Shown here one piece after another: positions 1-64,000 of a stretch of DNA of 64,000 nucleotides. This stretch comes from Halobaculum sp. XH14 (GTDB lineage: Archaea > Halobacteriota > Halobacteria > Halobacteriales > Haloferacaceae). The position numbers and the translations under genes are program-made. The number at the start of each line of letters is the position of its first letter. The first letter of the stretch is position 1. The notes under the pieces are model-generated. The model saw nothing but the letters and a program-made list of their open reading frames with translations, did no database searches and was not told where the DNA came from. The stretch lies in contig NZ_CP134949.1 of assembly GCF_032116555.1 (NCBI RefSeq), positions 1,798,001 to 1,862,000 of the forward strand, in the 5' to 3' direction.

Positions 1-259
1 TTTCGTGAGTCCGGATTCCAAAATAAAGCGCCAGCGTGACCGCAGCCATCCCCCCGGAAAGGTAGGTCTTTGGCGGCGTCGTTCCGACCCCCTGCTGGGC
101 CAGTGCCATGCCGAGAAACGCCCAGCCACCCGAAAACACGAACCCGATCGTGAAACAGAGGAGCCCCGATCCGGTCCGATCGTTCGCGTGGAGTCCGATC
201 CCGAGCAGGAGGAACGTCCCCCCGATGAGGGCAAAGACCGTACGGGTCTCGAGTGCCAT
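1..259 (-). CDS. Small membrane protein, 3' end cut by window edge
   Basis: An open frame runs from an ATG at 259 off the left edge, giving the first 86 residues. It begins MALETRTVFAL and has three hydrophobic stretches, at about residues 8-23, 33-52 and 69-82, so it is an integral membrane protein. The hydrophilic loop between the first two contains HANDRTGSG. A TATA-like GGATTTAACC (282-291, minus strand) sits 28 nt before the ATG with no room for a Shine-Dalgarno site, which supports this start and a leaderless transcript. I do not recognise the family. The function is unknown and the C-terminus is missing. Confidence 0.7.
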   Translation of the reverse strand, partial: MALETRTVFALIGGTFLLLGIGLHANDRTGSGLLCFTIGFVFSGGWAFLGMALAQQGVGTTPPKTYLSGGMAAVTLALYFGIRTHE

Positions 260-365
260 CCCGTCGGCGTACGTAACCCGGGGTTAAATCCTCCACGTAT
301 ACACGTGACCGGCACCCCGGGGAACGCCGATCTCGGCCGAGGCCGTTTCGAGGGGGAAATCCGAA

Positions 366-644
366 TCAGTCGATGGTGAAGGTGGCGTCCGTGAGGCTCT
401 CGCTCCGGCAGTCCGGACACCGGGACGGCGCGTTCGCCGGGTCATCGAACCCGGAGAACCCGCAGTCACGACACTCGGGGGGCGCGACCAGCAGTTCCTC
501 CTCGTCCAGCGAGCGGGCGACGTGACGGACGTGATCGTACACCTGTGCCGTGGGAACGGCGAGGCGGGCCGACAGCTCCGGCGCCGTCAGCGCCTCCGCA
601 CGGAGGTCGTCGGCGATCCGCTCGCGCGTGGTCCGCTCGGGCAT
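366..644 (-). CDS. HTH/zinc-ribbon transcriptional regulator (COG3357-like)
   Basis: A 92-residue predicted DNA-binding protein. The N-terminal half (about residues 1-55) reads as a winged helix: TTRERIADDLRAEALTAPEL then SARLAVPTAQVYDHVRHVAR. The C-terminal half carries a zinc ribbon with cysteine pairs CRDC and CPDC. This HTH-plus-zinc-ribbon layout matches the archaeal family COG3357, predicted transcriptional regulators of unknown targets. The start at 644 (MPERTTRE) is preferred over a longer start at 692, because the only good TATA-like element (around 708-716) is too close to 692. That element also serves the divergent nucleotidyltransferase gene, so the two may be co-regulated. Confidence 0.8.
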   Translation of the reverse strand: MPERTTRERIADDLRAEALTAPELSARLAVPTAQVYDHVRHVARSLDEEELLVAPPECRDCGFSGFDDPANAPSRCPDCRSESLTDATFTID

Positions 645-704
645 ACGAGCGTGGTAGCCGTGGACGACCGTGACGCTTTCGACACCCGGCACGCGAGAGG
701 AAAA

Positions 705-716
705 AGACCTTAACCG
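705..716 (+). promoter_or_regulatory. TATA-like box of the sugar nucleotidyltransferase gene, possibly bidirectional
   Basis: The sequence AGACCTTAACCG centres about 26 nt before the ATG at 737, the spacing expected for a leaderless haloarchaeal mRNA. Its core CTTAAC reads GTTAAG on the other strand and is the best available TATA candidate for the divergent HTH/zinc-ribbon gene, which would then have a leader of roughly 40 nt. Confidence 0.5.
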
Positions 717-736
717 GCCACGCGGACTTCCAAGTC

Positions 737-1705
737 ATGAAGGCAGTGGTACTCGCCGGCGGCTACGCCACGCGTCTCTGGCCGATCACCCGCCATCGGC
801 CCAAGATGTTCCTCCCGGTCGGTGAGGGTACGGTCATCGACCAGATCTTCGCGGACCTCGAGGCCGACGAGCGGATCGACGAGGTGTTCGTCTCGACCAA
901 CGAGCGCTTCGCCGAGCGCTTCGAGGAGTACCTCGCCGAGGCCACGTTCGAGAAGCCCACCCTCTCCATCGAGGACACCTCCGAGGAGTCCGAGAAGTTC
1001 GGCGTCGTCGGCGCGCTCGCCCAGCTCGTCGACCGAGAGGGCGTCGACGACGACCTGCTCGTCGTGGCCGGCGACAACCTGCTCTCGTTCGACGTCGCGG
1101 ACTTCGTCGACTACTTCGAGCGGAAGGGCGAGCCGACGATCGCGGCCTACGACGTGGGCTCCCGCGAGCGCGCGAAGGAGTACGGACTCGTCGAACTCGA
1201 CGACGACCGCGTCGTCGACTTCCAGGAGAAGCCCGACGACCCGAACAGCACGCTCGTCTCCATCGCCTGCTACGCCTACCCCCGGGAGACGCTGGACCTG
1301 CTCGAAACGTATCTCGCCGACGGCAACAACCCGGACGAGCCGGGGTGGTTCATCCAGTGGCTCCAGAACCGGACGGACGTGTACGCGTTCACCTTCGACG
1401 GCGCGTGGTTCGACATCGGCACGCCGGAGGCGTACCTCGACTCGGTCGCGTGGAAGCTCGGGGGCGAGAACTTCGTCCACGCCGACGCGACCGTGACGAA
1501 CTCGACGCTCGGGGAGAACGTGTTCGTGATGGCTGACGCGGAGGTCGTCGACTCCTCGCTCGACGAGACCGTCGTGTTCCCCAACGCCACCATCGAGAAC
1601 GCCGACATCCGCCGCTCCATCATCGACGAGGAGACGTCCGTGACCGGGCTCGACCTGGCCGGCGCGCTCATCGGCGCGCACTCACATCTCACAAACGGGA
1701 TCTAG
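737..1705 (+). CDS. Sugar nucleotidyltransferase (NDP-sugar pyrophosphorylase)
   Basis: A 322-residue enzyme predicted to join a sugar 1-phosphate to a nucleoside triphosphate, making an NDP-sugar for glycan or S-layer glycosylation. The N-terminus MKAVVLAGGYATRLWPITRH is the nucleotide-binding signature of the family (GG...TRLxP), followed by KMFLPVG, the usual lysine/proline motif. VVAGDNLLSFD holds the metal-binding aspartate. After about residue 245 the sequence becomes a short left-handed beta-helix-like region (NSTLGENVFVMADAEVVDSS). A leaderless promoter fits the start. The sugar and nucleotide cannot be told from sequence, and no glycosyltransferases lie nearby. Confidence 0.88.
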   Translation: MKAVVLAGGYATRLWPITRHRPKMFLPVGEGTVIDQIFADLEADERIDEVFVSTNERFAERFEEYLAEATFEKPTLSIEDTSEESEKFGVVGALAQLVDREGVDDDLLVVAGDNLLSFDVADFVDYFERKGEPTIAAYDVGSRERAKEYGLVELDDDRVVDFQEKPDDPNSTLVSIACYAYPRETLDLLETYLADGNNPDEPGWFIQWLQNRTDVYAFTFDGAWFDIGTPEAYLDSVAWKLGGENFVHADATVTNSTLGENVFVMADAEVVDSSLDETVVFPNATIENADIRRSIIDEETSVTGLDLAGALIGAHSHLTNGI

Positions 1706-1762
1706 TCGAACGGCCGCGAAAACGGATCTCGACCGGGAGTTCTCCGATGCCGAACTCGCCGA

Positions 1763-2521
1763 TCAGCGGAGCCTCGCGTCCGTCACACGGATCCGACCGC
1801 GGGTCCCGTCCCACTCCTCGTCGTAGGTCAACTCGATCGGGTTCCTCATGTGTGGACCGTCGGTCACGAACGTCTCGAACTCGCCCCCCTCGCCGAGCAC
1901 GTGGACGCCGTACTCCTCGTTCAACTCCACGAGCTCCGCCAGCGCGTCGCCGTCGAGCGTCCGCCCGAGCCAGGACTCGTCGAGGCCCGCGGCAGCGACC
2001 TGCAGGATCGTGATCTCGAATCCCGCAGCCAGCATCGCCTCGCCGAGTTCCACGGGGTCCCGCTGCCAGAGCGGCGCGAAGAGGTCGATTCCCAGTCTTT
2101 CACACATCGCCTCGATCCGTGCGGTCTGAAACTCGCTCTCGACCGCCCCGGCCGTGACGCCGGCGAGCGGGAGCGACGAACGAAGTTCGAGCAGCGCCGC
2201 CTCCATCGGCTCCAGTTCGGCGTCGCCCTGTTCGCCGGCGTCGACGGCCTCGCCCGCCTCGAAGTCGTCCGGCTCGACCTCGACGAGCGGGATGCCGACG
2301 CTCTCGGCGGCCAGCCCGGCGAGCTTCGTCTCCGGGACGTGGTACATGTACGAATCGCCGTCCGGATGGACCGTCAGCAGTCGCTCGACGGGCAGGCCCC
2401 GCTCCAGCGCGCAGTACAGTGCCCACGAGGAGTCCTTCCCCCCGGAAAAGAGGCTCACCCACGCGCCGTCCGACGTCCCGGTCGAATCCTCGGGTTCCGA
2501 GTCGCGGCCCGGTTCGGTCAT
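1763..2521 (-). CDS. dph6: Diphthine-ammonia ligase-like PP-loop ATPase
   Basis: A 252-residue ATP-pyrophosphatase of the family that amidates diphthine on elongation factor 2, the last step of diphthamide synthesis. The PP-loop is visible as SLFSGGKDSSWALY near residue 25. Downstream come the family hallmarks LLTVHPDGDSYMYHVP, GVTAGAVESEFQTARIEAMCERLG and PLWQRDP, and near the C-terminus GEGGEFETFVTDGP. The start at 2521 removes 17 basic residues of a longer frame and leaves a TATA-like GTAAATC (2544-2550, minus strand) 26 nt upstream. The family assignment is firm; the EF-2 substrate is inferred from it. Confidence 0.85.
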   Translation of the reverse strand: MTEPGRDSEPEDSTGTSDGAWVSLFSGGKDSSWALYCALERGLPVERLLTVHPDGDSYMYHVPETKLAGLAAESVGIPLVEVEPDDFEAGEAVDAGEQGDAELEPMEAALLELRSSLPLAGVTAGAVESEFQTARIEAMCERLGIDLFAPLWQRDPVELGEAMLAAGFEITILQVAAAGLDESWLGRTLDGDALAELVELNEEYGVHVLGEGGEFETFVTDGPHMRNPIELTYDEEWDGTRGRIRVTDARLR

Positions 2522-2653
2522 ACGACGTCTACGGGGCGTTCGTGATTTACCGATGGCGGTTCCGGGACGCACCGACGCCGACTCCGAGGCTCGGGTTCGC
2601 TGGCGGCCCGGGGTACCGATACGATTTCACAGTGCTGGCCCGTAGGCTGTGTC

Positions 2654-3619
2654 ATGGAAGGCCGGTCCGACGGACACCGCTTCCTGCTCGCGGTGGCGGG
2701 CGTCCTGACGCTGTTCGTCTCAGTGGCACTGGGGCTCGCTCTCTGGGTCGCGCTCCGGTACGTCTGGGCGAACCGGCCAGACCCGATCACCGCCCTCGCA
2801 GCGCTCGCCGCGATCACGCTCGTGTCGGGGTATCTGACCTACAGGTTCGGCACCGGAAGCGTCCTGTCGGGGCTGAACGCGCTGGCGCTCCCCCGCTCGC
2901 GCGCCCCGAGACTGCACGCGCTCTGTGACGGGCTCGCGGAGTCGATGGACGTGGAGACGCTGACCGTCTACGTCGCCCGACTCGGCGAGCCGAACGCGCT
3001 GGCGCTGGGCGGCCGCTCGCCCGCGCTGGTCGTCGACCGCTCGCTGTTCACGCTGCTGACCGAACCCGAGTTCGAGGCCGTGCTCGCACACGAGTTCGCC
3101 CATCTTGAGGCCGCTGACGGGCTGTCCCAGAGTCTCGCGTACAGCGTCGTCCACACGCTCGTGGGCGTCGTCGCGCTCGCGGTCGCGCTCCCGGCGTTCC
3201 TCCTCCGGGGGTTCGCGGCGGGGCTCGCACTGCTGTACGGCACCCCGACGAAGTGGAAGCGGACGGTCCCCTGGCGGCTCCGGACGACGCTCGAGGACGG
3301 AGTAGTCGTGCTGTTCGTTGCCCTCACGCTGCTCGTGCGTGCGTACGCCCGCCGCCGCGAGTTCGCCGCCGACGACCGCGCCATCGAGGTCACGGGCCGG
3401 CCGCTCGCGCTCGCCAGCGCGCTCCGGAAGATCGAGGGGTCGACGGGAGATCCCGGGCCGTTCGGCCGGCGTGTTCCGACGACCGAGGAGTCTCGCGCGC
3501 TCGCTCGACTGCTCTCGACGCACCCGTCGCTGGAGGAGAGGATCGAGCGACTAGGGTCGAAGGCCGACGGTCAGGACGGTGAGGGTGCCGACTGGACACG
3601 CGTTCCCGTCGAAGGCTAG
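2654..3619 (+). CDS. M48-family (HtpX-like) membrane zinc metalloprotease
   Basis: A 321-residue membrane protease of the HtpX/Ste24 clan, likely degrading damaged or misfolded membrane proteins. Two N-terminal hydrophobic segments (about residues 11-38 and 45-62) precede the catalytic domain. The zinc motif HEFAH lies at residues 146-150, and the third ligand is the glutamate of REFAADD (E236). Two further membrane segments lie between them (about 160-195 and 215-230). HtpX proteins have this order of membrane pair, HExxH, membrane pair and ExxxD. The C-terminus ends in a hydrophilic tail after the HPSLEERIERL motif typical of the family. It is monocistronic, between two minus-strand genes. 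Confidence 0.88.
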   Translation: MEGRSDGHRFLLAVAGVLTLFVSVALGLALWVALRYVWANRPDPITALAALAAITLVSGYLTYRFGTGSVLSGLNALALPRSRAPRLHALCDGLAESMDVETLTVYVARLGEPNALALGGRSPALVVDRSLFTLLTEPEFEAVLAHEFAHLEAADGLSQSLAYSVVHTLVGVVALAVALPAFLLRGFAAGLALLYGTPTKWKRTVPWRLRTTLEDGVVVLFVALTLLVRAYARRREFAADDRAIEVTGRPLALASALRKIEGSTGDPGPFGRRVPTTEESRALARLLSTHPSLEERIERLGSKADGQDGEGADWTRVPVEG

Positions 3620-3711
3620 TGGGACGTGCGTGTACGGCGCGACTCGCGATGAGAACGGGACCGTGATCGGAGCGGAACCGGGGCCTTCGAGCCGCTGTGG
3701 GCGTCGCCGGC

Positions 3712-4680
3712 CTACATGTAGCCCAGGTCGCGGAGGCGCTCCATGAGGTCCTCCTTGTCCTGGGCCCGGCCCGCGCGCTCGGTCGTGTTCTCGATGTCCT
3801 GGAGCCAGGCGGGGTTCTCCGCGGACTTCTCGGTGCTCACTTCGCTCCCGAGCGAGCGGAAGCCGGCGAAGTACTTGGGGGAGATCGGCACGTCGGCCTG
3901 GGTCATGCCGTCGGGGAGGTCGGTGTCGGACTGCGGGACGTGGCCCTCGGGGTAGCCCTCGACCGTCTCCGGGAGGACGAAGTGCCAGAATGCGTCCCAC
4001 ACGGAGCGCTCGTCGAAGTGGAGGATCGGCTGGATGCGGTCGTGGGGCGGGTAGATCTCGGGGTCGTGTCGCGGCGAGAAGAACGTCTCGTCCGCGCGGG
4101 CCTCCTGTTCGTCCCAGCGGACGCCCGAGAGGATGCCGTCGATCTCGTACTCCTCGAGCGCGTCGTTCAGCGCCACCGTCTTGAGCAGGTGGTTGCCGAC
4201 GTACGTGTCGAGCAGGAACGGGAACGTGTCCTCCTCGTACTCGAGGATGTCGCGGACGTGGTGCCGGTTGTGCTCCGAGAGCTCGGAGACGGGGACGTCG
4301 TCGCCCGGTTCGAGCCCGTTCGCGTCGACGTAGTCGCCGACGTCCTCGTTGCGCGCGTAGATGACCTCGAGGTCCCACTCGTCGGCCCAGTGGTCGACGA
4401 AGTCGTGGATCTGCTCGAAGTGCTGGAAGTGGTCGATGAACACCGTCGGCGGCAGTTCGAGGTCGAACTGTTCACAGACCTCCTTGACGAAGTAGAGCGT
4501 CAACGTCGAGTCCTTGCCGCCGGTCCACATGACGGCGGGGTTCTCGTACTCCTCGAGACCCGTCTTCGTCACCTCGATCGCCTTCTCGATCTTGTGCTCC
4601 AGCGATGGGTAGTCCTCGGGACTTTCGCCGTCTCCGTCACCGTAATCGACGTTCAGGTAGTCGGGAAACTCCTGCGCCAT
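3712..4680 (-). CDS. CysD/PAPS-reductase-like PP-loop protein
   Basis: A 322-residue protein of the adenine-nucleotide alpha-hydrolase superfamily, closest in pattern to sulfate adenylyltransferase subunit 2 (CysD) and PAPS reductase. The PP-loop reads MWTGGKDSTLTLYFV near residue 51. ILSGVRWDEQEAR matches the family's second nucleotide motif, and FFSPRHDPE and the C-terminal TERAGRAQDKEDLMERLRD resemble the CysD end. The usual partner CysN and other sulfate genes are absent here, so sulfate activation is not proven; a sulfotransfer or tRNA-thiolation role is also possible. A perfect TGTAATTACA palindrome lies just upstream. Confidence 0.75.
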   Translation of the reverse strand: MAQEFPDYLNVDYGDGDGESPEDYPSLEHKIEKAIEVTKTGLEEYENPAVMWTGGKDSTLTLYFVKEVCEQFDLELPPTVFIDHFQHFEQIHDFVDHWADEWDLEVIYARNEDVGDYVDANGLEPGDDVPVSELSEHNRHHVRDILEYEEDTFPFLLDTYVGNHLLKTVALNDALEEYEIDGILSGVRWDEQEARADETFFSPRHDPEIYPPHDRIQPILHFDERSVWDAFWHFVLPETVEGYPEGHVPQSDTDLPDGMTQADVPISPKYFAGFRSLGSEVSTEKSAENPAWLQDIENTTERAGRAQDKEDLMERLRDLGYM

Positions 4681-4690
4681 GATAATGAGA

Positions 4691-4700
4691 TGTAATTACA
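4691..4700. promoter_or_regulatory. TGTAATTACA palindrome upstream of the CysD-like gene
   Basis: TGTAATTACA is a perfect 10-bp palindrome 11 nt before the start codon at 4680. A weak TATA-like CCTTTCAC on the minus strand (about 4702-4709) lies on its far side, placing the palindrome at the likely transcription start. That position suits a repressor operator. The AT-rich site stands out from the surrounding GC-rich DNA. Confidence 0.45.
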
Positions 4701-4834
4701 CCGTGAAAGGTCTTGTGACCGACGACGGTGCCCTCCCCTTCGGCGTTCCCTCGGCGCGACCCCTCGGAGTTGCCGCCTCGAACCCCGAAACCGAACGCGG
4801 CGGGTCGAAACTGGTTCGGCCGGCCTGACGACGG

Positions 4835-7800
4835 CTACCGCCGCCGCCCCAGGAGCGGGGCGACCGCGACGAGCGCGATTCCGGCGACGAGCGGGAGTTC
4901 ACGGTCCCCGTCGAGCGACGTTCCGACCGCCGGTTCGCCGTCCGTCGGGTCCGGCGTGGCAGTTTCGACGGGCGATTCGGTCGGTTCCGGGGTCGGTTGC
5001 TCGGTCGGCGTCGCCGCCGGGGTCGGTGATTCGGTCGGGGTCGGCGCTTCAGTCGGCGTCGGCGAGTCGGTTGGTGTCGGTGACTCGGTCGCCGTCGGCG
5101 AGTCGGTCGCGGTCGGCGTTCCGGGGGCGGTCGTCGTGGTCCCGGTTCCCGCCGGGGTTTCGACGGCTTCGATCGTCACAGTCGCTTCGGACTGGCCGTT
5201 CACGGGGACGCTCGTCCCGTCCTCCGTCTCGGCGGTGACCGTGTAATCGCCGGGCTGAAGGTCCGCAACCGTCCCGGTCGCGCCGGGTCCGACGGTGACC
5301 GTTCGGAGCTCCCCGTCGCCGTCGGTGACGGTCACGAGGACGGCCACGTCGTTCGGGTTCTCGAGTTCGACCGTCCCGTTGACCACCGTCGCGTCGACGC
5401 TTTCGAGCGGCTCGGCCGCCTCGACGGTGTACTCGACCGTCGCGGCGGTCAGTTCCGCGCCGGTGTCGGCGTCGACCACCGCGACGTCGACCGTCGCGTT
5501 CGCCTCGATCGGCGGATCGAGCGTGATGTTGCCCGCGAACGACTCGTTTGCCGGCAGTGAGTCCGTCTCTCCGAGGACCCGTCCGCCCTCGCTCGCGGTG
5601 ACGACGTACTCGACCGTCGCGGTCGCGTTCCCCACGGTCAGCGCCGTCCCGTTCCCGACCTGATCGGCGACGACCAGCGTGGCGTTCGGTTCGGCTGCTG
5701 GCCGCGCGGTCGTTCCGAGCGGCGCGACGATTCCGGACGAGGTGACCGTCGCGGTCACGACGTTCGTCGATCCCTCGGACGCGTTTGGACCGGTCAGCGG
5801 CGTCCAGCCCGTCGCGTCCTGGTACTGCCAGAGCCGCAGGGACGCGGCCGTCAGGTTCGCCGTCTCCAGCGCGTCCTCCGAGTACTGCACCCGCAGCGCG
5901 ACGCTGGCGTCGTCGTCGGTCGCGTTCACGGCGACGTACTCGCCGACGTTCGTCGCGTTCTCGGGGTCCTCGGGCGGCGATTCGACGGCGTCCAGCGCGA
6001 CGTTCCGTCCCTCGTCGAAGCCGACCGTCGCGCTCGTGAGCGAGAGGTTCGAGACGCTCAGATCGCCCGACGAGATGGTCGCGGTCGAGAGGTCCGCCCC
6101 GCCGCTGTTCGAGACGCGGTTGTCGAGTAGCGCTCCCGCCACGGAGACGAGCGCGATCCCGTCGCCGTCGTTCCCCTCGATGACGTTCCCGGCGACCGTC
6201 AGGTCCGCGAGGTCCTGCCCGTCGATGCCGTGCTCGGCGTTGTCGCTCACGGTGTTGTCGCGGACGGTGACCCCGTCCGATTCGTCGAGGTCCAGGCCGT
6301 CGTCCGCGTTCCCGCTGATGTGATTGTCCGTGATCTCCAGGTCGTTCACGTCGTTGTTCGTGTCGATCCCGACTCCGGCGTTGTTCTCGATCAGGTTGCC
6401 CGTGACCTGGGCACCGGAGCCGCCCTCGAACAGCGTGAGTCCGCTCTCACCGTTCGACCGGATCACGTTGTCCGAGAGCACCGCGCTGGCCCCGAAATCC
6501 CGGAGAATGACGCCGTGGAACGCGTTCTCCCGGACGATCGAGTCTGAGACCGTCGCCCCGTTCGCGTCAGTGAGGTAGATGCCGTACTCGTTTTCGGACA
6601 CCGTGGCGTCGACGACGCTGACGCCGACGAGGTTGCCGGACTCGAACTCGGGTTGGCCGATTCCGGTCCCCCAGTCGGTCGCGACGACATCCCGGACGGT
6701 GACGTTCTCGGTGTCCTCGCCGTCCGACTGGCGGATCCACACGCCGACGGACCCGTTCGTTCCGACGCCGTCGAGCGCGTGACCGTCCCCGTCGAGGACG
6801 ACGTCGCTCGCGTTGATCGTGACGCAACTGGACGCCTCGCTGTCGGTCACGTTCGCCGTCAGCACGTAGCGACCCGGCTCGTCGATCACGCCACACGCGT
6901 CGAGTTCGGTGACGCCGGCCGCCGTTTCGTTCGGCGTCTCGACACCGTCCGTCTCGTTCGCGGCGGTCTCGTTATCGGCCGTCTCGGTGCCGAGGACGGT
7001 CACGAACGCCTCGTCCGTGACCGGCTCGCCGGCGTCGAGGTACGGGCCGTCGGCCGAATCGTTCGTCACCGGAACGTCGAGCGTCCCGTTCCCGTCGGCG
7101 TCCCGATACGCGACGGCGAGCAGCGAGCGATTCTCGGTGAGCGGATCCGTCAGTTCGACGCTGACGTTCCCGCTCGTCCCGGCGTCGAGGTACGCGGAGA
7201 CGCCGATGATGAGCCCTGCTCCGTCGTCGCCACCGGTCGCGTCACGGATGGCGACGAACCCGCCGTCGGGGAGGGTCACCGAGTCCACGGTGACGGCCGT
7301 GCCGTTCGTCGTCTGGTTCCCGAACGAGACGGTCGCGTTCGGCTCCGCGTCGGTGGTCTCCGCGACCGTGTAGGAAATCGTCTCGGTGGCCAGTTCCGAG
7401 CCGTTCCCCGCGTCGACGACCGCCACCGTGAGCGTCGCGTTCCCCCCGAGCGGGGGGTCGAGGACCAGCGGCCCGGCGAACGTCCCGTTCGCCGCCACGG
7501 GTTCGGACTCGTTCAGCACGGTCCCGTTCCGATCGACCGTCACGGCGAACTCGGTCGTCGCCGACGCGTTCTCGACGGTGAGCGTCGTCCCGTCGTCCGT
7601 CTGGTTTCCGACCTCGAGCGATGCGTCGGCGGTCGCGTCCGTCGGCCCGTCGTCGGTCACGTTTTGGGTCTCGTTCGTGTCCGGCCCGAGCAACTCGACC
7701 TGCTCGAACACGGGCAGTTCGTCCTCGAGGTACGGCGCGTCGACCTCGCCGCCGCTGTCGACGTACTCGAACTCGCCGTCCCCGTCCGTGTCGCGGTACG

Positions 7801-10492
7801 CGACCGCGAACACGGTCGTCGATCCGTTCACCGACTCGTTCAACTCGACGGTGAGTTCACCGTCCGCTCCGGGCTCGACGTACTCGGAGACGCCGAGGAT
7901 TCCGTCCCTGAGGGTTCCCGCCTCGACGTCCTCGGGCGAGAACTCGTCCGAGTGGATGGCGACGAAGCCGCCGGCCGAGAGGGTCGCGTCGTCGACGACG
8001 ACCGTGTCGGCGGCGGGCTGGTCGGAGACGTTCAGTCTCGCGGTGAGGTTCGCCTGATCGATCGATATCTCCGCGTCGTCGCCGGCGGGCGCGCCGTCCT
8101 CGACGTAGGGTTCGTCAGCGTCGCCCGCGGACTCGACGTACGTGAACTCCTCGTCCCCGTCGGTGTCGAAGTGCGGGACCGCAGAGAGCGTTCGGTCCGC
8201 CGTCAGCGCGGACTCGTCGAACTCCCGTCCCGCGACGTCGAACAGTTCGACGGTGACGTTGTCGTGGGTTCCCGCCTCCAGGTACGACGAGACGCCGACG
8301 ACGTCGAGCGGATCGCTCTCGTCGAGTTCGTCGTTGCGGACCGCGACGAACCCGCCCTCCGGGAGCGTCACGGAGTCGATCGTGACCGTCGTCCCGTCGG
8401 AGTCCTGATCCTCGAAGGAGACGTCCGCCTCGAACTCGTCCTCGGGGGCGGAGGCGTTGCTGCTCGCGCTTTCGGCGTTCCGCACGATCTGACTCACGTC
8501 GGTGATCCCCTCCGATGCCGCCGACTGGGCGGCGCCGGCCGATTCGAGCCAGCCGAGATACTGCGACTGCCGGATCGTGAGCTCCCCCGACTGGCGGAGG
8601 ATGCCGCGACAGGCACCCTCGGCGGCGCCCCGGATCTGGACCGCGCTCGCGGTCACGCTCTGTGAAAGTGCACCCGAGGCCGCGCTCCGGGTCACGACCT
8701 GGATCTGCACGATCGTCACCTGCTGTATCTGGACCCCGCCGGCCGCCGCCCCGAGCGCGGCCGACTGTATCTGCTCGACCGAAACTTGCGTGTACTGGAC
8801 GAGCGCGCCGCGTGCCGCGCCGCTCGCGGCCGCCTGTATCTGCACGATCGACACCCGTTGTACCTGCGTCAGCGAGCCTTCGGCCGCGCCGCTCGCTGCG
8901 GCCTGCAGTTGCTCGACCGTGACCTCGGTTCGCTGGGACGCGCTCGTCGCGGCGCCCGATGCCGCGCCGGACGCCGCCCGCTGGACCTGTTCGACGGTGA
9001 CGCGCTGGACCTGCCGGAGCGCCCCGTCGGCCGCGCCGCTCGCGATGGACTGGGTCTGCTCGACGGTGATCCGCGTCCGTTGGGCCAGCGCACCCTCGGC
9101 CGCGCCGTGGGCCGCGTACTGGACCAGTTCCACGTCGACGGACTGGCGCTGAACAGCACGCCCGACCGCACCGTCCGCGGCACCGAACGCCGCGGCCTGT
9201 GCCTGCTTGAGTTCGACCGACTGCCGCTGGGCGAGGACGCCCGCGGAGGCGCCCCGAGCCGCGTACTGCACCTGCTCGACGGTGGCCGACTGGGCCTGCT
9301 GGAGCGCGCCGGTCGCGGCACCGCTGGCGGCCCGCTGAACCTGCCGCACGTCGGTGCGCTGGGTCGACACCGCACCGCGTGCCGCGCCGCGTGCAGCGAA
9401 CTGCAGTTGCTCGACGGAGGCGGACTGGTACTGTTCGAGCGCGCCGCCCGCAGCGCCCCTGGCGGCGCGCTGTATCTGCGTGACGCTCACCGCCTGTGCC
9501 TGCGTGAGCGCGCCGTGTGCGGCACCCCTGGCGGCCGACTGGACCTGCTCGACGTCGACCACCTGCCGCCGGGCGGCCCGCTCGCAGGCACCCCTGGCGG
9601 CACCTTCGGCGGCGATCTGGATCTGCTCGACGGTCACCCGCTGGGCCTGGAACAGCGCGCCGGAGGCTCCGCCCATCGCGGCCGACTGGATCTGTTCGAC
9701 GGTGACGCTCTGTCGCTGGCTCACCGCGCCCTTGAGCGCCCCCCGCGCCCCGCCGATGGCCGCGACCTGAACCTGCTTGAGGTCGGTTTCCTCGTGGCGG
9801 TCGAGCGCGCCGTGGGCACCGCCGTAGGCGGCGGCCTGGAGCTGCTCGACGGTCACCTGCTGGCGCTGGGAGATCGCGCCGTAGGCCGCGCCCTGTGCGG
9901 CCTCCTGGATCTGTCCGACGTCGGTGACCTGTTTCTGCGCCGCGCTTGCGGCCGCGCCGGACGCTGCACCGGCGGCCACGCTCTGCAGTTGCGCGGCCGT
10001 CACCTGCTGGCGCTGGGCCAGCGAGCCGTGTGCCGCGCCGTAGGCGGCGCTCCGGACCTGCGTGGCGGTCGCGTCCTGCTGCTGTTCGAGCGCCCCGCGC
10101 ACGCTCCCGCCGACCACGGCCTGGATCTGCGTGGTCTCGGCCGTCTGTGCCTGCAAGAACGCCCCGTGTGCGGCGCCGGTCGCGGCGCTTCGGATCCGAT
10201 CGGGGTTCGCGTCCGGATGCGCGGCGGCGGCCTCCGCGGCGGCCTCCGCGGCAGCATCGACCGCCGACTGGGAGACGTTTGCCCCGCGTTCGCGTGCCAG
10301 TTCGGCTCCGCGTTCGACGCCGGCAGTCGCCGCGTCCTGCTGTTGCACTGATGGCGCCCCGGCGCCGGTTCCCGCCCCGCCGGCCACCGCGACCGATTCG
10401 ACGGAGCCGACCGCGAGCACCGTGAGAAGCGCGACGCCGACGAGAACGGCCACGAAGCGGGGAGCCCCCGCGAAATAATCGTTGCTAGCCAT
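4835..10492 (-). CDS. Giant secreted repeat protein: 23-residue repeats, DUF7282-type domains, beta-helix, membrane anchor
   Basis: A 1,885-residue surface protein. Residues 12-36 form a signal peptide. An Ala-rich segment (73-92) precedes 24 tandem repeats at 99-667, mostly 23 residues, with consensus Q-I-Q-x-A-A-x-G-A-A-x-G-A-L then x-Q-x-Q-x-V-T-V-E. Next come two DUF7282-type domains (about 688-800 and 806-930; cores TLPEGGFVAVRN and TLSAGGFVAIHS), an Ig-like domain (about 960-1045), a third DUF7282-type domain (about 1050-1165), a NosD/pectate-lyase-like right-handed beta-helix (about 1197-1490; repeated SDNVIRSNGESGLTL-type coils), a second Ig-like domain (about 1590-1680), a Thr/Pro-rich stalk (about 1776-1850) and a C-terminal hydrophobic helix ending GRRR. 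Many NxT/S sites suggest N-glycosylation. The tail resembles an archaeosortase signal but lacks its PGF motif. Adhesion or a cell-surface scaffold is inferred; no catalytic residues were recognised. Confidence 0.85.
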   Translation of the reverse strand: MASNDYFAGAPRFVAVLVGVALLTVLAVGSVESVAVAGGAGTGAGAPSVQQQDAATAGVERGAELARERGANVSQSAVDAAAEAAAEAAAAHPDANPDRIRSAATGAAHGAFLQAQTAETTQIQAVVGGSVRGALEQQQDATATQVRSAAYGAAHGSLAQRQQVTAAQLQSVAAGAASGAAASAAQKQVTDVGQIQEAAQGAAYGAISQRQQVTVEQLQAAAYGGAHGALDRHEETDLKQVQVAAIGGARGALKGAVSQRQSVTVEQIQSAAMGGASGALFQAQRVTVEQIQIAAEGAARGACERAARRQVVDVEQVQSAARGAAHGALTQAQAVSVTQIQRAARGAAGGALEQYQSASVEQLQFAARGAARGAVSTQRTDVRQVQRAASGAATGALQQAQSATVEQVQYAARGASAGVLAQRQSVELKQAQAAAFGAADGAVGRAVQRQSVDVELVQYAAHGAAEGALAQRTRITVEQTQSIASGAADGALRQVQRVTVEQVQRAASGAASGAATSASQRTEVTVEQLQAAASGAAEGSLTQVQRVSIVQIQAAASGAARGALVQYTQVSVEQIQSAALGAAAGGVQIQQVTIVQIQVVTRSAASGALSQSVTASAVQIRGAAEGACRGILRQSGELTIRQSQYLGWLESAGAAQSAASEGITDVSQIVRNAESASSNASAPEDEFEADVSFEDQDSDGTTVTIDSVTLPEGGFVAVRNDELDESDPLDVVGVSSYLEAGTHDNVTVELFDVAGREFDESALTADRTLSAVPHFDTDGDEEFTYVESAGDADEPYVEDGAPAGDDAEISIDQANLTARLNVSDQPAADTVVVDDATLSAGGFVAIHSDEFSPEDVEAGTLRDGILGVSEYVEPGADGELTVELNESVNGSTTVFAVAYRDTDGDGEFEYVDSGGEVDAPYLEDELPVFEQVELLGPDTNETQNVTDDGPTDATADASLEVGNQTDDGTTLTVENASATTEFAVTVDRNGTVLNESEPVAANGTFAGPLVLDPPLGGNATLTVAVVDAGNGSELATETISYTVAETTDAEPNATVSFGNQTTNGTAVTVDSVTLPDGGFVAIRDATGGDDGAGLIIGVSAYLDAGTSGNVSVELTDPLTENRSLLAVAYRDADGNGTLDVPVTNDSADGPYLDAGEPVTDEAFVTVLGTETADNETAANETDGVETPNETAAGVTELDACGVIDEPGRYVLTANVTDSEASSCVTINASDVVLDGDGHALDGVGTNGSVGVWIRQSDGEDTENVTVRDVVATDWGTGIGQPEFESGNLVGVSVVDATVSENEYGIYLTDANGATVSDSIVRENAFHGVILRDFGASAVLSDNVIRSNGESGLTLFEGGSGAQVTGNLIENNAGVGIDTNNDVNDLEITDNHISGNADDGLDLDESDGVTVRDNTVSDNAEHGIDGQDLADLTVAGNVIEGNDGDGIALVSVAGALLDNRVSNSGGADLSTATISSGDLSVSNLSLTSATVGFDEGRNVALDAVESPPEDPENATNVGEYVAVNATDDDASVALRVQYSEDALETANLTAASLRLWQYQDATGWTPLTGPNASEGSTNVVTATVTSSGIVAPLGTTARPAAEPNATLVVADQVGNGTALTVGNATATVEYVVTASEGGRVLGETDSLPANESFAGNITLDPPIEANATVDVAVVDADTGAELTAATVEYTVEAAEPLESVDATVVNGTVELENPNDVAVLVTVTDGDGELRTVTVGPGATGTVADLQPGDYTVTAETEDGTSVPVNGQSEATVTIEAVETPAGTGTTTTAPGTPTATDSPTATESPTPTDSPTPTEAPTPTESPTPAATPTEQPTPEPTESPVETATPDPTDGEPAVGTSLDGDRELPLVAGIALVAVAPLLGRRR
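4945..5165 (-). repeat. Thr/Pro-rich stalk minisatellite in the giant gene
   Basis: A low-complexity tract encodes runs of PT(E/D)SPTPT. At DNA level it is an irregular 12-18-bp tandem array built from GTCGG(C/T)G(A/T)(G/T)TCGGT-like units. Such Thr/Pro stalks are usually O-glycosylated and hold the extracellular part away from the membrane. The array is likely to vary in length between strains by slippage. Confidence 0.7.
8492..10198 (-). repeat. 24 protein-level tandem repeats of about 23 codons
   Basis: This section of the giant gene encodes residues 99-667. Seventeen... of the 24 units are judged from the translation: sixteen units have 23 residues, five have 26, one has 27 and two have 22. 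Every long unit gains its 3-4 extra residues at the same place, after the G-A-x that follows the GxxxG element (ASA, KGAV, ERA, GRA, TSA), except the degenerate last unit. Each unit keeps a Q-[IVL]-Q start, a small-residue GxxxG and a V-T/D-V-E end. Units diverge at the DNA level, so the array is old rather than a recent slippage product. Confidence 0.85.
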
Positions 10493-10844
10493 TACCTACC
10501 ACACAACTCGACCCGTCAACGGTGCCCGGAAAGAGTGTACTTGCGGGATGTCGAGCCGTGGCGGCGGAGTGCCGACGGACGGCGAGCGAATGGCTCACGG
10601 ACGGTTACGCCCAGGCGGGAAATGGTTGTGCGACTGCGGTCGACTGTCGGCACGTCGTGGTCCGGGTGGCGTTCGGAACTCGGGGCGCGTCGTCGGCCCG
10701 GCTGAGTTCGGGCGAACCGGGGACGACGCGAACGCGGACCGGAGACGGCGTAAGCGCCGATCGGAGACGACGTGACCCCGAATCGGAGACGGTGCGAACG
10801 CGAACCGGGGACGATAAGGCCCGGCGCGCGCGTCGGTACCCACG
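10493..10844. other. Divergent intergenic region between the giant gene and the TRAM gene
   Basis: This 352-bp stretch separates two divergently transcribed genes. I see no convincing coding frame: the ORFs crossing it contain 22-bp repeats that shift frame from copy to copy. It holds the 22-bp repeat array and the TRAM-gene TATA box on the right. A possible minus-strand promoter for the giant gene lies near TACACTCTTT (about 10529-10538), which would give a leader of roughly 15-20 nt. Confidence 0.6.
10716..10825. repeat. Five tandem 22-bp direct repeats
   Basis: Five contiguous 22-bp units start at 10716, 10738, 10760, 10782 and 10804. Each begins A(C/T)CGG(A/G)GACG(A/G) followed by a more variable G(A/C)-rich half. 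The period is exactly 22 bp, about two DNA turns, so equivalent positions face the same side of the helix. The last unit contains the TATA-like CGATAAGG used by the gene at 10845. Confidence 0.8.
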
Positions 10845-11195
10845 ATGGAACTGACCTGGCTTCTCGCGGGCGGGGGAGCCCTCCTCGTGCTGCTGGTCGC
10901 CCTGCTGTTCCGACGGCTGGGGTCCTCCGACCGGCGGGAGTCGCGGCGGGCCCACGAGGCCGCACGTGAGCGCGACCCGCCCGTCGACATCGGGGACACC
11001 TGCGAGTTCGGCGTCACCGAGTTCACCGACCACCACTCCGGGTCCCGCGTCGCGGTCGGGAAGGTGGAAGGGTTCGTGCTGTTCACGGAGGACGTTCCCG
11101 ACGGCGTGAGCGAGGGCGACGTGATCTCGGCGAAGGTGCTCTCGTTCAATCAGGGGCGGACGTCGGCTGACGCGACGTTCGTCGGGCGGCCGTAG
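10845..11195 (+). CDS. Membrane-anchored TRAM-domain protein
   Basis: A 116-residue protein with one N-terminal transmembrane helix (residues 3-22, WLLAGGGALLVLLVALLF), a charged linker (25-46) and a C-terminal TRAM domain (about 47-114). The TRAM fold is a small beta-barrel that binds RNA in tRNA-modifying enzymes; haloarchaea also have stand-alone TRAM proteins suggested to act as RNA chaperones. Family cues are GDTCEFGVTEFTDHHSG, VAVGKVEGFVLFTEDVP and a GDVISAKVLSFNQGRTSADA ending. The TATA-like box at 10812-10819 is 29 nt upstream. Membrane tethering of an RNA-binding domain is unusual. Confidence 0.85.
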   Translation: MELTWLLAGGGALLVLLVALLFRRLGSSDRRESRRAHEAARERDPPVDIGDTCEFGVTEFTDHHSGSRVAVGKVEGFVLFTEDVPDGVSEGDVISAKVLSFNQGRTSADATFVGRP

Positions 11196-11299
11196 CCTCA
11201 CGGCAGAACCAGCGGAAACGGAGTTCGTCGGGGGAAACAGTCGGACGGTCGCGGACTGCGTTCCGTTCGTGACACAGGGCCCGGTCCGCGCCGGAAGAT

Positions 11300-11866
11300 T
11301 CAGTCCGAGATGAACTTGTTGTCGCGCCAGTTCACGCCGCCGCCGTTGGCACCCTCGCCGCGGGGGCTCTCGACGACCTCGACGCTCGCGGGGCGCTCCT
11401 CGCCCTCGACGATCCGCGTCGCGCGGAGGTCGCCGTCCTTCTCGGTGATCGCCGTCAGCGTGCCCTTCTCCGAGAGCAGCGCGATGGTTCGCAGCACCTC
11501 GAACATCGGGTACTGGAGCGCGGTGTTCTGGAGCACCGTCTCGCGGTCGCCCTTGAAGCAGGCGAACTCGACGAGCTCGCTGGGAATCTCCTCTTCCTCC
11601 TCCTGCATCCAGCCGCCGCCGGTCTTGGGCGGCTCCTCCTCGTAGACGCGCGTCTCCGAGACGCTGGCCTTGAGCTGGGCGGTGGGAGTGTACTTGCTCA
11701 GGCTCTCGTCCTCGGCGACGGCCTTGATGATGAGCGTGTTGTTCCGTCGTGTGATGTCCACGTCCTCGACGCCCTCGGGCAGGTCGGGGTCGCCGTCGAA
11801 GTGGGCTTCCACGTCTTCGAGCGGCAGTTCGAGCGTCGAGTGAAGTCTGTATACGCGGCCTGTCAT
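11300..11866 (-). CDS. Conserved haloarchaeal protein of unknown function
   Basis: A 188-residue soluble, acidic protein. The pattern MTGRVYRLHSTLELPLEDVE, then DITRRNNTLIIKAVA and a C-terminal VNWRDNKFISD, is one I recognise as widely conserved among haloarchaea without a known function. A central Glu run (MQEEEEEIPSELVE) splits two compact parts, and FACFKGDRETVLQNTALQYPMFEVL looks like a helical, possibly regulatory, segment. A TATA-like CCCTATAAGC (11944-11953, minus strand) lies about 83 nt upstream, so the mRNA should have a leader of about 55 nt, in contrast to most neighbours. Confidence 0.75.
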   Translation of the reverse strand: MTGRVYRLHSTLELPLEDVEAHFDGDPDLPEGVEDVDITRRNNTLIIKAVAEDESLSKYTPTAQLKASVSETRVYEEEPPKTGGGWMQEEEEEIPSELVEFACFKGDRETVLQNTALQYPMFEVLRTIALLSEKGTLTAITEKDGDLRATRIVEGEERPASVEVVESPRGEGANGGGVNWRDNKFISD

Positions 11867-12012
11867 GGATTGGTTCGAGAGGTGGGGGTGTTCGCGGTGC
11901 GGCCCGTGGTCAGGAAACTGCTCGTCGGGAGATACGTGCTCCGTGCTTATAGGGTCTGCCCTCCGTGGCTGACCGCCGGGTCAGGTCGGCGGGTCACGGG
12001 GGGCAGTTCCGG

Positions 12013-12360
12013 TTACGCCTCGCCCGCGAGCGTGGCGCCCAGTTCGTCGCGCTCCTCGAGCTCCGCGAGGACGTCGCTCCCCCCGACGAACTCGCCCTCG
12101 ACGTACGTCTGCGGGATGGTCTCCCACCCGCTGTGGGACTCAAGCGCCTCCCGGTACTCCGGCAGCGCCGGGAGGACGTCGACCGTCTCGAACTCCTCGA
12201 CGTGCCCGGAGATGAGCTCGAGCGCCCGCTTCGAGTAGCCACACTGGGGCATCAGCCGGTTGCCCTTCATGAACAGGACGACGTCGTTGCCCGCGAGCGC
12301 GTCGTCGACGCGGTCGTTCGCCTCCTCGGTCGAGAGCTCGCTTTCCGGTTGGAACGTCAT
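12013..12360 (-). CDS. Monothiol-type glutaredoxin
   Basis: A 115-residue thioredoxin-fold protein. VVLFMKGNRLMPQCGYSKRA carries the single active-site cysteine in CGYS, where classical monothiol (Grx4/GrxD) proteins have CGFS. TIPQTYVEGEFVGGSD provides the TIPxxF/Y-GG glutathione-binding loop. Such proteins carry or deliver iron-sulfur clusters or reduce mixed disulfides; haloarchaea often use gamma-glutamylcysteine rather than glutathione, so the thiol partner is uncertain. The start at 12360 was chosen because a TATA-like GTCTTTGAGT (12381-12390, minus strand) is 26 nt away; a 220-residue longer frame has non-native composition upstream. Confidence 0.88.
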   Translation of the reverse strand: MTFQPESELSTEEANDRVDDALAGNDVVLFMKGNRLMPQCGYSKRALELISGHVEEFETVDVLPALPEYREALESHSGWETIPQTYVEGEFVGGSDVLAELEERDELGATLAGEA

Positions 12361-12419
12361 ACCCGCAGTAGGAGGGACCGACTCAAAGACGTTGCGACGA
12401 GCGGGATGGTCGGACGCGA

Positions 12420-13070
12420 TCAGTCCCGACCGACGCCGACCACCGTGATGAGCGAGTGGACCGGCACGCCGGCCACCTCGTCGAGCCCCTGCTTGTCGAC
12501 GATGACGCCGCAAGCGACGGGGTCGCCGCCTTCCTCCTTCACCGCTTCGACGGTCTCGGTGAGCGTCGTGCCGCTGGTCACCGTGTCGTCGACGACGTAG
12601 CACTCGCGGTCCCGGATGCCGGCGAAGTTCCGCGAGAAGCCGCCGCCGCGCTCGTCGATGTCGCCCTCCTCCCACTGGTGTTTCGCCGGCGCGTAGGCGG
12701 CCAGATCCGTGTCGAGCTCCCGCGCGATGGTCGTCGCCAGCGGCGTCCCTGCCTTCTCGATGCCGACAGTGAGGTCGACGTCCTCGCCTCCCTTCTCGAG
12801 CAGGTCGGCCATCGCCCGGCCGACGTAGGTGAGCCGCTGGCTGTCGCGCCCGACCGTGCTCCAGTCGACGTGGATGTCGCTCGGCCCGCCCGCGGGCCGG
12901 CCCTCTTCCGGTTCGGTCATCCCGGTCCCGGTCGTCGTCGCGCCCGCTCGCTCGACCAGCCAGGACGCCGTCTCGCGCGAGACGTTGAGTTCGTCCGCGA
13001 TCTCCCCCTTCGAGAGCCCTCGTTCGGCCAGCGTCGCCGCGTCCTCGATCAAGTCGTCGACGTTCTTCAT
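12420..13070 (-). CDS. gfcR: Transcriptional regulator GfcR (PRTase-like)
   Basis: A 216-residue regulator with an N-terminal helix-turn-helix (about residues 16-45: LSKGEIADELNVSRETASWL) joined to an orotate-phosphoribosyltransferase-like domain. The PRPP-binding loop CYVVDDTVTSGTTL begins near residue 157. In Haloferax volcanii GfcR activates the semiphosphorylative Entner-Doudoroff genes and gluconeogenic glyceraldehyde-3-phosphate dehydrogenase. Its ATG overlaps the stop codon of the upstream glucose dehydrogenase by 4 nt (ATGA), so the two are translationally coupled. The older annotation 'orotate phosphoribosyltransferase' should be avoided. Confidence 0.9.
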   Translation of the reverse strand: MKNVDDLIEDAATLAERGLSKGEIADELNVSRETASWLVERAGATTTGTGMTEPEEGRPAGGPSDIHVDWSTVGRDSQRLTYVGRAMADLLEKGGEDVDLTVGIEKAGTPLATTIARELDTDLAAYAPAKHQWEEGDIDERGGGFSRNFAGIRDRECYVVDDTVTSGTTLTETVEAVKEEGGDPVACGVIVDKQGLDEVAGVPVHSLITVVGVGRD

Positions 13071-14128
13071 CTCGTTCCGAATTCCACGGCCGTCTTGATA
13101 GTGGTGTCGTCGTCCGCGAATGCTCGCTCGAACTCGTCGACGCCGTGGACGCCCGTGACGAGGTCGTCGACGAACCACGCCGGCAGCTCCGTGAGCGTGT
13201 CGACCGCGCGCCGGAAGTGTCTCGCGTTCGAGTTCACCGACCCCACGAGCGCCTTGTTGTGGAGGACGAGTTCCCGGTGGATGCCACCGCCGTCGACCTC
13301 GAACGTCCAGTCCTCGGGTACCCCTAGCAGCGCAGCCACGCCGTTCGGCGCGAGCGCGTGGACCGACTCGAACGCGTGTTTCGCGTAGCCGGTCGCCTCG
13401 TACACCAGATCCATCCCCTCGTACTCGTCGGCGACCGCCGGGACGGGCGTTTCGCGCGAATCGACGTACGTTCCCTCGAGCGCCTCGATGAGCTCGATCG
13501 TCGGGTCGGGGCGGTCGCGCCGGCCGAGACAGTAGAGCCGGTCGAAGTCGTCGCGGAACATCGCGAGCGTGAGCAGGCCCAGGCTCCCGTTGCCCAGCAC
13601 CATCGCGGACTCGGGCGACCACTCGAACGCCGACCGGGACGCTCGCGCGTGCTCGACTGCCTTCTCGGTGATCGAGATCGGTTCGACCAGAAAGCCCCAC
13701 TCCGCGAGCCGGTCGGGCACCGAGACGAGCGCGTCCGCGGGGCTGGTGAAGTACTCGGCCATGAAGCCGTGCGCGCCGCTGATCCCCCGCTCGTGGTACT
13801 TGCCCGCCGGTGCCATGTCCGCCTCGCCGCGCGCGAAGTACTCGTTCTCGCCGTCGGGCGGCCGTCGAACGGTCGGCGTGACCACGGCTCCCCCCTCCAG
13901 GTCGGTCCCGTTCGGATCGACGACCACGCCGACCGCTTCGTGACCCAGCACGAGGTGGTCGGCGCCGTCCGGGAAGCTGCCGTGGCCGCCGGCGAGCACC
14001 TCGTGGTCGGTCCCGTCGACGCCGACTCTGAGGGTCCGCACCAGCGCCTCGCCGGGCCCGGGGTCGGGGCGTGGCTTCCGAACGAGCTCCGGGGTCGTCT
14101 CCCCTCGCCGAACCGCGATCGCTTTCAT
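13067..14128 (-). CDS. gdh: Glucose 1-dehydrogenase (zinc-dependent MDR family)
   Basis: A 353-residue medium-chain dehydrogenase that oxidises glucose to gluconolactone with NAD(P), the entry to the haloarchaeal semiphosphorylative Entner-Doudoroff pathway. Zinc-site residues are in VDGTDHEVLAGGHG and HLVLGHEAVGVV. AMVLGNGSLGLLTLAM is the dinucleotide-binding Rossmann motif, and LGRRDRP follows where NADP-preferring enzymes carry basic residues. The length fits archaeal glucose dehydrogenases. The start at 14128 removes 38 residues with no homology-like pattern. The gene leads into gfcR with a 4-nt overlap. A CCTTTTGA TATA-like box and an inverted repeat lie directly upstream. Confidence 0.88.
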   Translation of the reverse strand: MKAIAVRRGETTPELVRKPRPDPGPGEALVRTLRVGVDGTDHEVLAGGHGSFPDGADHLVLGHEAVGVVVDPNGTDLEGGAVVTPTVRRPPDGENEYFARGEADMAPAGKYHERGISGAHGFMAEYFTSPADALVSVPDRLAEWGFLVEPISITEKAVEHARASRSAFEWSPESAMVLGNGSLGLLTLAMFRDDFDRLYCLGRRDRPDPTIELIEALEGTYVDSRETPVPAVADEYEGMDLVYEATGYAKHAFESVHALAPNGVAALLGVPEDWTFEVDGGGIHRELVLHNKALVGSVNSNARHFRRAVDTLTELPAWFVDDLVTGVHGVDEFERAFADDDTTIKTAVEFGTR

Positions 14129-14153
14129 CAGTGACCGGGTTCGACCCCTGCCG

Positions 14154-14182
14154 TCAAAAGGTTTATTCTGTATCGAGTAAAC
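14154..14182 (-). promoter_or_regulatory. gdh-gfcR promoter with flanking inverted repeat
   Basis: On the minus strand CCTTTTGA-like DNA (14154-14161) lies about 29 nt before the gdh start. Directly upstream, 14161-14182 is an inverted repeat with arms GTTTATT and AGTAAAC (one mismatch) around 8 bp. A site next to the BRE/TATA on its upstream side is where an archaeal activator would bind, so this is a candidate GfcR or other sugar-responsive operator. Confidence 0.55.
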
Positions 14183-14314
14183 AGTCGTCCGTCGGCGAGC
14201 GTCGTCGGAGGCGGCCGCGGACGCTACCTCACCTAGCTCCACATCGGCGTCGCTCGCCGTCTTCTCGAGTGGACGGGAGGACCGGCCCGACTGGCCGGTG
14301 TCGATCCGAGCCGC

Positions 14315-14833
14315 TCACTCGACCCGATAGAACATCCCCTTCGAGGCCGGCCGCGTCTCCTCGAACCCGAACCGCTCGTAGAAACCGTCGACGTCGGCCA
14401 TCAGGTTCACGTACGCGCCGGGCGGGGCGTCCGCCTCGACGAACGTCATCACCGCGTCCATCAGTCTCGCCCCGAGCCCCCGCCGCTGGTGGTCCGGGTG
14501 GACGGCCATGTCGCAGACGTGGTACACCGACCCGCCGTCGCCGACGACGCGCGCCATCCCGACCACGTCGTCCTGCCGGTCCATCTCGTCTCCCCGGTCC
14601 CCTCCCTCACGCCGATCTGCATCGTCGTTCTCGCCCCTCTCCTCGCCGCCGTCTCCGTCCTCCTTCCCGGGACCCTCACTCCCGTCACGGCTGGACACGA
14701 CCCGGACCGCGAACACGCTCTTCGACAGGCCGCGCTCGACGCCGGCGCGTGGCCGATCCGACATCCCCGCCGCCGCCCGGAGCCGCTGGAAGTCGTCGAC
14801 GGAGGGTGGCCCCTCGCGGAGTTCGTACGTCAT
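14315..14833 (-). CDS. GNAT-family N-acetyltransferase with acidic insert
   Basis: A 172-residue acetyltransferase. The acetyl-CoA loop is HPDHQRRGLGARLMDAVM, followed by GAYVNLMADVDGFYERFGFE, where the tyrosine near FYERFGF is the usual general acid of the family. An unusual low-complexity acidic insert (about residues 50-92, rich in GEDDRRE) interrupts beta-strands 3 and 4 of the fold. A longer frame begins at GTG 14839; the ATG at 14833 gives MTYELREG and is preferred. The substrate is unknown. It lies 79 nt downstream of psmA and may be read from the same operon. Confidence 0.82.
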   Translation of the reverse strand: MTYELREGPPSVDDFQRLRAAAGMSDRPRAGVERGLSKSVFAVRVVSSRDGSEGPGKEDGDGGEERGENDDADRREGGDRGDEMDRQDDVVGMARVVGDGGSVYHVCDMAVHPDHQRRGLGARLMDAVMTFVEADAPPGAYVNLMADVDGFYERFGFEETRPASKGMFYRVE

Positions 14834-14912
14834 ACCCACGGCTACGGGTTCCGTGACCTGAAGCCACCGGTCGGAAAACGGCCGCCAACGAACCCGACGT
14901 GGGGGAAGCTGT

Positions 14913-15701
14913 TTACTCGGACTCCTCGCCGTCCGCGACGTCCTCCTCGTCGGCCTCCTCGGCCTCCTCGGCCGTCAACAGGTCGAACTCCGCGAGGTAG
15001 CTCTCGACGCTCTCGGCGTCGTACTCGACGTACTGCGGGTCGGCGGCCTCGATCGTCGCCAGCCCGACGCCGTCGGGTTCGAGCCCCTCGTCGTTCGACT
15101 TCCCGAGCGCGCCGAGTGCGAGCTCGATGCCGTCCTCCAGCGTCAGATCGTCCTCGTACCCTTCCTCCAGGTAGTCCCGGACGTCGGTCCGGTTCGCGCC
15201 GATGGAGAGCGCCTTCCACTCGTAGGGCGTTCCCGAGGGGTCCGTCTCGAACAGGCGCGGCTCGCCGTTCTCGATGCCGCCGACGATGAGCGCGACGCCG
15301 AACGGACGTGCGCCCCCGACCTGCGTGTACTGCTGGATGTGGTCGGTGACGGTCTTGGTGAGCGTCTCGATGCCCATCGGCTCGCCGTAGCGCAGGCGGT
15401 TGACCTGCGCCTGCCGGCGGGCGAAGTCGATGAGCTGACGGGCGTCGGCGACGTGGCCGGCCGAGGCGATGCCGACGTGGTCGTCGGCCTTGTGCAGCTT
15501 CTCGACGGAGGCCGGCTCCATCATCGGCGACCGCGACCGCTTGTCCGCCGCGAGCACGACGCCCTCGTCCGTCCTGACGCCGATGCTCGCCGTGCCGCGC
15601 TTGACCGCCTCGCGCGCGTACTCGACCTGGTAGAGGCGACCGTCCGGGGAGAAGATGGTGATGCCCCGATCGTACGCCTGCTGTTGGGGTTGTCCCTGCA
15701 T
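14913..15701 (-). CDS. psmA: Proteasome alpha subunit
   Basis: A 262-residue alpha-type subunit forming the outer rings and gate of the 20S proteasome. The N-terminal AYDRGITIFSPDGRLYQVEYA is the alpha-subunit signature, and RGTASIGVRTDEGVVLAADKR follows. There is no N-terminal threonine nucleophile, as expected for alpha rather than beta. The C-terminus is a typical haloarchaeal acidic tail (EEADEEDVADGEESE). The gene starts 5 nt after rnp2 ends, part of the archaeal RNase P-proteasome gene cluster. Haloarchaea usually have a second alpha subunit elsewhere. Confidence 0.95.
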   Translation of the reverse strand: MQGQPQQQAYDRGITIFSPDGRLYQVEYAREAVKRGTASIGVRTDEGVVLAADKRSRSPMMEPASVEKLHKADDHVGIASAGHVADARQLIDFARRQAQVNRLRYGEPMGIETLTKTVTDHIQQYTQVGGARPFGVALIVGGIENGEPRLFETDPSGTPYEWKALSIGANRTDVRDYLEEGYEDDLTLEDGIELALGALGKSNDEGLEPDGVGLATIEAADPQYVEYDAESVESYLAEFDLLTAEEAEEADEEDVADGEESE

Positions 15702-15706
15702 GGTAG

Positions 15707-16189
15707 TTAGCGTGAGACGTCCTCGTCGGTCGCGCCCACGAACCCGTCGGGCGTCTCCACGTCGACCGCGCCGTCCCGTGAATACGCCCGCCGCGACTCG
15801 CTCTCGAACGCGACGTCTCTCTCGTCACGAACTCCGGCCGCGCGTCCTAAATACCTTTCCTCACACGCCCGGATCGTCCCGGAGACGCCGCGGACGCGGA
15901 GGCCGATCGCCTCGCCGTCGACGTCGGCGACGCAGGCCAGCGCCGCGCGTGCGGCGTCCACCTCGCCGCGACGGGCGCGAACGATCGCCTCGCCGGCGCC
16001 GTCACCGAACTCGTAGGTCACCACCGTCAGGTCGGCGTCCGCGCTGCCGGGGTCGCCGAGCAGGTTCTGGGCCGCGTACCACAGCGACCGCTGGAACGCG
16101 CCCCGCGGGATCGAGGCGTCCGGCCACGTCTCGATGCCGACCGCGAGGTAGCGCCACCGAGGCCGAAGGTGTTTCGGCAGGTGTTTCAC
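15707..16189 (-). CDS. rnp2: RNase P protein component 2 (Pop5 homologue)
   Basis: A 160-residue protein of the Rpp14/Pop5 family. The N-terminus KHLPKHLRPRWRYLAVGIE and the later FQRSLWYAAQNLLGD and GVSGTIRACEERYLG are family marks. It pairs with Rpp30 and binds the catalytic domain of RNase P RNA, which removes 5' leaders from pre-tRNA. The last about 40 residues are an acidic extension beyond the conserved domain. The gene sits between the methyltransferase and psmA, 5 nt from the latter, in the conserved archaeal cluster. Confidence 0.92.
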   Translation of the reverse strand: MKHLPKHLRPRWRYLAVGIETWPDASIPRGAFQRSLWYAAQNLLGDPGSADADLTVVTYEFGDGAGEAIVRARRGEVDAARAALACVADVDGEAIGLRVRGVSGTIRACEERYLGRAAGVRDERDVAFESESRRAYSRDGAVDVETPDGFVGATDEDVSR

Positions 16190-16219
16190 GCGCCGTGCCC
16201 CCTTCGGTCCCGCGTCATC

Positions 16220-16882
16220 TCACGCGTCCTCGACGGCCACGACCCGCTCGGCCGTGATGACACCGACCTGGTCGTGGACCCTGTCGACCTTCGTCACCGC
16301 GTAGCCGACGTCCGTGAACATCTCGACGAGTGATCCGACCGTGGACGGCTCGTCCACCTCGGGGCTGTAGAACGGTTCCTCGGGGTCCGGCTCCCCGAAG
16401 AACATCACGTCACCGAGCACGATCCGTCGTGGCTCACCCGGGTCGGCCGCGCCGGCCGACGACTGCGACCCGCCGCCCAGCGTCGCCATCGCCTCGATCG
16501 CGTCCCGCTTTTCGGCCTCGCCAAGGTGGTGCAGCGCGAAGTTGGTGGTGACGACGTCGGCCGGGCCGTCGTAGTTCGGGTCGCGGAACTCGCCGTAGTC
16601 CGCCGTGAAGTCGTCCACGCCACGCTCGTCGGCTTTCCGGCGGGCCTCCTCCAGCATGCCCTCGCTGATGTCGCGGCCGACGACCTGACCGGCATCCTCG
16701 GCGAGCGCGAGCGCGATCGCCCCGGTGCCACAGCCGAGGTCCACGACCGTGTCGGTCGCGCCGGGTCGCGCCTGGTCGATGACGAGCCCCGCACAGGCCT
16801 CGTACTCGGGCGTCTTGTCGTCGTCGTACTCGGCCGCGATCTCCGAGAAGCGGTCAGCGTGCTCCTCGATCGTCTCCTTCAT
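16220..16882 (-). CDS. Class I SAM-dependent methyltransferase
   Basis: A 220-residue methyltransferase. Motif I is VVDLGCGTGAIALALAED (from about residue 46), motif II GRDISEGMLEEARRKA, and NFALHHLGEAEKRDAI corresponds to motif IV of small-molecule methyltransferases. The ATG at 16882 is preferred to a GTG at 16891. It overlaps the end of rnp3 by 29 nt and comes 30 nt before rnp2. A methyltransferase at this place in haloarchaeal RNase P operons suggests an RNA-related or coenzyme substrate, but nothing in the sequence identifies it. Confidence 0.85.
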   Translation of the reverse strand: MKETIEEHADRFSEIAAEYDDDKTPEYEACAGLVIDQARPGATDTVVDLGCGTGAIALALAEDAGQVVGRDISEGMLEEARRKADERGVDDFTADYGEFRDPNYDGPADVVTTNFALHHLGEAEKRDAIEAMATLGGGSQSSAGAADPGEPRRIVLGDVMFFGEPDPEEPFYSPEVDEPSTVGSLVEMFTDVGYAVTKVDRVHDQVGVITAERVVAVEDA

Positions 16883-17621
16883 ACCGACCACGTTCGACCC
16901 CCGGGGAAATGAACTCCTCGGAGCGGCGCCGCCGGTTCCGCGCGGCGAGTTGCCCCCACTCGGCCAGCCCGGCGCGAACCTGTCCGGAGGAGAACCCGAT
17001 CTCCTCGCCCACGGCGACCAGTTCCCGTGGCGAACGGAGTTCGAGGTGCGAACGCGGCCGGGCGCTCGCGACGAACGGCGCGTCGTACTGGGTCACGAGT
17101 TCCCGGAGTTTGCGGAGGTCCTGAATCGCCCTGACCCTGCTCCCGCCCGACTCGCGCAACGCCGGCCCGAGGTCGAACTCGACGCGCGTCCCGTGCTCCG
17201 CGGCCGCCTTCGCCAGCACGTGGTTGAGGTCGCCGTCGCCGGCCATCGGCCGCGCGAGCACGTCCACGCGGTCCTGCTCGACCGCGAACCGGTTGAGCGC
17301 GTTCGTCCCGCCCCTGACGATCACGAGGGGGTAGTCCGGCCGAAAGTTGCCGACGCTCCCGCTCGCGGACGGCGGGTCGTCCGCGACGATCTCGACGGCC
17401 GGAACGACGTCGATCCCGGTCGCGTCGGCCACGGCCTCCGGGTCGAACTCGGCCGTCCGGGTCCGCACGACGACGCCGCCGAAGCCGTGCTCGCGCGCCG
17501 TGCGGGCGTAGCGCGAGACGGTGGCGTCGCCGTCCGGGCGGGCGAACACGGCCTCGTACGGGGGAGCTTCCGTGGCGGCGTTCCCCGACCCGGCGGCGAC
17601 CCCGGACTGGTCGTCGCTCAC
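16854..17621 (-). CDS. rnp3: RNase P protein component 3 (Rpp30 homologue)
   Basis: A 255-residue Rpp30/PHP-like TIM-barrel protein that binds RNase P RNA together with Pop5. Typical patterns are YEAVFARPDGDATVSRYA, VDVLARPMAGDGDLNHVLAK and the C-terminal RSPRELVAVGEEIGFSSGQV. The GTG start at 17621 overlaps the TGA of folCP by 4 nt (GTGA), and upstream frames only read through the folCP tail. The first about 25 residues are a low-complexity acidic segment. The C-terminus overlaps the methyltransferase start by 29 nt. Translational coupling through the operon is likely. Confidence 0.88.
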   Translation of the reverse strand: MSDDQSGVAAGSGNAATEAPPYEAVFARPDGDATVSRYARTAREHGFGGVVVRTRTAEFDPEAVADATGIDVVPAVEIVADDPPSASGSVGNFRPDYPLVIVRGGTNALNRFAVEQDRVDVLARPMAGDGDLNHVLAKAAAEHGTRVEFDLGPALRESGGSRVRAIQDLRKLRELVTQYDAPFVASARPRSHLELRSPRELVAVGEEIGFSSGQVRAGLAEWGQLAARNRRRRSEEFISPGVERGRYEGDDRGAR

Positions 17622-20236
17622 GGTTCCGAGCCCCCCGACCCACCCGACCCGCCCGAGCGCCCCGACCTGCCCGATCCCCCCGTCTCCGCCGGCTCGGCCG
17701 ATGACGCCCGCCGTTCGAATCCGTCCGGGTCGCTCGCGGCTTCGGCGACGCGGACCGCCCGGACGTTCTCCGCGGCGTCGTGGACGCGGACGATGTCCGC
17801 GCCGTTTGCCGCCGCGAGCGCGGTCCCGGCGACCGTCTCGGAGCCGGCATCGCCAGCCGTCCCGCCGACGAGTTCGAACATCGACTTGTGGGAGTGGCCG
17901 ATCAACACCGGGCAGCCGAGCGCGTGGAGTTCGTCCACGCGCCCGAGGAGTTCGAAGTTCTCCCGCTTCGACTTGCCGAACCCGAGACCGGGGTCGACGA
18001 CGACGTTCTCTCGGGGGATGCCCGCCTTCTCCGCGAGCAGGACGCGCTCGTTCAACTGGTCGATCACGTCCTCGACGACGTCGTCGTACTCGACGGTCGT
18101 GGTCGGATCGACCGGCGCGTCGATGCTGTGCATCACGATGACGGGCACGTCGCGCTCGGCCGCGAGAAAGCGCATTTCGGGGTCCTCGAGGCCGGTGACG
18201 TCGTTGAGCACGTCGGCCCCGGCGTCGAGTGCCGCCTCCGCGACCGCGGCCTTCCGGGTGTCCACCGAGACGAGCGCGTCCGCGCCGGCGACCGCCTCGA
18301 TGACCGGGACGATGCGGTCGATCTCTTTCCCGACCGGGACGGTCTCGGCGCCCGGTCGCGTGCTCTCGCCGCCCACGTCGATGATGTCGACGCCAGCGTC
18401 GACGAGTTCGGTCGCCCGCTCCAGCGCGTCCTCGGCGTCGAAGAACTCGCCGCCGTCGTGGAACGAGTCCGGGGTCACGTTCAACACGCCCATGACCGCG
18501 GTGCCGTGCTCCCACGGGTAGCTCCGGGAGTCGGCCGAGCAGTCGTCCGCGGAACCGGTCGTGTCGTCACCACCGGGACCGGACAGGCCCTCACCACCGG
18601 AATCGATCGCCTCGACTCCCGCCGCCGCCCGGATGTCCCCGGCGACGTCGGGCAGGCCCAGTCCCTGCCCTTCGAGCGATTCGACGAGCGACCGGAACTG
18701 CGCGAGCGTCCCCGTCAGGACGACCTCGTGGAGTTCGCCGGCCCCCTCGATTCCCGACGTCGCGCACGCGCCGCCGACCGCGAGCAGCTCCCGCTGGAGG
18801 GCGTCCGCCTGCCGTGCCGGGACGCGGATCTTGATGACGCGGTGGACCGCCCTCCCGCGCACGTCCTCCGCGTCCGTCGGCGTGACGTTCGCCCCGCGGA
18901 GGGTCGCCTCCGCCGCGGTGACGCCGTCCACCTCCTTGTCGATCCCGACTCTGGTCCACGCCGTTCGCGCCTCGGCGACACAGAACAGCGAGCCGGTGAG
19001 CAGGACGCAGTCTGCCTCGTCCGCCCGCTCGCGCGCCGCCGAGAGCGCGGCGGCGACCGACGACTCCGTCGTGACCGCGGCGTCGGTGCCCCGACGGAAC
19101 ACCTCGGCCAGCACCTCGGGGTCCTCCGCCCGATCCAGGGTCGGCGCGCACGTCCGGACGGTCTCCGTCGCCGGGAGCGCGGCGACCATCTCGTCGTGGT
19201 CCTTGTCGTGCATCGCGCCGAAGACGAGGTGGAGATCGTCGTACTCCAGTTCCCCGAGCGTCTCCGAGAGCGTCGCGCACGCGCCGGGGTTGTGTGCTCC
19301 GTCGAGGACGACGAACGGGTCCGTCCCCATCACCTCGAAGCGGCCCGGCCAGTGGGCGTTCCTGAGTCCGCGGGCCAGCGTCCCGTCGTCGGTGAGCCCG
19401 AGCTGCCGGGCGAGCGTGACCGCGATGCCGGCGTTGGTCGCCTGGTGGGCACCCAGCAACGGAATCCGTCCCTCGACCGTCCAGCCGTCGCCCCCGACCG
19501 AGACGGCGGATTCCTGGTGGGAGACGGCACCCTCGTACGTCGCGGTCACGTCGGCGTCGGCGCCCGAACGGTCGGTCGCGGTCGCGTCCCCGACCGTCAC
19601 CGCGTCGCCAGCGACCGCCCGAATCGTTTCCAGTGCCGTCCCGCTCGCTCCCGTGACGAGCGGCGCGTCCCCGGGCGCGACCGTCGCCTTCTTCTCGGCG
19701 ATCTCCTCGACCGTGTCGCCGAGGACGCTCGTGTGTTCGAGCGCGACGTTCGTGACGCAGGCGGCGACCGGATCGACGACGCTCGTCGCGTCGAGCTCCC
19801 CGCCCATCCCGACCTCCAGGACCGCGACGTCGACGTCGGCGCGGCCGAACCGCCAGATCCCCATCGCGGTGACGACCTCGAAGAACGTCAGCGGCTCGCC
19901 GTCGGCGGCCCTCTCGATCAGCCACGGCTTCGCCTCCTCGACGAACTCGGCGACGGCCGACTCGGGGATCTTCCGGCCGTCGACGCGGATCCGCTCGCGG
20001 AGGTCCTCGAAGTGCGGGGACGTGTAGAGCCCGACCGTCCGGCCGTCCTCGCGGAGGGTGGACGCGAGCATCCGGGCGACGCTGCCCTTCCCGTTCGACC
20101 CCGCGACCTGCACGAACGCCACGCCCTCGTGCGGGTCGCCCAGTTGCGCCAGCAGGTCGCGCACCGACTCGGTGCCCGGCTTGACCTGGAAGCGACGGAG
20201 GTCGAACAGGAAGTTCGCCGCCTCGTAGTACTCCAT
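17618..20236 (-). CDS. folCP: Bifunctional folylpolyglutamate/dihydrofolate synthase - dihydropteroate synthase
   Basis: An 872-residue fusion. The FolC part (1 to about 435) has the ATP loop VAGSNGKGSVARM at 45-56, YTSPHFEDLRERIRVDG and the ligase motif VLDGAHNPGA. A linking domain of about 110 residues (about 445-560) follows. The DHPS part (about 578-835) carries GVLNVTPDSFHDGGEF, DIIDVGGESTRPGAE and the lysine/serine loop PVLIGHSHKSMFEL. A fusion of this kind was shown to be bifunctional in Haloferax volcanii. The C-terminus is an odd Gly/Ser tail (GSGRSGRSGGSGGSGG). It starts the RNase P-proteasome operon from its own TATA-like box, CCTAAAG. Confidence 0.92.
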   Translation of the reverse strand: MEYYEAANFLFDLRRFQVKPGTESVRDLLAQLGDPHEGVAFVQVAGSNGKGSVARMLASTLREDGRTVGLYTSPHFEDLRERIRVDGRKIPESAVAEFVEEAKPWLIERAADGEPLTFFEVVTAMGIWRFGRADVDVAVLEVGMGGELDATSVVDPVAACVTNVALEHTSVLGDTVEEIAEKKATVAPGDAPLVTGASGTALETIRAVAGDAVTVGDATATDRSGADADVTATYEGAVSHQESAVSVGGDGWTVEGRIPLLGAHQATNAGIAVTLARQLGLTDDGTLARGLRNAHWPGRFEVMGTDPFVVLDGAHNPGACATLSETLGELEYDDLHLVFGAMHDKDHDEMVAALPATETVRTCAPTLDRAEDPEVLAEVFRRGTDAAVTTESSVAAALSAARERADEADCVLLTGSLFCVAEARTAWTRVGIDKEVDGVTAAEATLRGANVTPTDAEDVRGRAVHRVIKIRVPARQADALQRELLAVGGACATSGIEGAGELHEVVLTGTLAQFRSLVESLEGQGLGLPDVAGDIRAAAGVEAIDSGGEGLSGPGGDDTTGSADDCSADSRSYPWEHGTAVMGVLNVTPDSFHDGGEFFDAEDALERATELVDAGVDIIDVGGESTRPGAETVPVGKEIDRIVPVIEAVAGADALVSVDTRKAAVAEAALDAGADVLNDVTGLEDPEMRFLAAERDVPVIVMHSIDAPVDPTTTVEYDDVVEDVIDQLNERVLLAEKAGIPRENVVVDPGLGFGKSKRENFELLGRVDELHALGCPVLIGHSHKSMFELVGGTAGDAGSETVAGTALAAANGADIVRVHDAAENVRAVRVAEAASDPDGFERRASSAEPAETGGSGRSGRSGGSGGSGGSEP

Positions 20237-20257
20237 ACTCCGTGGGACCCGCGGGGG

Positions 20258-20269
20258 CCGCTTTAGGCT
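20258..20269 (-). promoter_or_regulatory. Promoter of the folCP-rnp3-rnp2-psmA operon
   Basis: On the minus strand GCCTAAAGCG lies 26-28 nt before the folCP ATG, in the leaderless position. It overlaps the stop codon (TAG, 20268-20270) of the upstream histidine kinase gene. Confidence 0.55.
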
Positions 20270-21476
20270 AACGGGTGAGCGTGAACTCGAAGCGCGATCC
20301 GCCAGCGTCGCTTTCGGTCACCGTCACCGACCAGCCGTGTGCGTCGGCCACGTCGCGGACGATCGCGAGCCCGAACCCCGTCCCCTCCTCCGTCGTCGTG
20401 TAGCCGCGCTCGAAGATTTCCTCGCGCTCGTCGGGACGGATCCCGGGACCGTCGTCACAGACGGCGAACCCGCCACCGTCGAGCGGTTCGACGCGGATCG
20501 AGACGGCCGGACCGCAGTGGTCGACGGCGTTCCGGAAGCAGTTCTCGAGCAGCGTGCGGAGCCGTTCGCGGTCGGCCTCGACCACCGCGTCGCCCGCCAC
20601 AGTGAAACTCGCGTCGGGCGCGTCGACCGACGACCACGCGCTCGCGCTGATCTCCGAGAGCCCGATCGGTTCGGTCTCCTCGACGACGCGCCCCTCCCGT
20701 GCCAGCGTGAGCACCGAGTCGATGAGCCCGTCCATCCGGTCCAGCGCGTCGCTCGCGGCGTCGAGCCGGTCCAGGTCACCCGTCTCCCGAGCCAGGTCGA
20801 CGTTCCCGGCGGCGACGTTCAGCGGGTTCCGGAGGTCGTGGCTGACGATCGAGGCGAACCCGTCGAGCCGTTCGTTCTGTCGTTCCAGTCTGGCGGTCCG
20901 GGCGGCCAGCGTCGCCCGTCGCTCCGCCCGGTTCATCGCCGCCTCGACGTTCGCGGCCAGCACGCGGGCGAGTTCCACGTCCGCGGGGTCGATGTCGGCG
21001 GTCCGGACCGACCCGAGCGTGAGCACCCCGTGCTCGGCCAGCGGCGCGACGAGCATGCTCCCCTCGCCGGTCCTGGGCACGTCGTCGTCGATCTCGGTGA
21101 TGTCCTGGAACGTGAGCAGTTCGTCGCCGTCGAACGCGTCCCACTGGACTGTCTCGCCGCGCTCGTACGCGCGACGGTCGCCGGCGAGTTCCTCGACGGC
21201 CGGCGACACCGCGGTCGGCAGGAGTCGTTCGGGCGACTCCTCGTGGAGCCGGACGGTGTTGAGCGAGAAGCCGAGCACGTCCGTCGCGGCCGTGGCCGCG
21301 ATTCCTGCGACCTCCTCGCTCGACTCCGCGAGCATCATCTCGCGCGTCGCGGCGTGGAGGTTTGCGAGCTTCTCGGCGGTTCCCCGTTCCGTCCCCTCAC
21401 CCCGGCCATCCACTGTCATGTCGTCGGTGCCGCGTTCGTCGTGAACTGTGAGGGAGTCTGATAAGTAACGTCGCAT
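20268..21476 (-). CDS. GAF-domain sensor histidine kinase
   Basis: A 402-residue soluble kinase. Residues about 37-185 form a GAF-type sensor domain (LHAATREMMLAESSEEVAGI start). The H-box FASIVSHDLRNPLNVAAGN places the phospho-accepting histidine near residue 212. The ATPase has an N-box LLENCFRNAVDHCG, G1 VCDDGPGIRPDE and G2 TTEEGTGFGLAIV. There are no transmembrane helices, so it senses a cytosolic signal. No response regulator is adjacent, the usual haloarchaeal orphan arrangement. A start at 21476 is supported by GTTTTATTC 27 nt upstream; MTVDGRG at 21419 is an alternative. Confidence 0.9.
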   Translation of the reverse strand: MRRYLSDSLTVHDERGTDDMTVDGRGEGTERGTAEKLANLHAATREMMLAESSEEVAGIAATAATDVLGFSLNTVRLHEESPERLLPTAVSPAVEELAGDRRAYERGETVQWDAFDGDELLTFQDITEIDDDVPRTGEGSMLVAPLAEHGVLTLGSVRTADIDPADVELARVLAANVEAAMNRAERRATLAARTARLERQNERLDGFASIVSHDLRNPLNVAAGNVDLARETGDLDRLDAASDALDRMDGLIDSVLTLAREGRVVEETEPIGLSEISASAWSSVDAPDASFTVAGDAVVEADRERLRTLLENCFRNAVDHCGPAVSIRVEPLDGGGFAVCDDGPGIRPDEREEIFERGYTTTEEGTGFGLAIVRDVADAHGWSVTVTESDAGGSRFEFTLTR

Positions 21477-21494
21477 CCGTTCCGCGTGTTTTCC

Positions 21495-21507
21495 GATGAA
21501 TAAAACG
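21495..21507 (-). promoter_or_regulatory. Promoter of the histidine kinase gene
   Basis: CGTTTTATTCATC on the minus strand, one of the most AT-rich spots in the region, centres 27 nt before the ATG at 21476 and supports a leaderless start there. Confidence 0.6.
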
Positions 21508-21574
21508 TATGAGTACTGTTTGCAGGGGAGAACCGAGCAGTTTTCGAAACGGTTCGATTCGTGGCGGACGCGTT

Positions 21575-21594
21575 CAGTCGTCCCCGGACGACTG
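21575..21594. other. Near-perfect inverted repeat in a 283-bp gene-free stretch
   Basis: Arms CAGTCGTCC and GGACGACTG are perfectly complementary around a 2-bp centre; as RNA this gives an 8-bp stem with a CCCG tetraloop. It lies in the stretch 21477-21759, which otherwise shows only the kinase promoter. It could be an operator or a transcript-end hairpin for the DUF7521-like gene, whose stop is at 21760. No T-tract follows. Confidence 0.5.
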
Positions 21595-21759
21595 CGACCC
21601 GAGGGACGCCACCCAACTGTCGTCCACGTCGTCGTCTCGTCGTTTCCCGCACTCCATGACCAGCGGGGCAGTCAGGGCTACCTTGTCAGTCGTGGGGGAC
21701 GACACAGACTGGCTGCTGGGGGTTGCCGACTTCGGCTCATCGAACGGAGTTCGTTCCCA

Positions 21760-22149
21760 TCAGCTCTCGTCCCGATACCCCGCCTCCAGGGTGTACTCGG
21801 TCCCGGCGTGGGTCCGACTCGTGATCGTTGAGTCGGCATCGGTTCCGTGTGTCGTAATGGAATAAAAGAGGATCCCGAGACCGACGGCCATGAGGAGCGT
21901 CTCGCCGGACTGCAACAACAGGAGTTCGTCCCGGGTGAGCACGTAATCGCCGCGCGCCGAGAGTTGGTAGACCGGCTCCACCAGCCCCCCGAAGACGACG
22001 AACCCGAACCCGATCGTCGAGAGCCGGTAGGACCGCCGCCCACGGTTCCGGCGGTACGCGAGATAGCTGAGCAGCGCCAGGGTGCTGCCGACGAGGAACA
22101 GCCCGACGTTGGCGAGGATGAACGCCCACAGTTCGGGGGACCTAACCAT
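21760..22149 (-). CDS. Small haloarchaeal membrane protein (DUF7521-like)
   Basis: A 129-residue protein with three hydrophobic helices, roughly residues 8-28, 39-58 and 74-93 (WAFILANVGLFLVGSTLALL first), and a hydrophilic C-terminal tail of about 30 residues. This size and helix pattern, and its position right behind a winged-helix regulator, match a haloarchaeal membrane family I associate with DUF7521. The ATG at 22149 overlaps the end of the regulator gene by 8 nt, so they form one transcription unit. The function is unknown; membrane sensor or modulator of the regulator is a guess. Confidence 0.72.
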   Translation of the reverse strand: MVRSPELWAFILANVGLFLVGSTLALLSYLAYRRNRGRRSYRLSTIGFGFVVFGGLVEPVYQLSARGDYVLTRDELLLLQSGETLLMAVGLGILFYSITTHGTDADSTITSRTHAGTEYTLEAGYRDES

Positions 22150-22576
22150 GGTGAGGGTTCCCCCAGGTATCGGTGCCGTCGGTCCGGTCGGCCCGGTCAC
22201 CGGCCTCGCGTGTCACTCGATCGACCGACGCCTCCATTCCGTCCATGAACCCCTCGAACCCGTCGGCCAGGTCGCCGGCGACCGAGACGGTGACCGCGAG
22301 CTTTCCGTCCTCGATCCCGAACGTGATCCCGTCGACGGCGGCCTCGAACACGCGGTAGTGGTGCCCGTCCCGGTCGGTCCGGACGGCCTCGTGGACGAGG
22401 TCGTAGCGTCCGAGCCGTTTCACGCGCCGATAGACGGTCGTCCGGGAGACGGCGAACCGGTCGGACAGCTCCTCGGCCGACAGCGGCGTCTCGCTGGTCG
22501 AAAGCAGGATCCCCCGGGTGAGTTCGTCGCCGAACAGCCCGAGCAGTTCGTCGACGGACCGCTCGTCGTCGCTCAT
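22142..22576 (-). CDS. Winged-helix transcriptional regulator
   Basis: A 144-residue regulator. Residues about 10-75 form an ArsR-like winged helix: ELLGLFGDELTRGILLST, then LSAEELSDRFAVSRTTVYRR as the recognition helix, then a wing ending HYRVFEAAVDG. The C-terminal half (IEDGKLAVTVSVAGDLADGF) is a short alpha/beta extension found in haloarchaeal regulators paired with small membrane proteins. It overlaps the next gene by 8 nt. The start at 22576 avoids about 44 basic residues of a longer frame. Confidence 0.82.
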   Translation of the reverse strand: MSDDERSVDELLGLFGDELTRGILLSTSETPLSAEELSDRFAVSRTTVYRRVKRLGRYDLVHEAVRTDRDGHHYRVFEAAVDGITFGIEDGKLAVTVSVAGDLADGFEGFMDGMEASVDRVTREAGDRADRTDGTDTWGNPHHG

Positions 22577-22730
22577 GGCACCCGTCCCCCGTCTCGACCG
22601 TCGGCCGGTCGCGTGGGTCGGGTCCGAGCGTGGGCTGGTCGGGCGCGCCGTCCGCGACCCGTTTGCCCGCCGAGGTCGGTCCCCCGTCCGTCTCCGGGTC
22701 GCCGGCACGAGCCGGAGCGATGACGCCCCA

Positions 22731-23057
22731 TCACTGGGTTCGGTCGACGAGCCCCTGCGACTCGATGAGCTCCCAGACCTTGCTCCCCTGATCGATGATC
22801 CCGTAGACCCGCCCCTTCGCGCGCTCCTCGGAGACGTGCAGCGTGACCAGCCGTCGTTCCCGAAGCCCCTTGAGGGCCCGTGAAACGTGGGTCACGGCGA
22901 TGTCCGCGTTGTCCGCGATCTGTGACGGCGTCGCGGGTCCGTCCGCGAGCCGCCCGAGCACGCTCGTCCGGTAGTCGGAACTGATCACGTAGCCGGCCAT
23001 GTCCCACTCGTCCCGCATCGGTGCCCCAAACCCGTCACCGACGTGTTCGTTGGACAT
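22731..23057 (-). CDS. Winged-helix regulator (MarR/ArsR-like)
   Basis: A 108-residue single-domain DNA-binding protein. YVISSDYRTSVLGRLADGPA leads into TPSQIADNADIAVTHVSRAL, the recognition helix, and RRLVTLHVSEERAKGRVYGI is the wing. There is no extra ligand domain, which is common for small haloarchaeal regulators. A GATTATGTAC promoter lies 27 nt upstream, and a 21-bp palindrome sits 10 bp beyond it, where the protein might bind its own promoter. Targets are unknown. Confidence 0.85.
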   Translation of the reverse strand: MSNEHVGDGFGAPMRDEWDMAGYVISSDYRTSVLGRLADGPATPSQIADNADIAVTHVSRALKGLRERRLVTLHVSEERAKGRVYGIIDQGSKVWELIESQGLVDRTQ

Positions 23058-23080
23058 TCAACTCGCCACAGTACGGGCCG

Positions 23081-23120
23081 GTACATAATCCATACGCCAC
23101 GTCCTCAGCAGCTGAGGACG
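23081..23120 (-). promoter_or_regulatory. TATA box and 21-bp palindrome upstream of the winged-helix gene
   Basis: The TATA-like GATTATGTAC is at 23081-23090 (minus strand). From 23100 to 23120 lies a perfect palindrome, arms CGTCCTCAGC and GCTGAGGACG around a single A. The palindrome is on the upstream (BRE) side of the promoter, and also lies 74 nt downstream of the purN-purH stop codon, so it could be an operator or that transcript's end. Confidence 0.6.
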
Positions 23121-23193
23121 GCGATTTTGTGGGTTTGGGAACCAGTCGTGATCCGGTACGATCGGTGTGGTGCGTCGAACGGCGGGTCGCGGG

Positions 23194-24792
23194 TCAGTCG
23201 TGCCGGAACGACCGCGATCCGGTGAACGCCATCGCCATGCCGTGCGCGTCCGCCGCCTCGATGACGTCGTCGTCGTTGACCGAGCCGCCGGGCTGGATTA
23301 CCGCCTCGATGCCCGCCTCGGCCGCCTCCTCGATGGCGTCCGGGAACGGGAAGAACGCGTCCGAGGCCATCACGGCTCCGTCGGCCGACTTGCCCTCGGC
23401 GTCCGACTCGGCCTTCATCGCGGCGAGCGTGACGGCGTCGACCCTCGACACCTGCCCCATCCCCACGCCGACCGTCTCGGTGCCCTCGGCGAACAGGATG
23501 CCGTTCGACTTGACGTGTTTGAGCACTTTCCACGCGAACAGCATCGTCTCGACCTCCTCGTCGGTCGGCTCCCGCTCGGTGACGAACTCCAGATCCGCCC
23601 CCGTCGGCGACTGGAGGTCGCGTTCCTGAACGAGGCGACCCCCGAGGATCGGTTTCTCGGTCAGGGTCTCGCCCGTCCGGCCGGGCGCACCGAGGTCGCC
23701 GACGTCGAGCACGCGGAGGTTCTCCGTCCCGGTCAACACGTCGAGCGCGTCGGACTCGTAGCCCGGCGCGACGACGACCTCCTTGAACGAGTCGACGATC
23801 AGTTCCGCGGTCGCGGCGTCGCACTCGCGGTTGAGCGCGACGATGCCGCCGAACGCGGACTTCGCGTCCGTCGAGAGCGCGTCGGCGTACGCCTCGGCGA
23901 GCGTGTCCGCGGTCGCACAGCCGGCGGGGTTGGTATGCTTGATGACGGCGGCGGCCGGCTCGTCGAACTCCGTCACGAGGTTCAGCGCGCCGTCGGCGTC
24001 GTTGTAGTTGTTGTACGAGAGCGCCTTCGCTCCCTCGTTCAGCTGGTCGGCCGCGACGACGTTCGCCTCCTCGCAGGTCGTGTCGGCGTACAGCGCGGCG
24101 TCCTGGTGGGGGTTCTCGCCGTAGCGGAGTTCGCGGACGCGGTCGTCGCTGACGAGCCGACGGGACGGGAACCCGCCGTCGTCGCCCGCGTCGTCGCCGT
24201 CGACGGTGACCGTGCCGGCGTCCGGGTCCACCTCGACGCGCCCCTCCGCGAACCACTTCACCGCCCGCGGGTAGGCGGCGTACTCCGCCTCGGTCAGCAC
24301 ACGCTCCTTCAGGTCGGCGGCGTCGTCGCTCTCGAACACGGCCACCGGCTCCTGCGTGACGATCGGGCCGCCGTCCACCTCCTCGGTGACGACGTGGACC
24401 GTACAGCCCGTGGTCCGGACACCCGCCTCGAGCACCTGCTCGTGTGCGTCGGTGCCCGGGAACGCGGGAAGCAGCGACGGGTGGACGTTCAGCGTCGTCG
24501 GCGCGGACCGGAGGAACTCGGCGGTCAGCACGCGCATGTAGCCGTCGAGACAGACGAGGTCGAACTCGTGTTCGGCCAGCGCGTCGAGCACCCGACGCTC
24601 GTGGGACTCGCGGGCCTCGTCCGGGTCGCGTTCGACGACTTCGGTGGCGATCCCGCGCTCGGCAGCCGCGTCGAGCACCGGCGCGTCGGCGTCGTTCGTG
24701 AGTACGACCGAGAGGGTCGCCCCGCCGGGCGCCAGGTCCGCGATCCGTCGAAGGTTTCGTCCGCGGTTGCTCGCCATGCCGGCAATCTTCAT
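23194..24792 (-). CDS. purNH: Fusion of phosphoribosylglycinamide formyltransferase and AICAR formyltransferase
   Basis: A 532-residue fusion. Residues 1-185 are PurN: KIAGMASNRGRNLRRIADLA, the catalytic loop LNVHPSLLPAFPGTDAHEQV, and VTEEVDGGPIVTQE. Residues about 205-532 are the AICAR transformylase half of PurH: RELRYGENPHQDAALY, VIKHTNPAGCATADTLAEAY and SDAFFPFPDAIEEAAEAG. The IMP cyclohydrolase (MGS-like) domain found in bacterial PurH is missing; haloarchaea use a separate PurO enzyme for ring closure. The protein therefore catalyses both folate-dependent formyl transfers of IMP synthesis. The start at 24792 has CCGTTTTTCTCC 27 nt upstream. Confidence 0.92.
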   Translation of the reverse strand: MKIAGMASNRGRNLRRIADLAPGGATLSVVLTNDADAPVLDAAAERGIATEVVERDPDEARESHERRVLDALAEHEFDLVCLDGYMRVLTAEFLRSAPTTLNVHPSLLPAFPGTDAHEQVLEAGVRTTGCTVHVVTEEVDGGPIVTQEPVAVFESDDAADLKERVLTEAEYAAYPRAVKWFAEGRVEVDPDAGTVTVDGDDAGDDGGFPSRRLVSDDRVRELRYGENPHQDAALYADTTCEEANVVAADQLNEGAKALSYNNYNDADGALNLVTEFDEPAAAVIKHTNPAGCATADTLAEAYADALSTDAKSAFGGIVALNRECDAATAELIVDSFKEVVVAPGYESDALDVLTGTENLRVLDVGDLGAPGRTGETLTEKPILGGRLVQERDLQSPTGADLEFVTEREPTDEEVETMLFAWKVLKHVKSNGILFAEGTETVGVGMGQVSRVDAVTLAAMKAESDAEGKSADGAVMASDAFFPFPDAIEEAAEAGIEAVIQPGGSVNDDDVIEAADAHGMAMAFTGSRSFRHD

Positions 24793-24892
24793 GTGGGAAC
24801 GGTCAGGCGCGGGGAGAAAAACGGTTGCGGTCCAGATCGGGTAAGTATACAGTCCCATGCACAATACGTCGGCTAATTCGGACTCCGAAGCC

Positions 24893-24906
24893 TGTACATA
24901 TGCACA
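24893..24906. promoter_or_regulatory. Imperfect palindrome between divergent purine genes
   Basis: TGTACATATGCACA is symmetrical except at one pair (TGTrCATATGyACA type) and contains the 6-bp palindrome CATATG. It lies in the 168-bp space between purNH and purB, about 100 nt from purNH and 55 nt before purB. It may be a shared purine-gene operator. Confidence 0.45.
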
Positions 24907-24960
24907 GTCGTGGTTCCAGGGACCGGAACGCCTTTGCCCGCGGCGACGGCACGGAGGCGT

Positions 24961-26367
24961 ATGGACATCCCCCGCGAGGACCCGCTGGCGGCCGTCTCAC
25001 CGCTGGACGGTCGGTACGCCGGCCGGACCGCTCCGCTCGTGCCGTACGCGAGCGAGGCCGGACTGATCCGGGCCCGCGTTCGCGTCGAAGTCGAGTACCT
25101 GCTCGCGCTCGCCGCGGAGCCGGCGGTCGGCGTGTCGCTCTCGGCGGCCGAACGCGACGCGCTCCGCTCGGTCGTGGGCGAGTTCGACGCCGAGGACGCC
25201 AGGCTCGTCAAGCGGCTCGAGACGGATGGCGCCGAGGGCTACGCCGCGACGAACCACGACGTGAAAGCCGTCGAGTACTTCCTGCGGACCGAGACGCCAG
25301 AGCGCGTCCACCCGTGGATCCACTTCGGGCTGACCAGCGAGGACGTGAACAACCTCGCCCACCGGCTGCTCGTGGAGCCGGCCGTCGAGGACGTGCTCGT
25401 GCCGGCCCTGCGCGACGTCCGGGACGATCTGACGGCCATGGCACGGGAGCACCGCGACCTACCGATGCTCGCGCGGACGCACGGCCAGCCGGCCACGCCG
25501 ACGACGTTCGGGAAGGAGTTGGCCGTCTACGCCGCGCGTCTCGGGAAGTCGCTCGGACGGATCGCCGATGCAAGGGAGGGGCTGTCTGGCAAACTCGCCG
25601 GCGCGTCGGGGACGTACGCCGCACACCGGGCCGCCTACCCCGACGTCGACTGGCGGACGTTCTCCCGCGAGTTCGTCACGTCGCTCGGCCTCGACCACGC
25701 CCCGCTGGCGACGCAGGTGAACCCCTGCGACGACCTCGCGGCGCTGTTCGACGCGCTCCGTGGCGCGAACGACGTCCTGCTCGATCTCGACCGCGACATG
25801 TGGCTCTACGTGTCGGACCGCTACCTCGGCCAGGAGGCCGCCGCCGGGGAGACGGGCTCGTCGACGATGCCCCATAAGGTGAACCCCATCGACTTCGAGA
25901 ACTCGGAGGGGAACCTCTCGAAGGCGAACTCTGACCTCACGTTCCTGGCGGACTACGTCACCACCTCGCGGCTCCAGCGGGACCTCTCGGACTCGACGGT
26001 GAAACGCAACGTCGGCGCGGCGTTCGCTCACTGCCTGATCGGCTACACGAAGACGAAGGCCGGGCTGGAGAAGGTCACGCCGAACGAGCAGGTCATGCGG
26101 GAGGACCTGGAGGCAAACCCCGAGGTGATCGGCGAGGCGGTCCAGACCATCCTGCGACGGGAGGGCGACACCGGCGCCTACGAGCGCGTCAAGGAGCTCA
26201 CGCGCGGCAGCCGAACGACCCTCGAGGCGTTCCACGGGCTCTTCGATGATCTCGACGTGGACGAGTCGACCCGCGAGGAACTAGGCGCGCTCGCGCCCAC
26301 GATCTACGTCGGCTACGGCGGCGACCTCGTCGACGAACTGGACGGCCGACTCGACGACGATAGCTGA
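24961..26367 (+). CDS. purB: Adenylosuccinate lyase
   Basis: A 468-residue enzyme of the fumarase/aspartase superfamily that splits SAICAR in IMP synthesis and adenylosuccinate in AMP synthesis. The superfamily signature GSSTMPHKVNPIDFENSEGN lies near residue 298; ARTHGQPATPTTFGKEL holds the substrate-binding histidine, and HFGLTSEDVNN the earlier conserved segment. The ATG at 24961 (MDIPREDPLAAVSPLDGRY) matches the family N-terminus; a longer frame from 24910 is unlikely. A CCTTTGCC element 27 nt upstream is a weak TATA candidate. It is divergent from purNH, another step of the same pathway. Confidence 0.95.
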   Translation: MDIPREDPLAAVSPLDGRYAGRTAPLVPYASEAGLIRARVRVEVEYLLALAAEPAVGVSLSAAERDALRSVVGEFDAEDARLVKRLETDGAEGYAATNHDVKAVEYFLRTETPERVHPWIHFGLTSEDVNNLAHRLLVEPAVEDVLVPALRDVRDDLTAMAREHRDLPMLARTHGQPATPTTFGKELAVYAARLGKSLGRIADAREGLSGKLAGASGTYAAHRAAYPDVDWRTFSREFVTSLGLDHAPLATQVNPCDDLAALFDALRGANDVLLDLDRDMWLYVSDRYLGQEAAAGETGSSTMPHKVNPIDFENSEGNLSKANSDLTFLADYVTTSRLQRDLSDSTVKRNVGAAFAHCLIGYTKTKAGLEKVTPNEQVMREDLEANPEVIGEAVQTILRREGDTGAYERVKELTRGSRTTLEAFHGLFDDLDVDESTREELGALAPTIYVGYGGDLVDELDGRLDDDS

Positions 26368-26463
26368 CCGGCCGACCGCGACGATTTCTGGCGTCTCGTC
26401 GGGCAACGTCTGCCGACCAGCGGCGAGCGACGGCGACCGAGAAATTGCCGACTGACCCCCCCT

Positions 26464-26526
26464 CCCGACCGGCAACGGGCGGGACTGGAAGGGGCCGCGG
26501 AGGCTTCCGAGGTGTTGCCGGTCGGG
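26464..26526. other. Structured intergenic element with 13-bp perfect inverted repeat
   Basis: Arms CCCGACCGGCAAC (26464-26476) and GTTGCCGGTCGGG (26514-26526) are perfectly complementary around 37 nt. The loop holds GGGACTGGAAGGGGCCG and an inner GGAAG/CTTCC pair. It lies between the convergent purB and winged-helix genes, and could be a bidirectional transcript-end structure or a small RNA. A related core occurs at about 38874-38896. Confidence 0.6.
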
Positions 26527-26578
26527 GCGTGCGAGCTATGGAGCGGAAAGGGACGAAACGAAAACCGGAGACTTCCGG

Positions 26579-26932
26579 TCAGTACTCCTCGTACGCGAGG
26601 TTCATCAGCCACTGCGTGAACGCGTCGCCGTTCGGGTCGATCTCCTCCTCGCCGATGAACGGCGAGAGCAGGTCGCCGGCCATGAGCAGCGAGAAGTCGA
26701 GGTCGGCGGCCGTGGGCTCCAGATAGTAGGTGTTGTGACCGTCGTAGACGGCGTCCTCGCGCTCGATGAGGTCGAGCTCAGAGAGCTTCTCCGCGATCCG
26801 GCTCCCCTTGCGCGAGGAGACGTCGAGTTCCTTCCAGAAGTCGCTCTGGTGGATCCCGCCCGACTCGCGGACGAGCTGGAGCCCTGCGTACTCGTCATCC
26901 GAGAGGTCAGCTTCGGCGTCGGCGACGCTCAT
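26579..26932 (-). CDS. Small winged-helix regulator
   Basis: A 117-residue protein. LSDDEYAGLQLVRESGGIHQ then SDFWKELDVSSRKGSRIAEK form a MarR-like helix-turn-helix, followed by LIEREDAVYDGHNTYYLEPT as the wing. The C-terminal DFSLLMAGDLLSPFIGEEEI is conserved in haloarchaeal relatives as I recall them, but has no known function. AAGTTAAACG (26956-26965, minus strand) 29 nt upstream overlaps the stop codon of the NRDE gene and gives it its own promoter. Confidence 0.82.
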   Translation of the reverse strand: MSVADAEADLSDDEYAGLQLVRESGGIHQSDFWKELDVSSRKGSRIAEKLSELDLIEREDAVYDGHNTYYLEPTAADLDFSLLMAGDLLSPFIGEEEIDPNGDAFTQWLMNLAYEEY

Positions 26933-26958
26933 ACCCAGTCTCAGGGTGCGGCCCCCGT

Positions 26959-27771
26959 TTAACTTTGGCCTTCGCCGGCGTCGGCCGCGGTCGTCTCGAT
27001 CAGCGGCTCGTAGGCCGTCTCGCAGGGGGGTCCGTCCGCGAAGTCGTACCGTCTGCTGCCGTCGTCGCCGACGATGACGAGCGAGGAGGAGCGCGTCCCG
27101 TACCCGCCGCCGGACTCGTCCGACGTGCCGTCCGACGCCGTTCCGGAGTCTGACACGTCGCCGTGGATGCAGACGCCGAACTCGTGGTCGCCGAGCGCCT
27201 CGCCGGCACGTTCGAGCCACTCCTCGGCCGTCTCGTCCGGGAACGGGCCGAGTTCCGCCGCCAGTTTCCGCGCGTTCCTGGCCTGCCGTTCGGCGATATC
27301 GGCCCTGTCCGGCGGTTCGTAGTACGTCCCGTCGAACCCGACGTTGCCGACGACGTGGATTCCCTCGCCCAGTTCAGTGACGCCGAGGGTGCCGTCCCAC
27401 TCCAAGAGCAGCGCGTCGTCCCGGTCGGCGAGCACGAGGTTGAACCCGTCGTAGTCGTGTTCGACGCAGGACTCCTCGACCAGGCTCGCCGCCCCGTCGG
27501 CCGACGCCTCGCGCAGGCAGTCGCGGACGAGCAGCCCACGCGACCGACTCGAGCCCAGCCCGTCGACCCAGCGGTTCGTGACGCCGACGAACAGGCCGTC
27601 GTCGTTGTAGCCGATCCAGGTCCCGCCGGCCTCGGCGTCGCGGGGACCGACGACGCCAGGTTCGAGTTCGCGCGGCGGCTCCGAGGGACGATTCAGCGCC
27701 TCGTCGCGGTTTGCCGCCACCACGACCGAGGCCTCCGGGAAGGACCGCCACGCGAGGGTGAGCGTACACAT
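26959..27771 (-). CDS. NRDE (TANGO2-like) family protein
   Basis: A 270-residue protein. MCTLTLAWRS opens with the family's invariant cysteine at position 2, and NRDEALNRPSEPP is the name-giving NRDE motif; GGTWIGYNDDGLFVGVTNR follows. In eukaryotes the TANGO2 relative is tied to haem or lipid handling, and the N-terminal Cys suggests an Ntn-hydrolase-like fold. No enzymatic activity is established for archaeal members. TTTTCTTCCT (27791-27800, minus strand) is 26 nt upstream. The gene follows the lysine operon by 39 nt but has its own promoter. Confidence 0.88.
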   Translation of the reverse strand: MCTLTLAWRSFPEASVVVAANRDEALNRPSEPPRELEPGVVGPRDAEAGGTWIGYNDDGLFVGVTNRWVDGLGSSRSRGLLVRDCLREASADGAASLVEESCVEHDYDGFNLVLADRDDALLLEWDGTLGVTELGEGIHVVGNVGFDGTYYEPPDRADIAERQARNARKLAAELGPFPDETAEEWLERAGEALGDHEFGVCIHGDVSDSGTASDGTSDESGGGYGTRSSSLVIVGDDGSRRYDFADGPPCETAYEPLIETTAADAGEGQS

Positions 27772-27810
27772 ACCCGTTCGTACGACGGGGAGGAAGAAAA
27801 GCGGCGGCGG

Positions 27811-28974
27811 TCAGCCGACGAGGCCGCTCACGGCACGGGTCAACGCCGCCGCGGCGGTCCGCACCCGGTCCAGTCGCACGTACTCCCGCTCGGCGTGGGC
27901 GACCGCACCCGCCTCGTCCGCGAGGTGGCCGGGGCCGAACACGACCGTCGGCGTGGGTGCGAAGTACGACGCCTCGGTCGCCGCGCCGAACGGCCGGACG
28001 GAGCCGTCTCCGTCCGCGCCGGCGGTCCGTGCTGCGGCCGCGAGCGTCCCGACGAGGTCGTGGTCCGGGTCGGTGTCGAACGCTTCGAGGAACGGCGTCG
28101 GCCGCTCGGTGAACGAGAACTCGACGCCGACCTCGGGGGCGACCGCCTCCCGGACCGCCGAGAGCAACTCAGTTCGGAACCCCGACGTGGTCTCGGGGGG
28201 AACGGACCGCCTGTCCAGCGTGAGTCGCGCCTCCGCGGGCACCTGGTTCGTCGCCTCGCCGCCGTCGACGCCCGTTGCGGTGAGCGTCGGCGAGCCGAGC
28301 CGCGGGTGCGGCTCCCGGCCCTCGTCGAACCGCCGAACCGCGCCCAGCGCGTCCTCCAGCGCGGCGACCGCGTCGACGCCCGACTCCGGTTCGGCCGCGT
28401 GTGCCGCGCTCCCGGAGAGGGTGAGCGTCCCCTCGAACCGGCCGCGTGCGGCCGTGCAGACGTCACAGTCGGTCGGTTCGCCGACGACGAACAGGTCGCC
28501 ATCGAGCGGGTCGAGGGCTGCCGTCCGTTCGTCGTCGCCGTCGCCGTCGTCACCGCCGTCAGCGCCGACCCCGTACTCGCCCGTGACCAGCGCGTGGGCA
28601 CCCGTCGAGAGCGTCTCCTCGTCGGGCGTGATCGCCAGCGTGAGGCGGCCGGCCGACGGCTCGACCGAGAGGAACGCGGCCAGCAACGCCGCCAGCGGTC
28701 CCTTCGCGTCACAGGATCCGCGCCCCCGGAGTACGTCGCCGTCCCGCTCGACCGGCAGTCCCGGCGGGACCGTGTCGACGTGCGTGTTCAACACGACGTG
28801 GGGTTCGCCCACGCCCTTCGTCGCCCGGACGTTCCCGGCGGCGTCGACGACCGGACTCGCGTCGGCCCGGTCGAGCGTCTCGACCAGGAACGAGCGCATC
28901 TCGTCGACGGATCCGTGGGAGTCAATCCGGACGGCCGCGTCCAGAAATTCGACCGGATCGAACGCCGCACTCAC
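27811..28974 (-). CDS. dapE: Succinyl-diaminopimelate desuccinylase-like M20 peptidase
   Basis: A 387-residue M20-family metallohydrolase. Metal ligands are visible in LNTHVDTVPP, RGSCDAKGPLAALL, TPDEETLSTGAHALV and VVGEPTDCD; AAHAAEPESGVDAVAAL is the dimerisation domain. Other M20 enzymes (ArgE, LysK) look alike, but its place as last gene in a dap operon with dapD upstream fixes the role as removing succinate from N-succinyl-LL-diaminopimelate. Its ATG overlaps the dapF stop by 4 nt. An acidic low-complexity loop (DGGDDGDGDDERT) lies near residue 140. Confidence 0.88.
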   Translation of the reverse strand: MSAAFDPVEFLDAAVRIDSHGSVDEMRSFLVETLDRADASPVVDAAGNVRATKGVGEPHVVLNTHVDTVPPGLPVERDGDVLRGRGSCDAKGPLAALLAAFLSVEPSAGRLTLAITPDEETLSTGAHALVTGEYGVGADGGDDGDGDDERTAALDPLDGDLFVVGEPTDCDVCTAARGRFEGTLTLSGSAAHAAEPESGVDAVAALEDALGAVRRFDEGREPHPRLGSPTLTATGVDGGEATNQVPAEARLTLDRRSVPPETTSGFRTELLSAVREAVAPEVGVEFSFTERPTPFLEAFDTDPDHDLVGTLAAAARTAGADGDGSVRPFGAATEASYFAPTPTVVFGPGHLADEAGAVAHAEREYVRLDRVRTAAAALTRAVSGLVG

Positions 28975-29822
28975 GGCTCGGCCTCCAGCGATCCGGTCGC
29001 CTCGCGCTCGGTGGGGCCGGCGAGCGTCGCCGAACCTTCGGCGGGCACCGTAACGCGCAGGTCGCCGCCCGGCGGAGCCACCACCGACGATTCTCGGTCG
29101 GTTCGGCCGGTTCGGCGCGCCGCCGCGAGGATCGCCACCGCGCCGGTCCCGCAGGCGCGCGTCTCGTCCTCGACCCCGCGCTCGAACGTCCGCTGTAGGA
29201 AGTCCGCGCCGCCGTCCGGGGTCGGTTCCGCGAGGGTGACGTTCGCGCCCTCGGGGAACGCGTCGGCGCTCCGAACGGGCGGCGCGACCGCGTCGAGGTC
29301 CACCGCGTCAACGTCCTCGACGAACGCGACCGCGTGCGGGACGCCGGTGTCGACCGCGGTCACGGTCAGCCCCTCGACCGACTCCTCGACCAGCGGTCCG
29401 CCCCACGTCGTCGGAACGGCCGCGGGTTCGAACGTCGGTCTGCCCATCTCGACCTCGACGGCGTTCGTGGCCGTCCGGACGACCGCCCGTCGGTCGCCAG
29501 CGGGCGTCTCGACGACGAACTCCCTCGCACCGGTCCGCTCGCCGGCCCAGGAGGCGACACACCGCGCGCCGTTCCCGCACATCTCCGCGACCGAGCCGTC
29601 GGGCTGGACGAGCGTCATCCCGACGCGAACCGGGACGGCCTCCGGGTTCAGATCGAGGAACAGGACGCCGTCCGCGCCCCGGCGAGCGCCCGCCTCGACA
29701 CCCGTCTCCCGATCACAGTGGACGACGGCGAACCGGACGCGGTCGGGTACCGGTTCGTCGGCGTCGATGACGAGGAAGTCGTTGCCAGTGCCGTGGTACT
29801 TCACGAACGGGACGGTCGTCAT
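28971..29822 (-). CDS. dapF: Diaminopimelate epimerase
   Basis: A 283-residue enzyme interconverting LL- and meso-diaminopimelate. The two catalytic cysteines are C82 in MCGNGARCVASW and about C222 in DETRACGTGAVAIL, the family's mirror-image pair. VKYHGTGNDFLVID is the N-terminal signature. It overlaps lysA upstream and dapE downstream by 4 nt each. Meso-diaminopimelate here serves lysine synthesis only, since haloarchaea have no peptidoglycan. Confidence 0.95.
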   Translation of the reverse strand: MTTVPFVKYHGTGNDFLVIDADEPVPDRVRFAVVHCDRETGVEAGARRGADGVLFLDLNPEAVPVRVGMTLVQPDGSVAEMCGNGARCVASWAGERTGAREFVVETPAGDRRAVVRTATNAVEVEMGRPTFEPAAVPTTWGGPLVEESVEGLTVTAVDTGVPHAVAFVEDVDAVDLDAVAPPVRSADAFPEGANVTLAEPTPDGGADFLQRTFERGVEDETRACGTGAVAILAAARRTGRTDRESSVVAPPGGDLRVTVPAEGSATLAGPTEREATGSLEAEP

Positions 29823-31072
29823 CGTTCCAGCACCGTCAGGTCGGCGAGCGACTCGCGCCGCCTGAGCACGTCACCCTCCGGCGAGACGTCGGCCGGTCTG
29901 GGGCGGGAGTTGTACGTCGACGCCATCTCGTAGCCGTAGGCGCCCGCGTTACCGAGCGCGAGGAGGTCCCCCCGTTCGGGGGCGGGGAGCGGGCGACCCT
30001 CACAGAAGGTGTCGCCGCTCTCGCAGATGGGACCGGCGACCGTCACGGGTCGTTCCTCCCGTTCGTCGGCGCCCGGGTCCAGCAGGCGGATCGCGTGGAA
30101 CGCGTCGTACATCGCCGGCCGAAGCAGGTCGGTCATGCCGGCGTCGACGCCCGCGACGACCTCCCCCGCCGACGGCTTGACTGTGTTCACGCGCGTCACC
30201 AGCACGGCCGCGTCGGCGACGAGATAGCGACCGGGTTCGAGCGCCACGGCCGCATCGAGCGCCGACAGTTCCTCGCGCACCGCCGTCGCGACCGCGTCGA
30301 GGTCGAGCGGGGATTCGGTCTCGCGGTACGGGACGCCGACGCCGCCGCCGACGTTCACGTACTCGAGGTCGCCGACCTCGGCCGCCAGTTCCGCGACGCT
30401 CGCCAGGAACTCGCGGTGGGCAGCCAGATCCGCCTCGTCGTGGATGCCGGAGCCGGCGTGGGCGTGCAGGCCGACGAACTCGAAGTCGGCACGCGCGTCA
30501 GCGACGACCTCGTCGACCCGCTCGGCGGGCACGCCGAACTTCGCCGCCGCCCCGGTCCGCACCTTCTCGTGGTGGCCCGCGCCGACGCCGGGGTTCACTC
30601 GGACGCAGAGTCGGCCGTCGTACCCCCGCTCGCGCAGGCGGTCGAGCGTGTCCGCGGCGCCGACGGTGACCGTCAGATCCGCGCCGTCGCGCCACCAGTC
30701 GACCACGGCGTCGAGGTCACGGGCGGGCGGGTTGACCGCGGTGTAGTCGACGTCGTCGCCGCCGAAGCCGGCCTCCAGCGCGCGACCGACTTCGCCGGCC
30801 GACGCACACTCCGCGCCGAACCCCGCCTCCCGGACGGTTTCGAGGACCGCGCGCCCTGCGTTCGCCTTCACCGCGTACCGGAGCGACGCGTCGGGGAACG
30901 CGGCCCGGAACCGCGCGCAGTTCTGGGCGACGCGGTCGAGGTCGGTGACGTACAGCGGCGTCCCGTGCTCGGCAGCGAGTTCGCGCAGGCGCGCCTCGTT
31001 CCAGTCGGCGAGCCGGCGGGCCCCCGGCGAGCCCGTTCCGTCGGTCGGTTCGTCGGCGTCGGGTTCGCTCAT
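29819..31072 (-). CDS. lysA: Diaminopimelate decarboxylase
   Basis: A 417-residue fold-III PLP enzyme making L-lysine from meso-diaminopimelate. The PLP lysine is K69 in LRYAVKANAGRAVLE. HAHAGSGIHDEADL, VNVGGGVGVPY and the cysteine motif GPICESGDTFCEGR match DapDC, and YEMASTYNSRPRPAD is the C-terminal substrate segment. The start at 31072 overlaps the dapD stop (ATGA); a much longer upstream frame only reads dapD out of frame. The first 20 residues are a low-complexity acidic lead. Confidence 0.94.
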   Translation of the reverse strand: MSEPDADEPTDGTGSPGARRLADWNEARLRELAAEHGTPLYVTDLDRVAQNCARFRAAFPDASLRYAVKANAGRAVLETVREAGFGAECASAGEVGRALEAGFGGDDVDYTAVNPPARDLDAVVDWWRDGADLTVTVGAADTLDRLRERGYDGRLCVRVNPGVGAGHHEKVRTGAAAKFGVPAERVDEVVADARADFEFVGLHAHAGSGIHDEADLAAHREFLASVAELAAEVGDLEYVNVGGGVGVPYRETESPLDLDAVATAVREELSALDAAVALEPGRYLVADAAVLVTRVNTVKPSAGEVVAGVDAGMTDLLRPAMYDAFHAIRLLDPGADEREERPVTVAGPICESGDTFCEGRPLPAPERGDLLALGNAGAYGYEMASTYNSRPRPADVSPEGDVLRRRESLADLTVLER

Positions 31073-31908
31073 TCGCGGAGCGCGTCCTCCCGCCGCGTCG
31101 CCTCCAGCGTCTCCTCTTCGATGTGGGTCGCCACGACGGCCGGCTTGTAGGCCCCGCCCTCGAAGAGGTCGTGCTCGGAGACGCTCGACTCGACGAACCG
31201 CGCGAACGCCCGCCGATCCTCGGGCAGGTGGCCGTAGACGACCTCCTCCTCGACGAGGTCGTACACCGGAATCCTCGGCGTGAGGAGCGTGTTCTCGCCG
31301 ACGACCGAGTTCGCGCCGACGCGGAACCCAGAAGTGACCCGACAGCCCGCGCCCAGTGAGACGCCGTCCTCGACGATCACCGGGGCGTCCTCGACCGGTT
31401 CGAGCACGCCGCCGATCAGCGTGTTCGCGCCGAGCTTCACGCCCTCGCCGAGTTGCGCGCACGAGCCGACCGTGTCACAGGAGTCGACGAGCGTGCCCGC
31501 GCCGACCGACGCGCCGATGTTGACGAACGACGGGCTCATCATGATGGCGTCGTCGCCGAGGTGTGCGCCCCGCCGGAGGACCGTGCCGTCCGGCGTGTTT
31601 CGGGCGCCGCCGGCTTCGAGGCTCTCGGTCTCCCGCAGCGGGAGCACGTCGTAGTAGCCCACGCCGCCGTACTCGCGGCGCTCGGTCTCGCGCAGGCCGA
31701 AGTTGAGCAGGACGCCGCGCTTCACCCACTCGTTCGCCTCCCACGAGGTGACCGAGTCGCCGGTCTTCTCGGCCGCCCGGATTTCGCCGGACTCGAGGGC
31801 GTCGAGGAACGCGTCCAGCGTCGCCCGATCGTCGTCGGTCAGGTCGGACGGCGTCAGGCCGTCGTCGTAGCGGTGCCACAGGTCGTCGATCTCGGGTTCC
31901 AGCGTCAT
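31069..31908 (-). CDS. dapD: Tetrahydrodipicolinate N-succinyltransferase
   Basis: A 279-residue acyltransferase of the left-handed beta-helix fold. It succinylates 2,3,4,5-tetrahydrodipicolinate, so this operon uses the succinylase variant of the DAP pathway. RRGAHLGDDAIMMSPSFVNI, GAGTLVDSCDTVGSCAQLG and GGVLEPVEDAPVIVEDGVSL show the hexapeptide coils and family motifs. The start at 31908 overlaps the dapB stop by 4 nt. The aminotransferase (DapC) that should act next is not in the cluster. Confidence 0.93.
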   Translation of the reverse strand: MTLEPEIDDLWHRYDDGLTPSDLTDDDRATLDAFLDALESGEIRAAEKTGDSVTSWEANEWVKRGVLLNFGLRETERREYGGVGYYDVLPLRETESLEAGGARNTPDGTVLRRGAHLGDDAIMMSPSFVNIGASVGAGTLVDSCDTVGSCAQLGEGVKLGANTLIGGVLEPVEDAPVIVEDGVSLGAGCRVTSGFRVGANSVVGENTLLTPRIPVYDLVEEEVVYGHLPEDRRAFARFVESSVSEHDLFEGGAYKPAVVATHIEEETLEATRREDALRE

Positions 31909-32669
31909 TCGAGTACCTCCGTGAAGTCGTATTCGCCCGCCTCGCGTCCGGCGACCCACGCCGCTGCGTCGAGCGCGCCGGCGGCGAAGATTCGCCGCGA
32001 ACCGGCGCGATGGGTCAGTTCCAGCGTCTCGTCGTCCCCAGCGAGCAGGACCTCGTGTTCGCCGGCGACGTCCCCGGCCCGGCGCGCGTGGACGCCGATC
32101 TCCTCGGGGGAGCGTGGCGCGTCGCCCTCCCGGCCGTGTCGTCGCGCCGTGAGGTCCGGGCGCTCGCGTTCGACGTCCCCGACGAGCGTGAGCGCGGTCC
32201 CGCTCGGCGCGTCCCGCTTGCCGTCGTGGTGCGTCTCCGTCACCTCGACGTCGTACCCGGGAAGCGTTCCGACCGCCTCTCTGACCGCCCCCCGGAGCGC
32301 GGCGATCCCCCGAGAGAAGTTCGACGCGCGGAGCACCGGGACGGTCTCGGCCGCGGCGGTCAGCGCCTCGGCCCCCTCGTCGGTGAACCCGGTGGTTCCG
32401 ACGACGGCCGGGACGCCGGCCTCCGCGCACGCCGAGACGTACTCGACGCTCGACTCGGGGCCGGTGAAGTCGATCAGCGCGTCCGGGTCGCGGTCGGCAA
32501 GCAGTGCGGGGAGGTCGGCCGCGTCGTGAACCTCGCTGCCGGCGACGGGGCCGGTGGCCGAGCGATTGACGGCGAACGCGACCGAGACGTCCTCGCGGTC
32601 GGCCGCCGCCTCGATCAGTTCCCGGCCCATCCGACCGCCCGCGCCCGTCACCGCGACCCGGACGCTCAC
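31905..32669 (-). CDS. dapB: 4-hydroxy-tetrahydrodipicolinate reductase
   Basis: A 254-residue NAD(P)H-dependent reductase. RVAVTGAGGRMGRELIEAA is the nucleotide-binding motif; GVPAVVGTTGF, LRASNFSRGI and the catalytic segment VTETHHDGKRDAPSGTA are diagnostic. It reduces the product of DapA. Start and stop overlap dapA and dapD by 4 nt each. Confidence 0.95.
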   Translation of the reverse strand: MSVRVAVTGAGGRMGRELIEAAADREDVSVAFAVNRSATGPVAGSEVHDAADLPALLADRDPDALIDFTGPESSVEYVSACAEAGVPAVVGTTGFTDEGAEALTAAAETVPVLRASNFSRGIAALRGAVREAVGTLPGYDVEVTETHHDGKRDAPSGTALTLVGDVERERPDLTARRHGREGDAPRSPEEIGVHARRAGDVAGEHEVLLAGDDETLELTHRAGSRRIFAAGALDAAAWVAGREAGEYDFTEVLE

Positions 32670-33589
32670 GCCGTCTCCACCTCCGAACCGTCGGCGTCGG
32701 CCGTCGCCTCCAGGTCGGCGAGGACGTCGGCCAGCACGGCTCGCGTCTCCTCGCTCGCGCGGGTGAGCGGCAGGCGGAGGTCGGCCGGGCCGTAGCCGCG
32801 GATCTCCATCGCCTCCTTCACCGGAATGGGGTTCGTCTCGCGGAACAGTTCGCGGAACAGCGGCGACAGGTCGTGGTGGACGTCGCGGGCGCGCGCAACG
32901 TCCCCGTCGAGCGCCGCGTGGACCAGTTCGGTCGTCCGCTCGGGTTCGACGTTTGCGGCGACGCTGATGGTGCCGGTGCCGCCGACCGCGATGGTCGGAA
33001 GGGTCAGGCCGTCGTCGCCCGAGAGCACGTCGAACGCCTCCCCGCGGGTCCGCTCGACGATCTCCGAGATGCGGTTCAGATCGCCCGAGGCGGCCTTGTA
33101 CCCCCGAACGTTCGGGTGTTCGGCCAGCTCGACGACCGTGTCGAGATCGAGGCTCCGGCCCGTTCGGGAGGGGACGTTGTAGACGACTTGCGGGAGGTCG
33201 ACGGCGTCCGCGACCGCCGTGAAATGTTCGTACTGGCCGCGCGGCTCGGGCTTGTTGTAGTACGGCGAGATGAGCAACAGCGCGTCCGCGCCCGCCGCCG
33301 CGGCGCGCTCGGAGAGGTCGACGGCCTCGTGGGTCGAGTTCGAGCCGGTGCCCGCGACGACGGGCACGTCGACGGCTTCGACGACGGTCTCGACGACCTC
33401 GCCGTGCTCGTCGTGGGTGAGCGTCGCCGACTCGCCCGTGGAGCCGACGGGGACGAGCCCGTCGACGCCGGCGGCTTCGAGCCGTCGGGCGTCGGCGGCG
33501 AGCTGTTCGTGGTCGACGTCGTTGCTGTCCGTGAACGGCGTTGTCATCGCCGGGTAGACGCCGGCGAACGTGTCGTGGTGTGTCGTCAT
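32666..33589 (-). CDS. dapA: 4-hydroxy-tetrahydrodipicolinate synthase
   Basis: A 307-residue class I aldolase condensing pyruvate with aspartate semialdehyde, the first committed step to lysine. GVYPAMTTPFTD, VPVGSTGESATLTHDEH, VVYNVPSRTGRSLD and the Schiff-base lysine in VRGYKAASGDLNRI (about K165) are family marks. It is the first structural gene of a six-gene operon. No promoter lies directly before it; the nearest good TATA is about 215 nt upstream, before a short ORF, so dapA appears to sit behind a leader. Confidence 0.94.
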   Translation of the reverse strand: MTTHHDTFAGVYPAMTTPFTDSNDVDHEQLAADARRLEAAGVDGLVPVGSTGESATLTHDEHGEVVETVVEAVDVPVVAGTGSNSTHEAVDLSERAAAAGADALLLISPYYNKPEPRGQYEHFTAVADAVDLPQVVYNVPSRTGRSLDLDTVVELAEHPNVRGYKAASGDLNRISEIVERTRGEAFDVLSGDDGLTLPTIAVGGTGTISVAANVEPERTTELVHAALDGDVARARDVHHDLSPLFRELFRETNPIPVKEAMEIRGYGPADLRLPLTRASEETRAVLADVLADLEATADADGSEVETA

Positions 33590-33688
33590 TCGTGTGGGTC
33601 GGTGGTGATCGGTCGCAGGGTAGTCGTCAGCGCGCGTCGGTCGTCCGCGGTCGCCCGGGACGGGGGTGCCACTCCCGCCGCGAGCAGG

Positions 33689-33778
33689 TCACGCGCGTTT
33701 GGGTTTCCGACCCGAGAAGGCGGCCGACACGCCGCGCTGGTGGGGAACGGCCCCGGCGCGACGCGACGTGTCTCGCAT
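33689..33778 (-). CDS. Putative 29-residue leader peptide of the lysine operon
   Basis: An ATG at 33778 opens a 29-codon frame ending in TGA at 33689, 99 nt before dapA. It begins MRDTSRRAGAV and ends SGRKPKRA, with two AAA lysine codons next to its stop and seven arginines. Lysine is scarce in haloarchaeal proteins, so a K-P-K near the end of a short peptide before lysine genes is suggestive. A TATA-like CATTAGTAG centres exactly 27 nt before the ATG, as for a leaderless gene. It could be an attenuation-type leader peptide sensing charged tRNA-Lys, or a chance frame in a long leader RNA. Confidence 0.45.
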   Translation of the reverse strand: MRDTSRRAGAVPHQRGVSAAFSGRKPKRA

Positions 33779-33800
33779 GAGTGTACCCCGGTGGTGGGGC

Positions 33801-33809
33801 TACTAATGC
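33801..33809 (-). promoter_or_regulatory. Likely promoter of the dap/lys operon
   Basis: CATTAGTAG on the minus strand is the only AT-rich element near dapA and centres 27 nt before the short ORF at 33778. Transcription from it would give a leader of about 190 nt before dapA, unusually long for this genome. Confidence 0.5.
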
Positions 33810-34007
33810 GTTGCGCCAGCGTCCGATGTTGCTCGTCATCCGAACGTGTCCGGTGTGTCGCATTCGGTCCTGTTCCGGTGTCGCTTTCGAGATCGTCCCC
33901 CATCCAGCGAGAAACCAGCACTCGGAAGGAAAAGATCAGACTCCCAGATCATACCCGCGAACACACCTATAAACCCTTTTACCGAGCCCCCCGTCACACC
34001 AAACGCA

Positions 34008-34706
34008 ATGAGCGACCTCCCGGACGATTTCGACTGCACCATCACAAACTGGGAGTACATATACGACCTCTGCAGACAGGTGGCAGACGAGGTGAAGGCG
34101 GCCGACTTCGAGCCCGACGTGGTGGTCGCGCTCGCCCGCGGCGGCTGGTTCGCCGGCCGCTGCATCTGTGACTTCCTCGGCATGGATGACCTCACGAGCC
34201 TGAAGATGGAACACTACGTCGGCACGGCCGAGAAGTCCGGCGAGCCGACGGTCCGCTACCCGATGCCGGAGGGGAGCGTCCAGGGCAAGGACGTGCTCAT
34301 CATCGACGACATCGCCGACACCGGCGGCTCCATCAAGCGCGCCCAGGAGTACGTCGAGGAGCGCGACGGCGGCGAGATCAGGACGGCCACGCTCCAGTTG
34401 CTTCAGAGCTCCACGTTCGAACCCGACTTCATCGCCGAGCGCCTTGAGGAGTGGACCTGGATGGTGTACCCCTGGAACTTCATCGAGGACATGGTCGATC
34501 TCATCTCCGGCGTGATGGAGCGTGCCGATCGGGAGCGGTTCAGCAAGGAGGACGTCCGCCACTACCTCGCCGAGTTCCACGACGTCGACCGCATCGGCAT
34601 GGAGATCGCCCAGCCCGGCCGTCTCGACGAGGTCATGTCCGAGATGGTCCGTCGGGACGTGGTCCGCGAGGTCGACGGCGGCTACCGCCTGCTCGACGCC
34701 GAGTAA
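34008..34706 (+). CDS. Phosphoribosyltransferase with C-terminal extension
   Basis: A 232-residue type I phosphoribosyltransferase. The PRPP loop is GKDVLIIDDIADTGGSIKR, and VALARGGWFAGRCICDFL is the pyrophosphate loop; the pattern is that of the archaeal xanthine/guanine-type PRTases (COG2236). After about residue 160 it extends with a helical region EDVRHYLAEFHDVDRIGMEI and an HTH-like MSEMVRRDVVREVDGGYRLL. The substrate is most likely a purine base, but a regulatory role is also possible. The start at 34008 follows an AT-rich promoter, CTATAAACCCTTTT. Confidence 0.82.
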   Translation: MSDLPDDFDCTITNWEYIYDLCRQVADEVKAADFEPDVVVALARGGWFAGRCICDFLGMDDLTSLKMEHYVGTAEKSGEPTVRYPMPEGSVQGKDVLIIDDIADTGGSIKRAQEYVEERDGGEIRTATLQLLQSSTFEPDFIAERLEEWTWMVYPWNFIEDMVDLISGVMERADRERFSKEDVRHYLAEFHDVDRIGMEIAQPGRLDEVMSEMVRRDVVREVDGGYRLLDAE

Positions 34707-34776
34707 CCGGGATCCGGTCGACACCGTTCTCTCCGCTTCCGAACGCCTCTTGTCGGCCCCCTCCGTGGTCGCGGGC

Positions 34777-35733
34777 GTGGCGCTGCTCGACATCTTCCTC
34801 GGCGCCGTCCTCCCCATCGTCGCCATCGCGGGCGTGGGCTTCCTACTGGGGCGGTTCCGCGAGATCGACCCGGGACCGCTGAACACCGCCGTCGTCTACG
34901 TGCTGGCGCCCGCGCTCGTCCTCCACAGCCTCGCGACGGCGTCGTTCTCCGGGGAGACCATCGTGAAGCTGACGCTCGCGGTGACGGCCTACATCGTCGG
35001 CATGGTGCTCGTCGGGGAGGCGGCGGGTCGGCTGCTTGGCGAGTCGGAACCCCGCCTGTCGGCGCTCGTGCTCGCGGCGACGTTCCCGAACTGCGGCAAC
35101 TACGGCATTCCGCTCTCGGACTTCGCGTTCCCCGGCGGGGGGCGGGCGACCGCCGTGCTGTATCTCGCCATCCAGTCGGTCCTCGTCTACACCGTCGGCG
35201 TCTACGTCGCCTCCCGGGCCGGGGGCGGCGGCGGACGCTCCGCCGTCAAGCGCGTGCTGTACATCCCGCTCGTCTGGGCCGTCCCGGTCGCGCTGGGCGC
35301 CCGCTGGCTCGACGTCGTCCCCGCGGCCGACGGCGCGGCGATGACTACCCTACAGCTCGTCGGCGACTCGTCCATCCCGGTCATGCTGCTCATCCTCGGC
35401 GTCCAGCTCGCGCGGACGGACTACGGGGCCGCGCTCTCGCAGGTTGGCGTTCCGACCGTCCTGAAGATGGGCGTCGCGCCGGCGCTGGCCGTCGGCGTCG
35501 CCCTCGTCGTCGGCTTCTCGGACCCGACGGTCGCGCGCGTATTCGTCCTCGAGTCCGCGATGCCCGCCGCGGTCACGCCCGTCATCCTCGTCACCGAGTT
35601 CGCGAGCGGGAGGGACGTCGGGGGCGTCTCCATCCCTGAGTACGTGAGCACCATCGTCCTCGTGACGACGCTGCTGTCGCTCCCGGTGTTGACAGGTCTC
35701 ATCGCGCTGTTGCAGAGCGGGATGGTGGTGTAG
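34777..35733 (+). CDS. AEC-family (auxin efflux carrier-like) transporter
   Basis: A 318-residue permease with about ten transmembrane helices in two inverted halves. LGAVLPIVAIAGVGFLLGRF opens the first half, and AATFPNCGNYGIPLSDFAFP carries the conserved crossover asparagine/glycine motif. The second half starts near DSSIPVMLLILGVQLAR. The family exports small carboxylates or related anions; the substrate is unknown. The start is a GTG at 34777, with an in-frame GTG at 34765 as an alternative. It follows the phosphoribosyltransferase by 70 nt, and co-transcription is possible. Confidence 0.85.
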   Translation: MALLDIFLGAVLPIVAIAGVGFLLGRFREIDPGPLNTAVVYVLAPALVLHSLATASFSGETIVKLTLAVTAYIVGMVLVGEAAGRLLGESEPRLSALVLAATFPNCGNYGIPLSDFAFPGGGRATAVLYLAIQSVLVYTVGVYVASRAGGGGGRSAVKRVLYIPLVWAVPVALGARWLDVVPAADGAAMTTLQLVGDSSIPVMLLILGVQLARTDYGAALSQVGVPTVLKMGVAPALAVGVALVVGFSDPTVARVFVLESAMPAAVTPVILVTEFASGRDVGGVSIPEYVSTIVLVTTLLSLPVLTGLIALLQSGMVV

Positions 35734-35782
35734 CACCGTCCGCGTGGTCCGTCCGGACACGCGAAGCCGTGGTCGGGTTCGG

Positions 35783-37258
35783 TCAGTCGTCCGTCGGGGC
35801 TCCACCGCCCGTGTCCACGACGGCCGTGGTCCACGTCCCGCGGAGCAGCCACGCGACGACGATCACTGCGCCGACGACGTCGCCGAAGACGACCGCCCAC
35901 CAGATGCCGGTCGTCCCCCAGCCCCCCTCGAACACGAGATAGTAGGTCGCTGGGACGCGCACGCCCCACAGCGCGATCAGCGAGAACACCAGCGCGGTCG
36001 TCGTCCGGCCGGCGCCACGGAACGCGCCGCGACCGACCTCAAACACGCCCGTGAACGCGAACATCAGCGCCGCGGTCCGGAGGTACGTCGCCGCGAACTC
36101 GATGGTCGTGCCGGCGTCGGGCGCGTCCGGTGGGAGGAACACCGTGACGATGACCTCGGGGAACAGCGAGGCGAACAGCGTCACCGGGAGCATCACCACC
36201 ACCACGACGCTCAGCGCGGCCCGGACGGCCCGCCACGCGCGATCCGCGCGCTCGGCGCCGAGGTTCTGGCCGACGACCGTGTTCACCGCCTGCGAGAGTC
36301 CCATCGCGGGCAGGAACACGAGCGAGATGAGCCGGTTCCCGAGGCCGTAGGCGGCGACGACGGCCGGCGGGAACGTCGCGACCATCGCGGTCAGGACGAC
36401 GAACGCGAACGCGGTGCCGGACTGTTCGAGCGCCGACGGCGTGCCGAGTTTCACGACGTCCCTCACGATGCCGAGGTCGGGAACCAGGTCGGGGGGTCGG
36501 ACGTCGGGCCCCGCTGAAGTACCGAACAGGACGTACCAGCCGATGACGGTGGCGACAGCGCGGGAGAGCAGCGTCGCCCACGCGGCGCCCTGGATGCCGT
36601 ACGCGTCGATGGGCCCCCAGCCGAAGATGAGTACGGGGTCGAGGACGACGTTCAGCGCGACCGAGATCGCCATCACGCGGAGCGGGCCGCGGGTGTCGCC
36701 GTACCCCCGCATGAGCGCGACGAACACGAAGAAGCCGAAGAGGAACGGCGTCGCCAGGAAGAACACCTGCATGTACGCGGCTGCGAGCGGAACGACGTCC
36801 GTTGCTGTCGCGGCGTTCGCGGGCAGGAGCGCCAGCATCGGCTCGACCGAGAGGTAGCCGAGCGCGCCGATGACGAGCGAGACGAGCATGACGAACCCGA
36901 GCGTCGTCCCCGCCACGCGGCCGGCGGCGCGGTCGGGAGCCACGGAGAATCCGGGGTCCGTCTCCCCGTCTTCGCCAGCCCTGGCGTTGCTCGCGCCGGT
37001 GTGCTGGGCGACGAGGATCGCGCCTGCGGCGGTGAAGCCGCCGCCGACGCTGATGAACAGGAACACGAGCGGGAACGCGAGTGAGAGCGCGCCGACCGCG
37101 TCCGCCGAGAGCCGGCCGAGCCAGAACGTGTCGGCGACGTTGTACATCACCTGGAGCAGCTGGATGACGACCAGCGGCCAGGCGACCCGCAGCATCGGGC
37201 GAAGGAGCGCGCCCTCCGTGAGGTCGTCCGCACGGCTCGAAGACGGAGGGCCGGCCAT
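35783..37258 (-). CDS. MATE-family efflux transporter
   Basis: A 491-residue, 12-helix antiporter. ADDLTEGALLRPMLRVAWPL and the following MYNVADTFWLGRLSADAVGA are typical of the N-terminal half; ALMRGYGDTRGPLRVMAISV marks the link before helix 5, and GLSQAVNTVVGQNLGAERAD the start of the second half. MATE proteins export drugs or cationic metabolites using Na+ or H+. GCGCTTAAGA (37281-37290, minus strand) lies 26 nt upstream, so the mRNA is leaderless. No regulator is adjacent. Confidence 0.92.
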   Translation of the reverse strand: MAGPPSSSRADDLTEGALLRPMLRVAWPLVVIQLLQVMYNVADTFWLGRLSADAVGALSLAFPLVFLFISVGGGFTAAGAILVAQHTGASNARAGEDGETDPGFSVAPDRAAGRVAGTTLGFVMLVSLVIGALGYLSVEPMLALLPANAATATDVVPLAAAYMQVFFLATPFLFGFFVFVALMRGYGDTRGPLRVMAISVALNVVLDPVLIFGWGPIDAYGIQGAAWATLLSRAVATVIGWYVLFGTSAGPDVRPPDLVPDLGIVRDVVKLGTPSALEQSGTAFAFVVLTAMVATFPPAVVAAYGLGNRLISLVFLPAMGLSQAVNTVVGQNLGAERADRAWRAVRAALSVVVVVMLPVTLFASLFPEVIVTVFLPPDAPDAGTTIEFAATYLRTAALMFAFTGVFEVGRGAFRGAGRTTTALVFSLIALWGVRVPATYYLVFEGGWGTTGIWWAVVFGDVVGAVIVVAWLLRGTWTTAVVDTGGGAPTDD

Positions 37259-37387
37259 ACCGATCGGACGAATGGACCGCTCTTAAGCGCTCGTAACGGG
37301 TGGTAGCGTGTCACAACCCGAGAGTCCGAGCCGGTAGACTCAACGTACACAGCCTTCCGCCGCCTCCGACCGACACACCGTCCCCGC

Positions 37388-38683
37388 TCAGGCGGCGGGA
37401 ACGTCGAACTCCCGTGCGCGCTCGCGGACGCCGCTCGCGTCGCCGGTCAGCAGGTCGCCGTCGCGGTAGACGACCTCGCCGTCGACCATCGTGAACTCGA
37501 CGTCGTCGCCATGCGCGCCGAACACGAGGTGCGAGAGCGGGTCGTGCAGGGGGGTCGCGCGGGTCACCCCGGTCGTGAGGCCGACGACGTCGGCCTTCCA
37601 GCCCTCCCGCAGTTTCCCGACGCGCTCGAATCCCGCGGCGCGCGCACCGTTGACCGTCGCCATCTCGAAGACGAGTTCCGCGGGCGTCGTCGTCGCGTCG
37701 AGCGCGTCGACCTTCTGGAGGAGGCTGGCCTGGCGCATCTCGGTGAACGGGTCGAGCGTGTTGTTGCAGGGCGGGCCGTCGTTGCCGAGCGCGACGTTGA
37801 TGCCGCGACGGTGGTAGTCGGGGATGGGTGCGATGCCCGAGGCGAGTTTCATGTTGGAAGAGGGGCAGTAGGTGACGTGGGTCCCCGTCTCGGCGAGCAC
37901 CTCACGCTCGGACTCGTCGGTGTGGACGCAGTGGGCGAGCACGACGTCCTCGCCGGTGAGGCCGACCTCGTCGAGCCAGTGGACGTTGCGCATTCCGGTG
38001 TCCGCCTCGACGGCGGCGATCTCGTCCCGGTTCTCGCTCGCGTGGGTGTGGATCCGGACGCCGTCGTGCGCGTCAGCGAGGTCCCGCGCTCCGCGCAAGC
38101 ACTCCTCGGTGCAGGAGACGGCAAAGCGGGGCGTGACCGCGTACCGGATTCGGCCGTCGTCCGCGCCGTGGTACCGCCGGATGAGGTCCTCGGACTCGGC
38201 CAGGGCCGCGTCGGCCTCCTCCTGCAAGCCGTCGGGCGCGTCGCGGTCCATCAGCACCTTGCCGATGCGGCCGCGGATGCCGATGTCGCTGGCGGCCTCG
38301 AACGCCTCCGCGGCGTGGTTGACCGAGAGGTGGTCGACGACGGTGGTGACGCCCGATTCCAGACATTCGAGGTAGCCGAGTTCCGCGCCGAGGCGCATTC
38401 CCTCGGCGTCGAGGCCGGCCTCCATCGGGAGGACGTGCTCGGAGAGCCACTCCAGCAGCGGGGCGTCGTCGGCGATGCCGCGCCCGAGCGACTGGACGGA
38501 GTGGACGTGCCCGCCGACGACGCCGGGCGTCACGAGGTCGTACTCGGCGCGCTCGTGGTCGGGGTACTCCTCGACGAGCACGTCCCGCCCGCCGACTGCG
38601 GCGATGCGATCGCCCTCGACCACGACCGCGCCGTCCTCGATGATCGTCCCCGAATCGGCGATGACCGTCCCCGCGAGTAGCAT
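37388..38683 (-). CDS. Amidohydrolase, likely 5'-deoxyadenosine/methylthioadenosine deaminase
   Basis: A 431-residue metal-dependent deaminase. GVVGGHVHSVQSLGRGIADD holds the first two metal histidines; HTHASENRDEIAAVEADTG, VLAHCVHTDESEREVLAETG and ALGNDGPPCNNTLDPFTEMR match the ATZ/TRZ-SAH deaminase group. In methanogens the related DadD deaminates 5'-deoxyadenosine, methylthioadenosine and S-adenosylhomocysteine. Methylthioadenosine phosphorylase lies only about 600 bp away, divergent, which supports a role in SAM by-product salvage. CAGGTATTTC (38711-38720) is about 31 nt upstream of the start. Confidence 0.85.
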   Translation of the reverse strand: MLLAGTVIADSGTIIEDGAVVVEGDRIAAVGGRDVLVEEYPDHERAEYDLVTPGVVGGHVHSVQSLGRGIADDAPLLEWLSEHVLPMEAGLDAEGMRLGAELGYLECLESGVTTVVDHLSVNHAAEAFEAASDIGIRGRIGKVLMDRDAPDGLQEEADAALAESEDLIRRYHGADDGRIRYAVTPRFAVSCTEECLRGARDLADAHDGVRIHTHASENRDEIAAVEADTGMRNVHWLDEVGLTGEDVVLAHCVHTDESEREVLAETGTHVTYCPSSNMKLASGIAPIPDYHRRGINVALGNDGPPCNNTLDPFTEMRQASLLQKVDALDATTTPAELVFEMATVNGARAAGFERVGKLREGWKADVVGLTTGVTRATPLHDPLSHLVFGAHGDDVEFTMVDGEVVYRDGDLLTGDASGVRERAREFDVPAA

Positions 38684-38862
38684 ACCGCACGTTCGTCCGC
38701 CTGCGCCACCGAAATACCTGTTCATTCCACCGGCGCGCATGTATCCGATTTTCGCTCGACGACGTTGTTCGACGTTCCCATCGCCGACGATTGCTCCTAC
38801 ATGATCGAACGGCCGACACCCCACGGCCGGACGGGCGGGTGTCCGTCTCGCTGCGCCCGGCC

Positions 38863-38920
38863 CGACCGACCACGGGGTGGGACTGAAAGAGGCCGAGAAT
38901 CGCGGGGGGTTTCGCGGTCG
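38863..38920. other. Second structured GGGACTGAAAG intergenic element
   Basis: Arms CGACCG and CGGTCG enclose ACGGGGTGGGACTGAAAGAG followed by GCCGAG. The core matches the one at 26474-26498 at all but about four positions, and both are framed by complementary arms in non-coding DNA. Confidence 0.45.
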
Positions 38921-39010
38921 TGCCGTCAGTCGTCCACGTCCGTCGAAACTGGGTTGTGGAAGTGTGCCAGCGGGGTAGAACCAATCGCCTCACTAATCAG
39001 CGAAGCCAGC

Positions 39011-39019
39011 TTTATTTTG
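39011..39019 (+). promoter_or_regulatory. Promoter of the 50-residue membrane protein
   Basis: TTTATTTTG is a strong TATA-like element centred 26-29 nt before two adjacent GTG codons at 39041 and 39044. It supports a leaderless GTG start; the nearby ATG frame ends after three codons. Confidence 0.6.
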
Positions 39020-39043
39020 CCAGATTCCGAACAGTATGTCGTG

Positions 39044-39196
39044 GTGAACGACGATACCGGGTACGAACAGCACGCCCAGTCCAGCCATCGGGGTGAACAG
39101 CTCCAAACTGGCGACGGGAGCGGAAACCGGCGCTACCTCTTTCTCCTTCTCGTGGTGACAGCGGTCTCCGTCGCTCTACTTATCCTGTGGATTTGA
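39044..39196 (+). CDS. 50-residue single-span membrane protein
   Basis: From the GTG at 39044 the frame encodes a hydrophilic N-terminal part (NDDTGYEQHAQSSHRGEQLQ) and one C-terminal hydrophobic helix, RRYLFLLLVVTAVSVALLIL, reaching the stop. Basic residues before the helix suggest an N-in orientation with the C-terminus outside, a tail-anchored type. The well-placed promoter argues that it is real. I recognise no family. A GTG at 39041 would add one residue. Confidence 0.6.
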   Translation: MNDDTGYEQHAQSSHRGEQLQTGDGSGNRRYLFLLLVVTAVSVALLILWI

Positions 39197-39308
39197 CCGG
39201 GTGAACAGGAGTACAACTCCAAGTCTCGTCGGGGAGAACCGGCAACTCCACTGACGACCGCCAAACCACACCCTTTAGCAACGAACGACCGAACGAGGCG
39301 GACGAACC

Positions 39309-40172
39309 ATGACCATCGGCTTCATCGGCGGCAGCGGCATCTACGAGGCGCTCCCGCTGGAAAACACCCGAACCGAGGACGTCACGACACCCTTCGGCGA
39401 CCCCTCCGCGCCGCTCGAGATCGGCGAGTTCGGCGACACCGGCCGGGAGGTCGTCTTCCTCCCGCGCCACGGCCCCGACCACCAGCGCTCGCCGACCGAC
39501 CTGCCGTACAAGGCGAACGTCTACGCACTGAAGGAGGCCGGCGTCGAGTACGTTCTCGCCAGCAACGCGGTCGGGTCGCTCCGCGAGGAGCTGCCGCCAC
39601 AGACGCTCGTCGTCCCCACGCAGATCTACGACCGGACGAAGCTCCGGGACCTCTCGTACTTCGGCGACGGCGTCGTCGTCCACCAGCCGTTCGCTCGCCC
39701 GTACTCGCCGGAACTCGTCGAACATCTGGCCGAGTCGGCACGCGAGGCGACCGACGCCGAGGTCGCCGAGGGCGGCACGTACGTCTGCATCGAGGGGCCC
39801 CAGTACTCCACGAAAGCCGAGTCCGAGTTCTACCGCGACCAGGGCTGGGAGATCGTCGGGATGACCGCGATCCCGGAGGCGAAGCTGGCCCGCGAAGCCG
39901 AGATGGCGTACGCCACGCTCGCGGGCGTGACCGACTACGACGTCTGGAACGAGGAGAGCGAGGTCACACTGGAGGAGGTCCTGAAGAACGCCGCGAAGAA
40001 CGAGGACGCGATCAAGGAGACGGTCGAGCACGCGATCCGGACGTTCCCCGAGGACCTGGAGTGTGAGGCGCACGGCTCGCTGGCGGGAACGATCAACACG
40101 CCCGCCGAGGCGATTCCGGCCGAGACGCGCGAGAAACTCGCGCCCTTCATCGAGGAGCATCTCGACGACTGA
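39309..40172 (+). CDS. mtnP: S-methyl-5'-thioadenosine phosphorylase
   Basis: A 287-residue purine phosphorylase that cleaves methylthioadenosine to adenine and methylthioribose 1-phosphate. IGFIGGSGIYEALPLE, FLPRHGPDHQRSPTDLPYKA, VLASNAVGSLREELPP and GTYVCIEGPQYSTKAESEFY are family signatures; GMTAIPEAKLAREAEMAYAT covers the ribose site. It is slightly long for the family owing to a C-terminal helical tail. CCTTTAGC lies about 33 nt upstream. The likely methylthioadenosine deaminase gene is close by, offering a competing route for the same metabolite. Confidence 0.93.
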   Translation: MTIGFIGGSGIYEALPLENTRTEDVTTPFGDPSAPLEIGEFGDTGREVVFLPRHGPDHQRSPTDLPYKANVYALKEAGVEYVLASNAVGSLREELPPQTLVVPTQIYDRTKLRDLSYFGDGVVVHQPFARPYSPELVEHLAESAREATDAEVAEGGTYVCIEGPQYSTKAESEFYRDQGWEIVGMTAIPEAKLAREAEMAYATLAGVTDYDVWNEESEVTLEEVLKNAAKNEDAIKETVEHAIRTFPEDLECEAHGSLAGTINTPAEAIPAETREKLAPFIEEHLDD

Positions 40173-40214
40173 GGACGACGGCGCCCGCACTACGGCCGGG
40201 TCGAACCCGGACGT

Positions 40215-41090
40215 TCAGTCCGCGGCCGCCTCGTCGGCGGCCCCCGCCGTCGTCGCGTCCTTCACCCAGAGGTCGCCGAAGAGGTCGTCCTGCTGGAGGG
40301 TGAGCGTTCCGCGGTGTGCGAGAAACAGCAGCGCGAGATACGTCATCACCGGCGTCTCGTCGGACTCGCCGCCGCGGAGTTCACGGAACAGCACCTCCCC
40401 CCGTCCGCGCTCGTAGTGGGGGCGCAGGCGGTTCCGGACGTCCTCGATGACGGTCTCGATGTCCTCCTCGTGGGTCGCGCCGGTGACGTCGCCCTCGCCG
40501 GGTTCACCCTCGCGGCGGAAGTCGTCCTCGCCGTGGTACTCCAGCGTCTGCGTGCCCCGCGAGAAGCCGCGCGGCGACTCGCTCGTGTCGTACTCGCGCG
40601 ACTCCTTCCACCACGACCCGCGCTCGGCGTCGCGGAGTTCGTGGACCAGTTCGTCCAGCGTCTCGGGCGACCCCCGGGTGGACTTGCGATCGATGCGGCG
40701 CTCCATCTCGTCCTCCAGGGCGTCAACCGGGTCGAAGCCGTCGAACCCCTCGCCTTCGGCCCCCGCCTCCATCGGGCCGCCCTCGAAGGCGGCCTCCCAC
40801 GGTTCGACCTCCTCGGCCTCCTCCTCCTCGTCCTCTGCGAGCATCGCGTCGGACTTCATCCGGAGGAGGACCGAGGCGTAAAACAGCGCGCGGCCGCCCG
40901 TCCGGAGGTCGGCCGCGTCGAGGCGGTCGAGAAACGCGTCGGTCACCTCGACCACGTCGATGTCCCACGGGTCGATCTCGCCCTCCTCGGCGAGCTGGAC
41001 GAGCAGTTCGACCGGCTCGACCTCGTCGTCGTCGGTCTCCGGCCCGCCCTTCCCGTCGTCCGGGAGCACCTCGTGGGGCGACTCAATCAT
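40215..41090 (-). CDS. scpA: Segregation and condensation protein A (ScpA)
   Basis: A 291-residue kleisin that bridges the SMC dimer. The N-terminal PVELLVQLAEEGEIDPWDID and LRTGGRALFYASVLLRMKSD match ScpA; the C-terminal winged helix includes PVMTYLALLFLAHRGTLTLQ and DLFGDLWVK. The middle is a long acidic, low-complexity linker (about residues 85-215), longer than in bacteria. Its ATG overlaps the smc stop by 8 nt, so the pair is translationally coupled. ScpB is not adjacent. Confidence 0.92.
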   Translation of the reverse strand: MIESPHEVLPDDGKGGPETDDDEVEPVELLVQLAEEGEIDPWDIDVVEVTDAFLDRLDAADLRTGGRALFYASVLLRMKSDAMLAEDEEEEAEEVEPWEAAFEGGPMEAGAEGEGFDGFDPVDALEDEMERRIDRKSTRGSPETLDELVHELRDAERGSWWKESREYDTSESPRGFSRGTQTLEYHGEDDFRREGEPGEGDVTGATHEEDIETVIEDVRNRLRPHYERGRGEVLFRELRGGESDETPVMTYLALLFLAHRGTLTLQQDDLFGDLWVKDATTAGAADEAAAD

Positions 41091-44000
41091 CCGCGCTCAC
41101 CTCGGCGCCGGCGACCTCGCCGTCCTCGCCGAGCTGGATGCCCGTGACCGCCGAGACGTTGTCGTCCTGCATCGTCACGCCGATCGCGCGCTCGGAGCGT
41201 TCGAGCAGCGCCGAGCGGTGGCTGACGACGACGAACTGGGCGTCGCCGGCGAGTTCGTCGACCATCTCCCCGACGCGGTCGGCGTTGACGGCGTCGAGGA
41301 ACGCGTCGACCTCGTCCAGCGCGTAGAACGGCGCGGGGTTGTGCCGCTGGATGGCGAAGATGAACGCGAGCGCGGTCAGCGACTTCTCCCCGCCCGACAT
41401 CGCGTCGAGCCGCTGGACGGGCTTGTCGGCGGGCTGGGCCTTCATCGTCAGGCCGCCCTCGAACGGGTCCGCCTCGTCCTCGAGGACGAGTTCGCCGGTC
41501 CCGGCCGAGAGGCGCTGGAAGATGTCGCGGAACTGCTCGTCGATGGCCTCGAAGGCGTCCATGAACGTCCCCTTCTTCTCGGCCTCGAACCGCTCGATGC
41601 GCTCCTCGATCGCGTCGCGCTCGTCGGCGAGCACGCCGCGACGTTCCTGCATGTCCTCGAGGTCCGCCTCCACGTCGTCGTACTCCTCGATGGCGAGCAT
41701 GTTCACCGGTTCGAGCGCCTCCATCTCGCCCTGCAGCCGCTCGATCTCGACCTCGACGGTGTCGTGGTCCGGAACGTCCTCGGGGTCGTAGTCGCCGACG
41801 GTGTCCTCGAGTTCGTCGATCTCCCACTCGAGGCGTTCGGCGGTCTCGCGCAGCGAGTCGAGCTTCGACTCGACGCGCTCGACGTCGGCCTCCTGCTCGT
41901 CGCGGGACTCCTTCGCCTCGCGGAGGTCGGCCTTGATCTCCTCGCGGTCCTCCTTGAGATCCGCCAGCTCCTCCTCCAGTTCCGCGATGGCCTCGCGCTT
42001 CGCCTCCAGCCCCGACTCGCGCTCCTCGATCTCCTCCTCGAACCCCGCGATTCGCTCCTCCGCGTCGGCCTTCTTGTTCTGTGCCTCCTCGACGGCGTCG
42101 TGGAGGTCGTCGATGGCGTCCTCGGCGTACTGCTTTTGCAACTGGAGTTCGTTGAGGTCGCCGTCGAGCTCGTCCATCCGTCCCTCGAGTTCGTCGATCT
42201 CCTCGTCGATCTCGTCGGCGCGCGCGGAGAGTTCGGGAATCTTCGAGTCGGCGAGTTCGGCCTCGAGGTCGGCGATGTCGGCCTCGACCGACTCGATCTT
42301 CCCGTCGCGCTCGTCGATCTTCCCGTCGAGTTCGGTCATCTCCTCGTCGACGGACTCGCGCTCCTCGCGGAGCTCCTCCAGCCTGTCCTCGAGTTCCTCG
42401 ACCCGCTCCTCCTTCGCGGAGACGTTCTGTTTCGCGAGTTCGAGGTCGCCCTCCACGTCCCGGACCTTGTCCGCGGCGTCGGCGGCGCGCGACCGGGCGT
42501 CCTCCAGGTCGTCCTCCACGTCCTCGATCTCGGACTTGAGCTCCTGCCGGTCGTCCTCCAGTGAGTGGATCTCCTCCGCGACGCGCTCCAGTTTCCCCTT
42601 GCCGGACTTCGAGAAGGAGTAGCGCGACCCGCCGCCCGAGCCGCCGGTCATCGCCCCCGACTTCTCGACGAGGTCGCCGTCGAGCGTCACCATCCGGTAC
42701 TCGCCCATCAGGTCGCGCGCGGTGTCCATGTCCTCGACGACGAGCGTCGAACCGAGCACGTACGAGAAGACGCCCTCGTACCGGGACTCGTAGTCGACGA
42801 GGTTGCGCGCGAAGTCGACGACGCCCGGGTGGCTCGGCATGCTCGGCAGGCCGCGGTCGTCCATCTCGGTGATGGGGAGGAACGTCGCGCGGCCCGCGTT
42901 GCGCTGTTTCAGGTAGTCGATGCAGTCGGAGCCGACGCCGTCGTCGTCGACGACGACGTTCGCCAGCCTGCCGCCCGCGGCCGTCTCACACGCCTTCGCG
43001 TACTGTGAGTCGACCGACGCGAGCCTGCCGACCGGTCCGTGGACGCCCGAGAAGTCGGCGTTCGTGACGGTCGTGACCGAGCGCGGCCACGAGGAGTCGC
43101 CCGAGTCGCCGGCTCGCGCCTCGAGCTTCGAGTACTCCTGCTGCTTCTCGCGGATGTCCTCCTCGACCTCGCTCAGGTCCCACTGGAGCTCCTTCTTCTC
43201 GGATTTGAGCTCCTCGATCGCGTCGTCGGCGGTCCCCTTGTTCTTCTCGGCCTTGTCGAGTTCCGAGTGGAGATCCGAGACGCGACGCTTCAGGTCGGGA
43301 AGCTCCGATTCGGCCTCCTCGATCTCGGTTTCGATCTCGGAGATCTCGTTCGAGCGGCGGCGCGCGTCGTCGAGCAGTCGGTCCTTCTCGCGCTGGAGCT
43401 CGTTCTTCGCGGCCTTCAGCTCCTCCAGTTCCCCCTTGCGCTCGGTGAGGTCGTCCTTCAACTCGTCGAACGCGGTGTCCGCGTTCTCGATCTCGGCTTC
43501 GACCTCCGCGAGCTCCGTCTCCTTCGAGGAGAGCGTGGACTTGAGGTTCGCCTTTTCGACTTTCACCTCGCGAATGTCCGCCTCCAGCTCCTCGACCTCC
43601 TCGCCCTTGCGGTCGATGTCGATGAACGCGCCGCGCCGTTCGTTCTCGGCCTCCTCGACGCGCTCCTCCTGGTTCTCGATCTTGCCTTCGAGCCGCGAGA
43701 CCTCGCCCTTGATCTCCTCGATCTCGGCCTTGATGGCGAGCTGTTCGTCCTCTCCCTTGCGTTCGATCTCGCGGTTCAGCGCCTCGAGGTCGTCCTGGAG
43801 GTCGTCGACGACCGCCTGCCGCTCGTCGAGTTCCTCGCGGAGCCCCGCGAGTTTCTCCTCGTTCGTGTCGATGCGGGATCTGGTCGAGTCGAGGTCGGCG
43901 CGCTTGTCCTCAAGTTCGGCGGCCTTCAGATAGCCCTCGTACTCCTCCTTCTCCTCGCGGAGGTCCTTGTACTGGAGCGCGGTCTCCCGCTCGTCCGAGA

Positions 44001-44673
44001 GCTGTTCGAGCCGGTCCTCCTTCTCCTCGATGCGGAGGTCCGCCTCGTCGATGCGCTCCTCGACGGTCTCGAGTTCCGCGAACGCGTCCTCCTTTTTCGC
44101 GTCGAACTCCGCGACGCCGGCGATCTCGTCGATGATCTCGCGCCGCTGGAACGGCGTCATGTTGATGATCTCGGTGACGTCGCCCTGCATGACGACGTTG
44201 TACCCCTCGGGCGTGACGCCGGCCTGGGCGAGCAGGTCGCGGATGTCCGAGAGGTTCACCGAGCGGTCGTTCAGGTAGTAGTACGAGTAGTAGTTGTCGT
44301 CGGTCTCTTTCACCCGACGTCGGATGCTGATCTCGTCGACCTCGCCGACCTTCTCGGTGCCGGCGGCGTTGACGACCTGCGTCCGATCGACGCTCCGGTC
44401 GCCGTTGTCGAGGATCACCTCGACGCTGGCTTCCCGCTCGCCGCCGGTCCGTTCCTCACCCTCGTGGCCCGGATTGTAGATGAGGTCGGTGAGCTTCTCC
44501 GCGCGGATGCCCCGCGTCCGTGCGAGGCCGAGCGCGAACAGGACGCCGTCGATGATGTTGGATTTGCCCGAGCCGTTCGGCCCGGTGATGACGGTGAAGT
44601 CCTCGTAGAACGGGATTCGGGTCTTCCGCCCGAAGCTCTTGAAATCGTCCAGAACGAGTTCTTTGATGTGCAT
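41083..44673 (-). CDS. smc: Chromosome segregation protein SMC
   Basis: A 1,196-residue condensin ATPase. Walker A is GPNGSGKSNIIDGVLFALGL near residue 34; the C-terminal head has the ABC signature LDAMSGGEKSLTALAFIFAI (about 1087) and Walker B FYALDEVDAFLDAVNADRVG (about 1115). Two long coiled-coil arms flank the hinge (about 523-690), and GGSGGGSRYSFSK ends the hinge. The length is that of full SMC, not the shorter SMC-like Sph. It lies 67 nt after the coiled-coil gene and overlaps scpA by 8 nt. Confidence 0.96.
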   Translation of the reverse strand: MHIKELVLDDFKSFGRKTRIPFYEDFTVITGPNGSGKSNIIDGVLFALGLARTRGIRAEKLTDLIYNPGHEGEERTGGEREASVEVILDNGDRSVDRTQVVNAAGTEKVGEVDEISIRRRVKETDDNYYSYYYLNDRSVNLSDIRDLLAQAGVTPEGYNVVMQGDVTEIINMTPFQRREIIDEIAGVAEFDAKKEDAFAELETVEERIDEADLRIEEKEDRLEQLSDERETALQYKDLREEKEEYEGYLKAAELEDKRADLDSTRSRIDTNEEKLAGLREELDERQAVVDDLQDDLEALNREIERKGEDEQLAIKAEIEEIKGEVSRLEGKIENQEERVEEAENERRGAFIDIDRKGEEVEELEADIREVKVEKANLKSTLSSKETELAEVEAEIENADTAFDELKDDLTERKGELEELKAAKNELQREKDRLLDDARRRSNEISEIETEIEEAESELPDLKRRVSDLHSELDKAEKNKGTADDAIEELKSEKKELQWDLSEVEEDIREKQQEYSKLEARAGDSGDSSWPRSVTTVTNADFSGVHGPVGRLASVDSQYAKACETAAGGRLANVVVDDDGVGSDCIDYLKQRNAGRATFLPITEMDDRGLPSMPSHPGVVDFARNLVDYESRYEGVFSYVLGSTLVVEDMDTARDLMGEYRMVTLDGDLVEKSGAMTGGSGGGSRYSFSKSGKGKLERVAEEIHSLEDDRQELKSEIEDVEDDLEDARSRAADAADKVRDVEGDLELAKQNVSAKEERVEELEDRLEELREERESVDEEMTELDGKIDERDGKIESVEADIADLEAELADSKIPELSARADEIDEEIDELEGRMDELDGDLNELQLQKQYAEDAIDDLHDAVEEAQNKKADAEERIAGFEEEIEERESGLEAKREAIAELEEELADLKEDREEIKADLREAKESRDEQEADVERVESKLDSLRETAERLEWEIDELEDTVGDYDPEDVPDHDTVEVEIERLQGEMEALEPVNMLAIEEYDDVEADLEDMQERRGVLADERDAIEERIERFEAEKKGTFMDAFEAIDEQFRDIFQRLSAGTGELVLEDEADPFEGGLTMKAQPADKPVQRLDAMSGGEKSLTALAFIFAIQRHNPAPFYALDEVDAFLDAVNADRVGEMVDELAGDAQFVVVSHRSALLERSERAIGVTMQDDNVSAVTGIQLGEDGEVAGAEVSADD

Positions 44674-44740
44674 GAAACGTGTGGTGGACCCGTGTGGTGT
44701 GTTCGTGAGGGACGGGTAGCCCGGCCTCGGCGGCGGTCGA

Positions 44741-45058
44741 CTACGCGACGATGATGTCGTCGCTCTCCTCGGCGTCGTCGCCCTCGACGGATTCCTCGTC
44801 GTCGGGAGCGTCCGTTTCCGCGGTCGATTCGGAGGGCTGCTCGGTCGAATCGGACGCTGCCTCCGCAGCTTCGGTCGCCGACGCGTTCGGAACGAACTCG
44901 GCGTGGGAGTCGGCGCCGGACTCCTCGGCCGGGACGTCAGCGGCCGATTCGAGCTGGCTGATCCGCTCTTTCGTCTCGACGAGCTCCTCGGTCAGTCCGT
45001 CGACTGCCGCCTGCAGTTCCGCGACCTGCGTTTCGAGGTCTTCCACCCTGTTTCCCAT
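44741..45058 (-). CDS. Small coiled-coil acidic protein heading the smc operon (DUF7518-like)
   Basis: A 105-residue protein. Residues 3-40 are a heptad coiled coil (RVEDLETQVAELQAAVDGLT); the rest is disordered and very acidic (DDEESVEGDDAEESDDIIVA). A short protein of this kind upstream of smc occurs in haloarchaea; I associate it with DUF7518. Its place suggests a partner or assembly factor for SMC, which is inference. GGTTTATACG is 27 nt upstream, and a TGTGTCAGACACA palindrome adjoins the promoter. Confidence 0.8.
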   Translation of the reverse strand: MGNRVEDLETQVAELQAAVDGLTEELVETKERISQLESAADVPAEESGADSHAEFVPNASATEAAEAASDSTEQPSESTAETDAPDDEESVEGDDAEESDDIIVA

Positions 45059-45080
45059 GTACGGGCTGGGTGCTCCCGGA

Positions 45081-45103
45081 CGTATAAACCTGTGTCAGAC
45101 ACA
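45081..45103 (-). promoter_or_regulatory. smc-operon promoter with adjacent perfect palindrome
   Basis: GGTTTATACG (45081-45090, minus strand) is the TATA-like box, 27 nt from the start at 45058. TGTGTCAGACACA (45091-45103), with perfect 6-bp arms, abuts its upstream side where the BRE lies, a position suited to control of initiation. Confidence 0.6.
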
Positions 45104-45131
45104 GCGATGACGGGACCGTGGTCCGAAACCG

Positions 45132-45150
45132 CCGAATCCGGCCGATTCGG
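45132..45150. other. 7-bp hairpin or operator
   Basis: CCGAATC and GATTCGG are perfectly complementary around CGGCC. It is the second of three inverted repeats within about 100 bp. Confidence 0.4.
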
Positions 45151-45180
45151 GGCTCGATTCGACCGGTCGCGGATTCCAGT

Positions 45181-45204
45181 AGTAAAGTGTTACTCGCTAT
45201 ATGG
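45181..45204 (+). promoter_or_regulatory. Inverted repeat plus TATA-like box, possible presenilin promoter
   Basis: AGTAA and TTACT (45181-45194) form perfect arms around AGTG, directly followed by CGCTATATGG. This gives a plus-strand promoter-like element 267 nt before the first presenilin gene. No ATG or GTG begins at the expected transcription start. Confidence 0.35.
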
Positions 45205-45470
45205 AACGCCATCTGCCGCTCTCAAGCGCCGACACGCCCCTCGTTCTGCGGATCCGGGGCCGTCGGCACCGATACTGGCCGCTCCGGTCCGTGTCGGTCC
45301 CCAGCGGGGAGCACCAGACTGTTGCCCAGTCGGACGCGTCCCGAGTCACCGGACACGCTCCCGGAGGAGACACCCCAGCCACTGGAATGCGGCCGGCCAC
45401 AGTGCCGTTCGGGGTCGCGTACGCGCGAAGAACCACAACCCCCAAACCCCGCCGCTTCGAACCGCCGACG

Positions 45471-46484
45471 ATGAACACTCGCCGCGTGCGTGGCGTCGCC
45501 ATCGCCGGGCTCGTCTTCCTCGTCGTCCAGGTCGGCGCGGTATCGCTGGTTCCCGCCTTCGAGTCCGCCAACTACCAGGCGACGGAGAACCCGCAGGACC
45601 CGACCAACAGCGTCGTCTACCTGGGGGCGATTCTCGTCGTCACCGCGCTCATGCTCGCCGCGTTCCGCTACGACCTCGACCAGCTCATCCGGGGCGTGAT
45701 CGTCCTCTCCTCGGGCCTGCTCGCGTGGTACGTCTTCTCGGTCGCGCTCCCGCCCAACGCCGCCGTCGTCGCGGCGGCGCTCGTCGCGGTCGCGCTCTGG
45801 GTGTACCCCGAATGGTACGTCATCGACACGGCGGGCGCGTTGATGGGCGCCGGAGCCGCCGGCCTGTTCGGGATCAGTTTCGGATTGCTCCCCGCCATCG
45901 TCCTCCTGACGGCGCTCGCCGTCTACGACGCGATCTCGGTGTACGGCACCGAGCACATGCTCGATCTCGCTGAGGGCGTGATGGCGCTCAAGATTCCGGT
46001 CGTGCTGGTCATCCCGCTCACCTGGTCCTACTCGCTGCTCGACGCCGAGTTCGCCGACGAGGACGACGCGGACACGACGGACGGACCGGACGTGGACGGC
46101 CCCGAGACCGCCGACGGCGGCGTCTCCGAACGGGAGTCCGGCCCCGAACGACACGCTCACGGTGGGGAGGATGACGAACGAGACGTGTTCTTCATCGGAC
46201 TCGGCGACGCCGTGATGCCCGCCGTGATGGTCGCCTCCGCCGCGTTCTGGTCTCCGGCGACGCCGCTCGGAATCCCTGGTCTGCCGGCGATGGGGCTGCC
46301 CGCGCTGCTCTCGATGGTCGGCACGTTCCTGGGACTGGGTCTCCTCCTCCGGATGGTGATGAAGGGCCGAGCCCACGCGGGGCTCCCGCTGTTGAACGGC
46401 GGCGCGATCGGCGGCTACCTGCTCGGGTCGCTCGTCGCCGGCGTGCCCCTCGTCACCGCGCTCGGGCTCGGGACGTACCTGTGA
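45471..46484 (+). CDS. Presenilin-family intramembrane aspartyl protease (first of two)
   Basis: A 337-residue polytopic protease of the presenilin/signal-peptide-peptidase-homologue family, which cleaves helices inside the membrane. The first catalytic aspartate is D153 in LAVYDAISVYGTEHM and the second D246 in FFIGLGDAVMP (GxGD). GLPLLNGGAIGGYLLG replaces the canonical PAL motif near the C-terminus. About nine hydrophobic segments are seen. A hydrophilic acidic loop (about residues 190-235, DEDDADTTDGPDVDG) separates the catalytic halves. The ATG at 45471 gives MNTRRVRGVAIAGLVFLVVQ, a proper first helix. Substrates are unknown. Confidence 0.9.
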   Translation: MNTRRVRGVAIAGLVFLVVQVGAVSLVPAFESANYQATENPQDPTNSVVYLGAILVVTALMLAAFRYDLDQLIRGVIVLSSGLLAWYVFSVALPPNAAVVAAALVAVALWVYPEWYVIDTAGALMGAGAAGLFGISFGLLPAIVLLTALAVYDAISVYGTEHMLDLAEGVMALKIPVVLVIPLTWSYSLLDAEFADEDDADTTDGPDVDGPETADGGVSERESGPERHAHGGEDDERDVFFIGLGDAVMPAVMVASAAFWSPATPLGIPGLPAMGLPALLSMVGTFLGLGLLLRMVMKGRAHAGLPLLNGGAIGGYLLGSLVAGVPLVTALGLGTYL

Positions 46485-47383
46485 CCGACGCCCGGCTTCG
46501 GGGTGCGGTCGGCACCGGGGGACTGTTCCTCGCGGTGCAACTGCTCGCGCTCGCCGTCGCGCCGCGACTGGCGACCGACGGCGTCAGCTACGGGAGCGGC
46601 GGCGACGCGCTCGTCCCACTCGTCCTGGGACTCGTCGTGGGCACCATCCTCTCGCTCGCGGTGGTTCGCTACCGGCGGAGCCGACGCCTCGTGCGCGCGA
46701 TGATGCTCGTTTCGCTCGGCGTCGCCGTCTCGCTCGCGCCGTACGCCTTCTTCGGTCCCCTCGCCGGATTACTCGCGGGGACAGTCGCCGTGGTGCTCGC
46801 CTGGCGGGTCCCGCGCTGGGAGGTGCGAAACCTCGTGGCGGTCGTCGGCGTCGCCGGTGCGGCGGGGCTGTTCGGCGCGAGCCTCTCGCCGCCGTACGCG
46901 CTCGCGGCGCTCGCGCTGGCCGCCGTCTACGACGCCTACGCCGTGTACGTCTCGGGCCACATGAAGACGCTCGCGGTCGCCAGCGAACGGATGGACCTCC
47001 CGTCGATGTTCGTCGTGCCGGCCGGCGAGGGGCCCCGCGGTGGCCGACTCGACCTCGACGCGACGGCCGACCGTGACATGGAGCGGCGGGGTGAGCCGGC
47101 CGCGACCGTGCTCGGGGCAGGTGATGCGCTGTTTCCCGCGATGCTGGCCGCCAGCGCCGCGGTACACGGCGCGGCGGGTGGCTGGTTCGGCTCCGCCGCG
47201 TCGGTCGCCTTCGGCCTCGTCCCCACGGCGCTGGGCGCGCTCGTCGGTTCGGTCGTCGGGTTCGCGGCGCTCCAGGTCCTCGTCCAGCGGCGGGGCGGCA
47301 TGTACGCCGGGCTCCCGTTCATCAACGGGGGCGCGATGCTCGGATTCCTCGTCGCCGCGCTCGCAAGCGGCATCCCGTTCTGA
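46481..47383 (+). CDS. Presenilin-family intramembrane aspartyl protease (second of two)
   Basis: A 300-residue paralogue of the preceding gene, starting with GTG inside its stop codon (GTGA overlap). Both catalytic aspartates are kept: D151 in AAVYDAYAVYVSGHM and D215 in VLGAGDALFP. GLPFINGGAMLGFLVA stands where PAL would be. The loop between catalytic halves is short and basic/acidic mixed rather than the long acidic loop of its partner. Retention of both aspartates suggests that both copies are active. The overlap ensures equal synthesis and may mean a hetero-oligomer. Confidence 0.88.
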   Translation: MTDARLRGAVGTGGLFLAVQLLALAVAPRLATDGVSYGSGGDALVPLVLGLVVGTILSLAVVRYRRSRRLVRAMMLVSLGVAVSLAPYAFFGPLAGLLAGTVAVVLAWRVPRWEVRNLVAVVGVAGAAGLFGASLSPPYALAALALAAVYDAYAVYVSGHMKTLAVASERMDLPSMFVVPAGEGPRGGRLDLDATADRDMERRGEPAATVLGAGDALFPAMLAASAAVHGAAGGWFGSAASVAFGLVPTALGALVGSVVGFAALQVLVQRRGGMYAGLPFINGGAMLGFLVAALASGIPF

Positions 47384-47388
47384 GGAAA

Positions 47389-47425
47389 CTATCAGCGGAC
47401 CATGTCACCCCCCTATCAGCGGACC
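47389..47425. repeat. 13-bp direct repeat after the presenilin genes
   Basis: CTATCAGCGGACC occurs at 47389-47401 and 47413-47425, a 24-bp spacing, just after the second presenilin stop and in a convergent intergenic gap. Origin unknown. Confidence 0.6.
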
Positions 47426-47483
47426 GGGTCCTCACCCCGCCCAATTTCCCCGGCCGTCGAATCGAAGCCGTCGTCCCGACAGA

Positions 47484-47954
47484 TCACTCCGACCCGGCAC
47501 CGTCGCGGACCTTGACGGCCATCCCGGCGTCGAAATCGAGCATCCCTTCGGCCGACAGTTCCGCCCGGCCGACGCCGAGCAGGTCGCCGTCCTCGTGGAC
47601 GACCGCCACCTCGTCGTGCGGCCTGACGGCCGGGTCGACCTCGGCGACGAACTTCGCGAACACGTTCTTCCCCTCGCGCACGAACGGCGCGCTCTCGTCG
47701 CCGACGACGACGCTGTAGGCCGGGTGGTCGAGCGCCGCACGGAGCCGCCTGCCGCCCTCCAGTCCCAGCGTGAACCGGCCGTCGGTCCGGTAGGAGACGA
47801 CCCGGCCGCCGTCGGCGACGACCTGCCGCGGGCGGCCGCTCGTCGAGCGCCGCACCTCGACGTCGTCGTCCGGAAAGAGCGCCTCGCCGGCGGTCGCACC
47901 GAACTGGTAGTCCGCGACGGTCCGCAGGTCCGCGATCGTGGGGATCGAACTCAC
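47484..47954 (-). CDS. PUA-domain protein
   Basis: A 156-residue protein. The C-terminal about 80 residues form a PUA RNA-binding domain: PFVREGKNVFAKFVAEVDPA, VRPHDEVAVVHEDGDLLGVG and RAELSAEGMLDFDAGMAVKV. The N-terminal part (ADYQFGATAGEALFPDD) resembles the pre-PUA segment of archaeal tRNA-guanine transglycosylase-related proteins. Its GTG start overlaps the stop of the NYN nuclease gene by 4 nt. An RNA-binding partner of that nuclease is a natural inference. Confidence 0.85.
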   Translation of the reverse strand: MSSIPTIADLRTVADYQFGATAGEALFPDDDVEVRRSTSGRPRQVVADGGRVVSYRTDGRFTLGLEGGRRLRAALDHPAYSVVVGDESAPFVREGKNVFAKFVAEVDPAVRPHDEVAVVHEDGDLLGVGRAELSAEGMLDFDAGMAVKVRDGAGSE

Positions 47955-48448
47955 AGCAGGAACGTCTCCTCTCGCTCGCCCATGTCGAGGAACGCGTCGG
48001 CCGACTCGATCAGTTCGGTCGCGGTCGAGGAACCGAAGCTCATCACCTCGACGCGGACGCCCTCGTGCCGGAGATGCGAGCAGAGCCTGGCGAAGTCGCC
48101 GTCGCCCGAACAGAGGACGACCGTGTCCACGTGGTCGGCCAGCGAGACCGCGTCGAGGCTCATGCCGAGGTCCCAGTCGGCCTTCTTCGAGCCGTCGCCG
48201 AACGTCTTGATGTCCTTGATCTTCGTCTCGAAGCCGATGTCCCGCAGCGCCTCGAAGAACGACTCCTCCTCGGGGGAGTCCGCGCGGATGACGTAGGCGA
48301 TCGCCCTCGTGAGAACCCTGTCCTGCACAGCCTTCTCCAGCATCGTCGAGTAGTCGATGTTCCGCGAGTAGACGCTCTGTGCGGAGTGATAGAGGTTCTG
48401 CGAGTCGGCGAGCACCGCCACCCGCTGGCCGCCGTGAATCTCGGTCAT
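47951..48448 (-). CDS. NYN-domain (LabA/DUF88-like) nuclease
   Basis: A 165-residue PIN-like nuclease. Acidic active-site residues are in VAVLADSQNLYHSAQ, KKADWDLGMSLDAV and VVLCSGDGDFARLCSHLRHE, the standard NYN triad. Proteins of this group cleave RNA. The start at 48448 has GACTAAACCG 27 nt upstream. It is transcribed with the PUA gene, with a GTGA overlap. RNA turnover or tRNA-related processing is likely, target unknown. Confidence 0.87.
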   Translation of the reverse strand: MTEIHGGQRVAVLADSQNLYHSAQSVYSRNIDYSTMLEKAVQDRVLTRAIAYVIRADSPEEESFFEALRDIGFETKIKDIKTFGDGSKKADWDLGMSLDAVSLADHVDTVVLCSGDGDFARLCSHLRHEGVRVEVMSFGSSTATELIESADAFLDMGEREETFLL

Positions 48449-48603
48449 CGGGTTCGAGATGTGGGACCGGCGGTTTAGTCGTGTCGGGGTCCGCTCGACC
48501 ACGTACCACGGAGTTCAGCCACACCGGGTCGGCTCGGTTTCGTCATCGGGGTGGCCGTCCACGGACACGTAGCGTTTTATCCGATGGCGCCACAGGTGGA
48601 CGC

Positions 48604-49569
48604 ATGACCGACCCGGACCGGCGCGAGGCGTGTCTCGTGGACGCGTTCACGAGCGAACCGCTCGAGGGCAACGCTGCCGGCGTCCTCACCGACGCCGCCG
48701 GCCTGAGCGAAACGCAGATGCGTGCGGTCGCGCGCGAACTCGCCGTCAGCGAGACGGCGTTTCTCACGCCCTCCGAGGCGGCCGACCGGAAGGTTCGCTA
48801 CTTCTCGCCCGCCGCGGAGGTCGACCTCTGTGGCCACGCGACCGTCGCCGCCCACGCGCGCCTGTTCGAGACCGGCGAGATCGACGCCGGGAGCCACACG
48901 CTGGAGACGAACGTCGGCGTCATCGACGTCGAGGTGACCGAGGACGGGGTCGTCAGGATGACCCAGAACGAGCCCACGGTCGTCGAGGTCGACGAGTCCT
49001 ACGAGCGGGTCGGCGAGGCGCTGGGCTGTGATCCGAACGTGTTCCGCGACGTTGGTGCCGAACTCCCCGTCGCCTACGCCAGCACCGGCCTCCCGTTCCT
49101 CGTCGTCCCGACGAACTTCCTCGAACAGCTTGGCGACATGGATCCCGACCCGGAGGCGGTCGCGGCGCTCGCGGACGAGCACGACGCCGCCGGCGTCTAC
49201 GCGTTCACCTTCGACACTCTCGACGCGGACGCGACGGTCCACGGCCGCTGTTTCGCGCCGGGAATCGGCATCCTCGAGGACCCCGTGACCGGTACCGCGT
49301 CGGGCGCGTGCGGCGCGTACCTCGACCACTTCGCCGCGTTCACTGGCGGGTCGAACGAGATTTCCGAGCGGGCGAGCGGGGACGATCCGGAGTCCGGGAC
49401 GCCCGAGGAGATGCTGTTCGAGCAGGGCCACTACGTCGACCGACCCGGGACGGTCAGCGTCCGCGCGGCCGGCGGGGGCCCACCGTCGATCGGCGGCGAC
49501 GCGGTCACGTCGTTCACGGGGCAACTCCGGGTTCCCCCGAGCGACGACGACGACATCATCGAGGCGTAG
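48604..49569 (+). CDS. PhzF-family isomerase/epimerase
   Basis: A 321-residue protein with the diaminopimelate-epimerase-like fold. VDAFTSEPLEGNAAGVLTDA holds the catalytic glutamate region; VSETAFLTPS, FSPAAEVDLCGHATVAAHAR and EDPVTGTASGACGAYLDHF are PhzF signatures. Unlike DapF it uses acid/base residues other than a cysteine pair. A small-molecule isomerase is predicted; phenazine synthesis is not implied. GCGTTTTATCC is 27 nt upstream. A T6 tract beyond the stop may end its transcript. Confidence 0.9.
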   Translation: MTDPDRREACLVDAFTSEPLEGNAAGVLTDAAGLSETQMRAVARELAVSETAFLTPSEAADRKVRYFSPAAEVDLCGHATVAAHARLFETGEIDAGSHTLETNVGVIDVEVTEDGVVRMTQNEPTVVEVDESYERVGEALGCDPNVFRDVGAELPVAYASTGLPFLVVPTNFLEQLGDMDPDPEAVAALADEHDAAGVYAFTFDTLDADATVHGRCFAPGIGILEDPVTGTASGACGAYLDHFAAFTGGSNEISERASGDDPESGTPEEMLFEQGHYVDRPGTVSVRAAGGGPPSIGGDAVTSFTGQLRVPPSDDDDIIEA

Positions 49570-49685
49570 CTCCGATTCGGGCCGCCGTCGTTCGGTTTCG
49601 GTGACGTCCTCCCGTCGAGTTCGTCGCCGAGTCGTCCAGGTAGTCGATCCCTACCCGGACTGACCGTACACTCGCCTCCGAGTAG

Positions 49686-49691
49686 TTTTTT
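49686..49691 (+). terminator. Candidate T-tract terminator
   Basis: TTTTTT at 49686-49691, preceded by GC-rich sequence, lies about 115 nt after the PhzF-like gene and before the ppsA promoter. Archaeal polymerase can terminate at such U-tracts without a hairpin. Confidence 0.45.
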
Positions 49692-49751
49692 CTGCACCGT
49701 TGCGCGGGTCGGAACCTTCTTTAGCGAGTCGGCGGACCCCACGAACACGAA

Positions 49752-52115
49752 ATGGCTGTACTTTGGCTGGACGACGTGTCGGCCGGCGACCTGGAGACGG
49801 TCGGCGGCAAGGCGGCCTCGCTGGGCGAACTCACCGGCGCGGGCCTCCCGGTCCCGCCGGGCTTCGTCGTCACCGCCGGAACGTACCGCACCTTCATCGA
49901 GGAGGCGGGCATCGACGAGGAGCTGTTCGCCGCGATGGAGATCGACCCCGAGGACAGCGCCGAGCTGAAGGCCGCCGCTGAGACCGCACACGACCTCATT
50001 CTGGGAACCGACCTCCCCGACTCCGTCGCCGACGAGATCCTTGAGGCCTATCGGACGATGGGCGAGGGGGCCGAGGCGTTCGTCGCCGTCCGCTCCTCGG
50101 CGACCGCCGAGGACCTCCCGGACGCCTCGTTCGCGGGCCAGCAGGAGACATTCCTCAACGTCCGCGAGGACGCGCTCATTCAGCGCGTGAAGGAGTGCTG
50201 GGCGTCGCTGTTCTCCCAGCGCGCCATCTACTACCGCCAGCAGAAGGGGTTCCCGCACGACGAGGTCGACATCGCGGTCGTCGTCCAGCGGATGGTCGAC
50301 GCCGACGAGTCGGGCGTCATGTTCACCAGCCACCCCTCCACCGGCGAGCCGCAGATCATCATCGAGGCCGCATGGGGGCTCGGCGAGGCGGTCGTCTCCG
50401 GCTCGGTCTCGCCCGACAACTACGTCGTCGACCGCGAGACCGCCGACGTCGAGGAGGTCACCGTCGCGGACAAGAAGCTGATGATGGAAAAAGACGCAGA
50501 GACGGGCGAGACCGTCGAGCGCGAGGTGCCGGACGACAGGCGCGAGCAGCGCGTCCTCTCGGACGGGGAGATCGAGCGCCTCGTCGAGCTCGGCCGGAAA
50601 GTCGAGGACCACTACGGCGACCCCCAGGACGTCGAGTGGGCGATCTACGACGGCGACGTCTACATGCTCCAGTCGCGGCCCATCACGACCATCTCGGACC
50701 CGGCCGGCGTCGACGACCGCGACCGCCAGGGCGATCCGGCCGGCGAGGCGGCGTCGACCCCCTCGACCGCCGCCGCGGCCGCGGGTGGCGCGAACGGCAC
50801 GGGTGCGACCGACGGCGGCGCCGGCGGCTCGGGCGACGACGAGGTGTTGCTCCGCGGGCTGGGCGCCTCGCCGGGCATCGTCTCGGGCGCGGTCCGGATC
50901 GTCACGAAGCTCGACCACCTCGACCAGGTCGCCGAGGGCGACGTCATCGTGACCGAGATGACGATGCCCGACATGGTGCCCGCGATGAAGCGCGCGGACG
51001 GCATCGTCACCGACGAGGGCGGGATGACCTCCCACGCGGCCATCGTCTCCCGTGAACTCGGCGTCCCGGCGGTCGTCGGGACGGGCTCTGCCACGCGGAC
51101 CCTCCAGGACGGCCAGACGGTGACCATCGACGGCGACAAGGGGACGATCCGGAGGGGTTCCGCCGCGGAGCGCGGCGTCGAGGAGCACGAACCCGTCGAG
51201 GCGATGCGCCCCGAGACGCCGGTCAAGCCGATGACCGCGACGGAGGTGAAGGTGAACGTCTCCATCCCGGAGGCCGCGGAGCGCGCCGCCGCGACGGGCG
51301 CGGACGGGGTCGGCCTGCTCCGTATCGAGCACATGGTGCTCTCGCTCGGCAAGACGCCCGCGAAGGTCATCGCGGACAGGGGCGCGGACGCGTACGTCCA
51401 GGAACTCGTCGACGGCATCCGGACGGTCGCCGAGGAGTTCTACCCGCGACCGGTGCGAGCCCGGACGCTCGACGCGCCGACCGACGAGTTCCGCGACCTC
51501 GAGGGCGGCGAGGACGAGCCCGACGAACACAACCCGATGCTCGGCTGGCGTGGCGTCCGGCGGTCGCTCGACAAGACGGACGTGTTCGAGAAGGAACTGC
51601 GGGCGTTCCAGGAGCTGTGGGAGATGGGGTACGACAACCTCGAACTGATGCTCCCGCTCGTCAACGACGCCGAGGACGTCCGGGGGGCAAAGTCGATCAT
51701 GCGCGACGTGGGCATCGACGTGGACAAGCAGCGCTGGGGCGTGATGATCGAGACGCCCGCCTCCGCGCTCTCCATCGAGGAGATGGCCGCGGAGGGCATC
51801 GACTTCGCGTCATTCGGCACGAACGACCTCACCCAGTACACGCTCGCGGTCGACCGCAACAACAGCAACGTCGCGGACCGGTTCGACGAGCTTCACCCGG
51901 CCGTGCTCGAACTGATCGCGGAGGTCGTCGGCACCTGCCGGGAACTCGACGTCGACACCAGCATCTGCGGGCAGGCCGCGTCCAAGCCCGCGATGGTCGA
52001 CTTCCTCGTCGAGGAGGGTATCACCTCCATCTCGGCGAACATCGACGCCGTGCGCGACGTCCAGCACGAGGTGAAACGCACCGAACAGAAGCTCGTCCTC
52101 GACTCCGTTCGCTGA
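49752..52115 (+). CDS. ppsA: Phosphoenolpyruvate synthase
   Basis: A 787-residue enzyme making phosphoenolpyruvate from pyruvate and ATP for gluconeogenesis. The ATP-binding domain begins WLDDVSAGDLETVGGKAASL and includes FVAVRSSATAEDLPDASFAG. The phosphohistidine is H428 in DEGGMTSHAAIVSRELGVP. The PEP-binding barrel has SFGTNDLTQYTLAVDRNNSN and the catalytic cysteine in DTSICGQAASKPAMVDFL. A glycine/alanine-rich linker (about residues 330-365) between the first two domains is longer than usual and allows the swinging histidine domain to move. TTCTTTAGCG is about 30 nt upstream. Confidence 0.95.
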   Translation: MAVLWLDDVSAGDLETVGGKAASLGELTGAGLPVPPGFVVTAGTYRTFIEEAGIDEELFAAMEIDPEDSAELKAAAETAHDLILGTDLPDSVADEILEAYRTMGEGAEAFVAVRSSATAEDLPDASFAGQQETFLNVREDALIQRVKECWASLFSQRAIYYRQQKGFPHDEVDIAVVVQRMVDADESGVMFTSHPSTGEPQIIIEAAWGLGEAVVSGSVSPDNYVVDRETADVEEVTVADKKLMMEKDAETGETVEREVPDDRREQRVLSDGEIERLVELGRKVEDHYGDPQDVEWAIYDGDVYMLQSRPITTISDPAGVDDRDRQGDPAGEAASTPSTAAAAAGGANGTGATDGGAGGSGDDEVLLRGLGASPGIVSGAVRIVTKLDHLDQVAEGDVIVTEMTMPDMVPAMKRADGIVTDEGGMTSHAAIVSRELGVPAVVGTGSATRTLQDGQTVTIDGDKGTIRRGSAAERGVEEHEPVEAMRPETPVKPMTATEVKVNVSIPEAAERAAATGADGVGLLRIEHMVLSLGKTPAKVIADRGADAYVQELVDGIRTVAEEFYPRPVRARTLDAPTDEFRDLEGGEDEPDEHNPMLGWRGVRRSLDKTDVFEKELRAFQELWEMGYDNLELMLPLVNDAEDVRGAKSIMRDVGIDVDKQRWGVMIETPASALSIEEMAAEGIDFASFGTNDLTQYTLAVDRNNSNVADRFDELHPAVLELIAEVVGTCRELDVDTSICGQAASKPAMVDFLVEEGITSISANIDAVRDVQHEVKRTEQKLVLDSVR

Positions 52116-52212
52116 GGACGAAGTGAGCCGACCTTGATCAACGGCGGCCGGCCGGTGGGCCGCTCGGGCCGAAACGGAACCGCTATACGGCAACGAACCG
52201 TCCGGATTTCGT

Positions 52213-53280
52213 ATGCAGCAGCCGGTCGGCGAGGCGCGCCCGCAGTCGTTCGATCGCGTCCTCTCGTCGATGTGTACCGACCCGCACCCCGCCGCCCGTG
52301 CGGCGGCCGAACGGTTTCTCGCGTCGAACCCCGGCGACCCCGGAACGTACGGCACCGTCGCGGACCTGGAATCCGACGCCGTCGTCGCCCTCGGCGAACT
52401 GGCGGGGCTCGCCGACCCGAACGGCTACGTGACCAGCGGCGGCACCGAGGCCAACGTCCAGGCCCTCCACGCGGCCCGGAACCTCGCGGACGCGACGGAC
52501 CCCAACGTCGTCGCACCGGAGTCCGCACACTTCAGCTTCACCAAGGCCGCCGAACTGCTGGGCGTCGAACTCCGAACCGTTCCCACCGACGAGGACCACC
52601 GCGCGGACGTCGACGCCGTCGCGGCCGCCGTCGACGACGACACCGCGCTCGTCGTCGGCGTCGCCGGAAGCACGGAGTACGGCCGGGTGGACCCGATTCC
52701 CGCGCTCGCCGACGTCGCCGCCGACGCCGGTGCCCGCCTCCACGTCGACGCCGCCTGGGGCGGCTTCTACCTTCCGTTTACCGACGCAGTCTGGGACTTT
52801 TCCGTCGAGGCAGTCGACACGCTCACCATCGATCCGCACAAGGTCGGCCGGGCTGTCGTGCCCGCGGGCGGCCTCCTGGCGCGGGAGACCGAGACGCTGG
52901 ACGCGCTCGCGATCTCCACGCCGTACCTCGAAACGCCCTCGCAGGCGAGCCTGACGGGCACGCGTTCGGGAGCGGGCGTGGCTTCCGCCGCCGCGGCACT
53001 CCGGGAACTCTGGCCCGACGGCTACCGGGTCGAGTACGAGCGCGCCGCCGGGCTCGCCGACTGGCTCGCCGACGAGCTTTCCGACCGGGGTCACGCCGTC
53101 GTCGAGCCGGAACTCCCGCTGGTCGCGGTCGACCTCCCGGACGAGGCGTTCGGGGCGCTTCGGGACGCCGGCTGGAAGCTCGCTCGGACGGGGTCCGGCG
53201 AGGCCAGGATCGTACTCATGCCACACGTCAGCCGGTCGATGCTGACCGAGTTCCTGGCCGATCTGGACCGGCTGGCCTGA
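52213..53280 (+). CDS. mfnA: L-tyrosine/L-aspartate decarboxylase (PLP)
   Basis: A 355-residue group II PLP decarboxylase. The PLP lysine is K210 in [39 protein letters not shown] and [14 protein letters not shown] are family motifs. In methanogens MfnA makes tyramine for methanofuran; haloarchaea lack methanofuran, and their homologue most likely decarboxylates aspartate to beta-alanine for coenzyme A. CGCTATACGG is 27 nt upstream. The gene is monocistronic. Confidence 0.9.
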
Positions 53281-53326
53281 ACCGTCGGAGTTTACTGTCG
53301 GCGCGCGTCAGGGACGCGTACTACAC

Positions 53327-53941
53327 GTGTCCCCGTTTCTCACCTCCCTCGCGGAACTGCACGTTGCGACCGGAGGGGTCCACCTCCCGCTCGCGTCCGT
53401 CCTGCCGGACTTCGGCCTCGAATCGGTCGTGGAGTCCGCGACGGGCTGGGGCGGACTCGGCATCATCTTCGTCTACTCGTTCCTGATCGCCTTCGCCCTG
53501 CCGGGGGTGAGCGAGATCGTCCTGCTCGCGCCGATCGACCTCGGGCTGGGACGGGTCGGACGGCTCTCGGCCATCATCCTGGTCTCGGGAGTGGGAAAGG
53601 CCGCGGGCTCGGTGTTCGCCTTCCACATCGGCCAGGAGGCCAAGGATTCGGGGCCGGTCATCCGCTGGCTCCGGAACTCCCGGTTCGACGTCATCGAGTG
53701 GTCCGAGTCCCGGACCGTCGAGATATCACGGAAGTACGGCTACGCCGGCCTCGCGCTCGCGCTCTGCGTGCCGTTCTTCCCGGACACCGTCTCCATCTAC
53801 GCCTTCGCGGTCCTGGAGCGTGACTACCGGAAGTTCGCGCTGGCGACGTTCGTCGGCAGCGTCGGCCGTCTGCTGGTGACGCTGGGCATCTGGCGCGTCG
53901 GCACCGACGCGATCGCGCTCATCGAAGCGCTCATCGCGTGA
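53327..53941 (+). CDS. VTT/YqaA-like membrane protein
   Basis: A 204-residue membrane protein of the DedA/SNARE-associated (VTT) superfamily. LGIIFVYSFLIAFALPGVSE, then SGVGKAAGSVFAFHIGQEAK and LALCVPFFPDTVSIYAFAVL give the re-entrant-loop motifs with conserved proline and glycine; about four membrane segments are seen. Relatives act as lipid scramblases or flippases. The start is a GTG at 53327; GTTTACTG is about 33 nt upstream. Confidence 0.8.
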   Translation: MSPFLTSLAELHVATGGVHLPLASVLPDFGLESVVESATGWGGLGIIFVYSFLIAFALPGVSEIVLLAPIDLGLGRVGRLSAIILVSGVGKAAGSVFAFHIGQEAKDSGPVIRWLRNSRFDVIEWSESRTVEISRKYGYAGLALALCVPFFPDTVSIYAFAVLERDYRKFALATFVGSVGRLLVTLGIWRVGTDAIALIEALIA

Positions 53942-54193
53942 AACCAGTCGCCGGCGCGGTCGCCGTCTCGGACTCGACCGGGCGGACTCATCCTCGTCGA
54001 ACCTCGCCGGATCGACCGCCGGGTCGGAACCGAAGTGAGTCTCCGGTTCGCACTCCAGTACTGCGATTCATTCGGCGAATCTTTCAGGACAGTTCTCCTC
54101 CTACCGGATCGTACGCCCGGGTCCGACGGAGCACGCCGGTGAAATCGGGGCCGCTTCGGAAAGAACCGCCGGACTGCGAGTCGAATCGGAGAC

Positions 54194-55252
54194 TCACGGC
54201 TCGGTCAGCGGGACGTGTGAGACGCGGAACCCGCCGGGAACGGGCCGTACCTCGTCGACGTCGTAGAGGCGAATCGACCGCTCCCCCTTCGTGACGACCC
54301 CGAAATCGTAGTGGGTCGACTCGTACCCGGGCGTGTCATCCCGGCCGCCGAGGAACTCGCGGTGCTCCGAAAGTCGCCGCCGTCCCCGAGTTCGTGCGCG
54401 CTCCGGCAGCCCGTCGAGCCGGTTCACGAACGCCGGCGGGAACCCCGGGTCGCGTTCGATGCCGACCGAGTTTCGGGCCGTCGCCATCGCCGCGAGCGTC
54501 GTCGTTCCGGTCCCCCAGAACGGGTCGAGGACGGTGTCGCCGTAGACGGAGAACATCGACACGAGGCGGTAGGGGAGTTCGAACGGGTACGCCGCGGCCC
54601 GTTCGCGGGGCGCCGCCTCGCCGAGCGCCTGGCCGGTGCCACGGAGGTCCTCCCAGACGTCGGAGAACCACCGGTTGCGCTCCTCCCAGAAGTACGCCGC
54701 GCCGTAACGGTCGGCGTCGTGCGGCGGGAAGCCGCGGCGGTCACCCTTCCGGAACACGAGCACGTGTTCGTGTTCGAGCGTCACGTACGCGTTCGGCGGC
54801 AGCGTCCCCGACCCCATGAACTTCGTCGGCGAGTTGGTCGGTTTTCGCCAGAGGACCCCGGGGAGCTGGTCGAACCCCAGCTCCGCGAACGCCTCGGTGA
54901 TCCGGGCGTGATTCGGGAACAGGCGGAACCGGTCCGCGAGCGAGCGGGTCGCGTCACCGACGTTGACGCAGACGACGCCGCCGGGTTCGACGACCCGGTC
55001 CAGTTCCGCCCACGCCCCGTCGAGGATCTCGTGCATCCGCTCGAACGCGTCGTCTGCCTCGCCCGCCGCCAGCGCGTCGCCGATGGCGGGATCGAGCGCG
55101 GCGAACGTCCCGTCCCACTGCTCGATCATCGGGTAGGGCGGGGAGGTGACGGCGAGTTGCACGCTGTCGGCCCGGAGCGGGAGCGACCGGGCGTCGCCGA
55201 CGCTCGTGACGTGGCTCGTCCGTCTCCGATCGGGTTGCTCCGGGGCGGTCAT
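54194..55252 (-). CDS. zim: Orphan DNA (N4-cytosine) methyltransferase, probable CTAG methylase
   Basis: A 352-residue beta-class amino-methyltransferase. The catalytic motif IV is TSPPYP at residues 36-41, and the SAM-binding motif I is DTVLDPFWGTGTTTLAAMAT near residue 245, the permuted order of N4/N6 methylases. YFWEERNRWFSDVWEDLRGT and PPNAYVTLEHEHVLVFRKGD match my memory of the haloarchaeal CTAG modification methylase (Zim, HVO_0794 in Haloferax). No restriction endonuclease gene is adjacent, so it is an orphan, used for genome marking or regulation rather than restriction. Confidence 0.85.
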   Translation of the reverse strand: MTAPEQPDRRRTSHVTSVGDARSLPLRADSVQLAVTSPPYPMIEQWDGTFAALDPAIGDALAAGEADDAFERMHEILDGAWAELDRVVEPGGVVCVNVGDATRSLADRFRLFPNHARITEAFAELGFDQLPGVLWRKPTNSPTKFMGSGTLPPNAYVTLEHEHVLVFRKGDRRGFPPHDADRYGAAYFWEERNRWFSDVWEDLRGTGQALGEAAPRERAAAYPFELPYRLVSMFSVYGDTVLDPFWGTGTTTLAAMATARNSVGIERDPGFPPAFVNRLDGLPERARTRGRRRLSEHREFLGGRDDTPGYESTHYDFGVVTKGERSIRLYDVDEVRPVPGGFRVSHVPLTEP

Positions 55253-55314
55253 CGACCCGAAACGGTCGCCCCCTGCGGATAAATCCGGCTATCCCCCGTT
55301 CGACGCCGCGTCCG

Positions 55315-55659
55315 TCACTGCTTGCAGGCGTCGAGCCACTCGTAGGCCCAGTCCTCGATCTCGTCGAGCACCGGCCGCAGGGACTCCCCCTTGTCCGTCA
55401 GCGAGTAGAACGTGGCGACCGGCGCGTCGGGTTCCATCCGTCGCGCGACGAAGCCGAGTTCCTGGAGGTCGTCGAGCACCCGCGAGAGCGTCCGTGCGCT
55501 CGCGTCGGTCGAACGTTTCAGCTCGTTGAACCGCTTTTCGCCCTCCTGCAGGTCGTGCAGGACGACGAGTCGCCACTGGGAGCCGAGCTGTTCGAGCGCG
55601 TCGATGACGGCACACGGGCCGGTCTCGTCTCCCTCGAGGAACTCGCTATCGGCAGCCAT
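55315..55659 (-). CDS. HxlR-family transcriptional regulator
   Basis: A 114-residue winged-helix protein. CAVIDALEQLGSQWRLVVLH, KRFNELKRSTDASARTLSRV and FYSLTDKGESLRPVLDEIED are the HxlR pattern; the cysteine at residue 16 is often redox-sensitive in this family. CCCTATGTAG is 26 nt upstream, and a GGTTCG/CGAACC inverted repeat adjoins it. Targets are unknown; autoregulation is likely. Confidence 0.9.
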   Translation of the reverse strand: MAADSEFLEGDETGPCAVIDALEQLGSQWRLVVLHDLQEGEKRFNELKRSTDASARTLSRVLDDLQELGFVARRMEPDAPVATFYSLTDKGESLRPVLDEIEDWAYEWLDACKQ

Positions 55660-55689
55660 GCGAGCGGCTATGCCGTGGGGCTACATAGG

Positions 55690-55705
55690 GGTTCGGTTGC
55701 GAACC
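55690..55705. promoter_or_regulatory. Inverted repeat at the HxlR promoter
   Basis: GGTTCG and CGAACC flank GTTG, immediately upstream of the TATA-like box (55681-55690, minus strand) of the HxlR gene. It may be an autoregulatory operator. Confidence 0.4.
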
Positions 55706-55721
55706 GGGTATCAGCGCGACA

Positions 55722-55994
55722 CTACTCCCGCTTCGTGTCCCAGTTCTTCAGCGCGTCCCGAACGGCAGCCAGGTCCTCCGGTTCGCCGGCTTCACGGCGA
55801 TCGACGACGGTCCAGCCGTCCCGATCGTCGTAGGCGAGGCCGTAGATCGTTCCGCCGATCTGCATCGCGAACGCCCCGATTTCGCCATCTGCTACCCCGA
55901 GCAGCGCGGCCTCGACGACGCCGTCGGCGTCCCTGAGCGCGTCCAGTTCCGCGGCGCGAAGCGGACGGGTCGGAAGCGATTTGATATAGCGCAA
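55722..55994 (-). CDS. 90-residue conserved-looking protein after ybaK-like gene
   Basis: The frame starts with TTG 6 nt after the YbaK-like stop and encodes a small acidic alpha/beta protein: VVEAALLGVADGEIGAFAMQ, IGGTIYGLAYDDRDGWTVVD, then a helical end AAVRDALKNWDTKR. No family is recognised. The TTG start is uncertain; no TATA box is suitably placed, so it depends on the upstream gene's promoter. Composition is native, and the beta-hairpin pattern (GTIYGLAYDDRDGWTVV) looks like a folded domain. Confidence 0.6.
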   Translation of the reverse strand: MRYIKSLPTRPLRAAELDALRDADGVVEAALLGVADGEIGAFAMQIGGTIYGLAYDDRDGWTVVDRREAGEPEDLAAVRDALKNWDTKRE

Positions 55995-56000
55995 TGTGAT

Positions 56001-56477
56001 TTATGCACTGCCGAAGGCGTCGACGGGGGTCGGATCCGCGAGACGCTCCAGTTCGTCCGGTTTCAGGGGGAAGACGGCCTCCGGCGTCCCCGCCGCGGCC
56101 CAGACCTGGTCGTGAGCGAGCAACGACTCGTCGAGATACACCGGCACGCGCTCCTCGTGGAGGAACGGGGGGACGCCGCCGATGCTCCAGCCGGTCGCGG
56201 CCTTGACCTCGTCCGGGTTCGCGGTCCGGACGTCGTCGGAATCGAGTTCCGACGCCAGCCGTTCCTCCGAGACCCGGTTGTCGCCGGCGGTCAACACGAC
56301 CACGACGTCGTCGTCGGCCACGAACACGAGGCTCTTGACGATCTGTCCCACGTCACAGTCGATGGCGGCCGCCGCGTCGGCGGCGGTCTTCGTGCCCTCG
56401 GGGAACTCCTCGACCCGTACGTCGAACCCGAGTTCGTCGCTCGCCCGACTGGTGAATCGATCTGCGGTCGGATGCAT
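56001..56477 (-). CDS. YbaK/EbsC-family aminoacyl-tRNA deacylase
   Basis: A 158-residue protein of the YbaK/ProXp family, which hydrolyses mischarged tRNA in trans. The invariant lysine is in CDVGQIVKSLVFVADDDVVV, and GGVPPFLHEERVPVYLDESL carries the GxxPP substrate loop. The exact mischarged amino acid cannot be told. The start at 56477 (MHPTADRF) has GGGTATTTCG 28 nt upstream; a longer frame from 56519 is rejected for that reason. Confidence 0.88.
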   Translation of the reverse strand: MHPTADRFTSRASDELGFDVRVEEFPEGTKTAADAAAAIDCDVGQIVKSLVFVADDDVVVVLTAGDNRVSEERLASELDSDDVRTANPDEVKAATGWSIGGVPPFLHEERVPVYLDESLLAHDQVWAAAGTPEAVFPLKPDELERLADPTPVDAFGSA

Positions 56478-56570
56478 GGTCGGTGGAGGTCGTTTCGTGC
56501 CGAAATACCCGGCGGACACGGCAGGTACCGACCGCGGGGTTTAGGTTCCTCCTTCACCTTTCGTTACTCG

Positions 56571-56621
56571 ATGAACTGCTCCCCGACGCTTCCCATGCGT
56601 ATGCGAACGCACCCCTTCTAG
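56571..56621 (+). CDS. Possible 16-codon leader ORF before metG
   Basis: MNCSPTLPMRMRTHPF begins with an ATG whose TATA-like GGGTTTAGGTT (56538-56548) is centred 27-29 nt upstream, and ends with TAG 149 nt before metG. Three of 16 residues are methionine. metG has its own promoter, so any regulatory link is doubtful, and the frame may be fortuitous. Confidence 0.25.
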   Translation: MNCSPTLPMRMRTHPF

Positions 56622-56770
56622 CGCCGAGCGGAGCGTCCGACCCCGACCGATCCCGACCGGATCCGACGGGTGAGTCGTGAACGCCGGCGTCCACGCACCG
56701 ACGACCGACCGACGGGCGAGGGGTTCGCCCGATTCGGCGGGCTTTAGGCCCGCATCCACGACACACGACC

Positions 56771-58888
56771 ATGAGCCACGAGGAGTTCCCGACGGACACG
56801 CCGGCGGTGGTTACCTGCGGGTTGCCGTACGCGAACGGCGACCTGCACATCGGCCACCTCCGCACGTACGTGGGCGGCGACGTCTACTCGCGCGCCCTCG
56901 AATCGCTCGGCCAGCGAACCACGTTCGTCTCGGGGTCCGACATGCACGGCACGCCCGTCGCGGTCAACGCCGAGAAGGCGGGCACGGATCCCGAGTCGTT
57001 CGCCCTGGACTGGCACGAGCAGTACGAGGAAACGTTCCCCCGCTTCGACGTCGAGTTCGACAACTACGGGCACACCCACGACGCGACGAACACCGACCTC
57101 ACGCGCGAGTTCGTGCGGACCCTCGAGGAGAACGGCCACGTCTACGAGAAGGAGATCAAGGTCGCCTACGACCCGGAGGCCGACCAGTCGCTTCCGGACC
57201 GCTACGTCGAGGGAACGTGCCCGTACTGCGGGGCGAAGGCGCGAGGCGACGAGTGCGACGAGGGCTGCGGCCGGCACCTCGAACCCGGCGAGGTCGAGAA
57301 CCCACGTTCGACGGTCACCGGCAACCCCGCGGAGTACCGCGACCAGACCCACAAGTTCTTCCGCGTCTCGGCGTTCAAGGAGTACCTCTCGGGCTTTCTT
57401 GACCGGCTCGAAGGGACCTCGAACGCGCGAAATCAGCCCCGCGAGTGGGTCGAGGGCGAGCTCCGGGACTGGTGTATCACCCGTGACATGGACTGGGGCA
57501 TCGACTACCCCGAGATCGAGGGCGAGGAGCCGACCGATCTGGTTCTCTACGTCTGGGTCGACGCGCCCATCGAGTACGTCTCCTCGACGAAGCAGTACTC
57601 CGAGCGCGTCGGCGCCGACGAGTACGACTGGGTCGAGGCCTGGCAGGAGGACGGCGAGATCGTCCACGTCATCGGGCGGGACATCATCCAGCACCACACC
57701 GTGTTCTGGCCCGCGATGTTGCACGGCGTCGACTACGACGAGCCGCGCGCCGTGATGGCCTCCGGGTTCATGACGCTCGACGGCGACGGGTTCTCCACGT
57801 CCCGGAACCGCGCGGTCTGGGCCCGCGAGTACCTCGAGGAGGGGTTCCACCCGGACCTGCTGCGCTACTACCTCGCCACGAACGGCGGGTTCCAGCAGGA
57901 CGTCGACTTCTCGTGGGAGAAGTTCCGCGACCGCGTGAACAACGAACTCGTCGGGACGGTGGGTAACTTCCTCTACCGCTCGCTGCTGTTTGCACACCGC
58001 AACTTCGACGGGACGCCCGACGCCGACGTGTCGCCCGAGGTCGAATCCCGCATCGAGGAAGCCGTCGACGAGTTCGCGGCCGGCGTCAACGACTACTCCG
58101 TGCGCGCGGTCGGCAACGCGACCGTCGAGCTCGCTCGCTTCGGCAACGAGTACATCCAGCGCGAGGAGCCCTGGAACCTCGTCGGTGAGGACGAGGAGGC
58201 CGCCGCCCAAGTGATCCGCGACTGCGTGCAGCTCGCCAGGGCGGTGGCGGTGCTGTTCGAGCCTGTCGCTCCCGGGAAGAGCCAGGAACTGTGGGAAAAG
58301 CTCGGCGAGGACGGCAGCGTTCACGAGGTTCCCGCGGACGCGGCCCTCGAGGCTCCGCCACGCGAGTTCGGCCACCCGGAGGAGCTGTACGAGAAGATCG
58401 AGGACGACCGCGTCGAGGAGCTGAACGAGAAGCTGGAGCGACGGGTCGCCGAAGCGGCGGGCGACGACGATGACGCCGAAAGCGACGGGGACGACGACGC
58501 CGGAACCGAAACCGATGAGGTGACCGCGTCCGGCGAAGCTGACGTGAGCGAGTTCGAACCGATCGAGTCCGACCGGATCAGCTTCGAGGAGTTCCAGGAG
58601 CTCGACCTCCGTGTCGGCGAGATCGTGAGCGCGGAGCCGATCCCCGACGCCGACAAGCTGGTCGCCCTTGCGGTCGACATCGGCGTCGAGACGCGGAACA
58701 TCGTCGCGGGCCTCAAGCAACTCCACGACGTCGAGGCGCTGGCGGGGACGCCGGTCGTCGTCGTCGCCAACCTGGAGAAGGCGGAGCTGTTCGGCCACGA
58801 GTCGAACGGCATGGTGCTCGCGGCGGGCGAGGACGCCGACCTCCTCACCACCCACGAGGACAGCGAACCGGGTACCCGCGTCCGATAG
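56771..58888 (+). CDS. metG: Methionyl-tRNA synthetase
   Basis: A 705-residue class I synthetase. The HIGH motif is HIGH at residues 26-29; the zinc knuckle is CPYCGAKARGDECDEGC near 149; the KMSKS equivalent is GFSTSRNRAVWA near 340, a variant seen in archaeal enzymes. The anticodon-binding helical domain spans about 390-560. After an acidic linker (DDDDAESDGDDDAGTET) a C-terminal tRNA-binding OB domain (about 595-705) starts ISFEEFQELDLRVGEIVSAE. GGCTTTAGGC lies 27 nt upstream. Confidence 0.96.
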   Translation: MSHEEFPTDTPAVVTCGLPYANGDLHIGHLRTYVGGDVYSRALESLGQRTTFVSGSDMHGTPVAVNAEKAGTDPESFALDWHEQYEETFPRFDVEFDNYGHTHDATNTDLTREFVRTLEENGHVYEKEIKVAYDPEADQSLPDRYVEGTCPYCGAKARGDECDEGCGRHLEPGEVENPRSTVTGNPAEYRDQTHKFFRVSAFKEYLSGFLDRLEGTSNARNQPREWVEGELRDWCITRDMDWGIDYPEIEGEEPTDLVLYVWVDAPIEYVSSTKQYSERVGADEYDWVEAWQEDGEIVHVIGRDIIQHHTVFWPAMLHGVDYDEPRAVMASGFMTLDGDGFSTSRNRAVWAREYLEEGFHPDLLRYYLATNGGFQQDVDFSWEKFRDRVNNELVGTVGNFLYRSLLFAHRNFDGTPDADVSPEVESRIEEAVDEFAAGVNDYSVRAVGNATVELARFGNEYIQREEPWNLVGEDEEAAAQVIRDCVQLARAVAVLFEPVAPGKSQELWEKLGEDGSVHEVPADAALEAPPREFGHPEELYEKIEDDRVEELNEKLERRVAEAAGDDDDAESDGDDDAGTETDEVTASGEADVSEFEPIESDRISFEEFQELDLRVGEIVSAEPIPDADKLVALAVDIGVETRNIVAGLKQLHDVEALAGTPVVVVANLEKAELFGHESNGMVLAAGEDADLLTTHEDSEPGTRVR

Positions 58889-58916
58889 GGCTCCGATTCC
58901 CGGTCCCCGCTTGCGG

Positions 58917-60098
58917 TTACTCCGGCAGTTTCCCGGTCCGGCTGAGCAGGACGAGGACGGCGAGCAGGAGTCCGACCCCGACCCCGCCGGCCGAGAACAC
59001 GGCGTCGAACGCGAACCCCAGGTCCCGCAGTTCCCCGACCACCCAGGAGCCGCCGGCCTGTACGAACATCATCGTCCCGCTGTACACCGCGTACGCGGAG
59101 CCGCGCGTCTCGTCGGGGAGCGTGTCGAGCATGTACGTGTCCATCGCCGGGAACAGCGAGTGGACGACGTAGCCGAGCACCGCGGACGCGAGGAGCACCT
59201 GCACGATCCCCTCCGAGACGATGAGTCCGAACAGCGCGAGGACGAAGCCGGCGACGATGCTCAACAGGTACGGGACGTGCGGGAACCGGTCGGCGAGCCG
59301 TCCCGAGACGAGAAACGCCGGGACGCCCGCGGCGAAGATGACCGTCAGCAGGTTGCGTTCGAGCACCGGCGGCACCGACTTCGTCCCCATGTACAGCTCG
59401 TAGAAGTTGAACACCCCCTGCCAGAGCAATCCGACCCCGCCGAGGATGGCGACGCCCGTGAGGATCGTCCGCCACTCGGCCCGTGCGGCCCCCAGCAGGT
59501 CCCGATCCGCGGCACCGGCGTCCGGGAGCGTCGCGGACCGGGCGCTGAAAAAGAGGACGACCGTCACCGTCGCCGCCGCCAGCGCCATCCCGACGAACAC
59601 GACGCGCCACCGGTCGGCCCCGAACAGCCGCCAGTTCGTCGCCAGCACGACCGTGACCAGCGGCGCGGCGGCGACCGCGGCGAGCTGGCTCGCCGTCCCG
59701 TGGATCCCGAGCAGTCGCCCGACGCGGTTGGGAAACAGTTCCGAAACGAGCGGGTTGGCGGCGACGAAGTACGCGCCCGAGGCCAGTCCCATGCCGACGG
59801 CACCGACCATCAGCATCGCCAGCGAGTTCGCCGCGGCGATGAACGAGGCGGCGACGGTCAACAGCGCGCCCGCGCCGAGGACGACGTAGTGGCGCGGCCA
59901 GCGCGTCAGCAGCCAGCCGGTTGGCACCCGAAGCGCGGCGCTCCCGACCCACGCCATCGTCGCGAGCAGCCCCGCCGTTCCCGCGGTGAGGTCGAACACG
60001 GCGATGAACTCCGAGAGGAGCGGCGCGAACACGACCCTCGCCATGTTGACGAGGAAGACCGCGCCACAGAGCGTTCCGAACAGTCGCCCCCTTGACAC
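58917..60098 (-). CDS. MFS-family transporter
   Basis: A 393-residue, 12-helix permease. LVNMARVVFAPLLSEFIAVF starts helix 1; VPTGWLLTRWPRHYVVLGAG is the cytoplasmic loop 2-3 motif (Gx-D-R-x-G-R-type, degenerate), and VSGRLADRFPHVPYLLSIVA its copy in the second half. This resembles nitrate/nitrite or general drug porters, but the substrate is not evident. The GTG at 60098 is chosen because AGGTCAAAGC (TATA-like GCTTTGACCT on minus) is 29 nt upstream; a longer frame from 60248 overlaps the divergent zinc-finger gene. Confidence 0.85.
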   Translation of the reverse strand: MSRGRLFGTLCGAVFLVNMARVVFAPLLSEFIAVFDLTAGTAGLLATMAWVGSAALRVPTGWLLTRWPRHYVVLGAGALLTVAASFIAAANSLAMLMVGAVGMGLASGAYFVAANPLVSELFPNRVGRLLGIHGTASQLAAVAAAPLVTVVLATNWRLFGADRWRVVFVGMALAAATVTVVLFFSARSATLPDAGAADRDLLGAARAEWRTILTGVAILGGVGLLWQGVFNFYELYMGTKSVPPVLERNLLTVIFAAGVPAFLVSGRLADRFPHVPYLLSIVAGFVLALFGLIVSEGIVQVLLASAVLGYVVHSLFPAMDTYMLDTLPDETRGSAYAVYSGTMMFVQAGGSWVVGELRDLGFAFDAVFSAGGVGVGLLLAVLVLLSRTGKLPE

Positions 60099-60198
60099 GG
60101 GCGGCCGTTCGACACCCGGTAGGTCAAAGCTTCCGACTCGCCAGTGCGGGCGAAAATCGTGCGCCGTCTTTTTGCCCCTCCCCCCGAAAAGGCCGTTT

Positions 60199-60369
60199 AT
60201 GAAGTCGACTCGCAAGGGGCTCCGGGATGGCGACCTCGAGAAGGACAACTACGAGCGGCTGCTGTGTGCCGACTGCGGGGAGTCCCTCAAGACGGAGAAC
60301 TCCCCGGACGAGGTGTTCTCCGTTCGGATCTGCGCCGAGTGTGGCCGCGAGTGGAAGGAGCTCCGGTAA
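60199..60369 (+). CDS. 56-residue zinc-finger micro-protein (HVO_0758-like)
   Basis: A tiny protein beginning MKSTRKGLRDGDLEKDNYER. Two CxxCG knuckles, CADCGES and CAECGRE, form one four-cysteine zinc site. It matches the haloarchaeal HVO_0758 zinc-finger family as I know it; such micro-proteins affect growth, swarming or biofilm formation in Haloferax but have no defined biochemical role. CTTTTTGCC lies 27 nt upstream, a leaderless start that settles the start codon. It is divergent from the MFS gene. Confidence 0.88.
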   Translation: MKSTRKGLRDGDLEKDNYERLLCADCGESLKTENSPDEVFSVRICAECGREWKELR

Positions 60370-60393
60370 GCGGCCGCCGAAACGCGAACGGCG

Positions 60394-61482
60394 CTACTCG
60401 AAGATCGCATCGAACGCCGACGCACCCATCGGATCGAAGGTCCCTGCGGCGACGTTCTCGCGGACGTGTTCGACGGTACTCATCCCGACCAGTGCGCCGG
60501 TCACCGCCGGCGCGGAGCGGGCGAAGTTCAGCGCGCGCTGTGCCGACGTCTCACCGGCCAGTTCGGCGGCGATCTCCGGGGGGAGCCCCCCGGCAAGCGC
60601 CCCCTGGCCGAGGCTGGCGCTGGCGAACACGCCGAGTCCCTCCCGGTTGGCGAACTCCAGCGCGCTCACTCGCTCGTCACCGTGCGTGTGTGACGCGACG
60701 TTGAACGCGTCGGCCATTCCGACGTTGAACGGGAGCTGGATCGCCCGCAGGCCGTGGGAATCGACGCCGACGGTCTCGGTCGCGCTTGCCGCCAGTTTCA
60801 GCACCCTACCCAGGTCGAGGAACGACTCGTGCTCGCGGCCGACGCGGAACGCCTCCCAGGAGGCGACGCCATAACGGCCGACCTCGCCCGCCGCGCGACG
60901 GCGTTCGAGCGCCCGGAAGGCATCTCCTAACTGCTCGTACACGGCCTCGCGGTCCCGCACCGAGAGCTGGGTTTCCGGGTTGTGAACGTAGTAGCAGTCG
61001 ACAGTCTCGAGGCCGAGGTTCGAGAGCGACCGGTCGAGCAGTTCCTCGAGAAACGCCGGCGCGATGCTGTGGCTCCCGCGTGCGAGGTCCCCGGGGTCGA
61101 CCAGTCCGGGCTCGACGAACTCCTCGCGGACGTACGCTCCCGGGTCGTCGGGACGCTCGCCGTCGAACGGGACGAACCCGCCCTTCGTCGTCACGACGAC
61201 TTCCTCCCGCTCGGCCGCGGACTCCCGGACCGCATCTCCGATCACGCGCTCGCTCCGCTGGCAGCGGTAGTTGATGGCCGTATCCACGAGGTTCACGCCC
61301 GCGTCGAGCGCGCTCCGAATCGTCTCGCAGTACCGCGAATCGACCGCGTCCGTCGGCTCGCCGAGATACGTGCCCAGGCCGACGCTCGACACGACTCCCC
61401 GCCCGAACCGGCGGAAGTAGGTCCGGCCGAACCGGTCGCCGAACCTGTCGCGATAGCTCCACGTTCCCGCTGCAGTCGCCAT
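60394..61482 (-). CDS. Aldo/keto reductase
   Basis: A 362-residue TIM-barrel oxidoreductase. VSSVGLGTYLGEPTDAVDSR, NLVDTAINYRCQRSERVIGD (catalytic Asp and Tyr), VVVTTKGGFVPFDGE (catalytic Lys), DCYYVHNPETQLSVRDREAV (His) and GASWEAF-like YGVASWEAFRVG form the barrel. The C-terminus lacks the long loop of classic members and ends AIFE. NADPH use and substrate are not specified by sequence. CGCTTTTCCCC is 27 nt upstream. Confidence 0.9.
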   Translation of the reverse strand: MATAAGTWSYRDRFGDRFGRTYFRRFGRGVVSSVGLGTYLGEPTDAVDSRYCETIRSALDAGVNLVDTAINYRCQRSERVIGDAVRESAAEREEVVVTTKGGFVPFDGERPDDPGAYVREEFVEPGLVDPGDLARGSHSIAPAFLEELLDRSLSNLGLETVDCYYVHNPETQLSVRDREAVYEQLGDAFRALERRRAAGEVGRYGVASWEAFRVGREHESFLDLGRVLKLAASATETVGVDSHGLRAIQLPFNVGMADAFNVASHTHGDERVSALEFANREGLGVFASASLGQGALAGGLPPEIAAELAGETSAQRALNFARSAPAVTGALVGMSTVEHVRENVAAGTFDPMGASAFDAIFE

Positions 61483-61543
61483 GGTCTGAAACAGTACGCG
61501 ACGGGGAAAAGCGCTCCCGATCCGTCGGGCGTCGAACCCGAAC

Positions 61544-62713
61544 CTACACGTCGCCGCTCATCGAGTCGAACAGCCTGTCGAGCAGCGCGTCGCCCCGGGG
61601 GGAGGACACCTCGCGCGTGCCGTCGGCCTGGACGGCCGGCGGGATCTGGCCGCCGCCCATCCGGGCGTGACCGCCCGCGCTCGCGTTGGCGAGGTCGCCG
61701 ACGGCGGCCGCGAGCGTCCGGCCCATGTGGACGCGGTCGTCGCGCGAGCGACCCGACATGTGGACCGTCCCGTCGCGCTCGCCGAGGACGACGACCGCCG
61801 TTACCCCCTCGAGGCCGACGAGTTCGTCCGCCGCCTGCGGGATCGCGTCGACGTTCGACACCGCGCCGACGTCGCTGACGGCGAACGAGCCGCGGACCTC
61901 GCGTCCGGCGATGGCACGCGCCTTCACTTCCAGCGTCTCCGTGCTGACCTCCGGGTCGGCGATGCGGGTGAGCAGGTCCTCGTCGACGCCGGGATGGAGG
62001 AAGCTGGCGGCCTCGAAGTCGGCCGGCGACGCGCCGCGGGTCAGCCGGTTCGTGTCGGAGAGGATGCCGTACAGCAGGCCGGTGGCCGTCCGGGTCGGGA
62101 GCGCCTCCCCGTCGACCTCGCTGTCGTGTCGGTCCGGCGGCACCGGCGTCGCGCCCGCGGCCCGGAGATACTCGGTCAGGATGCTCGAACACGCGCCGTA
62201 CTCCGTGCGTACGTCGGTGAACTCCTGACCCGCGCCGCCGCCGGGGTGGTGGTCGATGACGCACGCCGGGAGGACGCCGTCCGCGCCGGTGAAGCCGCGC
62301 GGTTCGTTGTGGTCGACGAGCACGACCGCCTCCGATTCGATCTCGGAGACGTGTTCGAGCTTCTCCATCTCGACGTCGAGCACCGTGCGGAACGCCCTAT
62401 TCTCCTGTCTGCGGATCTGCCCGGGGAACTGGAGCGCCGCCTCGGTGTCGACGGTCTCGGCCATGCGAGCGACGCCGAGCGCCGAGGCCATCGCGTCGGC
62501 GTCCGGGTTCGGGTGCAACAGCACGGCGACCTCCTCGTGCTCGGCGAGCACGGCCGCGAACCGTTTCCCCGCCGGCCGTTTCAGCCAGCGATAGACCAGT
62601 CCGCCGGCCACGAGGAGGAGAATCCCGCCGACCACGGCAGCGACCACCTGCTGGTCGACCTGTGAAAGGCCCTCGATGCCGCGGACGAGTTGGCCCCTCA
62701 CGTCCTGTATCAT
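61544..62713 (-). CDS. Membrane-tethered DHH-family phosphoesterase
   Basis: A 389-residue protein with one N-terminal transmembrane helix (residues 23-43, VVAAVVGGILLLVAGGLVYR) and a DHH/DHHA1 catalytic part. Metal-binding motifs are HPNPDADAMASALG (about 67), VLVDHNEPRGF, VIDHHPGGGAGQEF and the DHHA1 motif GGHARMGGGQIPP. Such enzymes hydrolyse cyclic dinucleotides (c-di-AMP) or short RNAs; haloarchaea make c-di-AMP. The ATG at 62713 has CTTTCTTGG 27 nt upstream; a TTG at 62740 lies within that promoter and is rejected. Confidence 0.85.
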   Translation of the reverse strand: MIQDVRGQLVRGIEGLSQVDQQVVAAVVGGILLLVAGGLVYRWLKRPAGKRFAAVLAEHEEVAVLLHPNPDADAMASALGVARMAETVDTEAALQFPGQIRRQENRAFRTVLDVEMEKLEHVSEIESEAVVLVDHNEPRGFTGADGVLPACVIDHHPGGGAGQEFTDVRTEYGACSSILTEYLRAAGATPVPPDRHDSEVDGEALPTRTATGLLYGILSDTNRLTRGASPADFEAASFLHPGVDEDLLTRIADPEVSTETLEVKARAIAGREVRGSFAVSDVGAVSNVDAIPQAADELVGLEGVTAVVVLGERDGTVHMSGRSRDDRVHMGRTLAAAVGDLANASAGGHARMGGGQIPPAVQADGTREVSSPRGDALLDRLFDSMSGDV

Positions 62714-62774
62714 GTTCGGGGGCTGGAACTGGGATACCAAGAAAGTACTAGACGGTTTCCGCGTGCAACGGACG

Positions 62775-63674
62775 TTAGTCGGACGACGTCTCGGAGGTTG
62801 CTTCGACGGCGCTCCGGTACCCCTCCCGGTAGGTCGGGTACGTCAGGTCGTAGCCCAGGTCGTGCAGCTTCGCGTTCCGACAGCGTTTGCTCGTCCGAAC
62901 GCGTCGTTCGGCGGCCGGCGAGAGGTCGCCCGCCTCGATTCGCTCCGCCTTCGCCCGTTTTTCCGGACGGGCCACGCGGGCTTCGTCCGCGAGCCAGTCC
63001 GCGAAGGCCCACTTGTCGGCGGGTTCGTCGTCCGCGACGAGCACGACTTCCCCGCGGGCCCCGTCAGTTTCGATGAGATGCGCGACGGCCCCGGCCGCGT
63101 CCTCGCGGTGGATCATGTTCAGGTAGCCGGCAGTTACCGGGCCCTCGAGATACCGATCGAGCCGGAAGCGGTCGGGGCCGTACAGTCCCGCGAACCGGAC
63201 GACCGTCCCGTCGATTCCGTGGTCTGCCGCCGACTCCAGTACTAGCCGCTCGGCCTCGACCAGCACCTCGGTCTTTTCGGTCGTCGGGTCCAGCGGCGTC
63301 TCCTCGTCGACCCAGTCGCCGCCGTGGTCGCCGTACACGCCGGTACTCGACGTGTAGATCACGCGCTCGGGCGGATCGGTCCGTGAGCCGTACTCCGCGA
63401 GCACGTTCGAGAGCCCCTCGACGTACACCTCCCGTGCCGCGTCCGCCCCGCGACCGCCCGTGCTCGCTGCGAACACGAGGACGTCCCCGTCGGGGAGCGA
63501 TCCGAGCGACGCCGGTTCGGTGACGTCCGCCTCGACGGCGTCCGCTCCGGCTTCGCTGACTGCAGCCAGGCCGGCCGCCGACCTTCGGACGCCCGTCACG
63601 TCGTGTCCGTCGGCCAGCAACTGTCGCGCGAGTTCGAGCCCCACGTAGCCACACCCCAGGACGACGACACGCAT
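62775..63674 (-). CDS. NAD-dependent epimerase/dehydratase (extended SDR)
   Basis: A 299-residue Rossmann protein. VVVLGCGYVGLELARQLLAD is the nucleotide-binding motif, and VIYTSSTGVYGDHGGDWVDE carries the Ser-Tyr of the SDR active region; the catalytic YxxxK is not clear (TTEKTEVLVEAERL instead), so this may be an atypical SDR with a binding or altered catalytic role. The C-terminal half (KRCRNAKLHDLGYDLTYPTY) fits a substrate domain of the YeeZ-like/atypical SDR group. It starts 1 nt after the stop of the next upstream gene, so they are co-transcribed. Confidence 0.8.
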   Translation of the reverse strand: MRVVVLGCGYVGLELARQLLADGHDVTGVRRSAAGLAAVSEAGADAVEADVTEPASLGSLPDGDVLVFAASTGGRGADAAREVYVEGLSNVLAEYGSRTDPPERVIYTSSTGVYGDHGGDWVDEETPLDPTTEKTEVLVEAERLVLESAADHGIDGTVVRFAGLYGPDRFRLDRYLEGPVTAGYLNMIHREDAAGAVAHLIETDGARGEVVLVADDEPADKWAFADWLADEARVARPEKRAKAERIEAGDLSPAAERRVRTSKRCRNAKLHDLGYDLTYPTYREGYRSAVEATSETSSD

Positions 63675-63675
63675 C

Positions 63676-64000
63676 TCAGCGCTTGCGCTCGAGGACGAGC
63701 GCGTGGATCGACGCCAGTTCGGCGAGCGTGAGTCGCGCTCTGCCTTCCAGCGCCTGCTGGACCTCCTGACCCGTGAGATCCTGGTCGATGTTCGCCGCGA
63801 TGGTGTCGACGTCGAGGATGGCGGTCACCATCTCCATCATCAGGTGATCGCGCACCTCGAACGCGAGGTCCTCGGCGGGTGCATCCTCCAGGAGCGCCAG
63901 CAGCGTCGCAGCCTCGGCGAGTCTGATATCGGCGACGTCGCCGGCCGCGACGGCTTCGACGGTCGCCTCGTCGAGCCCGGTCGCCTCGGCGGTTTCGTCG
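63676..64000 (-). CDS. Conserved haloarchaeal protein (DUF5791-like), 5' end cut by window edge
   Basis: The last 107 residues of a minus-strand gene are present. The end is helical: ETAEATGLDEATVEAVAAGD, then LAEAATLLALLEDAPAEDLA, LMMEMVTAILDVDTIAANID and GRARLTLAELASIHALVLER. The pattern matches a haloarchaeal family I recall as DUF5791, whose function is unknown. Its stop is 1 nt from the SDR start, indicating one operon. The N-terminus lies beyond the window. Confidence 0.7.
   Translation of the reverse strand, partial: DETAEATGLDEATVEAVAAGDVADIRLAEAATLLALLEDAPAEDLAFEVRDHLMMEMVTAILDVDTIAANIDQDLTGQEVQQALEGRARLTLAELASIHALVLERKR

Follow-up and report, generated by a model that had tools for sequence, protein, structure and literature searches.

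Alpha-solenoids of the HEAT, ARM and TPR class consist of tandem helices in which successive helices run antiparallel and next-but-one helices parallel, and each of their repeats contributes two or three distinct helices. Beta-solenoid adhesins of the filamentous haemagglutinin, YadA and curlin types are long surface proteins made of short regular repeats. The gene examined here lies in a window of 64,000 nucleotides (the whole stretch of DNA analysed) from Halobaculum sp. XH14, is present as a single copy in that genome and encodes an exported protein that resembles the former in the predicted arrangement of its repeat helices and the latter in its short repeats and its length. From the N-terminus, the sequence gives the order repeat rod, DUF7282, beta-helix, Thr/Pro stalk and C-terminal anchor (Table 1). 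The DUF7282 match (303 bits against a cut-off of 27) covers three to four stretches and identifies the protein as an exported DUF7282 surface protein in its downstream part only. DUF7282 is also found in two other genes of the source genome (G000:C1, about 914 kb and 2665 kb), and the DNA repeat array encoding the stalk may differ in length from strain to strain.

Table 1. Features of the repeat surface protein gene, in window positions, with residues numbered in the encoded protein
Feature	Residues	Position	Strand	Basis
Repeat surface protein gene, 1885 codons		4835..10492	minus	ORF
N-terminal hydrophobic segment, Sec-type signal or anchor	1-38	10379..10492	minus	Kyte-Doolittle 2.77 over 17 residues
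N-terminal cap, two predicted helices like degenerate units	about 49-94	10211..10348	minus	AlphaFold2, cap sequences
23 tandem units	95-637	8582..10210	minus	iterated profile, autocorrelation
Degenerate 24th unit and C-terminal cap	638-688	8430..8581	minus	sequence; orthologue with 24 scored units
DUF7282 (PF23951) domain 1		8066..8428	minus	Pfam match
DUF7282 domain 2		7697..8041	minus	Pfam match
DUF7282 domain 3		6998..7336	minus	Pfam match
NosD/Beta_helix right-handed parallel beta-helix domain	1246-1466	6095..6757	minus	profile match
Thr/Pro/Ser/Glu-rich stalk with 18-bp DNA repeats		4987..5119	minus	Tandem Repeats Finder and sequence
C-terminal hydrophobic anchor LPLVAGIALVAVAPLLGRRR, without PGF motif		4838..4897	minus	hydropathy, sequence

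The repeat unit has the consensus V-[TSND]-V-x-Q-[IVL]-Q-x-A-A-x-G-A-A-x-G-A-L-x-Q-x-Q-x. Starting from five seed units, an iterated position-specific profile finds 23 clear units of 22.6-48.3 bits each, against a top score of 9.8 bits in 200 shuffles of the whole protein. Identity autocorrelation is maximal at lag 23 (0.345; 1000 shuffles reach at most 0.178) and almost as strong at lag 72 (23+23+26; 0.339), because the spacings mix 23s and 26s. The array, with its GxxxG element, is thus found in the minus-strand ORF where an earlier sequence-only reading had placed it, at residues 99-667 of the 1885-residue protein. The 24 units counted there are a fair number, since a degenerate 24th unit follows the 23rd directly and in frame (residues 638 to about 660) and the same-genus orthologue scores 24. 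The 23-residue unit holds as the commonest length, but the length is not constant (spacings of 22, 23, 26 and 27 residues). To those boundaries we add the two helical cap segments that precede the array; this cap is conserved across the family and is helical in both AlphaFold2 models described below (pLDDT about 65-83). Adjacent units are 48-78% identical in DNA, and Tandem Repeats Finder picks up just two pieces of the array; the unit copies are old.

The repeat had been described as fitting no known structural repeat, and our searches of Pfam, NCBIfam, PHROGs and PDB sequences likewise gave nothing above noise, although profile libraries can miss relatives at the level of the fold. The two records examined are annotated as hypothetical proteins, and our literature search returned no paper on the repeat or on DUF7282. 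The repeat is a new family, which its predicted fold places within the alpha-solenoid kind. Small Lys/Glu-rich helical proteins from outside the class (G472, G488 and G626) were considered as homologues and rejected, as profile-profile comparison did not support them. Two small proteins of this kind from the same phylum (f16; L163, 1371-1880, and L164, 2051-2545) give weak matches to the family profile (E about 1e-4) and, below the cut-off, resemble DUF6781 and apolipoprotein. They share weakly similar V-T-x-E-x-V-x-x-A-A-x-G-A-x-x-G-A-x helices with the repeat but are charged, Lys/Glu-rich and 165-170 residues long, and their profile-profile probability is 1%, so we claim no homology with them.

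A search for the repeat across haloarchaeal genomes, as the sequence-only reading had suggested, detected relatives in 110 of 391 genomes sampled evenly from the class and in 36 of 86 genera. Five further loci, all in Natrialbaceae, came from a scan of a bacterial and archaeal species collection that reaches close relatives only; bacteria were sampled by exact peptide patterns only. Relatives were absent from the phages and viral contigs scanned and from nearly all plasmids scanned. The fetched loci yielded 111 non-redundant proteins, which together contain 1632 units (1449 distinct) at 9-24 units per member. Two thirds of the members have 15 units with a common spacing pattern, which indicates a stable architecture rather than a slipping array. 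Most units of the window protein match those of its same-genus orthologue one to one and in order, and a dN/dS of about 0.28 between the two (dN 0.21, dS 0.76) indicates purifying selection.

A diverged paralogue in a genome of the same genus (G002; L039, 5283-9629) has about 22 units, mostly of 26 residues, with the consensus V-x-V-[SN]-P-E-I-V-Q-N-A-A-x-G-A-A-x-G-[AS]-I. Its units begin S-P-E-I-V-Q, with S-P-E marking the helix start, and it ends with an ASH/choice-of-anchor D domain. The Halobaculum marinum plasmid NZ_CP119991.1 (L161, L166 and L167) carries two copies of the repeat gene, at about 12-20 kb and 291-297 kb; both adjoin an identical rtcA protein, which suggests a duplicated segment, and one copy is split by two in-frame TGA codons and annotated as two ORFs.

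The secreted surface setting proposed earlier is supported by the export signals and the partner domains. Signals are of the Sec type, or Tat-like in 11 of 62 complete members, and the downstream partner domains vary (DUF7282, NosD/Beta_helix, bacterial TSP3 repeats, CARDB, ASH/choice-of-anchor D, CAP) and are extracellular domains. Hydropathy predicts a C-terminal anchor in just 10 of the 62 complete members; many may therefore be secreted or attached in another way. In one subgroup (L004, L006, L007 and L008), a Tat-like signal replaces the Sec signal and an acidic Glu/Pro/Asp tail replaces the anchor, so these proteins are probably secreted. Comparison of neighbourhoods across groups revealed no universal partner gene, synteny being local and within groups, and the window gene is not part of a conserved operon.

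Across the 1449 distinct units, position 2 is T, S, N or D in about 85%, and proline is found chiefly at positions 3-4, with none at positions 5-16. V1 and I6 stand at the positions that the hydrophobic staple of a helix N-cap would take. The hydrophobic moment of columns 3-20 has its maximum at 95 degrees, the entropy moment being ambiguous (165 and 95 degrees). On a helical wheel, the five helix columns that vary most (4, 8, 11, 15 and 19) are contiguous, for which a hand count gives a chance of 16/4368 = 0.004, and assignment of helix faces from coupling partners was not significant. Coevolution was computed over 1188 adjacent unit pairs. The top within-unit couplings are 15-19, 3-7, 8-11, 4-8 and 11-15, and mean coupling across columns 4-19 is greatest at a separation of 4; together with the 95-degree moment, these i+3/i+4 couplings point to helices in tandem. 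Between units n and n+1 there is an antiparallel band (p<0.0002; 0 of 5000 column permutations reach its value), and between units n and n+2 a parallel band (p<0.0002) and not an antiparallel one; at offset 3 a weak parallel signal is all that is left, and at offset 4 there is none. Antiparallel coupling is best at a sum of 27; this sets the apex of the hairpin at residue 2, the same residue that the sequence independently marks as the N-cap. Because an initial inspection of these data guided the choice of bands, these p-values are optimistic; a better guard is a split of the family into two halves, and both the antiparallel n/n+1 and the parallel n/n+2 bands are seen again when the 15-unit type and the remaining members are analysed separately. 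Coupling analysis is difficult on repeats, and its signals here are modest.

From these patterns we infer that each unit would form one helix of about 17 residues, with an N-cap at [TSND]2 and a body at positions 3-19, and end in a short linker, Q-x-Q-x, in extended form. Neighbouring helices would be antiparallel and helix n would lie parallel on helix n+2, giving a two-layer hairpin array in which every helix is near-identical in sequence and in which the Ala/Gly positions A9, A10, G12, A13, G16 and A17 could permit very close helix packing. We regard this antiparallel fold with one helix per repeat as likely. The unit had earlier been read as a helix plus a strand; the helix agrees with our analysis, but residues 20-23 would be extended as a loop between helices and not as a stacked strand. 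The alternative then offered, a helical filament, is consistent with our results.

Among complete members with a long stretch outside the repeat, the repeat is less negative than that stretch in every case (61 of 61). Mean net charge per residue is −0.021 in the repeat versus −0.244 in the rest, and acidic residues make up 7.8% versus 26.3%; in the window protein the array carries +0.013 charges per residue and the rest −0.163. There are zero N-glycosylation sequons in the window-protein array versus 42 elsewhere in the protein. Glycosylation of the hairpin apex was considered for the family and dropped: 109 of 134 unit sequons start at position 2, yet Ser at position 2 favours S/T at position 4 equally, so the bias does not demonstrate selection for sequons.

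The neutrality of an Ala/Gly/Gln rod in brine suggests that its surfaces are meant for contact, other rods included. As the array precedes the other domains and the C-terminal anchor in the source species, it should be exposed at a distance from the membrane; the rod would form the distal, N-terminal end of the exported protein and would expose a narrow stripe (positions 4, 8, 11, 15 and 19) with little net charge. Its likeliest role would be adhesion or self-association, between cells, between cell and matrix or side by side among rods in brine; the adhesin or surface fibre of the sequence-only reading is likewise putative. If the fold is as predicted, an adhesive role is reasonably probable, and we put the chance of the joint reading, a solenoid built wholly of helices, one to each repeat, in a likely adhesive or self-associating role, at about even. 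The main rival on role takes the same helical fold to be a passive spacer or matrix scaffold that merely displays the downstream domains. The spread in repeat number among members, their differing partner domains and the absence of a conserved neighbour gene would all suit a spacer, but in the members examined the repeat is N-terminal to the other domains, an odd place for a spacer, and it is neutral where the rest is acidic. We judge this rival unlikely, though far from negligible.

Readings that would change the fold itself fare less well. In a beta-solenoid, the 23-residue unit would be one beta-helix coil, with a V-T-V-E-Q-I-Q strand and GAAxGA turns, and the domain an adhesive beta-rod. 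AlphaFold2 draws such a structure at low confidence: for residues 44-679 with five relatives (mean pLDDT 48), the first 72 residues form three helices, the last of which is unit 1 (67-83 over the first 60 residues), and the rest a beta-solenoid in which the best 10-residue array blocks reach 60-72. For the smallest complete relative (L006; mean pLDDT 38), the degenerate end units are helical and the centre has a few strands of low confidence. The AlphaFold modelling suggested earlier thus gave helical end segments but no confident model of the central units, and AlphaFold2 is known to over-predict, and is reported to invent, beta-solenoids for repeat sequences (PMC11795689), so the low-confidence beta model weighs little. 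A pseudo-deep alignment made from shifted segments of the same proteins was dropped, as overlapping segments align to themselves. Couplings at separation 2 at positions 19-4 of the unit would also fit strands, but positions 4-19 are dominated by helix-spaced couplings, and a beta-solenoid needs equal positions of adjacent coils to couple in register, for which the parallel n/n+1 band is not significant (p=0.37) while the antiparallel band is present. Overall, a beta-solenoid seems doubtful.

The same lack of in-register coupling between n and n+1, with antiparallel coupling in its place, counts against the helix-strand solenoid of stacked coils proposed in the sequence-only reading. An LRR-like form, with one strand and one helix per unit and all coils parallel, would account for the helical middle and for the extended linker with its separation-2 coupling, but Pfam gives no LRR match and adjacent units do not couple in parallel; we consider it quite improbable. 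Membrane-inserting or pore-forming glycine-zipper repeats, suggested by the GxxxG element and by matches of single members to Gly-zipper_YMGG and Bacteriocin_IIc below threshold, are scarcely credible, as hydropathy over 19 residues peaks at just 1.17 in the array (mean −0.08), short of a membrane span, and each unit conserves Gln and Arg/Glu/Thr.

If the solenoid with one helix per repeat is correct, a further and rather speculative idea is that the rod is a straight two-faced ribbon and that in saturated brine ribbons lie face against face and so build helical fibres outside the cell, since every helix in both layers would have nearly one neutral Ala/Gly/Gln sequence. Such ribbons would be matrix-building material that evades the acidic surface rule of halophilic proteins. 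The neutral repeat inside strongly acidic brine proteins in any case departs, in a way that can be tested, from what is usual in halophilic adaptation, and this unnamed family, found in about a quarter of the sampled haloarchaea, is a concrete candidate for how haloarchaeal cells stick together.

Compared with the beta-solenoid adhesins, the repeat differs in its helix-spaced couplings, in having no coil-to-coil coupling in register and in matching none of them in Pfam. Designed helical repeat proteins such as 5cwd share its predicted tandem helices, and L163 matches 5cwd at E 1e-3, but the window domain itself has no PDB match. The repeat does not belong to the HEAT, ARM or TPR families, with no Pfam match and one predicted helix per unit rather than two or three; it also differs from these alpha-solenoids in being rich in Ala, Gly and Gln with a GxxxG element and in being extracellular in haloarchaea. 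The order that defines alpha-solenoids, with neighbours antiparallel and next-but-one units parallel, is nevertheless found in both halves of the family, and if each repeat does form a single helix, the domain would be an unusually simple alpha-solenoid, built from a single short unit and useful in protein design.

Follow-up and report, generated by a model that had tools for sequence, protein, structure and literature searches.

A putative ribosome-mediated lysine attenuator upstream of dapA, conserved across haloarchaea

Main finding

Our comparative analysis makes it highly probable that the lysine biosynthesis operon of class Halobacteria is controlled by a conserved ribosome-mediated lysine attenuator, in which a ribosome translating a short leader ORF would govern expression of the downstream genes through the steps proposed below. 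The initial annotation had read this region as a possible lysine-bearing leader peptide acting through downstream RNA folding. Sequence comparison across the class supports that reading through in-frame AAA codons, their spacing to a hairpin (P2), a second helix (P1), the position of a promoter, and leaders at other amino-acid genes. Two features expected of ribosome-mediated attenuation were found: codons for the end product of the operon within a short leader ORF, and RNA structure placed where a stalled ribosome could alter it, as reflected in the start of P1 and in a spacing of 27-32 nt from Lys to the P2 loop.

The lysine locus of Halobaculum sp. XH14

The window is a stretch of 64,000 nucleotides from Halobaculum sp. 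XH14 (contig NZ_CP134949.1), and all coordinates refer to it unless stated otherwise. Profile matches identify a tight run of genes, dapA-dapB-dapD-lysA-dapF-dapE, whose first member was assigned by TIGR00674 (E = 1e-98). Translation of the window gives the upstream leader peptide as MRDTSRRAGAVPHQRGVSAAFSGRKPKRA, 29 codons followed by the stop TGA, with the tail SGRKPKRA, and a spacer of 99 nt (33688-33590) leads from this stop to the dapA ATG at 33589 (-). The ORF, its ending, the gap and dapA were all described in the initial annotation and are confirmed, and its TATA-like box, with AA at -34/-33 and ATTA at -29 to -26 of the leader ATG, fits the class-wide consensus. The features of the locus are as follows, with the evidence for each in brackets.

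33804-33815 (-): BRE/TATA promoter element of the leader, with C at -37, AA at -34/-33 and ATTA at -29 to -26 relative to the ATG at 33778 (window sequence and class-wide profile)
33689-33778 (-): leader ORF, 29 codons and stop TGA at 33691-33689, with a predicted leaderless start at 33778 (conservation and frame test)
33698-33706 (-): putative regulatory lysine codons AAA CCC AAA, with AAA at 33706-33704 and 33700-33698 (sequence and codon counts)
33691-33697 (-): 5' strand of P1, CGCGCGU, directly 3' of the last Lys codon (pairing scores and folding)
33653-33685 (-): hairpin P2 (covariation on 92 sequences, covariance model and dapA linkage)
33685-33681 with 33657-33653 (-): outer helix of P2, GCUCG with CGGGC
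33678-33674 with 33664-33660 (-): inner helix of P2, GCGGG with CCCGU
33668-33672 (-): conserved loop of P2, GUGGC
33631-33637 (-): 3' strand of P1, ACGCGCG (pairing scores and folding)
33590-33630 (-): A/C-rich stretch from P1 to dapA, without promoter and without U-tract (sequence)
32666-33589 (-): dapA, 4-hydroxy-tetrahydrodipicolinate synthase, first gene of the operon (TIGR00674)
31905-32669 (-): dapB (TIGR00036)
31069-31905 (-): dapD, start codon provisional (NF008808)
29819-31075 (-): lysA, start approximate (TIGR01048)
28971-29822 (-): dapF (TIGR00652)
27811-28974 (-): dapE (NF006402)

Farther upstream, a short sequence at 33848-33883 (GTGTCGCATTCGGTCCTG...) is also present at two other sites in the genome (L002 and L003), adjoining long GC-rich repeats. 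It lies outside the region common to the window and two congeners.

Conservation of the leader ORF

A DNA search revealed that the block at 33649-33700 is conserved in genera otherwise diverged in sequence. We assembled 123 distinct dapA loci from the upstream regions of the family and of named genomes (Halorubrum, Natrinema, Natronorubrum, Haloarcula, Halosimplex, Natronomonas, Haladaptatus, Halorussus and others) and applied a fixed rule, under which a lysine leader is an ORF 20-36 codons long whose last nine codons include two or more Lys. The rule was passed by 113 of the 123 loci, which are phylogenetically related and, within a genus, not independent, versus 0 of 360 control windows taken near hisG, trpC, ilvB and pheS. 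The initial annotation would have been undermined by relatives lacking a conserved short ORF, which is not what these loci show. In genomes with a weak hairpin match or none, 11 further true dapA loci also have a K/R-tailed leader, and two more candidates were discarded as paralogues of about 37% identity rather than dapA. At L315 (G007) and L317 (G033), both with true dapA genes, a lysine leader was not detectable.

Leaders in relatives are about 24-31 codons long and end before the stop in tails such as LLKKRAY, FSKKRA, FSKRKRV, KPKRA and GKRTKRAA; GKRRTADH also occurs. Their lysines are encoded by 229 AAA versus 30 AAG codons (88% AAA), whereas the dapA genes themselves use 25 AAA versus 351 AAG (7% AAA). 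One clade has AAG in its leaders with the frame unchanged, and because its lysines stay in frame, the conserved element is the codon and not merely an A-rich motif. Lysine may not be the sole cue, since an Arg beside it is also strongly conserved. A programmed frameshift at AAAAAAC that would fuse the leader to DapA was rejected, as the codons for KPKR or KRKR in many leaders are non-slippery and the distances from stop to dapA occur in all three frames.

Substitutions in the body of the peptide number 1897, 1575 and 1782 at the first, second and third codon positions, and because there is no third-position excess, the peptide as such appears not to be under selection, which would act only on its lysines, length and frame. 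This bears on two alternatives in which the peptide itself matters. Under the first, its basic K/R tail would arrest the ribosome through the exit tunnel, perhaps sensing free lysine instead of tRNA charging. The conserved Arg after Lys would suit such an arrest peptide, but the tails vary widely (KPKRA, LLKKRAY, KRKRV, GKRRTADH), the body lacks amino-acid constraint, and a peptide signal leaves the strong preference for AAA over AAG unexplained, so that we consider this reading improbable. Still less credible is a conserved small protein with a function of its own that lies upstream of dapA by chance: a conserved leaderless ORF of steady length is compatible with it, but the substitution pattern, the retention of lysines, length and frame only, and the tight spacing to an RNA hairpin all speak against it.

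Promoter, leaderless start and reading frame

Leader starts were picked by A+T content at -30 to -22, and the profile that emerges is a sharp BRE/TATA element that includes C at -37 and AA at -34/-33, positions unused in the picking. A strict BRE/TATA criterion holds for 87 of 121 leader starts, versus 0.27% of background positions and 0 of 121 dapA starts, and on this count a separate dapA promoter was rejected. The initial annotation had observed that dapA has no promoter of its own nearby, which the count bears out. It had also proposed that a start site inside 33590-33690 would tell against the leader; judged by sequence only, that interval has no promoter support.

Since the leader start codon coincides with the transcription start site predicted from the strong BRE/TATA element, the operon mRNA is predicted to be leaderless; the majority of haloarchaeal mRNAs are leaderless (PMC4983044). 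In an independent test of the frame, the hairpin that follows was the sole guide for placing the Lys codons, and the promoter was the sole guide for placing the starts. The start codon fell exactly at the predicted transcription start site in 78 of 93 loci, and the frame from start to Lys was kept and open in 91 of 93, versus one third expected. This frame result is the strongest evidence pointing to translation of the leaderless ORF.

Hairpin P2 and its spacing from the lysine codons

On 92 distinct sequences, 88% of the cells of the P2 alignment are paired and double changes occur in 8 of 11 base pairs. Its covariation score was reached by 0 of 500 shuffles, and versions of the helix slid along the alignment were 37-55% paired. 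A covariance model built on P2 finds matches in 98 of 116 haloarchaeal genomes, usually one strong match in each, and among the best 30 matches all 30 lie upstream of dapA, by 47-158 nt. In 116 of 118 loci the P2 loop lies 27-32 nt from the last Lys codon (29 nt in 66), and the leader stop codon varies in position, at the extremes 23 nt ahead of the loop or within it. For instance, at L080, L089 and L091 the leader reads through to a TAG within the loop, with the same Lys-to-loop spacing.

No Rfam family matches the leader region, either at gathering score or with E up to 1. The lysine riboswitch (L box; E up to 1) and the T-box leader, neither of which gave a covariance-model match, were rejected as candidates. 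The loop itself, GURGC, is nearly invariant class-wide, which suggests a binding partner, because loop bases ought to vary freely yet do not. The resemblance of this loop to a recognition site would fit control of dapA by P2 as a riboswitch or protein-binding element, with the leader peptide irrelevant. We give that reading very little credence: besides the missing Rfam match, an element independent of the ribosome needs neither the frame to Lys, kept in 91 of 93 loci, nor a spacing set from the Lys codon.

In an AT-richer clade (L049, L057, L061, L065), a TTTTT run resembling the U-tract of a terminator follows P2 directly, and the leader lysines are AAG.

Helix P1 and RNA folding

The 5' strand of P1 lies immediately 3' of the last Lys codon, and its partner lies beyond P2. 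Folding gives GCGCACCG/CGGUGCGC in L070 and ACGCGCCC/GGGCGCGU in L038, and further examples are GCACAC/GUGUGC in L054, GUGCGU/ACGCAC in L062, CGUCCGUA/UACGGACG in L032 and CGCCCGU/ACGGGCG in L042. The mean P1 score is 16.4 versus 13.9 +/- 0.26 for dinucleotide shuffles, and 15.6 versus 13.6 +/- 0.36 when only the 57 distinct 5' strands are used. Strands swapped between genomes score 14.3 +/- 0.18 versus 16.3 for the real pairs, and because these swapped sequences still pair well, shared GC-rich sequence may explain part of the P1 signal. A test based on minimum free energy (MFE) gave a weaker result, with 104 loci versus 92 +/- 3.5. Single-sequence folding is not unusually stable and its energies are uninformative, which is why the case presented here is a comparative one.

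Two features of classical attenuators were looked for in these leaders. For pairing between a segment inside the leader and the switch region (1:2 versus 2:3), the score is 18.4 versus 18.2 +/- 0.27 for shuffled sequences, so that classical 1:2 pairing between leader body and P1/P2, as in a four-segment attenuator, was rejected as not above shuffles; the full-leader MFE structure of the window does contain such pairing. Similarly, an intrinsic terminator with a U-tract was rejected because the tract is not conserved: a run of four or more T between P2 and dapA occurs in only 13 of 118 loci.

Proposed mechanism and its output

A ribosome whose A site holds a hungry codon extends about 12-15 nt downstream, and P2 begins about 15-17 nt beyond the Lys codons. 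In our folding models, a ribosome on the Lys codons leaves P2 intact and one on the stop codon opens it partly. P1 would thus be a natural switch, because a ribosome at Lys would cover its 5' strand and leave P2 intact. We propose that when lysyl-tRNA is plentiful, the ribosome would finish the leader and depart, P1 would close over P2, and expression of dapA-B-D-lysA-F-E would be held down. When lysyl-tRNA is scarce, the ribosome would stall at AAA with a footprint that covers the 5' strand of P1 and ends just before P2, P1 would be blocked, and transcription would continue into dapA. The least certain step is the output, for which the likeliest form would be a halt of RNA polymerase at the GC-rich P1/P2 structure.

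The same lysine sensor could instead act on dapA translation or mRNA decay, with P1/P2 limiting 30S loading on an unstructured A/C-rich stretch, for instance, or exposing and hiding a cleavage site. We treat this as a serious but less probable possibility. The U-tract is not conserved, the sequence leading up to dapA is rich in A and C and poor in G, and in the window about 40 nt separate the end of P1 from the dapA AUG, all of which would agree with it. On the other side, the distance from leader to dapA varies from 63 to 269 nt, and in the models the dapA start is equally accessible with or without a ribosome at Lys (differences of at most 0.03). Sequestration of the dapA ribosome-binding site was rejected on that last result. 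An early stop of transcription is modestly preferred over translational control, because in Haloferax 59% of transcripts were stopped in vivo by a hairpin lacking a U-tract (PMC7237163).

Leaders at other amino-acid genes

The same approach revealed leaders with cognate codons at other genes. Upstream of ilvB, 28 of 30 haloarchaeal loci have leaders that end in (I)IVG[A/V] and use the rare codons ATT and GTA, and a hairpin GUAGGGG...CCCC begins at the Val codon; GTA accounts for 35 of 59 Val codons in the leader ends versus 7 of 1310 in the ilvB genes. The leader in the genome of the window (one of L276-L304) is located as follows.

Upstream of ilvB at G000:C1:2138293-2139951 (-): own-genome ilvB leader L303

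Similarly, leaders were found in 20 of 30 pheS loci (L215-L244), most of them ending in GFGFFF and with the pheS match 545-770 nt downstream, and one type of trpS has Trp-cluster leaders (WRWW, WRW or WQWRW) in 8 of 8 loci (L350-L357), with the trpS match about 330-420 nt downstream. Scans upstream of hisG and trpC found no cognate leader, and none with Trp was seen at trpE, a weak negative given that trpE is perhaps not first in its operon. Differential RNA-seq of Haloferax volcanii reports upstream ORFs of 26 aa before pheS and 23 aa before a Trp-tRNA ligase gene, located in long 5'-UTRs (PMC4983044, Table 2).

These findings make it probable, with somewhat less assurance than for the lysine leader, that haloarchaea have a general amino-acid-specific leader-peptide control (Lys-dapA, Ile/Val-ilvB, Phe-pheS and Trp-trpS), which would be the first ribosome-mediated attenuation in Archaea. 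The initial annotation had called peptide-based attenuation poorly documented in archaea, and we likewise found no archaeal case in a search confined to open papers, a result that falls short of proving priority.

If true, ribosome-position sensing arose or spread beyond bacteria, attenuation can operate with leaderless mRNAs and with RNA structures that lack a U-tract, and the position of a ribosome is read out in Archaea while downstream genes are being expressed. Such leaders would provide a natural in vivo assay for archaeal transcription-translation coupling and hairpin termination, and would help explain how haloarchaea tune amino-acid synthesis. Haloferax volcanii, in which dapA is HVO_1101, is genetically tractable, which makes an attenuator directly testable there.

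Comparison with known systems

Leader-peptide attenuation is a textbook bacterial mechanism, represented by the trp, his, thr, ilv, leu and pheST leaders of Enterobacteria, and bacterial lysine operons are usually under a lysine riboswitch. The dapA leader and the L box both belong to the 5' leader region of genes for lysine biosynthesis, but the dapA leader differs in its lack of an Rfam match, its small hairpin and its predicted need of a translated ORF. The upstream ORFs of Haloferax volcanii (Babski et al. 2016, PMC4983044) are short ORFs too, in their case after mapped transcription start sites; in that table dapA is absent and sequences are unprinted, and amino-acid sensing is unproposed. 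Work on hairpin terminators of the same species (Berkemer et al. 2020, PMC7237163) shows that archaeal RNA polymerase can be stopped in vivo by a hairpin lacking a U-tract, although the hairpin tested there originated in a coding region and had no link to a leader peptide.

As in bacterial attenuators, the matching biosynthetic or tRNA-synthetase gene is preceded by a short leader ORF that carries cognate codons close to its end, and helices are placed so that a stalled ribosome would decide which of them forms. Unlike those attenuators, the haloarchaeal leader belongs to an archaeon, is predicted to be initiated without a 5'-UTR, conserves neither a U-tract terminator nor a pairing between leader body and switch, and shows an extreme choice of the rare codon AAA. 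Because two defining features of a trp-type attenuator, a U-tract terminator and leader-internal pairing, were tested and neither was borne out, the dapA leader should not be called one, but it would work in the manner of ribosome-mediated attenuation.
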